From positions 1 to 35,383 of the forward strand of contig JBDKUO010000006.1 in NCBI GenBank assembly GCA_039679645.1: 35,383 nt of DNA. Direction: 5' to 3'. Of this stretch, positions 1 through 35,383 are shown in pieces. The position numbers and the translations under genes were made by a program. Source of the DNA: Armatimonadota bacterium (GTDB lineage Bacteria > Armatimonadota > UBA5829). The notes beneath the pieces are model-generated. The model saw nothing but the letters and a program-made list of their open reading frames with translations, was not told the origin of the DNA and did no database searches. How positions within the stretch are numbered: position 1 is the stretch's first letter; the number at the start of each line of letters is the position of its first letter.

Positions 1-30
1 GGTTAAAACCGCGGCTAAGAAAAACACGAA

Positions 31-111
31 GTGTCCCTTCGGACACTGAGATTTCAGTCGGCGAAGGCCGACTTTGTGTATTTGTAGCTGTGACTTTAGT
101 CGCAAGGTCAC
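31..111. repeat. Cluster of three stem-loops downstream of the beta-mannosidase gene
   Basis: Three stem-loops follow one another. Positions 31-46 pair GTGTCC with GGACAC around CTTC. Positions 56-73 pair AGTCGGC with GCCGACT around GAAG. Positions 90-111 pair GTGACTTT with AAGGTCAC around AGTCGC, with one G-T wobble. A short CTGA/TCAG stem at 46-57 bridges the first two. The block begins 20 bp past the mannosidase stop, so it could act as a 3' end or terminator, but no T-run follows on the minus strand. The regular short-stem architecture resembles dispersed palindromic intergenic elements; that assignment is inference. Confidence 0.6.
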
Positions 112-130
112 CATTTTGCCAAACACAGAA

Positions 131-2626
131 TTAAGATGCGTTCACCCTGGCACACCTGGTTACCTGCGGCAGTGGGCGATCAGCCGGCCAGTTGATCTCA
201 TACTCTACCCCAGGTATCAGGTCGAAGACATCGTCAGAAATGTCTGATTCACCGGCGGTATCAATGCATGCTGCCCACACAAACACAGGTGATGAGAAGA
301 CAGCCTTTTCGCCTCTTCTGGTGATCGATATTTCGGGCTTTGCAAAATCAAGGTCCTTAAACCGTGCAATGAACCTGCGGTTTTGAGCAATAGTATGGCC
401 ATTCTTGATGAGCAGCGCATATGCTCCTGAGTTTTCGGCTCCAATAGAGCGCAATTCGGCCAGATCAAACTCACCTATTATAGTTGAAGCATTGGGAGCA
501 AGCACAACCTCGACAGACTTGTCCAGCGGCAGACCGCCCTTCAACTCGAACACGCCGTATCGAGCCGTTCCTCGCCACTCGTCCGGGGTGTCATTGACCC
601 CATACACCCTGACTTTATCGCCATCTATAACCGGAATCACATAAATATCCGCAAATGCGCGGCGAACAGGATGATAGGCAAGCTTGCGCCTGAGGTAATA
701 GTCTATGATTGTCCAGCCGTGCGTTACCGGCCATGAATCGTTATACATCCAGAAGATGGCGCTCGATGAGCTGAACATCCTCCTCCTGAAATTGTCTATG
801 TATTCCCGCAGACCCTCCGACTGGATCAGAGCGCTGTAGAACGCATAGTCCTGCATACTCATCTCTTCAGGCGTAAGGCCCAGCCAGTCGGTCAGCTCAC
901 GATAACAGACCCCAACACCCTGCCAGAAATTGCATGAGTTGTCGTGAAACTCCCAAGACGGTGAGAACAGATACTGCTGTTCCTCCGGCAGAAATTGCTT
1001 CAGGGTAGCGAGAGAGGATGCACCCAGCACTCCTCCCTCATTCGGAAACCGGCTGACATTGTCCCGATACGCCCAGAAGTTGGTGCCGTCACTCTCCAGG
1101 CTGACATGCCATGGATGCTGATCGCCGACAGTCCGATCATTTGGATGCTGATGGTCCGGCGAATATGGCGAACTCGGCCAGTATGGACGCGACGTGTCCT
1201 CCCGGTTCATTATCCGTGGTATTTCCATATGATAAAGAGCATAGTCGGGGTGCGATTTGACACGGTCATAGCTCCAGTCCCAGGCAGCCACTTCCAGCTC
1301 ATTGTTGCCGCACCACACGAGCAGGCTTGGATGAGCCGAGAGATCGCGGGTAACGAACTCGACCTCATTACGGACGTTATCGAGAAAATCGGGGTCGTCA
1401 CCGGGGTATTTTGAGCAGGCAAACATGAAGTCGTGCCAGACAAGGATTCCAAGCTCATCGCAGGCATCCAGCAGTGCGTGGTCGGCATAATGCGCCCCAC
1501 CCCATATTCGCAGAGCGTTGAAGTTAGCGCCGACTGCAAGCTCAGCCAGTTTTCGATAGTGCGCGGCATCAGGACGCGCATATATCATATCCGGTGGGAC
1601 CCAATTGCCGCCCTTGGCGAATATCGGCTTGCCGTTGACTTCTATAATGAAATATGAGCCGGTTTCGGGATGAGGGTCCTGGTTTATGCGCACGCTTCGG
1701 ATCCCGGTGCGGCGTCTTGCCGAATCGACAACCCCGCCCTCGATTATAATCTCGCACTCAATATCATAAAGCGGCTGGCCGCCATGCGTACGTGGCCACC
1801 AGAGCTTTGGATTTTCTATCTCGACTTTCAAATCCTGCCGGCTCATGCCCGCAGGCAGTTCGATTTCTCGTTCACGGGCAGCAACGTCGCCATTAACGCG
1901 GACACGCACAGTCGCCTTTACAGGCTCAGACTTTACGTTATCAATAAAAGCTCGGACATGCACCCAGGCGCGCTTATGATCGTCCGCAAGCTCCGGATAA
2001 ACAGTCAGCGCGTCAATCCGCGCTGAATCCGTATACTCGAGACGCACCCCTTTCCAGATTCCGACATTGACCAGGCGGGGGTTCCAGTCCCAGGAAAAAC
2101 TATACTGCGGTTTACGCTGCCACGCGCGCTTGTGGAGAAGGTGGTCCATCGAGGGATTATAACCCGCTCCAGGCTTATCGGACACACCGTAGAGGCCGCT
2201 CTCAATAGACACCGCCAGAACGTTTTCGCCATCTTGCAGCTTGCCGGTCACATCTATCCGGCAGGGAGTAAACGCGTTTGAATGGCGGCCTATCTCTATG
2301 CCGTTCAGATATATGATCGCATTGAGGTCCAGACCGTCAAAAACCAGCCATGCATGTTGGTTAACCGCCTCAACTGGAGCGAAAAACCTGGTCCGATAGA
2401 CCCAGACCTGCTCCTCCACCCATCTTGCCGACAGAGCATTCGTGCCGTAGTTGCAATCGGCAATCAAGCCTGCACGCTCGAGGTCGAGATGGACTTCACC
2501 GGGCACGCTTGCGGGTATGAATGTCCTCTCGTCCACATCCTCGGCACAGTATGAATCGGGCTGGCCGTGCTGGCCATCGAAGCCCCTTATCTTCCAGGTT
2601 CCATTCAGACTCAGACTTGATATCAC
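131..2626 (-). CDS. Beta-mannosidase, glycoside hydrolase family 2
   Basis: This 831-aa protein has the layout of GH2 beta-mannosidases: an N-terminal jelly-roll sugar-binding domain (about 1-200), an immunoglobulin-like domain (about 200-310), the TIM barrel (about 310-640) and C-terminal beta domains. The likely acid/base is E443 in WCGNNELE and the likely nucleophile E530 in FPNEGG. It should remove terminal beta-mannose from manno-oligosaccharides or glycans. There is no signal peptide, so it probably acts in the cytoplasm. The start is a GTG that overlaps the upstream stop as GTGA, and no Shine-Dalgarno is visible, so translation is probably coupled to the upstream DUF4091 gene. Family certainty is high; the exact substrate is inferred. 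Confidence 0.93.
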   Translation of the reverse strand: MISSLSLNGTWKIRGFDGQHGQPDSYCAEDVDERTFIPASVPGEVHLDLERAGLIADCNYGTNALSARWVEEQVWVYRTRFFAPVEAVNQHAWLVFDGLDLNAIIYLNGIEIGRHSNAFTPCRIDVTGKLQDGENVLAVSIESGLYGVSDKPGAGYNPSMDHLLHKRAWQRKPQYSFSWDWNPRLVNVGIWKGVRLEYTDSARIDALTVYPELADDHKRAWVHVRAFIDNVKSEPVKATVRVRVNGDVAAREREIELPAGMSRQDLKVEIENPKLWWPRTHGGQPLYDIECEIIIEGGVVDSARRRTGIRSVRINQDPHPETGSYFIIEVNGKPIFAKGGNWVPPDMIYARPDAAHYRKLAELAVGANFNALRIWGGAHYADHALLDACDELGILVWHDFMFACSKYPGDDPDFLDNVRNEVEFVTRDLSAHPSLLVWCGNNELEVAAWDWSYDRVKSHPDYALYHMEIPRIMNREDTSRPYWPSSPYSPDHQHPNDRTVGDQHPWHVSLESDGTNFWAYRDNVSRFPNEGGVLGASSLATLKQFLPEEQQYLFSPSWEFHDNSCNFWQGVGVCYRELTDWLGLTPEEMSMQDYAFYSALIQSEGLREYIDNFRRRMFSSSSAIFWMYNDSWPVTHGWTIIDYYLRRKLAYHPVRRAFADIYVIPVIDGDKVRVYGVNDTPDEWRGTARYGVFELKGGLPLDKSVEVVLAPNASTIIGEFDLAELRSIGAENSGAYALLIKNGHTIAQNRRFIARFKDLDFAKPEISITRRGEKAVFSSPVFVWAACIDTAGESDISDDVFDLIPGVEYEINWPADRPLPQVTRCARVNAS

Positions 2627-5079
2627 TGCTGCTGCACTGCTTTCGAACTGTCAAACCCTCGCACGCCGAAATCCTTGCCCCATGGGTCTATATCCGACAT
2701 ACCGGACGTGTCGATCATATCGGCTATTTTGTCGCGCCAGCCAAAAAGCACTTTGGGATCGTGCGAATAATTAACCATGTCATTAACAAGGCTCTTCGGC
2801 ACAACTACAGCTTTACGGGCCTCATCCAGCCATTTGCGTTCATCTTTGGTCAATGAGTCGCCTTTTGCGTTGTATTTGTCTATTATGCTCTCCAGTATTT
2901 TGACATATGCAAAGTCTTCCAGGCCGTCACGATAGTTCTCCAGCCGAATCGTGGGTATAGGCTTGCCGCCGGGTCCGCAGCAAAATATAGAACCGTCACC
3001 GTTATGCTCGCCAAAAGATTTAGGATTCCAATTAGTGAAAGGACCACTTGTGATAGGCATATTGTCGTTCCAGAGCGCCAGTGAGTAGTATAGGAAGCCG
3101 TCCGGTCTGTACTTGGCAGTCATAGCGCCCATAAGGAGCCGGGACTCAATGGCGTCATATTCCACAAACCAGTTGGCATACGGATTGTGCGGACCGCAGC
3201 ATATATACCACCAAACTTTCTTGCCGGCTGCCCTTGCCGCAACCACCTTGTCGAGATCATAGTCCGGTGTCAGCGGGCACCAGGCATCTATCGACTTTAT
3301 GGGGCTGTCTTTGCCGCAACTGAGGTCCTTTGCCGTAGTCATAAGCAAAACATCCGGAAATGCGTTTTTCAGGCTCTTTGTTACACCTGCGATCTCTTCA
3401 AACCTGGCAGAACCTACCTCATCAAAACCGTATATATAGGCGTGATCAAGTATTCCAAGCTCCTTGCACTTTTCATATATAGGCTTGAAGTGATCCACGC
3501 TATTGCCTGCATTATCAATATTGCCGAGGTTGAACGCAACCAGTCGGCCCTGATCATGCAGGTGCTTCAAAATATCGTAGTCCGGCGGACCAGGATTGTA
3601 CAAATGATCGAAGTTGACATAATAGTCGGCCAAAAAATCAGCGTAATCATATTTGAGCTTCTTTTGCCAGTTCTCCTCGCCGCAGATGTCCTTGATAACA
3701 TGGTCACCTGTAAGAGCCGTTATTGCAGTTGGGATAGGTGTGCAGTCCGGCAGGGTAAATGACCTCACTTGAAGTATCACGCCCAGCACAACCGGCTTGG
3801 CTCCCTGAGCGGATACAGTCAATTTACCTTTATAAAGACCGGGAACTTGTCCTTTTGGAACCTTGACACGAACCCAGAATGTCTGCACGTTTTCCCAATC
3901 GATATCGACAGGGCCGACAAAGTCCAGTATAGGGTCCGGCCACCATCCAACATATGAAACCTTATAGCACGGCTCTTTGGTTTTGACATAACCGACCACA
4001 TCGCAGTTTATATTTGATGCAGAAAGAACTTCCCCACTATTGGAGCGAAGATCGGACATGCCGACCGTAACACCTTTTAAGGTGGTAATCCCAGAGGGTG
4101 TAACTGCGACTTGAAAGCTCTCTTTCTCATTCCGGGCGGCGCTTATCGAGATTGACTTCAATGCTTCAACAGGCGGCGGCACGTCCCTCGGCAATACCTT
4201 CTTAGTTGAACTTGCAATGCCTACGAGCATACTCTCGGTCGGAATCTCGAGCTTCTTTAAGGAATCACGCAGGGTTATGAGGGTGAGCAGTCTGTTGAGC
4301 TGGCTGTCTATCACATCTACACGGGCTGAAAAACCTGCCAGGCTATTAAAATCCGTTTTATCCGCACTTTCAATGTAGTCCAGTTCTTTAGCCAAAATAG
4401 TCAGTCTGGAGTCTTGCTTCTTGCCAAGCAGTTTCGCGCACTTGTCCGCGGCATCCCGAGCTGCATTGATCCTTGAATTGATGAATGCAATTTCGTCCTT
4501 GAACATAGAAGCTGGAATTTCAGGCAGCGCCTCGCCCGGCTTGAGCAGGGTTATGTTGTCGATATAGACTCGAGTATCCTTTGTGGGGCAATTGGTGTAG
4601 AAGTGCACAATCGAAATATCAGAGCGGTCCACAGCATCCGGCATCTTGGAAATATCCACAACATATCTGTTGATCGATCTGCCGGGCAGCATATAGTCGT
4701 GCTGAAGACCGTTCCTGAACTCAGGCTTACTGTCTGATATAAACATGCTCAGCAATAATGATTCAGAGCCCGGATTGGCAATATCTATAACGAACCTGTC
4801 GTAGCCATTCCAGTCTTTTACTGTCGGCACACCCTGGAACGCAGGCCAATTCTCCATTCCGGCCTTCCAAGAGGGGGTATGGAATTCAAGCGAGTGTAAG
4901 CCGGAGGTGGCATACTTGTCGGAGAGTGTTATAGAATCCTGATCTGGTGATCTCATAGACCATGCGGCCGGATCATTGTCCGATTCAAAGTCGAAGAGCT
5001 TAACCGACGCAATCGCGCCAGCGCATTGAGCTGTCAGGAATACAAGGATGCCAAGAAAGAAAAAATGCGGACGAAACAT
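2623..5079 (-). CDS. Secreted DUF4091 / GH123-like protein
   Basis: The 818-aa protein starts with a signal peptide (hydrophobic residues about 5-24). A beta-rich, carbohydrate-binding-like domain follows (about 25-190), then a helical stretch (about 190-265) and a long C-terminal TIM-barrel region with the DUF4091 signature (FTNWNPKSFG, then GLEDFAYVKILE). An adjacent acid pair, D553-E554 in YGFDEVG, matches the Asp-Glu pair used by GH123 N-acetylgalactosaminidases, which work by substrate-assisted catalysis. It probably acts on an extracellular or periplasmic glycan and is the first gene of a two-gene unit with beta-mannosidase. The ATG is supported by GAGG about 7 nt upstream. The exact activity is unknown; only the fold-level assignment is firm. 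Confidence 0.82.
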   Translation of the reverse strand: MFRPHFFFLGILVFLTAQCAGAIASVKLFDFESDNDPAAWSMRSPDQDSITLSDKYATSGLHSLEFHTPSWKAGMENWPAFQGVPTVKDWNGYDRFVIDIANPGSESLLLSMFISDSKPEFRNGLQHDYMLPGRSINRYVVDISKMPDAVDRSDISIVHFYTNCPTKDTRVYIDNITLLKPGEALPEIPASMFKDEIAFINSRINAARDAADKCAKLLGKKQDSRLTILAKELDYIESADKTDFNSLAGFSARVDVIDSQLNRLLTLITLRDSLKKLEIPTESMLVGIASSTKKVLPRDVPPPVEALKSISISAARNEKESFQVAVTPSGITTLKGVTVGMSDLRSNSGEVLSASNINCDVVGYVKTKEPCYKVSYVGWWPDPILDFVGPVDIDWENVQTFWVRVKVPKGQVPGLYKGKLTVSAQGAKPVVLGVILQVRSFTLPDCTPIPTAITALTGDHVIKDICGEENWQKKLKYDYADFLADYYVNFDHLYNPGPPDYDILKHLHDQGRLVAFNLGNIDNAGNSVDHFKPIYEKCKELGILDHAYIYGFDEVGSARFEEIAGVTKSLKNAFPDVLLMTTAKDLSCGKDSPIKSIDAWCPLTPDYDLDKVVAARAAGKKVWWYICCGPHNPYANWFVEYDAIESRLLMGAMTAKYRPDGFLYYSLALWNDNMPITSGPFTNWNPKSFGEHNGDGSIFCCGPGGKPIPTIRLENYRDGLEDFAYVKILESIIDKYNAKGDSLTKDERKWLDEARKAVVVPKSLVNDMVNYSHDPKVLFGWRDKIADMIDTSGMSDIDPWGKDFGVRGFDSSKAVQQQ

Positions 5080-5166
5080 GTGCTGCCTCTATATGCTGAT
5101 GGAGTTGTACTTGAATACAACGACAGCTTATCATATCCGCATGAGAAATTCAATTAGCCTCTAATC

Positions 5167-6486
5167 CTAAGCAGCGATAGCCAATTCCTCTGTAAGACCA
5201 CCAAGATTTACGAGATCGACCATTGCTTCGACTACCTGAGGATCGAACTGCTTAGCGGCATTCTGTTGAAGACGTATAACAACAGCTTTCGGCGAAAGCA
5301 TCCTGTCCGCCCTTAAAGAACTCATAGCGTCAAAGGCATCAACAGCGCTCAAAATACGCGAAATCTGAGGTATCTTTTCACCCGCAAGGCCATCAGGATA
5401 CCCTTGGCCATCATAACGCTCGTGATCATGTCCGGCAATCTCGCCGAGAGCCGCCATATCGGGACAGTCAGGTATGCAATTGAACGCCCGTATGGTCATT
5501 GCGGCATGGGCGCGCACAAGATCCAGTTCTTTATCGCTGAACCTGCCGGTTCGATTTACCAGATCGGAAGGTAAACCCAGGCGTCCGCAATCGTGGACAA
5601 GTCCGGCACGATAGGCCATATGCACATCTTCGCTTGACATGGACATGTGTTTTGCTAGCAACTTGGCATAGCGCGCAGCCCTTATGGAATGGCCCCGCGT
5701 AGACGGATCCTTAAGGTCCACCATTGCCGCTATTACATGCAAAATGCGCTCGATGCCTTCGTCATTGTCGATTTCACCGGTTACGGATATTTCAGCGCAC
5801 ATCTTTGAGACCAGCTTTGGAAGAGTCCTAACATCCATCAGGGACTTATAGAAAGCGGAGTCTTTTGTGGACCCGACAAAAGTCGCCCACAACTCACTTG
5901 ACCATGCGCGCCCGGTAAGCCCGGCAAGAGAATGAAGTCCCCTGGAAAAGCTTATTCTGTTTGTAAAGCACCCGGCCATATCAACCGCATCAGCAAGGCA
6001 GAGTATTTGGCCTCCAATCGGAATTTCGCCAGATGATAGACCTTCAGGAAAGCCCATCCCATTCCACCACTCATGATGAGTCCTTACATACTCGGCAACA
6101 TCCATCATGCCCGGCAGCCAATTGATGATTGCCTCGCCGCGTTGAGAATGCTCCATTATGTATTGATCATTCGTCTGAAGTTGAAGAGTGTTATAGGTAG
6201 CAATATGCTTAAGAGACCCCACCGCCCCTATATCATGAAGCAAACCCGCGTAGAAAGCATTGCTGCGGATATCTGGCGATATAACCGATGCAATATACTG
6301 GCCCAACAGCGCCACTCGCCAGGAATGATAATAACATCCATCGGGGTTGATGTCGGTCATGTAAGATACTGCGGCTAGCAACTCAGCGGGGCTCATGTGC
6401 TTTCTGTTCCTGTTCCCGAACGGGCTATTATTGGCCAGAAGCCCGGCTCGTAAAGGCAAACGCGATCCACTTTCAGCGTCAGCCAT
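5167..6486 (-). CDS. Tandem HD-GYP domain protein, putative cyclic-di-GMP phosphodiesterase
   Basis: Two HD-GYP-like modules lie in one chain. The first has LLHDIG (HD at 84-85) and a divergent GYP segment, HHEWWNGMGFP (about 137-147). The second has LVHDCG (HD at 298-299) and a near-consensus HDHERYDGQGYP (about 353-364). HD-GYP proteins hydrolyse cyclic di-GMP or act as signalling adaptors. No receiver, PAS or membrane segment is visible, so it looks cytosolic. The start is uncertain: in-frame ATGs lie at 6525, 6501 and 6486, and a TTG at 6537. I chose 6486 because only it has a weak GGA about 10 nt upstream; residue numbers use this start. The gene stands alone between groEL and the glycosidase pair. 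Confidence 0.85.
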   Translation of the reverse strand: MADAESGSRLPLRAGLLANNSPFGNRNRKHMSPAELLAAVSYMTDINPDGCYYHSWRVALLGQYIASVISPDIRSNAFYAGLLHDIGAVGSLKHIATYNTLQLQTNDQYIMEHSQRGEAIINWLPGMMDVAEYVRTHHEWWNGMGFPEGLSSGEIPIGGQILCLADAVDMAGCFTNRISFSRGLHSLAGLTGRAWSSELWATFVGSTKDSAFYKSLMDVRTLPKLVSKMCAEISVTGEIDNDEGIERILHVIAAMVDLKDPSTRGHSIRAARYAKLLAKHMSMSSEDVHMAYRAGLVHDCGRLGLPSDLVNRTGRFSDKELDLVRAHAAMTIRAFNCIPDCPDMAALGEIAGHDHERYDGQGYPDGLAGEKIPQISRILSAVDAFDAMSSLRADRMLSPKAVVIRLQQNAAKQFDPQVVEAMVDLVNLGGLTEELAIAA

Positions 6487-6593
6487 TGTTTTATATTCCA
6501 TATTCTGCCGGAAATCCGACAGCATCAATGAAAACAATTTGAGATTGAAACAGATACTGATTCGATGTGAGTTTGAGGGGTGAAATAGTTGCG

Positions 6594-6632
6594 ATCTTAT
6601 CCCTCCAGGTAAGATACCTGGAGGGATAAGAT
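6594..6632 (-). terminator. Perfect 18-bp hairpin downstream of groEL
   Basis: ATCTTATCCCTCCAGGTA is followed by a 3-nt loop (AGA) and its exact reverse complement. It lies 12 bp past the groEL stop. On the groEL strand the sequence after the stem is CGCAACTATTTC, which lacks a good U-tract. It may therefore be an mRNA-stabilising or weak terminator hairpin rather than a textbook intrinsic terminator. Confidence 0.65.
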
Positions 6633-6644
6633 GGAGAAGAGAAA

Positions 6645-8359
<1,715 letters not shown>

Positions 8360-8361
8360 CC

Positions 8362-8378
8362 GGCTCCAATAGAGCCGA
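8362..8378. repeat. Small hairpin between groES and groEL
   Basis: CGGCTC pairs with GAGCCG around a 5-nt loop in the groES-groEL gap. It lies next to the dispersed element in the groEL leader and could tune groEL relative to groES, or protect mRNA ends. No U-tract follows, so it is not a terminator. Confidence 0.45.
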
Positions 8379-8405
8379 AGCCGAGGTCGCAGACCCCTTT
8401 TTCAT

Positions 8406-8690
8406 CTACTCTTTTATTGCGAAGATAGAATCCTGATCGAGGATCATATAATCCTTACCCGAAACGGTGACCTCGGTGCCGCCGTATTTGGCGTAGATGA
8501 CCTTATCGCCCACCTTGACGCTCATCGCGCCTCGGGAACCGTCGTCAAGCACCTTGCCCGGGCCGACTGCGATTACAACGCCTTCCTGGGGCTTTTTCTT
8601 GGCGGTATCCGGCAGGATTATTCCGCCGGCACTCTTTTCCTCTTCCTCAAGCGGTTCAACCACCACTTTATCTGCGAGAGGTTTGATCAT
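8406..8690 (-). CDS. groES: Co-chaperonin GroES (Hsp10)
   Basis: The 94-aa protein is a standard-length GroES: it opens MIKPLADKVVVEP, has a mobile-loop region EEEEKSAGGIILPD and ends in a typical EVTVSGKDYMILDQD beta segment. It caps the GroEL cylinder as a heptamer. The ATG at 8690 has a strong GGAGGTG Shine-Dalgarno about 10 nt upstream. It is the promoter-proximal gene of groES-groEL, with a consensus-like promoter and CIRCE operator directly upstream. Confidence 0.98.
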   Translation of the reverse strand: MIKPLADKVVVEPLEEEEKSAGGIILPDTAKKKPQEGVVIAVGPGKVLDDGSRGAMSVKVGDKVIYAKYGGTEVTVSGKDYMILDQDSIFAIKE

Positions 8691-8730
8691 AGCTATCTTT
8701 CACCTCCATTAGAGATTTAGCGAATAAGTT

Positions 8731-8757
8731 TTGGCACTCATGCTTGTTGAGTGCCAA
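8731..8757 (-). promoter_or_regulatory. CIRCE operator (HrcA binding site)
   Basis: TTGGCACTC, a 9-nt spacer and GAGTGCCAA form a perfect 9-9-9 inverted repeat. This matches the CIRCE consensus (TTAGCACTC-N9-GAGTGCTAA) with one symmetric change in each arm. It starts 3 bp downstream of the -10 box of the groES promoter, so it covers the expected transcription start. HrcA bound here represses groESL until heat shock. Confidence 0.96.
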
Positions 8758-8760
8758 CAT

Positions 8761-8790
8761 ATTTTAGTGAATCGCGATTTCAATTGTCAA
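8761..8790 (-). promoter_or_regulatory. Housekeeping promoter of groES-groEL
   Basis: Read on the minus strand, TTGACA (8785-8790) and TAAAAT (8761-8766) are separated by 18 bp. The -35 is a perfect consensus and the -10 matches 5 of 6. The CIRCE element follows at once, consistent with HrcA blocking initiation. Confidence 0.85.
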
Positions 8791-8934
8791 GTGACAAATC
8801 GCGTTATAGAAAAACTCTGCCGACTTTATATGGAAAAGAGTTACCCAAGAGCAAGGCTCAATTCTACATAAATAACGAACCAAATGCTTATTCAGAGCAT
8901 CTTTATTACTAGAGACCACTTAAAGGCGGTGAGT

Positions 8935-10914
8935 ATGTTTTGTAGTAAGAAATATCTTGGGGTTATTGTGTTGTTGACGGTGCCAACAGGGCTCGCCCTC
9001 GCAAACCCACCGTCGCAAGTAGTAGTGCAGGCAATCAAAGTGGAAGATGCGCCCAAAATTGACGGCATTCTCGATGACAAGTGCTGGGCTAATGCCCCGG
9101 AGTGCACGGGTTTCTATGATTCAAAAACCTGGGTCGTTTGCGCAAAACAGACCATCGTAAAGATATGCTACGATGAGAGCAACATCTATGTCGCGTTTCA
9201 TGCGCTGCACCCGCGCCCAGACAAAATCCGCGCTGAAGAAAAGAAGAGGAACGGTGGCAATTACGATAATGACGATTTCGTAGGCATTGACATTGATTCG
9301 AAGCATCAGCACCGGTACTTGTCGTGGTTTGATGTGAATGCTATCGGCACACAAGCTGAATCGCTGGAGTGCAGCTCGACAACCAATATAGCTTTCAAGG
9401 GAGATTGGCAGGGAGCAGCCAAAATCGTTGACGACGGATACACCGTTGAAATGGCGATTCCATTCGGCCTGCTGCCATATGATAGAAATCAAGACACCTT
9501 AGGCATTGCGTTTGTCAGAAATATACCCGAAGAAGACGTATGGGCAGAATGGCCGGACCTTGGTGGAATATCATATGAGGCATATTTCGCTGACTGGAAG
9601 GGAGTCAAACTACCCCGGTTTGAAGCCAAGCCTAAGATACTTGGTTATATGCTTAACGCTTCAGGCAAAGGGCAAACAGGCAGCACAAGTCAGGGACTGG
9701 ACATAAAATATCCGTTTACGTCAAGCTCTATGGCAATTGCCTCGATCAATCCCGATTTCAATTCGATTGAGCAGGATGTGGAGTCCATCGATTTTTCATA
9801 TGATGAGAAGCATCTCACCGACAGCAGGCCATTCTTTCAGGAGTGGCCGCTTGAAATCAACGACAGAGTATTCTATTCGCGTCGAATAGCCGACTTCGAC
9901 ACCGGGATCAAATATGTCGGCACTGACGGACTGAATGGATTCGGTGTGTTAAATACCAACGCATCAGGGGAGGACTGCACCCTGGCAAGTGTCCGACGCC
10001 ATTTCGGCGACCGTTCCGGCTTTAAAATCAATGTAGCGGATCATAATACAACCGGCCATCATAACACCGTCACTTATTATAACCCCTGGTACGGTCGGGT
10101 TATAGGACAGCGTGCCTATGGCATATCTGCGGCACTCTTACAGAGCAGCACGACCGGCATGCCTAATGGGCAGTTGATGTCTGTTCACTGCGATACCCAT
10201 GCTGACGATGGAAAACTTGGCGGCTATATAGACATTATGCATGCAGACAGCTCATTTAACAGTGAGCTCGGTTACTCTCCCGACTCCGGCAGACATGGAA
10301 TGTCGAGCGAGATATGGCGGGATAAGCACTATCAGTCCGGCAATCTCAACTGCCTTTCAATGTGGATCGATGCATCTACATATGACTATAACACAGGCGA
10401 ACTATATGAAAGAAACCTGTCGGTTCATACCTGGATGGGCTATCTGGACGGCCATAATATCGAAACAGGCATACTCTGGCAAAGACATGAACAGTATCAC
10501 GAGACGCTGCCATATATGTGCTTAAACTGGAATGCAAATAGGACTAATCGTGATGGCGGAACGGGCGTTTCATGGGGACATCAGGCAGGTGGGAAATACC
10601 TGTTGAACTGGATCGACCAGAAAGTCAGGATCAGCGAGAAAACAACCGTTGGGCTCCATGCCGAGCGCGAGAATATCAGCAGTCCCAGCCCGTATGCCGA
10701 CACCAACAGGCAGGTCTGGATTACGCTCAACTATGACCTTACCAACGAGAGAAGTGTTGGAAGTAGAGTAGTCAGGCAGGATGGCAATAGCAACGTATTC
10801 TTCATGTATCGGCAGCAGGTACGCGAGGGCTCGGATATCTATTTCATGTACGGTGACCCCAACGCTGACGACACGCAGGAAAGGATGACATTCAAAGTCG
10901 TGAGATCACTCTAA
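8935..10914 (+). CDS. Secreted CBM9-like / DUF5916 protein
   Basis: The 659-aa protein has a signal peptide (MFCSKKYLGVIVLLTVPTGLALA) and then a CBM9-like beta-sandwich (about 33-230). This domain opens with the typical IDGILDDKCW and includes DDFVGIDID and the late segment GYTVEMAIPFGLL. The remainder fits DUF5916, with INPDFNSIEQDVE and DSRPFFQEW, and is beta-rich to the C-terminus. DUF5916 regions are often predicted to be outer-membrane barrels, so a diderm surface protein is possible. I chose the ATG at 8935, which has GGTGAG upstream, over the in-frame ATG at 8884, because it gives a normal signal peptide. Its ligand is unknown. It is transcribed divergently from groESL. Confidence 0.83.
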   Translation: MFCSKKYLGVIVLLTVPTGLALANPPSQVVVQAIKVEDAPKIDGILDDKCWANAPECTGFYDSKTWVVCAKQTIVKICYDESNIYVAFHALHPRPDKIRAEEKKRNGGNYDNDDFVGIDIDSKHQHRYLSWFDVNAIGTQAESLECSSTTNIAFKGDWQGAAKIVDDGYTVEMAIPFGLLPYDRNQDTLGIAFVRNIPEEDVWAEWPDLGGISYEAYFADWKGVKLPRFEAKPKILGYMLNASGKGQTGSTSQGLDIKYPFTSSSMAIASINPDFNSIEQDVESIDFSYDEKHLTDSRPFFQEWPLEINDRVFYSRRIADFDTGIKYVGTDGLNGFGVLNTNASGEDCTLASVRRHFGDRSGFKINVADHNTTGHHNTVTYYNPWYGRVIGQRAYGISAALLQSSTTGMPNGQLMSVHCDTHADDGKLGGYIDIMHADSSFNSELGYSPDSGRHGMSSEIWRDKHYQSGNLNCLSMWIDASTYDYNTGELYERNLSVHTWMGYLDGHNIETGILWQRHEQYHETLPYMCLNWNANRTNRDGGTGVSWGHQAGGKYLLNWIDQKVRISEKTTVGLHAERENISSPSPYADTNRQVWITLNYDLTNERSVGSRVVRQDGNSNVFFMYRQQVREGSDIYFMYGDPNADDTQERMTFKVVRSL

Positions 10915-10927
10915 AAGACGGCTTTCT

Positions 10928-10935
10928 GATATACT
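10928..10935 (+). promoter_or_regulatory. Extended -10 promoter element for rqcH
   Basis: TGATATACT fits an extended -10 (TGn followed by TATACT at 10930-10935). The -10 ends exactly 9 nt before the rqcH ATG. No Shine-Dalgarno lies between, so transcription would start at or within a few nt of the start codon. No convincing -35 is present. The spacing matches the promoter at 17911-17939. Confidence 0.5.
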
Positions 10936-10944
10936 ATACCTGCT

Positions 10945-12666
10945 ATGACTTACGATGGATTTATACTTGCGGCGATAATCTCTGAGATCAACTACAGGAC
11001 CAAAGGTGGAAAGGTTCAGAAGATCCGCCAGCACAACGATACGGACCTGACGCTCGAGATTCGAGCGCCGGGATTTACATATATGCTCTTCTTCTCGGTG
11101 GACGCGCGGTTCTCGCGCGTCTACCTCACTTCATCTCTCCAAGCCGTCCCGCAAGAGCCGCCGAACTTCTGCATGCTTTTGCGCAAGTACGTGCAGGGCG
11201 CATTTATCGAGGGGATCGAGCAGGTTGGGATGGACCGCGTCATGAAAATGCATCTGGGCTACCCTGACGGCACCCGTCTGACCCTGATTCTTGAGATCAT
11301 GGGCAAGCACAGCAACCTGATCTTGGTAAATGACGAGGGGAAGGTGCTTGGCGCGGCAAAGAATATCGGATCGAGTGTAAGCCGGTACAGGCAGGTTCTG
11401 CCAGGTCGCGACTATATTCCGCCGCCGGGTGATGAAAAGTGTGATATACGCAATATAGACGCACAGGCATTTGATATGCTCTGGAACTCGCCAGCCAGGC
11501 TTGGCTCGGACCAGGCGGCAGTAAAGAAATGGCTGATGAGCACTTTCAGCGGGTTCGGGCCGTTTCTGGCAGATGAGATCGTCCTGCGGTCATCGGAAGA
11601 TGGCGAGGTATCGATAGATAAGCTCAGAGGCGAGATTCTGCAGATGGGGGAGATGGTCTGCAAGGCGACATACGAGACTGTTCTCATATCGGATGAGACA
11701 GGGCGCGGGATAATGGTCTACCCGATGCCGACAGTGCAGTTTCCTATAGCTCAACAGCACCCGAGAAGCTCTATAAACGAGGCTCTAGATACACTCTTCA
11801 GATCGCTGGTTACGCGCACTGCTCTCGATGAAGAGCGCACACAGACGCTGACGGCTATACGGCGCGCAATGGCATCGCGCAAGCAGACTTTGAAATCTAT
11901 CGGCAGGACCGTAGCCGAGGCAGAAAATGCAGAAAGATACAAACAGACAGGCGAACTGATACTGGGCAATCTTCACGCAATAGAGAAAGGCGCAAAGTCC
12001 GTGCTTCTCACCAACTTCTTTGACCCGGACATGCCCGAGGTCACAATCGAGCTGGATGAAAAGCTCAACGCTCAGCAAAATGCAGAGCGCTATTTCAAGA
12101 GATATCAGAAGGCTCGCGATGCAGTCGCAACCGCTCATGCTCGAAAAGATATCACGCAACGCGCTCTCGACAGGCTTGAATCTGCTAGAAGTGAGGCAGA
12201 ATCGGCCAAGAGTGTTGACTCTCTTAAAAGCATTCGCAAGGCTCTTGTCGAGCAGGATCTACTGCGCTCGGATGTGCAGCAGGAAAGACCACCTGAAGAG
12301 TTCGGCGGTCAGAAAATACGGCGGTTTATGACTGCCGAGGGTTGGGAGATACTCTACGGCGAAAACGCAAAGGCCAACGACTATCTGACCCAGCGCGTCG
12401 CGCGGCCAAATGACGTCTGGCTGCACGCCCGCTCGATCACCGGCGCGCATGTTGTAATAAGAACGGCAGGCCACACCGGAGGCCTGCCGCACACTGTCCT
12501 GATTCAAGCCGCTAAGATCGCCGCGCAAAACTCGGATGCCAAACACTCGTCCCTGGTGCCTATCGACCACACCACTCGCAAATACGTACGCAAACCGCGC
12601 AGCTCAGCGCCGGGGTTTGTGATCTATCGGAACGAAAAGACGATAGACATAAACCCGAAGGCATAA
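10945..12666 (+). CDS. rqcH: NFACT-family ribosome quality-control protein RqcH
   Basis: This 573-aa protein has the NFACT architecture: NFACT-N (about 1-180), with the conserved Asp-Arg pair in QVGMDRVMKMHL, a helix-hairpin-helix region (about 180-260), a coiled-coil middle (about 275-430) and a C-terminal NFACT-R/DUF814 domain (about 450-560, NDVWLHARSITGAHVVI). RqcH (relative of Rqc2/NEMF and of FbpA/PavA) binds obstructed 50S-peptidyl-tRNA complexes and recruits tRNA-Ala to add C-terminal alanine tails. The gene lies 30 bp past the CBM9/DUF5916 gene but seems to have its own extended -10 and no Shine-Dalgarno. Its stop directly abuts the stop of the convergent gene, with no bases between them. 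Confidence 0.92.
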   Translation: MTYDGFILAAIISEINYRTKGGKVQKIRQHNDTDLTLEIRAPGFTYMLFFSVDARFSRVYLTSSLQAVPQEPPNFCMLLRKYVQGAFIEGIEQVGMDRVMKMHLGYPDGTRLTLILEIMGKHSNLILVNDEGKVLGAAKNIGSSVSRYRQVLPGRDYIPPPGDEKCDIRNIDAQAFDMLWNSPARLGSDQAAVKKWLMSTFSGFGPFLADEIVLRSSEDGEVSIDKLRGEILQMGEMVCKATYETVLISDETGRGIMVYPMPTVQFPIAQQHPRSSINEALDTLFRSLVTRTALDEERTQTLTAIRRAMASRKQTLKSIGRTVAEAENAERYKQTGELILGNLHAIEKGAKSVLLTNFFDPDMPEVTIELDEKLNAQQNAERYFKRYQKARDAVATAHARKDITQRALDRLESARSEAESAKSVDSLKSIRKALVEQDLLRSDVQQERPPEEFGGQKIRRFMTAEGWEILYGENAKANDYLTQRVARPNDVWLHARSITGAHVVIRTAGHTGGLPHTVLIQAAKIAAQNSDAKHSSLVPIDHTTRKYVRKPRSSAPGFVIYRNEKTIDINPKA

Positions 12667-13872
12667 CTACTTCTGATCAGTGTCTTTAATCAGGCTCAAC
12701 AGCACTCCCTGCCCTGGAGCAAGCCAGTCGTGTTCACCGCCCGCGGGATACTCAGTGCCGGTATATTGATTGACCATCATAACCTTACCCGGCCACTTGA
12801 ATATGATGCTGAAGTTGGCCGATTTGTTTATGTCCTTGTTGACCAGCATAACATAAGGCCGGCCATCAGGACTTTCGAACTCGCCGACCAGGAAGTCTCC
12901 GCCTTTTACCTCTTTAACGTATTTGCTTGTATCTATCCCCTTGCAGCTATCAGGCACATTCGGATAGTGGAATACATTGACGCTCTTGAGTTTGGTATAT
13001 GTGGGAGCCAGCTTATGTATCTGCAAGTTTACAAACCGGATCATATCCCAGGTCGGGGTCTTGTGCCCGAACTGGTCTATAGCCGCCATGCGATAGTTGC
13101 CTGCAGGCGGGCAGAAATACGTAAAGTAGGAAATTCCGCGCCCGCCGTATGCGAGTGTGGCATAGACCTGCAGGCTCAGACCCTCCACGGAAGGCTTGGC
13201 ATAGTGGAAATGGCAGTTGCCCAGGACTATATTCATAAACGGAATATTGTGCTCCAGAGATTTTTTTCGCATGATCTCCAGATTTGTATACAGGGTAGGC
13301 TTTACGGATCCGTCGTCATACAAGGCATAGAGGTCGTAACTCAGGTAAGTCGGCTTAACTGTTGATATGAACTTGCCGACATACTCGTCATAATTGCCCC
13401 ACGTAAACTGCGGCAGCAGATTTATGTAGACAAAAGCCTTAGGGTCCTCTTTCAGGATAGCGTTGTTCCAGCGGGCAAGATTGGCATATTCGCCCATACC
13501 AGGCTCATCTTTTACATAATATCCAAAAACAGTAGGGTCGCTGCGAAACTGCGACGTCAACTTCTTGACACGGGCAATTACTTCCGCATCAGAGAGGTTC
13601 GGCTGATTGACATCAAGAGTCGCCTGGTCTATTACCAGGCACTTGAGGCCCACTTTCTTTGCCACTTTCACGTCGTTCGGCACCAAAAAGCCCGCCAGGT
13701 TGAACCCGCAATCTTTTATGTCGCGCAGAGTCTTTGCATCACCCGGGGAGCCGCCCCAGGGCATTATTGCAAAATCTTCAGGATCGAGGTCTGCCTGCTT
13801 CGCAGCAAACGCACAGGCGGACATACAGACAAGAAATACTGCCACAAACATAAACCTTGTAAATCTCTTCAT
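12667..13872 (-). CDS. Secreted GH42-like TIM-barrel protein
   Basis: The 401-aa protein has a signal peptide (cleavage likely after ACAFA, about residue 23). Its body resembles clan GH-A/beta-galactosidase-like TIM barrels: a strand carrying GYYVKDEPG (D122-E123) at a position typical of a catalytic acid, then later barrel strands with GISYFTYFCPP. A C-terminal beta domain (about 320-401) includes PYVMLVNKD. It probably acts on extracytoplasmic oligosaccharides, but neither family nor substrate can be fixed from sequence reading. The gene begins 11 bp after pgi, has GGAG upstream of its ATG and is probably co-transcribed with pgi. It may be a non-catalytic relative. Confidence 0.7.
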   Translation of the reverse strand: MKRFTRFMFVAVFLVCMSACAFAAKQADLDPEDFAIMPWGGSPGDAKTLRDIKDCGFNLAGFLVPNDVKVAKKVGLKCLVIDQATLDVNQPNLSDAEVIARVKKLTSQFRSDPTVFGYYVKDEPGMGEYANLARWNNAILKEDPKAFVYINLLPQFTWGNYDEYVGKFISTVKPTYLSYDLYALYDDGSVKPTLYTNLEIMRKKSLEHNIPFMNIVLGNCHFHYAKPSVEGLSLQVYATLAYGGRGISYFTYFCPPAGNYRMAAIDQFGHKTPTWDMIRFVNLQIHKLAPTYTKLKSVNVFHYPNVPDSCKGIDTSKYVKEVKGGDFLVGEFESPDGRPYVMLVNKDINKSANFSIIFKWPGKVMMVNQYTGTEYPAGGEHDWLAPGQGVLLSLIKDTDQK

Positions 13873-13883
13873 TACACTTCTCC

Positions 13884-15203
13884 TTAGAAATGAATATATT
13901 CCGACTCGGACTCTTTCACTTCAGCAGATTCAAATCCGGGTTTGCCGAGGAGTTTGAACATCTCCTTTTTATATGCTTCTACACCGGGCTGGTTGAACGG
14001 GTTTACGCCAAGCATCAGCCCGCTCACTGCACAGGCGATCTCAAAGAAGTAAATGAGAGCGCCGAGGCTTTCGGCATCCAGTTTCTCAAGATGTATCGTC
14101 ATATTCGGGACGCCGCCGTCTCGATGAGCCTTGGCTGTCGCCTCATACGCCTTGGAGTTTACATAACTGATTTCTTTGCCCATGAGATATCCAAGGCCGT
14201 CAGCATTGTCCGCATCAGGAACTTTAAGTGACGGCTCCGACCCATCGACAATCAAGAAAGTCTCTGCAATCATCCTGCGGCCATCTTGAATATACTGGCC
14301 CATGGAGTGCAAATCGGTGGTAAAGTCAACCGACGCCGGGAAGAGAGCCATGTTTTCCTTGCCCTCGCTCTCACCGTAGAGCTGTTTCCACCACTCGGCC
14401 ATAAAGTGCAGTCTCGGCTCGAATGACGCGAGCATTTCTATAGAAAAACCCTGGCTATAGAGCACATTCCTGGCAGCCGCATAGAAGTACGCAGGGTTGC
14501 TCATCGTGTCGGTGTTGGAACAGAGTTCGGAGCATTTAACCGCGCCCGAGATCAGCGCGTCAATATCGACACCGGCATAGGCAATCGGGAGCAGCCCGAC
14601 CGCCGAGAGCACCGAGTATCGTCCGCCGATATTATCCGGCACGACAAATGTCTCGTAGCCTTCGGTCTTGGCAAGCTGCAGGAGCGCGCCTTTTTTGGCA
14701 TCCGTCGTGGCGACAATATGCTTTGCCGTGGCTGCCAGCTCGCGCATGATTCTGGATGCGATGGCGGGTTCAGTAGTGGTGCCTGACTTGGAGATAACAT
14801 TGACCGCGACTCTCTTACCGGCAAGATGCTTCTTGAGCTTTGTCATGTAATGCGCTGAGATATTCTGACCGGCATAGACCACTATATCCGGGTCATCAGC
14901 TAAAGCCTCGATAACAGCCCTCGCTCCCAGATACGACCCGCCGATTCCGATCACCAGCAGGATGTCGGTCTCCTCACGCAGCCGCTTGGCAGTTGCTTTT
15001 ACGCGGGACAGTTCGTCTGATGAAAGTATCTGACCGGGTTTCATCCAGCCGGTGAAGTCCGAACCCGGGTGATTGCCCGAGCGAAGCTCACCGTCAAGGA
15101 GCTTTACTTTATCGTTGCGGGCTGCGACCATGTCGCACGTCACATTGGGTTTGAGACGTTCAGCGTTTATTGCTATAGGTAGTTTATTGAATTGGTTTGG
15201 CAT
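13884..15203 (-). CDS. pgi: Glucose-6-phosphate isomerase
   Basis: The 439-aa protein is the short bacterial form of phosphoglucose isomerase, as in Bacillus and Thermotoga. It has two SIS-type sugar-phosphate sites: IGIGGSYLGARAV and the phosphate-binding VISKSGTTTEPA. The family signature regions FPASVDFTTDLHSMGQ and FNQPGVEAYK are also present. It interconverts glucose-6-phosphate and fructose-6-phosphate in glycolysis and gluconeogenesis. The ATG is preceded by GAGGGAG at good spacing. A dispersed repeat lies immediately upstream of this Shine-Dalgarno, and the gene is 150 bp downstream of pth and 11 bp upstream of a secreted TIM-barrel gene. Confidence 0.97.
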   Translation of the reverse strand: MPNQFNKLPIAINAERLKPNVTCDMVAARNDKVKLLDGELRSGNHPGSDFTGWMKPGQILSSDELSRVKATAKRLREETDILLVIGIGGSYLGARAVIEALADDPDIVVYAGQNISAHYMTKLKKHLAGKRVAVNVISKSGTTTEPAIASRIMRELAATAKHIVATTDAKKGALLQLAKTEGYETFVVPDNIGGRYSVLSAVGLLPIAYAGVDIDALISGAVKCSELCSNTDTMSNPAYFYAAARNVLYSQGFSIEMLASFEPRLHFMAEWWKQLYGESEGKENMALFPASVDFTTDLHSMGQYIQDGRRMIAETFLIVDGSEPSLKVPDADNADGLGYLMGKEISYVNSKAYEATAKAHRDGGVPNMTIHLEKLDAESLGALIYFFEIACAVSGLMLGVNPFNQPGVEAYKKEMFKLLGKPGFESAEVKESESEYIHF

Positions 15204-15223
15204 AGTTACTCCCTCAAAAAAAC

Positions 15224-15290
15224 AGTTGAGAGCGGAGAGTGGAGGGCTAAGAGCCCAAACTCATGAGCGCTCAGTTGTGCTTAAATTGCT
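15224..15290. repeat. Dispersed intergenic element, copy B (pgi leader)
   Basis: This is the partner of the element at 8292-8359, similar over about 67 bp with only short indels and scattered substitutions. It holds GAGAGTGGAG, GCTAAGAGCCC, GAGCGCTCAGTT and AATTGCT in the same order. It ends about 20 nt before the pgi ATG, next to the Shine-Dalgarno, as copy A does for groEL. Confidence 0.8.
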
Positions 15291-15353
15291 TAGGTTACGG
15301 ATCATCCTGAGATTTTGAGCCCAGAATCAAAGACTTCGTGCATGATATATCTG

Positions 15354-15929
15354 CTACGCTTTTTCCTCGCTGCTCTCCGCCCGATTGTACTGATTCATAG
15401 CGGCCTCGATGCCCTCTTCAAGCATCATATCCAGCGCGTCTGCTGCCTGTTCTATTGTGACGTCCATCTCCTGGCGGTCCTTGCGGCTGAATCGCGATAG
15501 CACATGGTTTATCGCTTCGCCCTGGTGGCCTATCCCGATGCGCATGCGCGCAAACTCTTTGGAGTGAAGGTGCGCAATGATCGACTTCATGCCGTTGTGC
15601 CCGCCGGATGATCCCTGCAGGCGAATTCTGATCTTGGCAAGAGGCAGGTCCATGTCGTCATAGATAACGAATATGTCCGACGGCTCCAGGTGATACTTGC
15701 GCATTATCTGACCTATGCATTGACCGCTCTCGTTCATAAATGTCTGCGGCTTGACCAACAGTATCTGCTCGCCGTAATGATCGAAACTGCCGACCAGGCC
15801 CCGGCACTGCCTGCTTAGTATTTTGACCTTGCGGCGCTTTGCAAAAGCATCGAGCACATCAAAGCCGACATTGTGCCTGGTGTGAGCATACTGCCTTCCG
15901 GGGTTGCCCAGGCCAACGATCACTCTCAC
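15354..15929 (-). CDS. pth: Peptidyl-tRNA hydrolase
   Basis: The 191-aa protein begins VRVIVGLGNPGRQYAHTRHN (GTG read as Met), which contains the Pth signature and the catalytic His in THRHN-type context (here HTRHNVGF). It also has KPQTFMNESG and the DDMDLP and GSSGGHNGMKS motifs. It recycles peptidyl-tRNAs that drop off the ribosome. I set the start at GTG 15929, which forms a GTGA overlap with the prs stop and has AAGGGG about 5 nt upstream. A longer in-frame GTG at 15944 would add five residues that the family normally lacks. It is the third gene of the glmU-prs-pth unit. Confidence 0.96.
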   Translation of the reverse strand: MRVIVGLGNPGRQYAHTRHNVGFDVLDAFAKRRKVKILSRQCRGLVGSFDHYGEQILLVKPQTFMNESGQCIGQIMRKYHLEPSDIFVIYDDMDLPLAKIRIRLQGSSGGHNGMKSIIAHLHSKEFARMRIGIGHQGEAINHVLSRFSRKDRQEMDVTIEQAADALDMMLEEGIEAAMNQYNRAESSEEKA

Positions 15930-16888
15930 GACTGCCCCTTCCACGCCTTATCGAAGATTTCGCTGACGCTGCGGTCCGCATGGATGCGCATTATGGCATC
16001 GGCAAGCAGATCTGCCATGGTTACGACCACAATCTTGCCGTCCCGCTGATCCTCGGAAAGCGGAATGGTGTCAGTAATGATTATTTTCTTAATGGCCGAG
16101 TCGATCAGCTTTTGAGGCGCGCTGCCCGATAGGACTCCGTGGGTGCACGCGGCATAGACCTCTTTTGAGCCCAGATTGATAAGCGCGTTGGCGCCGCTTA
16201 TAATAGAGCCGCCGGTATCGATCATATCATCGAGCATAATGGCTGTCTTGCCCGCCACATCGCCTATGACTTCCATCACCTCAGTCCTGTTAGGCTCAGG
16301 CCTGCGCTTAACTATGATCGCAATGGGTGTTCCCAAAGCCTCTGCAAGCGCCCTGGCACGCGGAACGCCGCCGACATCCGGCGAGACCACAACCGTGTTC
16401 TCATCCACTTTAATGTTTTTGCGAATGTAATCGGCTATGATAGGACCTGCGTAAAGATTGTCCACCGGCTGGTCGAAGAAACCGACTATCTGGCCGGAGT
16501 GTAAATCGACTGTGAGCAGCCTGCTGGCACCCGCGGCTGTAAGCAAATCGGCGACCAGCTTGGCGGTAACAGGCTCGCGCGGCTTGACTTTCCTATCCTG
16601 CCTGGCATAGCAGTAATACGGCACCACGACATTCACCCGGCGGGCGGAGGCTCGCTTGAAAGCGTCGATCATTATAAGCAGTTCCATCAGGTGCTCGTTC
16701 ACGGGGGTTGGGAACGACTGGACGATAAACACATCATCGCCGCGCACGCTCTCGTTTACCTGAACATGCACCTCGCCATCGGCAAAACGCTGGAGCACCA
16801 TCTCGCCGACGTGCACCCCCAGCCTCTCAGCGATCCTTGCCGAAAGCTCGGGATTTCCCGCCCCTGAAAACAGCATCAGTTCATTCAT
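15926..16888 (-). CDS. prs: Ribose-phosphate pyrophosphokinase (PRPP synthetase)
   Basis: The 320-aa protein is a full-length class I PRPP synthetase. Visible elements are the ATP-binding VVPYYCYARQDRK, the flexible-loop and Mg-binding region, and the PRPP-binding loop IMLDDMIDTGGSI. It makes PRPP from ribose-5-phosphate and ATP for nucleotide, His and Trp synthesis. The ATG overlaps the end of glmU by 8 nt and has AGGAAAGG upstream. Its stop overlaps the pth start. This dense packing points to one transcript from the glmU promoter, as in the Bacillus glmU-prs region. Confidence 0.97.
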   Translation of the reverse strand: MNELMLFSGAGNPELSARIAERLGVHVGEMVLQRFADGEVHVQVNESVRGDDVFIVQSFPTPVNEHLMELLIMIDAFKRASARRVNVVVPYYCYARQDRKVKPREPVTAKLVADLLTAAGASRLLTVDLHSGQIVGFFDQPVDNLYAGPIIADYIRKNIKVDENTVVVSPDVGGVPRARALAEALGTPIAIIVKRRPEPNRTEVMEVIGDVAGKTAIMLDDMIDTGGSIISGANALINLGSKEVYAACTHGVLSGSAPQKLIDSAIKKIIITDTIPLSEDQRDGKIVVVTMADLLADAIMRIHADRSVSEIFDKAWKGQS

Positions 16889-17837
16889 TACTAGCTAACC
16901 TTTCCTGAGTCTTGAGACCGCTGATAGTGACATCGGTGAGCCGCGTGAACGGCCCTACTTCGCAGTTGCTGCCGATTCGGCTGCCGCGCTCGATTATAGT
17001 GCATGGATGGACTATGGTGTCGCGGCCTATCTCGACATCGCAGTCGATGTATGTAGTCGCAGGGTCGACAATCGTTATACCTGAGAGCATCAGCCTGTCC
17101 AGAATGCGCTTTCTCATTATCGCGGCGGATTCGGCCAGTTCGATCCTGTTATTGATTCCCAAAGTATCCTTCACGTTATCCGCAACCACCGCCCCTACCC
17201 GCTGGCCGGACTTGTTCAAAAGTTCGATTACGTCGGTGAGGTAATACTCCGCCTGGGCGTTGTCGGGCTTGATCATCGCAAGCTTCTCGGCGAGGAGCCG
17301 GACTTTGAAGCAATAGATCGCTACGTTAAACTCGCCAATGGCAAGCGTCGCTTCGTCGGCGTCTTTGGCCTCGACGATTTTAACTACTGCGCCGGTCTCA
17401 TCCCGAACGATCCGGCCATAGTGACCTGCATCATCCAACATGCCGGTGAGCAGTGTTGCAGCATTGTCAGCTGATGAGTGAGTATCTATGAGCTGGGAGA
17501 TGGCTTCGGGTGTGATGAGAGGCGTGTCGCCGGGAAGCACAACTACGTCGGTTATGTCGCTCGCGAGGCTCGGCATAGCCTGCATGGCGGCATGCCCCGT
17601 GCCGAACTGCTCTGTCTGGTAGGCGTATGATATATCTTCGCCCAAAGCCTGTCTCACCTTTTCGGCTTCATGACCGACCACCACTGTCACCTGCTCGATC
17701 CCCGCGCCAAGGCAAGCATCGACGACGTGGCGGGTCATCGGCTTTCCGCATATCAAATGCGCCCCCTTGGGAAGCGCTGACTTCATTCTTGTACTCTTGC
17801 CGGCGGCCATCACGACCGCCGCGAATTTGCGTTTCAC
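16881..17837 (-). CDS. glmU: Short GlmU: GlcNAc-1-phosphate uridylyltransferase with truncated beta-helix
   Basis: The N-terminal part (about 1-230) is a full nucleotidyltransferase domain with AAGKSTRMKS, the QTEQFGTGHA segment, the metal-site Asp in PGDTPLI and EFNVAIYCF. It should join UTP and GlcNAc-1-phosphate to make UDP-GlcNAc for peptidoglycan. The chain then holds the linker helix and only a few left-handed beta-helix turns (about 255-305), ending at 318 aa instead of about 450-460. The acetyltransferase active site is therefore absent. The stop is natural, since prs begins in the overlap and leaves no room for a frameshifted remainder. The start is GTG with GGAGG upstream and an extended -10 promoter close by. 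Confidence 0.9.
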   Translation of the reverse strand: MKRKFAAVVMAAGKSTRMKSALPKGAHLICGKPMTRHVVDACLGAGIEQVTVVVGHEAEKVRQALGEDISYAYQTEQFGTGHAAMQAMPSLASDITDVVVLPGDTPLITPEAISQLIDTHSSADNAATLLTGMLDDAGHYGRIVRDETGAVVKIVEAKDADEATLAIGEFNVAIYCFKVRLLAEKLAMIKPDNAQAEYYLTDVIELLNKSGQRVGAVVADNVKDTLGINNRIELAESAAIMRKRILDRLMLSGITIVDPATTYIDCDVEIGRDTIVHPCTIIERGSRIGSNCEVGPFTRLTDVTISGLKTQERLASNE

Positions 17838-17857
17838 TGTGCTGTCCTCCGAGCACT

Positions 17858-17866
17858 ATTATAACA
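17858..17866 (-). promoter_or_regulatory. Extended -10 promoter for glmU-prs-pth
   Basis: On the minus strand this reads TGTTATAAT: a perfect TATAAT (17858-17863) with an upstream TG. No good -35 exists at 17 bp, as is common for extended -10 promoters. The inferred transcript starts near 17851, so the leader is short and begins at the GGAGG Shine-Dalgarno (17845-17850). Confidence 0.65.
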
Positions 17867-17910
17867 GAATTGAAGTAAATGAGGGGAGACCAACGCCTAA
17901 ACGCGGCATG

Positions 17911-17939
17911 TTGACGACTGTATACATCAGTAGTATATT
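17911..17939 (+). promoter_or_regulatory. Promoter for the 371-aa TIM-barrel-like gene
   Basis: TTGACG (17911-17916) and TATATT (17934-17939) are separated by 17 bp. The -10 ends 9 nt before the ATG at 17949, so transcription should start within about 3 nt of the start codon. Only GGGA lies between, too close to the expected start site to serve as a Shine-Dalgarno. Confidence 0.65.
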
Positions 17940-17948
17940 GGGAAAAAT

Positions 17949-19064
17949 ATGGCAATCGGGGTAACTAACGTGATTACAGGCTTTTGGGAATTTTTTGCGC
18001 CAAGCAGGCACAGCGACGGGCATGTGTGGAATTTGGACACATGGAAGCGGCATCTGGACGATATGGCATCGCATGGCATCAATGTGCTGAACATATACCT
18101 CCATGGATATGCCACCGGATACATGTCTTCGATACCGTTTCTGGATTCAACCGGCTCAGCTAACAGAGACTCGTGCAACAGGCTGCTCAACGAGATAATA
18201 GACTATGCTCATCGCTTAAACATAAAGGTCTTCGCGGCGAGCCACACATATATTTATGCCCGTAAGTGCGTAGACAAACTGGATGCCTGCTATATAGACG
18301 ATTTGGGAGTGGATATGATCTACTGGCCTTATGATAAGCTGGTGACCCTGTCCGCCGACAGCGGTTATACACAGGAGCTTATCCTGAAAATGTTTGAGGA
18401 GCAGCATAACTTCTTCCCCGAACTCGACGGCTTTATCTATGAGGGAGAACGCAAATACTTCCCCGGTCCAGGCTCAAAACGCGGTTATGACAGGTGGGCA
18501 GGCTCTCACGGACGCAAGCCCTATACGCAGATCGGACCGGAGCAGTTCTTTTACTGGGCTAACGAAAAGAATATAAACCAGGACTGGATCGATTATGTCA
18601 GCTTTCGCGAAGGTTCGCTGGTTCGTAACGTCTGGGAAACGCTGAAACAGCAAGGCTTCTCCGGCGAGATATTTTACTGCTACGGAACGATTGATCACTC
18701 AGTCGACCATCCGGTGAACGTGGATATTTTCATAGAAACTTCGGGCGGCTGCTGCGGTTTCTGTCCGTACAACTACAGCTTCCCGACTTCCCCCGATATC
18801 TATGACAATATCAAACGCATATCGGACAATCGCAGAGTTCCGGTGATGTATGTAGTCGACGCGCAGGTAGGCTGGCATACTGCACGTGACGAGAAATCAC
18901 CCTATTATATGGATGATGCATGGGCGCAGTATATTGAAGAGGCCAAGCAGCTTCAGCCGGACTACTTTATCTTCTTCGGATACCAGTGGAACTCGTTGCG
19001 AAACGGAGTTGCGCCGACAGATAATCGAAAGAAGATATATGACCTGATCGACACCAGGTTTTAG
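17949..19064 (+). CDS. TIM-barrel-like hypothetical protein, possible glycosidase relative
   Basis: I do not recognise a named family. The 371-aa protein has no signal peptide. Its alternating pattern (GINVLNIYLHGY, then NIKVFAASHTYIY, then LDGFIYEGERKY, GEIFYCYGTID, VDIFIETSGG, and PDYFIFFGYQW near the end) is that of a (beta/alpha)8 barrel. Acidic residues sit at strand ends (E165 and E167, and E263), as in clan GH-A glycosidases. A Cys cluster, C268-C269-C272, follows E263. It lies between the glmU operon and serS, with its own promoter, and could be a cytosolic glycosidase or a degenerate barrel. The ATG lies almost at the inferred transcription start. Confidence 0.6.
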   Translation: MAIGVTNVITGFWEFFAPSRHSDGHVWNLDTWKRHLDDMASHGINVLNIYLHGYATGYMSSIPFLDSTGSANRDSCNRLLNEIIDYAHRLNIKVFAASHTYIYARKCVDKLDACYIDDLGVDMIYWPYDKLVTLSADSGYTQELILKMFEEQHNFFPELDGFIYEGERKYFPGPGSKRGYDRWAGSHGRKPYTQIGPEQFFYWANEKNINQDWIDYVSFREGSLVRNVWETLKQQGFSGEIFYCYGTIDHSVDHPVNVDIFIETSGGCCGFCPYNYSFPTSPDIYDNIKRISDNRRVPVMYVVDAQVGWHTARDEKSPYYMDDAWAQYIEEAKQLQPDYFIFFGYQWNSLRNGVAPTDNRKKIYDLIDTRF

Positions 19065-19065
19065 G

Positions 19066-19094
19066 TTGCCTGTTCGCGTCGAGTGCACTACAAT
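19066..19094 (+). promoter_or_regulatory. Promoter of serS
   Basis: TTGCCT (19066-19071) and TACAAT (19089-19094) are 17 bp apart, matching 4 of 6 and 5 of 6 consensus bases. It begins 1 bp after the stop of the upstream gene. The inferred start near 19101 leaves a leader of about 28 nt that carries the GGGGGT Shine-Dalgarno. There is no space for a T-box. Confidence 0.6.
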
Positions 19095-19122
19095 ATAGTA
19101 GATGCAATACCTGGGGGTATAG

Positions 19123-20403
<1,281 letters not shown>

Positions 20404-20465
20404 CTGCCTGCCGATAGACATATATAAAATACAAAATCTAAAATATGAAATTGTTGGAGTTCGTT

Positions 20466-21650
20466 ATGGGTGATCTTATATATCTTGACCATGCAGCCAC
20501 GACCCCGGTCGACCCGGAGGTCCTCGATACTATGCTGCCGTACCTGAAAGACAAATTCGGCAGCGCATCCACTCTCTACTCAATAGGGCGGGAAGCCCGC
20601 GAAGCAGTCGAGACTGCCCGCGAGCAGGTAGCCGAGCTAATCAACGCTCAGCCTGAAGAGGTTTACTTTACCTCGGGAGGCAGCGAGTCCGATAACTGGG
20701 CGATCTTCGGCGTGGCTTCGGCCAAAGCAAAGAAAGGCAAGCACATCATCACCAGCAAGATCGAGCACCACGCGGTGCTTGAGTCGTGCCATACTCTCGA
20801 AAAGCAGGGCTACTCGGTCACATATCTGGAAGTGGATGAGAACGGTTTTGTGAGCGTTGATGATCTAAAATCGGCAATAACCGATGAAACGATTCTCGTG
20901 ACGATCATGCACGCAAATAACGAGATAGGCACGATAGAACCGGTCGAAGAGATAGGCAAAATCTGCAGAGAAAAGGGCATTCACTTCCACACTGACACAG
21001 TGCAGACTATCGGGCACATACCTGTAGATGTGCAGGCTATAGGCTGCGATTCGCTCGCGATCTCCGCGCACAAGCTCTACGGACCCAAGGGCATCGGCGC
21101 AATGTATATACGCAAAGGCGCTCGTGTAGACAGGTTCATGCTCGGCGGCGGCCAGGAAAACAATCGACGCGCCGGAACGCATAACGTGCCGGGGATAGTC
21201 GCACTAGGTAAAGCATGCGAGCTTGCCAAGGCACGGATGGCTGAAGAAGCCGAGTATACAACCAAGCTGCGTGACGCATTGATCCATGGCGTAGAATCAA
21301 AGATCAAAGACGTAAGACTCAACGGTGACCGCATCAAGCGGGTACCCAACAATGTGAATTTCTCATTCACGGGAGTTGAGGGCGAATCGATGATACTGCT
21401 GCTGGATATGCAGGGTATATGCGTTTCGTCCGGCTCGGCATGCACATCAGGCTCGCTCGATCCCTCTCATGTATTGATGGCACTCGGATTGAAGCATGAG
21501 CAGGCTCATGGCTCGCTTCGCCTTACTCTGGGCAACGACAACACTATGGAGCAGATAGACAGAGTTCTGGAAGTGCTGCCGGGGATTATCGACCGCCTGA
21601 GGCAGATGTCGCCGATATATGCCGTCGGCGAAAAATGCGATAAGGAATAA
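20466..21650 (+). CDS. iscS: Cysteine desulfurase, IscS/NifS family
   Basis: This 394-aa PLP enzyme has YLDHAATTPVDPEVL at its start, the PLP lysine K203 in SAHKLYGPKG and the catalytic C326 in the group I loop SSGSACTSG followed by PSHVL. It removes sulfur from cysteine as an enzyme-bound persulfide for Fe-S clusters and thiolated tRNA. I chose the ATG at 20466, which has TTGGAG about 7 nt upstream, over an in-frame ATG at 20445. No iscU, iscA or mnmA gene follows, so the sulfur acceptor is not evident, and NifS-type use is equally possible. Near the N-terminus the usual His of the NPSSxH motif is replaced (STLYSIGREAR). A strong terminator follows. Confidence 0.93.
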   Translation: MGDLIYLDHAATTPVDPEVLDTMLPYLKDKFGSASTLYSIGREAREAVETAREQVAELINAQPEEVYFTSGGSESDNWAIFGVASAKAKKGKHIITSKIEHHAVLESCHTLEKQGYSVTYLEVDENGFVSVDDLKSAITDETILVTIMHANNEIGTIEPVEEIGKICREKGIHFHTDTVQTIGHIPVDVQAIGCDSLAISAHKLYGPKGIGAMYIRKGARVDRFMLGGGQENNRRAGTHNVPGIVALGKACELAKARMAEEAEYTTKLRDALIHGVESKIKDVRLNGDRIKRVPNNVNFSFTGVEGESMILLLDMQGICVSSGSACTSGSLDPSHVLMALGLKHEQAHGSLRLTLGNDNTMEQIDRVLEVLPGIIDRLRQMSPIYAVGEKCDKE

Positions 21651-21663
21651 CCATATAACGTAC

Positions 21664-21719
21664 AAGTATTCCCATCTCATCGAAAAAGATTTCTGATGAA
21701 GATGGGAATACTTATTTTA
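21664..21719 (+). terminator. Intrinsic terminator between convergent genes
   Basis: AAGTATTCCCATCT (21664-21677) pairs exactly with AGATGGGAATACTT (21700-21713). An inner CATC/GATG extension sits beyond a single unpaired A. ATTTT follows on the plus strand, so it should end the serS-desulfurase transcript. A-rich sequence on the other side (CTTGTACGTTAT on the minus strand) makes it a weaker stop for the convergent pilus cluster. Confidence 0.82.
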
Positions 21720-21735
21720 CAACCTCAATACCCAG

Positions 21736-24700
21736 TTAGAACTGCCGATATGCGCAGGCAGGCTGCTGCATTATCTGGCCGTTATCTATTTTCTGTTTCC
21801 AGACACTGGTTGAAAAGTCGATATCCGGTGAATGCCACTCTATCTTGTCAGCGCTCGTGCTGCTTGGGTTATACTCGAACACCTCTCCGCTGAAACTATT
21901 GACGCCATCCGTGCTTTTCCCTGAATACGAGTTAGTAATAAGCCAGTTGCCATTTGGGAGGGCATGCACACAGGATGCCCTAAGAGGAACTGACAAGGGT
22001 TGAACGCCGTCGGTGTCATCGTCACGGTCCATGCCTCTATAATCAGAGTCCTGCAGAATATCGACCACATCGGGCGTGCCGGATAACGGTACCCTGGCTT
22101 TATAGACGCCGTAGTTGTCACAGACATATACATATCTGTTGCCGGGAGTATCAACCACTTGGAAATACCTTGGGGTTGCAAGAGGTCGGGTCGTGCCGCT
22201 GAAGTTCATCTTGTCGCAGCCGTATATTATCTGGCCGGAATCTGCGGACGAATAATCCCATGAGCTTCCATCGGCTACTCGATAACGTATCCCCACAATC
22301 GCGCCGCCCAGACCCTGGCTTGTGGCCGTAGTGCCGGTTCCGGTGCGGTAGTTGGAGATGGCCGCCCATATATCGATCGCGGCGGTGCTGCCTGACGCAT
22401 CCGCTACGAGCTGTAGACAGTCGAAGACATAGTTCTGATTGGTCGTATCCGTTGTGGTGACCCAGTTCAAGCGAGGCAGACAAAAGCCGCTTTCCGGGTC
22501 TATATCCGAACTGGTCGCCACGAGCTGGTACGCGCTATTAACCTGCTTGAACCTATATGTCAGGTCCACAATCCGATGATTGCCCGAATCTGCGACCAGG
22601 CAGTGAACCACTTGATAGCTTATCGCATCCGGACCTGTTCCCTCGGTCTCTGTTTCCTGCCAGAGGATTGCATCCGTGGGGCCGTTAAGGCTCGTCGGCT
22701 GGCCCGGACGCAGCAGACGCTTGGGATCGGAGAAACGATCATATAACCATCGGATATACATATAATCATATGGAGATGAAGCCGTTGTCTTGATGCGCAT
22801 CGAGCCGACCTGGGCCGATTTGTCCATGCGGCACACCTGATTGGCGCCGGAGTTTGTAAGCAGCATCTCCCCGGAACTAATATATCTTATCCGGCTTGGC
22901 TTGTTTATCGGACCTGCAGTGGTCGCAGGTTTGCTGTTGAGGCTGGGCGGAATGTGAGCCGGCCAGGTAATTGAATCGGCGGCCCAGCTAAGCTCGCCCG
23001 CGCCGTCAAGCTCCATTACCCTGTTTGTGTCGGCCACGAGTGTCGTTGTATTTGAATACGCATATAGGCCATCTGATTTCGGAATGATAAGCACACCGTT
23101 GGAACCGGCTAACGAAAAATTCGTCTGACTTGAGTCGGACGCAGTCGAAGACTCCTTCCAAATTATCTGGTCGTCACCAATGGGCTTGCCCAGAGTCTCG
23201 CCCGTCTCGGTCTTCATGGCATAGATCGTTCCTGCATCATCCGTGAAATAGACTGCGTCACCTATAACCACAGGCGATGAATGAATTGTCTTGTCGATGG
23301 GATAATACCAGAGCAGATTGTTCCAACCGCTCAGGTCTACGGAGTCGCTTGATCTGCTGGCAGGCGCTGCGCTCGTGTAGGCGCTCAAAGGTCCCCAGGT
23401 CGAAAAGTCGACCGGGACTTCAATGGAATTGTCCAACACCACCCAGACCGGCAGAGAAGGCGACAGGGTGTTGGGAGTTACGCCAATCGAACTATTTAGC
23501 TTCATAGAGCTGAAGTTGTCGATGGTTATGGTCCCCTTGCCATAATCGATCATGGAATGGGTGACAGGTATCTTACTGGCATCCATATTTAACGGATTGC
23601 TGTCCAGCAGGTTCGGCTGCCAGATACTGACGGGGCGCTCGCGGCCGGTGGTTGCATTGTAAAGGCTCTTTGCCTTTCTAATAGGATTGCCGGCGGAGTC
23701 AAAGCCGGCATTTTCAGTGATCCTTATCACAAAATCAGGATTTGCTTTGAAGCAAAGGAGCGCGCCGCCGTCACTGCTGCCGAACTTGCCCGAGACTGTG
23801 ACGAAGAGTTTGTCGCCCGCATAAGCAGGAGAGGACAGCGGCTGCGGGTCCTGCAGCGGTACCCATCCGGAACTTGTCTGTTTCATCACGACACCGGGAA
23901 TGACCATATCCGGAACTGTTGGGCTGACGATACCGGATAATTCAGACTCGTTCGAGCCCGATGCGCTCTGGATAGTAGTTCGCGTTACCCCTGCATGCAG
24001 GAAATAGTTCCATCTGTTCGTCTGCTTTGAAGCATCAATCTGAAGACCGTAGACCGATCCGCCGGGTTTAAGGGAATTAAGCGCCGCCGAATCTCTCTTT
24101 CCATTTATATAGACCATTGCATCTCGGCCCAAAGCAGAGGTGGCCGTTGCCGTAGTAGGAGGCAGAGGAGAATTGCCGCCTGCGGTGGATATGTCAGGAT
24201 CGAGAGGGATCTGAATTCGTGGTAAATATGTAATACCACCGCTGGTAGAGGCGTAGTCTAGGGTGTAATCGGCGCATATGATCACATCACCCGGGACCTG
24301 GCCGCCATTTGCCGTTATGGCGGAACCACTGAGAGTACATAATATACGGCCGGGCGCAGAGCCTTCAGCAGTACTCATTAGATCCGCATTCGGTATTCTG
24401 GATTCTATCATCAGATCGGTTGTGTCATAGTTTTTGATCCATATGTTTGTGATCTGGTCGATCTTCGCAGATTTCACGTTTATCTGACACTGGACCAGAG
24501 AGCCGCTAATTTTTGGTTTCAGAGTGTCATTCTTGATGACCAGAGGTAGGCCGAATACAATATCGTTCTTGGTGGAAATCTTTGACGGCACATTCGTGGA
24601 CCAGTACAGCATGCCGGTGAGAGCGCCGCTGTCTTGGGAGCTTGCATAGCCAAAACCAAGGCCGGAGGTAAGCGTATTTCCGGTATAGACAATACTGGTT

Positions 24701-26313
24701 GACGCAGGATACTCTCTTGACCATTCGCTCTTGTGCTGGTTACTGCCGCCATAGTTGGACTGCAGCACCGGGTTGAGACCATATATATGAACACCGCCGG
24801 TTGCATCGGTGCCCGATCCACCGGCTACATATATCCAGCCGTCAATAAAAAGCGGAGGATAAGGCTTAACACACGTTGAGCCTGTACTCCAAGTGTTGCC
24901 TTGGTAAAGAAGAGGTGTCGGCTCGGAACCTAGACTTGACCCAGACAACGGATATGCGTCCAACACATAAACTGTGCCGTTTGTGGATGCGACCATCACT
25001 GCGTCGACGCTGTTTCCGGGATCATTCGGAGTGCTGGGGTTCTGCATAGTGACGACTACGGGCGAAGAAATGAGGCCGTCGCACTCATACTGCCATATAA
25101 GGTCCTGGCCGGTAGAATCATCCTTGCTGTCGGATCTGTTCATATCCTGTTCGCCGTCATCAATATTGCCGTCGCCGTCCAGATCTTCCTGAGGCTTCAG
25201 ATCAAAGGCATACAGTGTGCTTCCCGAAGAATAGTACACTACGTTCTTATAAATTACTGGTGCAGACTCCACATCACCGGGTGAAGAAAGCGGGTAGGAC
25301 CATATCTTGGCCAACTCAGTGCCGCCGACCGTGTCGATAGAGCTGCCGGAACGCCGTGGGCTTTTCCTTGCGTTTGTCCAGGAAGAGGACAGCGCAATAA
25401 CATTGTAGGCAAACTTGAGGCTGGGCAGGTTATACGGATAGTTCATATAACAACCCCTGCCAACGTAGTCCGCCGTAGCCACAATATATCCGCCGCCATA
25501 TGCGTTAGCCGCAACAGCAGGCGGGGTATTCATTCCGGTGTTCTTGACCACAGGGAACAGAAACTCAAAACTATCCGGGACACCACCGCTGCTATCATAG
25601 CCGGGCCATACGCAGCATTTTCCGGCATTTGAACCGAGTATGGAAATATCCTGGTCGGTAAGCCAGTAGGGAATTGTAAGCAGCGGGTGATGCCGAACAA
25701 ACGCATAATCCACCCCTGCCCCTAATGTCTGACTGAACGTGAAGTCCGAAATGAGAAAACCCGCATTGCCGGTGCTATCAAAACTCAACACGCTGCTTGA
25801 ATCGGAATTATCGACCCACAGTACACCGCCGCCATCAACAAACCTGCGCAGTTTCTCTCTGTCATCACCGCTCAGGCTGACCGCGCTATGAGCAGGCAGA
25901 TACAAAACTTGCATCCGAGAAAGATCGCGGGTGGAATCCAGCTTGACATACCAATAGCTGACCTCGTTCTTGGTATATTTCCTGGCAGTCTTTACTCCGC
26001 TTAGGGTCGAATATGTGCTGCCGGCAAATGGGTTTTCCAGTGTCCAACCGGCAGGTTTCATGCTCGTCAGGTTGTCGAGCAGGTAGAACAAGTCACCGAC
26101 TCCATTGCCCAAGAGATAGCCGCTTGAATCATAGCCTGATTGCAACTCGGTAAGCTGACTGGCCGGGATAGGATCAGAAAGCTGGACCACACCGCAGTTG
26201 ATCTGTTTTCGATTGCCGGAGTAAAGATAGGCGCCTGCATCAACCGGAAACTCTGATGCAACGACACCGATTATGATTGCAAAAAATGGGATAATACGTG
26301 TGAAGTTTTTCAT
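21736..26313 (-). CDS. Giant secreted beta-propeller protein, PilY1-like by position
   Basis: The 1525-aa protein starts with a signal peptide (residues 1 to about 28). Residues about 40-310 look like a flavodoxin/GATase-like domain of the DUF4159 kind (MQVLYLPAHSAVSLS, then RRFVDGGGVLWVD). Two PQQ-like propeller segments follow (about 335-510 and 995-1060; YAFDL and YAMKTETGE strands), with beta-rich domains between. An NHL-like region (about 1130-1525; VADSGNHRIVDL) ends it. A perfect EF-hand loop lies at 377-388 (DLDGDGNIDDGE). As last gene after three minor-pilin genes it sits where pilY1 does in Pseudomonas, though PilY1's N-terminal vWA domain is replaced. I infer a pilus-tip adhesin or sensor. 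An upstream in-frame ATG at 26484 lies inside the previous gene and a palindrome, so I rejected it. Confidence 0.78.
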   Translation of the reverse strand: MKNFTRIIPFFAIIIGVVASEFPVDAGAYLYSGNRKQINCGVVQLSDPIPASQLTELQSGYDSSGYLLGNGVGDLFYLLDNLTSMKPAGWTLENPFAGSTYSTLSGVKTARKYTKNEVSYWYVKLDSTRDLSRMQVLYLPAHSAVSLSGDDREKLRRFVDGGGVLWVDNSDSSSVLSFDSTGNAGFLISDFTFSQTLGAGVDYAFVRHHPLLTIPYWLTDQDISILGSNAGKCCVWPGYDSSGGVPDSFEFLFPVVKNTGMNTPPAVAANAYGGGYIVATADYVGRGCYMNYPYNLPSLKFAYNVIALSSSWTNARKSPRRSGSSIDTVGGTELAKIWSYPLSSPGDVESAPVIYKNVVYYSSGSTLYAFDLKPQEDLDGDGNIDDGEQDMNRSDSKDDSTGQDLIWQYECDGLISSPVVVTMQNPSTPNDPGNSVDAVMVASTNGTVYVLDAYPLSGSSLGSEPTPLLYQGNTWSTGSTCVKPYPPLFIDGWIYVAGGSGTDATGGVHIYGLNPVLQSNYGGSNQHKSEWSREYPASTSIVYTGNTLTSGLGFGYASSQDSGALTGMLYWSTNVPSKISTKNDIVFGLPLVIKNDTLKPKISGSLVQCQINVKSAKIDQITNIWIKNYDTTDLMIESRIPNADLMSTAEGSAPGRILCTLSGSAITANGGQVPGDVIICADYTLDYASTSGGITYLPRIQIPLDPDISTAGGNSPLPPTTATATSALGRDAMVYINGKRDSAALNSLKPGGSVYGLQIDASKQTNRWNYFLHAGVTRTTIQSASGSNESELSGIVSPTVPDMVIPGVVMKQTSSGWVPLQDPQPLSSPAYAGDKLFVTVSGKFGSSDGGALLCFKANPDFVIRITENAGFDSAGNPIRKAKSLYNATTGRERPVSIWQPNLLDSNPLNMDASKIPVTHSMIDYGKGTITIDNFSSMKLNSSIGVTPNTLSPSLPVWVVLDNSIEVPVDFSTWGPLSAYTSAAPASRSSDSVDLSGWNNLLWYYPIDKTIHSSPVVIGDAVYFTDDAGTIYAMKTETGETLGKPIGDDQIIWKESSTASDSSQTNFSLAGSNGVLIIPKSDGLYAYSNTTTLVADTNRVMELDGAGELSWAADSITWPAHIPPSLNSKPATTAGPINKPSRIRYISSGEMLLTNSGANQVCRMDKSAQVGSMRIKTTASSPYDYMYIRWLYDRFSDPKRLLRPGQPTSLNGPTDAILWQETETEGTGPDAISYQVVHCLVADSGNHRIVDLTYRFKQVNSAYQLVATSSDIDPESGFCLPRLNWVTTTDTTNQNYVFDCLQLVADASGSTAAIDIWAAISNYRTGTGTTATSQGLGGAIVGIRYRVADGSSWDYSSADSGQIIYGCDKMNFSGTTRPLATPRYFQVVDTPGNRYVYVCDNYGVYKARVPLSGTPDVVDILQDSDYRGMDRDDDTDGVQPLSVPLRASCVHALPNGNWLITNSYSGKSTDGVNSFSGEVFEYNPSSTSADKIEWHSPDIDFSTSVWKQKIDNGQIMQQPACAYRQF

Positions 26314-26320
26314 GACATCA

Positions 26321-26358
26321 ATTCCCCTCATCCCGGCCCTCTTCCGTGATGGAAGAGG
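26321..26358. repeat. Palindromic intergenic element before the giant propeller gene
   Basis: CCTCTTCC (26338-26345) and GGAAGAGG (26351-26358) form a perfect 8-bp stem with a 5-nt loop. On the minus strand it is followed by GGGCCGGGATGAGGGG, a tail resembling widespread REP-like elements that pair a stem with a GAGGG-type end. The GAGGGG in this tail is also the apparent Shine-Dalgarno of the giant gene. Confidence 0.6.
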
Positions 26359-26366
26359 CAGAGGTG

Positions 26367-29168
26367 TTACATTACATCGCCGAAATAGATAAGGCTGCCG
26401 CAGACAGGAAGCCTGGGTGCAATAGGAAGAATGCGTCCGTATTTGTCCCTTCTGATCGGCGAAGTGCTGCTCGTTGTCGTCCATGGCCTCAGGCTCTTAT
26501 AGGGCCAGGCGGCATGATCGTCATAGAGAATCGTAAGCCCCTCACCCGGATGAGCCGTGTGAATACCGGACGAACCATAGTTATCAGGGATCGTGCCCCA
26601 TTTGGACATCCACTCGGTCACATCGCTTACCGCGGCGGGCATGTTTTCACTTACCGCTCCATCTATAGTGACACGGATATCCAGGGGCTGAGCGTAATAT
26701 GGAAATGCATTGCGCGCACCCTCCCTGCTGCCTGTCGAATTGTAGTTGGCCTGCGTATCCGAAGGGTTCGGATTGAACCACTTTCCCGGAATCACAAAGA
26801 ATGAACCATCCTGAGCATAGATCACAGCCTCGATGCGAACATCCATCGGCTGGATAGCAAGACCGCCCAGGAGATAATTCTTATACGTGTAGCTGGTCTG
26901 GTCGAGCGCGAGCATAAGACTGTTGGCCGCCCCCGGCTCGGTGTATAACTTAGCATTCAATGCATCCGTTAATGGAAAAGCCTCGCCGAAATATGAACTG
27001 TCTATACCCCAACCGGATGGATTGAATTTGGGATCGCCTATCCCCCAGACATGCCTGGGAAGCCCATTGCCGGAAGGGTCATGCCCGTACCCACCGAACG
27101 CCCATACCGTATTGAGATAGAGAATACCCCAGCTATCACGTCCCTGGCTGGCGTTGAGCCATGCATTGATATATGAAGTGCCGAACTGGCCCGAATGGCG
27201 CAACAACAGCATATAATTGCTTGGACCGGAGCCGCTGTCGGACTCATACGGGCCGAACTCGAATGACATCTTCAACCGGCTGGCGAGTTCATTGGACACG
27301 ACAACGCTGTTGTCATCATCTATATTATCTCCGACTCCATTTGTGGGCGACATAAACTGCGTTGTGTTGACGCAGACATTCTGGCGCGCAAGCAGAGCGA
27401 TACCGCAGGACTCAGTGTCCGTGCCTGTGCCGCGCCAGGGATCATGTTCCGGAATGGCGACATCCGGTTTACGATATTTAAGGATGTTGCCCTCAATGTA
27501 TATGTTCGAGTTGGAAACCACCGTGAGCTGCGTATTGGGACCCACCATGCCGCGTATACGAATATTACCTTCGGCATAGATCACGCCGTTGCCATCTATA
27601 TGCAGCGTCTGTGAACCGCCTTTTGTATCTGTCCAGTCTATTGTGCGGCCGTTAACGGGATCAGGATATGGAACGGTTATAGTCCTGCCCCAGTCCGGCC
27701 TGGAATAGCCACGCGGATCATGCCAGAGACTACCATCCGTTCGAGTCATGGTTACGTTAGTAGAGTCAATAGTACCGTTACCGTCTAAGTCTGCCGGGCT
27801 GAGAGTGATGACTACGCCAGGAGGAGTATAGAACGGGCCATGCCAATATTTTGACATGCGATTATCGGGTGTGAGCCAGTCCGACCTGAGAGTGTAGCCG
27901 CCGAAGAGAGTGGCGCTCTCATTTTGAACGTCATTGGAGTTGTCGATGTATATACCGCGACCCCAGCCGTATTGCCCGATGTTGACCCAAGACCCCTCTA
28001 GATATTCCCGCGAGCCGGAATTGAGCGTGAGCAGGCGATAACGAGTAGTGGTGCCTGTGGTATCCGAATTGTCCTCAAACGGAAGAGGCGGATCGAGATA
28101 CTTAATTCGCCTGGCTGCCTCGGTTGTTTCCGCGCTGCCGTCGCGCCAAAAGCCGTCGATTGTCCAGTCCGTGAAAGTATCCGAACTGGGGCGACCTGCA
28201 TACTGCGTGACGGTTGTCCCGTTCGGCTCTACAACATTGACTCGGACACCGACCGAGCCGGAACTGCTTGTATATTTTTTGATCTCACCGGAGACCTCGA
28301 CCCAGTCAAGAGGCAGGGTCCCGCTGGTTGAACTTGTTGCGTCTGAGGTCACGGACCGCAGGTAAATATCGACACTCGGATCGGTGTCAGCGCCAGGTAT
28401 GCCGTAAAACATCAGGTTCCCATTTACTCTGATCGGACCTCCGCGCACGCCATAGTTGGATGAAGGCGATTTGCCGAAGACGGAATGAATACCCGGACAG
28501 CCGAGTGTGAAATCGGTGGAACGGTGGTCTTTATTGGTGATGAACCTGAGATAGTCGGTGACGCCTATCGGCTTGTAGGCAGTGATCTCGCGGCGCATGC
28601 CGGTGTTGGCCTGGTTTGCCCAGGTTGTCGGGTCGTCCTCTTCAAAGACTCCCCACCTGCCTATAGATTCGATCTTTATATACTTCGACATCGGGTCCTT
28701 AGGCGTCGGGTTATATGACACACGCAGCAGAAACCGTCCGCCGCCCGACTTGAATGTCGTGTAGCCGCCAGTAGGACCGGCATAGCCAAGTTCTACCGGC
28801 CACCAGGCCCTGGTCCATTTGAAATCGGGGTACTGCTTCTGCTGTGCCAGTTCAGCATTGGAAACACTTTCCGGTGGAACATCGGGGTAAATCGGAACGT
28901 TACTGACGCCGTTGTTATCAGGCTTGGGACGCCAGTCCGCGCCGTCTTCGCTCGATACCAGCATTTTGTCGGCATAGCGAACGCCGGCTTCGGCTATCTG
29001 GGCGACTGCGTCCACATTCGATAATCGCTCAGACCGAAACAGGTTTCGCGCGACCAGAGCGATAAAGACAGCCGATATGACCGCGAGTATGAACATAACC
29101 ATGATCGCGATGACCAGAGTCTGACCGCGCCTGCTTGGTGTTATTCGATTATTTATATGATTAAACAT
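26367..29168 (-). CDS. Very large PilX/GspK-like minor pilin
   Basis: The 933-aa protein has a prepilin-like N-terminus: basic SRRG, then QTLVIAIMVMFILAVISAVF. It lacks the Glu at +5 (Ile instead), as GspK-type tip pseudopilins do. The large ectodomain is beta-rich with segments such as VIYAEGNIRIRG and SNIYIEGNIL, a DUF4900-like beta-helix style. An EF-hand-like loop DLDGNGTIDSTN lies near residue 458; its last ligand is Asn, so it is imperfect. Known PilX and GspK proteins are about 200-330 aa, so this is about three to four times larger. No Shine-Dalgarno supports the ATG at 29168; a GTG at 29180 is an alternative. It lies between the GspJ-like and giant propeller genes. Confidence 0.8.
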   Translation of the reverse strand: MFNHINNRITPSRRGQTLVIAIMVMFILAVISAVFIALVARNLFRSERLSNVDAVAQIAEAGVRYADKMLVSSEDGADWRPKPDNNGVSNVPIYPDVPPESVSNAELAQQKQYPDFKWTRAWWPVELGYAGPTGGYTTFKSGGGRFLLRVSYNPTPKDPMSKYIKIESIGRWGVFEEDDPTTWANQANTGMRREITAYKPIGVTDYLRFITNKDHRSTDFTLGCPGIHSVFGKSPSSNYGVRGGPIRVNGNLMFYGIPGADTDPSVDIYLRSVTSDATSSTSGTLPLDWVEVSGEIKKYTSSSGSVGVRVNVVEPNGTTVTQYAGRPSSDTFTDWTIDGFWRDGSAETTEAARRIKYLDPPLPFEDNSDTTGTTTRYRLLTLNSGSREYLEGSWVNIGQYGWGRGIYIDNSNDVQNESATLFGGYTLRSDWLTPDNRMSKYWHGPFYTPPGVVITLSPADLDGNGTIDSTNVTMTRTDGSLWHDPRGYSRPDWGRTITVPYPDPVNGRTIDWTDTKGGSQTLHIDGNGVIYAEGNIRIRGMVGPNTQLTVVSNSNIYIEGNILKYRKPDVAIPEHDPWRGTGTDTESCGIALLARQNVCVNTTQFMSPTNGVGDNIDDDNSVVVSNELASRLKMSFEFGPYESDSGSGPSNYMLLLRHSGQFGTSYINAWLNASQGRDSWGILYLNTVWAFGGYGHDPSGNGLPRHVWGIGDPKFNPSGWGIDSSYFGEAFPLTDALNAKLYTEPGAANSLMLALDQTSYTYKNYLLGGLAIQPMDVRIEAVIYAQDGSFFVIPGKWFNPNPSDTQANYNSTGSREGARNAFPYYAQPLDIRVTIDGAVSENMPAAVSDVTEWMSKWGTIPDNYGSSGIHTAHPGEGLTILYDDHAAWPYKSLRPWTTTSSTSPIRRDKYGRILPIAPRLPVCGSLIYFGDVM

Positions 29169-29181
29169 AGAACACAACACT

Positions 29182-29237
29182 AATCTGCTTTTTACGCTGT
29201 TTGGTTCAAAGCAGATTCCTCACATTCGTCCGGAATG
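29182..29237. repeat. Compound palindromic element upstream of the PilX-like gene
   Basis: AATCTGCTTT (29182-29191) pairs exactly with AAAGCAGATT (29208-29217). It overlaps a second palindrome, CATTC/GAATG (29223-29237) inside ATTCC/GGAAT. On the minus strand the right half reads GTCATTCCGGACGAATGTG, similar to the widely dispersed GTCATTCC-GGAAT intergenic repeats of many bacteria. It ends just before the start of the PilX-like gene and could be a leader structure. Confidence 0.6.
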
Positions 29238-29264
29238 ACAAACTTGAAACGTCTATAGTTCTGT

Positions 29265-29293
29265 TTCGGTCGCGATCGGATATCGCGCCCGAA
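29265..29293. repeat. Hairpin in the leader between the GspJ-like and PilX-like genes
   Basis: TTCGG-T-CGCGAT and ATCGCG-C-CCGAA form an 11-bp stem with one T/C mismatch and a 5-nt loop. It lies 70 bp past the GspJ-like stop. No U-tract follows on the minus strand. It could be a weak terminator, an RNase barrier or an operator. Confidence 0.5.
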
Positions 29294-29362
29294 CGAGAAC
29301 ATAGAGCGATAAGCCCGCAAATTCTCGATCCAAATAATCAATATAAAATCTCAATTACTAAA

Positions 29363-31177
29363 TCATCTCAGCGCGTTGCGCACTTTGATTGTATTGGTCA
29401 GGTCGACAGAATACGGCTTGGCTGACTCAGGATCATACATCTTCATCTGCAGGTGAACGACAACCGCAGCTCTGGTCCGATAATCGCCACGCACGACGTC
29501 GCCGTCACGATTGAACCGCACTTTGTAGTCGACGCGTATTTTGCCGTAACCCTCGGGCAGGGCCTGGTCGTAGATCGAACTGAAGTACATATAGCCTTTG
29601 TCATAATCGATCTTGTATTGATTAAAACCCGGCTCACCCAGAGCAAAAGGCACACGCTGATAGGCAACCGGGCCATGATCTGAGCTGGGCATCATGTCGG
29701 GTCCAACTACCCTTTCGCTTCCCGGAACGATGGTGGCATATTCTAGATAATTACTGCTGTCGGCGTCAAAAGTGCTAAGCCGCTCATAACGACGGGCTGT
29801 GCCCCTGTCCAATGCATATGCATCCTTGTATCGTGTGTTGATTCCAGCAGGGACGAGGTCACTTATAGATTCATAGTTATCAGGCGTAGGCGGCGTTATG
29901 GCGAAGTTGACCCTGCCGCGTTCCGTGTCTATTGTAAACGCCATCTCACAACCACTGCTGATAGTGCCGGGCTCGATCTTACCGTCTGCCAGGTCCGTCA
30001 GATATTGAGTGATATCGAACGTGGTGGCCGGTGAGGACCAAGTCCTGGCGACGGCATCATAGACTCTCTTTTCGATAACGACATTAGCGCTGCCGCTACC
30101 CAAATTCATTGCGTATTCATTAATGACGGTCGGCGAACTATTCGAATCATATGTGTAGCGGTATACCGAGACGTCGTAATCGTCAGGCATCCAGTAGCCG
30201 TACTCGGCCTGATAGACGGACGGGATGCCATCCGGATACTCATAGCTCTGATCGCTTGAGTAGGTTCCGGCGAAGTCGTCGTTGTCCATCTTTTTATAGT
30301 TGAACATAACACAGGGGGTCAGAGATACCCAGTCGCCACTGCTGTTAGCAACACCCTCTACCAGGTCCTCGTATTTGCCGACTCCGACTATACGAGCCTT
30401 TCGCGCCCATACTTGCCAGAAAGGCTCAGACGAACTGTCCGGATCCGTGCTGTAGAAAAACTTCGGGTCTTCCAAGATTTCTTTGAGCTTCGCGGCTGCC
30501 GCCACTTTATCGGCGCCAAAAATGGTCTTGTCGGAAGGGTCGAACTCGATTCTGTAAAGGACTACCTGATTGCCCTTGCCCGCCTCGACATGATTGCCCC
30601 ATGGCGAGAGCCAGCCGAAATCGGGTCCGGTCGGGTCGTCCGGCCTGGGATTATTATACATCAGGCCAAGGAAATATCTGACGACCTTGGTGTCCGGCTC
30701 CAGCGGCAATTTGGGACGAATCTCGACATCGGTCGAACCGCACACAGGACAACTTGGCTGCGCTTCATCGCCGCGCTCAAAGTCGCGAGGATATCTGGTT
30801 GGATCGGTCGCATCCACTGGATGATCGGGATTATTGCAGTGAGCGATCATTTTGGGAAGGACGAAGTCTATTTTCGCGTTCGGAACGTCCAGATACTGCA
30901 CGGTGCTATTGGACTGAAGTACAGGAATCTGCAGAGGCTGGGCGTTATCATACTCGACGATATCCATCGCCTCGCCGAGATCGCGGCTGATCTGCTCCAT
31001 GGCGAAACGCGCGGCATCCTGCGACTCCACCATCGCCTGGGCGCTGCGGGTCATCTTGAATGACTGCGTGACCGGATAGAGTACCAGCCCCATGAGCACC
31101 ATGGATATGGCAAGCACAACGAGCAGCTCGATGAGCGTGAAACCCCGATTGTAGCGTTGAATTCTATTCATTTTCAT
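29363..31177 (-). CDS. Large PilW/GspJ-like minor pilin with Cys/His insert
   Basis: The N-terminus has a class III prepilin signal: RYNRG with cleavage after G12, then FTLIELLVVLAISMVLMGLV with Glu at +5. The prepilin peptidase encoded upstream should process it. At 604 aa it is much larger than PilW or GspJ (about 200-270 aa). The ectodomain holds C114-x4-H119 and C143-PV-C146-G, a zinc-ribbon-like set rare in pilins. The later IDYDKG (D524) and VDY (D550) pair is repeated in the PilV-like protein. The ATG overlaps the upstream stop as ATGA, so the two genes are translationally coupled. I infer one subunit of a minor-pilin tip complex. Confidence 0.84.
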   Translation of the reverse strand: MKMNRIQRYNRGFTLIELLVVLAISMVLMGLVLYPVTQSFKMTRSAQAMVESQDAARFAMEQISRDLGEAMDIVEYDNAQPLQIPVLQSNSTVQYLDVPNAKIDFVLPKMIAHCNNPDHPVDATDPTRYPRDFERGDEAQPSCPVCGSTDVEIRPKLPLEPDTKVVRYFLGLMYNNPRPDDPTGPDFGWLSPWGNHVEAGKGNQVVLYRIEFDPSDKTIFGADKVAAAAKLKEILEDPKFFYSTDPDSSSEPFWQVWARKARIVGVGKYEDLVEGVANSSGDWVSLTPCVMFNYKKMDNDDFAGTYSSDQSYEYPDGIPSVYQAEYGYWMPDDYDVSVYRYTYDSNSSPTVINEYAMNLGSGSANVVIEKRVYDAVARTWSSPATTFDITQYLTDLADGKIEPGTISSGCEMAFTIDTERGRVNFAITPPTPDNYESISDLVPAGINTRYKDAYALDRGTARRYERLSTFDADSSNYLEYATIVPGSERVVGPDMMPSSDHGPVAYQRVPFALGEPGFNQYKIDYDKGYMYFSSIYDQALPEGYGKIRVDYKVRFNRDGDVVRGDYRTRAAVVVHLQMKMYDPESAKPYSVDLTNTIKVRNALR

Positions 31178-33093
31178 TGTGCGCCTCTTACGAGGTTAGT
31201 ATCCATATCAACATGACGCCAGTGTTTGCCGTCGCGCCAGATTACTCTGGCCATAAACGATGTGCCGATTACGGATATACGTGTGATTGTGTATGTATCA
31301 CTGGTCGGCACTTTAATATCCAAATAATAGTAGCCATCCTCGCCCGGGCTATCTGAGGCCATATCTGATATCTGGCATGCCCTGCCGACAACACGATGCT
31401 CTATATTGTCGGAGGTTGTAACGTATGTATAGTCCACTGAGACGGTCTTTTGGGCATCGCACGGAGCAAAAAGCAGCCGGTTGGGATTGTCTTTGCTAAG
31501 GCAGTAATGGTAGTAATCGATACCTGATTTGTCATAGACTCTCGAGTAATTGGCGTAGGCCTTATTACACTGGACGGACCAGTCACCGTCTGCCCTGTAC
31601 AAAAACCTGAGGTTGCGTCCGCGAAGGTCTATGGTACTGACTTGAATATCGTTGTTGTAGTCTATCAGGCAAGCTATGTTATTGCCGGTCGCCCCGGGAC
31701 CAGGGAGCTTTACCACACCTGTCTTGTAGTCTATAAACTCATCCGTATAAAGAGGTATGCCCTTGCCAGCCACTGTACTCGGGACCCCCACCCTCAAACC
31801 GGTCTTGAGGTCGACTATGAGCATAGAATAGCGTATTGTCAGGTCATCGGCGATGGTAATCTTGCGTCCCAGTTGAGGCCTACCCTCATATTCGCGCATA
31901 AGACCCTCGAAGGTAGGCTCATCGGGGTTATCTGTAGCATCACCGTCTGTGATATCATCCGGCTTGCCTGCATTGAGAATAAACCTCAGAGCCAGTTTGA
32001 CCGGGATATTCCCAGCGCTGTCATCCACATCGGGGACTACTTTATCTTCACGTATTATGCGGGGGTCGTAGATACGATAATCGATACTCGCTTCGATAGG
32101 ACGCTTGCCGTAAGCAGTGTATTCATACCGGTTCTGCGCATTAGGGTTGAACGAAATAATGCCCAGGACCGAATCGGCCAGCTTGTAGGTGTATGGGTCG
32201 GACGTCCACGCGGCGCCTGCGCCCAACGGCAAAAACCCGCGCGCACAGGTATCCGAACTCTCCTGAATGCCGATAACGTCATAGCCGCTAGGAGGGTCTA
32301 TGGTCACTGTCTGCCAACCCGTATCGTCGCCGGCAATTGTGCCGGTCTCAGGCACACGCTGGTCCAGCTTGCTTATTAAAAACGGTTCGCTGGCAGGGCT
32401 GCCGCTCGGCACTACCCAATATGAATAGCTTATGTAATAAAACCTGTTTATACTCGAACTTTCCTTCGGAAATTCCACGTAGAATTCTGACGAACCGGAC
32501 GTATAACGAATCCCATATTGGCCGCGCTTGATAGAGGCGAGATACCCCAGAGCGCTTGCAACGCGCTGTAATGGACCACTTTTTATACTAAGACCGTTCA
32601 GCTCAGTGCCGCTGGTATATACATCTATCGGGCTGAAGGCAAGAGTGTATTTCGAGCCGAACTCGGTACCGCTGCCTGTCTGGAAATAGCCGGGAGCAGG
32701 AATAGAAGTGGTCTCGCCGATGACCTGGCGAACATTGAGCACGTTTCCCCGCTCCAAAACGCCGTCAACATTCATAAACTCGCCAAAAGGTGGGCCTGCC
32801 AGCACGCACGTATTGCGAATTTGAGCGCTGTATCCGGCATTGTCGGCAAAGAATGTGCCGTCTTCTTTAATGGGGATAATACCGGTGGGAAGATTCGCAG
32901 ACATAGCTTTCCAGCGCTCAAGCTCCTGCTGGGCAAGACGTGTGGCGATTGTGCGGCTCTCGGCGGCCTTGACCACGCCAAAACCCGTCGGGAACATCTG
33001 GATAACAGTCATGATCCCGACAAGCAGCACCACCATAACCACCAGCACTTCGACAAGCGATGTGCCTGACTTGTTTCGCAGGATTTTATCCAT
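31174..33093 (-). CDS. Large PilV/GspI-like minor pilin
   Basis: The prepilin signal is NKSG with cleavage after G10, then TSLVEVLVVMVVLLVGIMTV with Glu at +5, as in PilV and GspI. The 639-aa chain is about three times longer than usual PilV. The ectodomain is beta-rich, with a FIDYKTGVVKL segment (D455) followed by LIDYN (D478), and the C-terminal part carries RVIWRDGKHWRHV. These features recur in the next gene, so both may share a module. It opens the three-gene run of minor pilins (V, J, X). GGTGGA lies upstream of the ATG at 33093, and a 157-bp gap with a palindrome separates it from the major-like prepilin gene. Confidence 0.85.
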   Translation of the reverse strand: MDKILRNKSGTSLVEVLVVMVVLLVGIMTVIQMFPTGFGVVKAAESRTIATRLAQQELERWKAMSANLPTGIIPIKEDGTFFADNAGYSAQIRNTCVLAGPPFGEFMNVDGVLERGNVLNVRQVIGETTSIPAPGYFQTGSGTEFGSKYTLAFSPIDVYTSGTELNGLSIKSGPLQRVASALGYLASIKRGQYGIRYTSGSSEFYVEFPKESSSINRFYYISYSYWVVPSGSPASEPFLISKLDQRVPETGTIAGDDTGWQTVTIDPPSGYDVIGIQESSDTCARGFLPLGAGAAWTSDPYTYKLADSVLGIISFNPNAQNRYEYTAYGKRPIEASIDYRIYDPRIIREDKVVPDVDDSAGNIPVKLALRFILNAGKPDDITDGDATDNPDEPTFEGLMREYEGRPQLGRKITIADDLTIRYSMLIVDLKTGLRVGVPSTVAGKGIPLYTDEFIDYKTGVVKLPGPGATGNNIACLIDYNNDIQVSTIDLRGRNLRFLYRADGDWSVQCNKAYANYSRVYDKSGIDYYHYCLSKDNPNRLLFAPCDAQKTVSVDYTYVTTSDNIEHRVVGRACQISDMASDSPGEDGYYYLDIKVPTSDTYTITRISVIGTSFMARVIWRDGKHWRHVDMDTNLVRGAQ

Positions 33094-33183
33094 TTATATC
33101 CACCGATGGTACGACTATCGTGCGCCCTCTAATGTTCCGCATAGGGACTAAGCATTCATATTAAGAATTTACCATAACGCGCA

Positions 33184-33213
33184 CGTTGGGACAGGATCAT
33201 TCCCGTCCCAACG
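33184..33213. repeat. Palindrome between the DUF1559 prepilin and PilV-like genes
   Basis: CGTTGGGAC (33184-33192) and GTCCCAACG (33205-33213) match exactly. A GGA/TCC inner stem adds to it with one mismatch. No U-tract follows on the minus strand, so it is not a textbook terminator. It may trim expression after the abundant prepilin gene, stabilise its 3' end or be a mobile palindrome. Confidence 0.6.
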
Positions 33214-33250
33214 CGAAAAATACATCACTCGACGAGGCCGCGGACTCGAA

Positions 33251-34018
33251 CTAGCCCTTGGTCGGTCGAACTCGCCACTTGCAGGCTTCCACTTTATTTG
33301 CCGGCACGCGTTCCGTGCTGCCGTCGAGGAAGAGCACGATAGCACTGCCGCTCGGTGTGGTAGACGTGCCCGTCTGGTGATAGGAACACCATGTTATGAC
33401 CGTATCGGCAGGTGGGTTCCTGAACTTGAGCTGGCGCTCGTAGTCGTCCTGCTGCTTAGTCTCATTATCTGTTCCTTCATCCGGATGCAGCCTGCTCACA
33501 CCGGTAGTCGAATTGTCGGTTTCGCTTGCCCAGTCAGTGTAATAATGGCGATCAACCGAGCCGCCATTGCTTACAAAGGCTTCATAGCTGTTATATACGT
33601 ATATATACATCGTCGGACTATCCGCGTATGCCTTCTGCGGGACCTTGACTACCGATTTTGTGTCCGATATACTCGATGACGGGCAGTGAAATGCCTTAAA
33701 TGACGGCACGTATTCCGTAAACAGGTAGTTATCGCTCTTTGCGGATGTAAAGTCCACCGCATTGCCTGCAGTTCCTTCATCTATATCAACACCGTTAGCA
33801 TCTACAGCGCCGACCAGGGCAAGCGGATATTTGCGGTTATCGGTCTTAAACATTGCGACAGCCGTGCCTATCTGATGAAGGTTGGACATGCAGTTGTTCT
33901 GACGCGCCCTCTCCTTCACCACACCCATTACAGGAAAAATAACCGCGGCTAAAATTGCTATAATCGCGATAACAGTCAGAAGCTCTACCAGCGAAAAACC
34001 TTTATTTGATGTTCTCAT
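33251..34018 (-). CDS. DUF1559-type prepilin (major-like pilin)
   Basis: The 255-aa protein has a clear prepilin signal, NKG with cleavage after G7, then FSLVELLTVIAIIAILAAVIFPVMG with Glu at +5. A RQNNCMSNLHQIGTA segment and a C-terminal YHQTG-to-FLDGS stretch (the H-X-DG type region) identify the DUF1559 pilin-like family, common in Planctomycetota and Armatimonadota. It is probably the shaft or a pseudopilin assembled by the peptidase and PilC encoded upstream. The start has GCGGAGGTG upstream at good spacing. A TATAAT box and an inverted repeat lie in the 83-bp gap before it, so it may have its own promoter. Confidence 0.86.
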   Translation of the reverse strand: MRTSNKGFSLVELLTVIAIIAILAAVIFPVMGVVKERARQNNCMSNLHQIGTAVAMFKTDNRKYPLALVGAVDANGVDIDEGTAGNAVDFTSAKSDNYLFTEYVPSFKAFHCPSSSISDTKSVVKVPQKAYADSPTMYIYVYNSYEAFVSNGGSVDRHYYTDWASETDNSTTGVSRLHPDEGTDNETKQQDDYERQLKFRNPPADTVITWCSYHQTGTSTTPSGSAIVLFLDGSTERVPANKVEACKWRVRPTKG

Positions 34019-34051
34019 TCAAATACACCTCCGCACGGAAGTCGTTAGTTA

Positions 34052-34081
34052 ATTATACACTTTTGGCGATATAACCCGCCA
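34052..34081 (-). promoter_or_regulatory. Possible promoter/operator for the DUF1559 prepilin
   Basis: On the minus strand TATAAT (34052-34057) is a perfect -10. Its -35 zone lacks a consensus and instead holds an inverted repeat, TGGCG-N8-CGCCA (34064-34081). A regulator bound there could activate or block the promoter. The gene for any such regulator is not in this window. Confidence 0.4.
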
Positions 34082-34101
34082 GTATGTTCCATCATCCGTC
34101 A

Positions 34102-35016
34102 TTACGGCGTTATTATGCCGACCCACCAGGACCAGATTGCGCTGAGCTGCGGCGCGGCCAGTATGACCGCAAGAGCCCCGATCACCATGTGCGGGCCGAA
34201 AGGTATCTCCGTCCGCAAGGACATGCCCTTCTTGTCGGCACGGCTCTTCAAGATCAGATATGTGACCCCTACTACGGAGCCGACCATAACCGCGATAAAG
34301 AAAGAGACCAGCGCAGGCATCACTCCCAGCACTGCTCCTACCGCGGCAGCCAGGTTTATATCGCCGCCGCCCAGGGCGCCTTCATACTCACCGTCATCGG
34401 CATCATCCTCAGACTTGCCCCTGGGCCGAAAGACGAAGTAGCCGATATATGCAATCAGATAGAAAACACCTGCGCATACCACCATCCCTGCTATGCTCGG
34501 CAGCATCGGTAGAGACGCGCCGGACGCAGTCGGTATATGCAGCAGCTTGATATCACCGGCTATGATATGGGCAACGTCTTTCAACACCCCCAGAATGAGA
34601 CCGAATATCACCACCTGGTCAGGAATGATAAACCGATCCAGATCAACGAAGAACGCTATGAGCAATGCACAGATAAAAAATGCATATACGAAGACATCTA
34701 TACTAAAACCGTATCTCAAATACGTGCCTACAAAGAGCAGGCCGGTTATAAGCTCCACGGTGAAATATCGCCAACTGATAGGCTCACCGCAATAACGGCA
34801 CTTTCTACCAAGCATCAGAAAGCTCAGCAGAGGTACCAGGTCGATCCACTTAAGTCTGTTGTTACACTTAGGGCAGTGCGAGGGAGGCGTCACGATTGAC
34901 TGCTCCTCGGGAATCCTGTATATACATACATTCAGGAAACTTCCTATCGCCGTCCCGTATATAAACGCTATCAAGATCAAGATTCCAAACCAGACAGGCA
35001 GCACGCTAACCGCCAC
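34102..35016 (-). CDS. pilD: Type IV prepilin peptidase (leader peptidase/methylase)
   Basis: The 304-aa integral membrane protein has about eight predicted membrane segments. Its N-terminal cytoplasmic domain carries the zinc-binding pairs C48-C51 and C73-C76. The two catalytic aspartates are D125 in FVDLDRFIIPD and D219 in GGGDINL (GxGD protease motif). It cleaves the Gly-Phe type leader of prepilins and N-methylates the new N-terminus. It should process the prepilins encoded just downstream. The gene overlaps the end of the PilC-like gene by 11 nt. An acidic insert, SEDDADDGEYEG, precedes the second aspartate. Confidence 0.94.
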   Translation of the reverse strand: MAVSVLPVWFGILILIAFIYGTAIGSFLNVCIYRIPEEQSIVTPPSHCPKCNNRLKWIDLVPLLSFLMLGRKCRYCGEPISWRYFTVELITGLLFVGTYLRYGFSIDVFVYAFFICALLIAFFVDLDRFIIPDQVVIFGLILGVLKDVAHIIAGDIKLLHIPTASGASLPMLPSIAGMVVCAGVFYLIAYIGYFVFRPRGKSEDDADDGEYEGALGGGDINLAAAVGAVLGVMPALVSFFIAVMVGSVVGVTYLILKSRADKKGMSLRTEIPFGPHMVIGALAVILAAPQLSAIWSWWVGIITP

Positions 35017-35383
35017 CTCCGGAAAGGTTCTGAATAACAGCGATCAGCGGCATAAACATTGCAATAACAATGCAGCCTACGATCCCGCCCAGCATAACGA
35101 TCATAACAGGCTCAATAGCCGCAGTCAGACTGGATACGGCCGCGTCGACTTCATCCTCATAGAAATCGGCAACCTTGCTGAGCATTGGGTCAAGCGAACC
35201 GGACTCCTCGCCGATTGAGATCATCTGCACCACCATCGGCGGGAAGAGTTTGCTCTTGCCCAGCGGCTCGGCTATACGGTCACCCTCTCTTATCCTTGCC
35301 CTCGCCTCGAGCAGCGCGTCTGAGAGAATATCGTTCGACACTGTTCCGGCCACCGTCTCCATGGCCTGCAAAATGGCAACACC
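35006..35383 (-). CDS. Type II secretion/type IV pilus inner-membrane protein PilC/GspF (partial)
   Basis: Only the C-terminal 125 residues are present, as the reading frame runs off the window edge at 35383. The sequence (AILQAMETVAGTVSN, then REGDRIAEPL, VVQMISIGEESGSLDPML and AAIEPVMIVMLGGIVG) is the second T2SSF domain of PilC/GspF, with its last membrane segment and a short SGGGG tail. This protein couples the assembly ATPases to the pilus. The upstream remainder and probably the pilB/pilT-type ATPase genes lie outside the window. Confidence 0.9.
   Translation of the reverse strand, partial: GVAILQAMETVAGTVSNDILSDALLEARARIREGDRIAEPLGKSKLFPPMVVQMISIGEESGSLDPMLSKVADFYEDEVDAAVSSLTAAIEPVMIVMLGGIVGCIVIAMFMPLIAVIQNLSGGGG

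Follow-up and report, generated by a model that had tools for sequence, protein, structure and literature searches.

Positions 21736–33093 of the window, i.e. of the whole 35,383-base contig from Armatimonadota (class of UBA5829) analyzed here, probably belong to the operon of a retractile type IVa pilus and encode its tip and priming components, among which a giant secreted protein (propeller 1) takes the slot that PilY1 occupies in other systems. The sequence-only reading from which this analysis started had listed I-like, J-like and K-like minor pilins and a giant protein, in this order on the minus strand and in a non-proteobacterial context; both the ORF list with its order and the context, the source being an armatimonadotal genome, were confirmed.

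The operon and its distribution

According to the ORF lists and profile scans, the minus strand reads, starting at the contig end, pilC (cut), pilD, a DUF1559 prepilin (G), I, J, K and the propeller. The PilC/GspF platform protein (35006–35383; T2SSF 3.5e-28) has lost its 5' part at the contig end (position 35383) and is followed by the prepilin peptidase PilD (34102–35016; A24_N 3e-36, with Peptidase_A24) and by G (33251–34018, 255 aa), in which the profile scan found N_methyl and DUF1559 and which is either the major pilin or a pilin of the FimU/GspH slot. Then come the giant minor pilins: the PilV/GspI-type I (31174–33093, 639 aa, cleavage site G|TSLVEV; TIGR02523 PilV 2e-7 at the N-terminus), the PilW/GspJ-type J (29363–31177, 604 aa, site G|FTLIEL; N_methyl 9e-9), whose gene shares 4 bases at its start with that of I, and K (26367–29180, 937 aa), a GspK/PilX/ComZ-type pilin. 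Propeller 1 (21736–26313, 1525 aa), identified from its ORF, profiles and model, closes the series, all members of which lie on the minus strand. Beyond it, a NifS-like cysteine desulfurase gene (recognized by eye) and other neighbors lie in convergent orientation, which sets the end of the unit at 21736. The extent first assigned to it (21736–33093) was correct as to the ORFs and their internal order, but the unit continues past 33093 into G, pilD and pilC. Elsewhere in the window, a 401-aa ORF (12667–13872, minus strand) between NFACT and PGI-like genes gave no Pfam match at 0.001. The genome as a whole carries 36 N_methyl prepilins at 36 places, most of them of ~230–300 aa and mostly single and scattered, as with the 65–79 reported in Fimbriimonas.

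Many Armatimonadota possess the full operon pilB-pilT-pilC-pilD-G-I-J-K-propeller1-propeller2-pilMNOP-pilQ. Since the window itself ends inside pilC, pilB and pilT, which lie upstream of the unit (pilT adjoins pilC in most loci), were assessed in relatives: PilT of a same-genus relative (L038) scores 499.5 bits with TIGR01420, against the NCBI cut-off of 319.1. PilM scores above its NCBI cut-off as well, the secretin matches the PilQ model at 7e-52, which is below that model's cut-off, and a small STN protein is encoded between pilP and the secretin gene pilQ. The assignments of pilN, pilO and pilP are based only on position and on homology to each other, with no Pfam match. All components by which a type IVa pilus is recognized (PilT; PilB, PilC, PilD, PilM-P and a secretin) are present in the operon. 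Propeller 2 is another giant secreted protein (~1900–2600 aa) with PQQ repeats and two golvesin C-terminal domains, followed by pilM-N-O-P-pilQ in 9/9 relatives examined and also in the window's genome. There the operon is interrupted behind propeller 1; its remainder, propeller 2-pilM-N-O-P-STN-pilQ, is found on a separate contig (C29), with propeller 2 as a 2567-aa frame at about 26.8–34.5 kb (L135:14800–19899 and L136:1–2603), directly before pilM. In another genome (G013) the two halves are parted by just one inverted gene. Where operons are split, propeller 1 remains beside the minor pilins.

A scan of the K alignment over 84,980 species genomes yielded 70 loci, nearly all labelled as Armatimonadetes/Armatimonadota, Chthonomonadia, Fimbriimonadia or rumen Abditibacteriota MAGs, the rest being some untitled bacteria and one WS1 MAG. 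Two MAGs titled Propionibacteriaceae and Actinomycetota (L068, DIVW01000042.1, and L129, SYMT01000298.1) bear the Armatimonadota cassette and are probably mislabelled bins. Of the 251 genomes of the phylum, 179 of which are good ones, K occurs in 240 (175 of the good ones) and the propeller in 222 (162 of the good ones), some of the propeller matches being weak and maybe due to other propellers; within the class the propeller was detected in 25 of 28 genomes. The conserved gene order by which the first interpretation was to be checked does exist: the propeller directly follows K in 54 of the 57 loci with a readable K 3' side, and the order pilC-pilD-G-I-J-K-propeller, seen in five families of the class, persists phylum-wide down to ~26% K identity. 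With the linkage extending across more than 50 loci, we reject a chance neighborhood. The distances of K and the propeller co-vary beyond those of PilC (partial r 0.84, 24 loci), a weak signal that shared fast rates may explain.

Propeller 1, a secreted double propeller

The likely start of propeller 1 is the ATG at 26313, which provides a signal peptide (about residues 1–28) and has GAGGGG just upstream; we rejected a longer frame of 1582 aa from the ATG at 26484, the start of which falls inside K. We found no lipobox. The sequence-only reading had also noted that the N-terminal domain is not that of PilY1, and indeed the region of about 29–325 is DUF4159-like, as are the first 300 residues in 40 of 44 relatives. 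A PDB profile search with this region gave weak matches to the IFT52 GIFT domain (0.05–0.8), consistent with a ThuA/GIFT-type fold but given no weight here; matches to TAL-effector repeats consisted of odd short stretches and were dismissed as low-complexity noise. The rest of the protein (326–1525) was modelled with a mean pLDDT of 85 and pTM of 0.82. Residues of about 326–1089 form an 8-bladed propeller of the BamB/PQQ type in the model, with YxaL (Z 20.5, rmsd 2.3 over 324 residues), Tako8 and BamB (Z about 19) among its matches, and residues of about 1088–1525 form a 6-bladed propeller of the NHL/YWTD type, matching 3no2 (Z 21.3) and Pizza6. Thus, the propeller fold predicted for the giant protein is borne out by the model, but there are two propellers rather than one.

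An EF-hand-like loop, DLDGDGNIDDGE, had been noticed in this protein from the start; it occupies residues 377–388, close to where the first propeller begins, and in the model comes after a strand of blade 1. Loops of the DxDxDG type are frequent among secreted proteins. Here the pattern D.[DN].DG..D recurs at the same place in 35 of 50 relatives (41 of 50 if the pattern is relaxed) and at no other position in those 50 proteins, against 0.003 occurrences expected per shuffled protein. The loop fits exactly the calcium motif 1 of PilY1, Dx(D/N)xDGxxD (PMC13190605).

Comparison with PilY1 and its minor pilins FimU-PilV-PilW-PilX (Pseudomonas, Myxococcus; PF05567) reveals a common gene logic: in both systems a soluble, Sec-exported propeller with this calcium motif and with its own N-terminal domain ahead of the propeller is encoded directly after V/W/X-type pilins (PMC13190605, PMC7541494). 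Propeller 1 could therefore be a true, very diverged PilY1 related by common descent, since it has in common with PilY1 the position behind a PilX-type pilin, the Sec signal, calcium motif 1 and a propeller of the quinoprotein type; the pilus tip would then work as proposed below and only the ancestry would differ. We consider this unlikely, though worth keeping in mind. The profile scan found no PF05567 domain in propeller 1, and PF05567 gave no match in its own genome or in the 151 phylum genomes searched, an absence that is not proven because no control genome gave a match either. The profile matches listed for propeller 1 are BamB, PQQ and designed propellers, and PilY1 (3hx6) is not among these. 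Nor does it stand among the 50 structural matches listed for the model, which we do not take as a sign of its absence. PilY1 has one 7-bladed propeller and a vWFA or DUF4114 N-terminal domain, whereas propeller 1 has 8 plus 6 blades and DUF4159, with the calcium loop near the start of its first propeller. The Armatimonadota system is set apart also by minor pilins of 600–940 aa, by the location of the genes inside a pilBTCD...MNOPQ operon and by the second giant propeller. Because the PilY1 sequence test failed, we do not file propeller 1 as PilY1, although the gene logic is alike.

The similarity of the first propeller to BamB and the position of propeller 2 ahead of pilM-Q could also mean that the two proteins are BamB-like envelope scaffolds, which serve secretin assembly or alignment of the machine and have no place at the tip. 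This is highly improbable in our opinion: propeller 1 lacks a lipobox and, in split operons, stays on the side of the minor pilins, and the large size of these proteins, the calcium loop and domains such as DUF4159 and golvesin look suited to surface functions.

Giant minor pilins and the other pilus-like systems of the genome

The prepilin cleavage site of K, G|QTLVI, is not accompanied by Glu5, a residue absent from K in 58/58 resolved relatives and mostly retained in I, J and G; PilX and GspK lack it too (PMC7541494). The GspK/PilX sequence profile detected in K only a trace GspK match over the N-terminus (E 0.16), and its identity as a GspK/PilX-type pilin is supported by its place, the missing Glu5 and the modelled fold. 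Both features expected of such a pilin are present, i.e. a Glu5-less prepilin site in the third protein after I and J, and a pilin fold with a large insertion. In the model (pLDDT 85.3, pTM 0.87) the pilin helix spans residues 20–76, and the best match is ComZ, the Thermus tip pilin (Z 12.3 over 331 residues), with an rmsd of 9.2, so the domains match piecewise. ComZ is GspK-like and has been proposed to be a tip pilin (PMC6561018). A jelly roll similar to CBM36/6/35 is inserted in the K model at about 610–778 and superimposes on CBM36 (1w0n) with Z 9.5 and rmsd 3.0 over 109/120 residues; a Pfam search with this jelly roll alone gave no CBM match, and the CBM-like module is therefore a match at the level of fold only.

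Pilins with inserted or grafted domains are known elsewhere. In the ComZ-PilA2 pair of Thermus thermophilus, ComZ is likewise a giant GspK-like pilin with a large inserted beta domain, but K adds the CBM36-like module and has a propeller gene next door, whereas ComZ is a DNA receptor and its described partner is PilA2, with no propeller (PMC6561018). The CBM-like module of K also recalls PilABC of Streptococcus sanguinis, where a minor pilin bears a grafted module that binds glycans and is modelled at the tip (PMC9934059); PilABC differs in the concanavalin type of its lectin module, the monoderm host and the lack of a propeller. Two further observations concern the giant pilins: residues ~112–152 of J contain a zinc-ribbon-like CNNPDH...CPVC motif (weak Zn_ribbon_PaaD match, 0.035), and in a UBA5829 bin (L064:887–5518) J and K are each broken into two frames, by sequencing error or decay.

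The window's genome encodes two other pilus-like systems. One contig (C13; L138 with L002) carries a complete T2SS-like cluster running from pilM to the secretin, GspE, GspF, G, I, J and K, in which the pilins are of normal size (I 124, J 227 and K 345 aa) and no propeller adjoins. Another (C33; L137 with L139) carries a third set, pilM-N-O-P-Q-B-T-C, with no minor pilins nearby. Because these systems differ, the giant minor pilins and the propeller belong to one system and are not a general feature of the pilins of this genome. The earlier estimate that the minor pilins are several times larger than usual holds when the C13 cluster serves as internal control. The same cluster bears on the possibility that the propellers are soluble cargo, secreted via the pilus machinery as by a T2SS, with the giant pilins pushing and no anchoring at the tip. 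The I-J-K order and the DUF1559/GspG-like prepilin do resemble a T2SS, the pseudopilins GspG-I-J-K of which share with our set also the Glu5-less K; the propellers bear Sec signal peptides, and a T2SS has been assigned to Armatimonadetes by phylogeny (PMC6668835). However, the operon has a PilT that scores above the NCBI cut-off, its I, J and K are several times larger than pseudopilins, its propellers are linked, and a propeller tied so strictly to K looks more like a component than like a substrate; moreover, the genome's own T2SS-like system manages with I, J and K of ordinary size and lacks an adjacent propeller. We therefore regard the cargo explanation as decidedly unlikely.

A model of the pilus tip

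In systems of the PilY1 kind, pilus assembly is primed by the minor pilins together with PilY1, which then come to lie at the tip, where PilX holds PilY1 (PMC7541494, PMC13190605). By analogy, we propose that I, J and K would form a priming complex in the inner membrane, with K as the topmost pilin above I and J. K is placed there because it lacks Glu5, as do PilX and GspK, and the missing Glu5 has been read as permitting no further pilin above (PMC9934059). Propeller 1, exported by Sec, would dock on K as PilY1 does on PilX, and the growing filament would carry it through the secretin to the extreme tip. Calcium bound in the loop 377–388 may rigidify or switch propeller 1, as in PilY1; contact with surfaces or polysaccharides may be made by its DUF4159 domain and by the CBM-like module in K, and filament retraction would be the task of PilT. 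The least certain role is that of propeller 2, which with its golvesin domains might be a second adhesive or a secretin-associated part. The contact between propeller and pilin, the location at the tip and the ligands are inferred from these analogies, and gene order by itself would fit secreted substrates or assembly factors as well. As for the independent or elaborated PilY1-type tip complex originally envisaged, DUF4159, the giant pilins and the presence of pilT and pilMNOPQ fit it, but there is no sequence match to PilY1. Polysaccharide binding, part of the same proposal, receives some support from the CBM36-like fold modelled in K and the golvesin domains of propeller 2; together with the modular glycan-binding pilins of other bacteria, these modules suggest adhesion to polysaccharides. 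Fimbriimonas ginsengisoli is fimbriated and non-motile, and its pili are thought to serve attachment (PMC4072686).

Full-text literature searches, the coverage of which excluded most subscription papers, returned no description of this complex. Our results suggest that the pilus tip of Armatimonadota is sticky, possibly sugar-binding and calcium-dependent, and either independently built or strongly remodelled. A more specific scenario, which we put forward tentatively and at somewhat less than even chance, is that the phylum evolved its own convergent, calcium-gated, polysaccharide-binding tip from a double propeller that is not PilY1, a ComZ-like giant pilin with a sugar module and a second giant, the golvesin-bearing propeller, linked to the secretin genes. 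PilY1 serves as the paradigm for surface touch and sensing by type IV pili, and a phylum-wide system that shares its gene logic and calcium motif but has another N-terminal domain, other propellers and giant pilins would offer a natural test of what is essential in a pilus tip. It would also provide a testable mechanism and an annotation for protein families from a little-cultured phylum that so far carry generic domain matches only.
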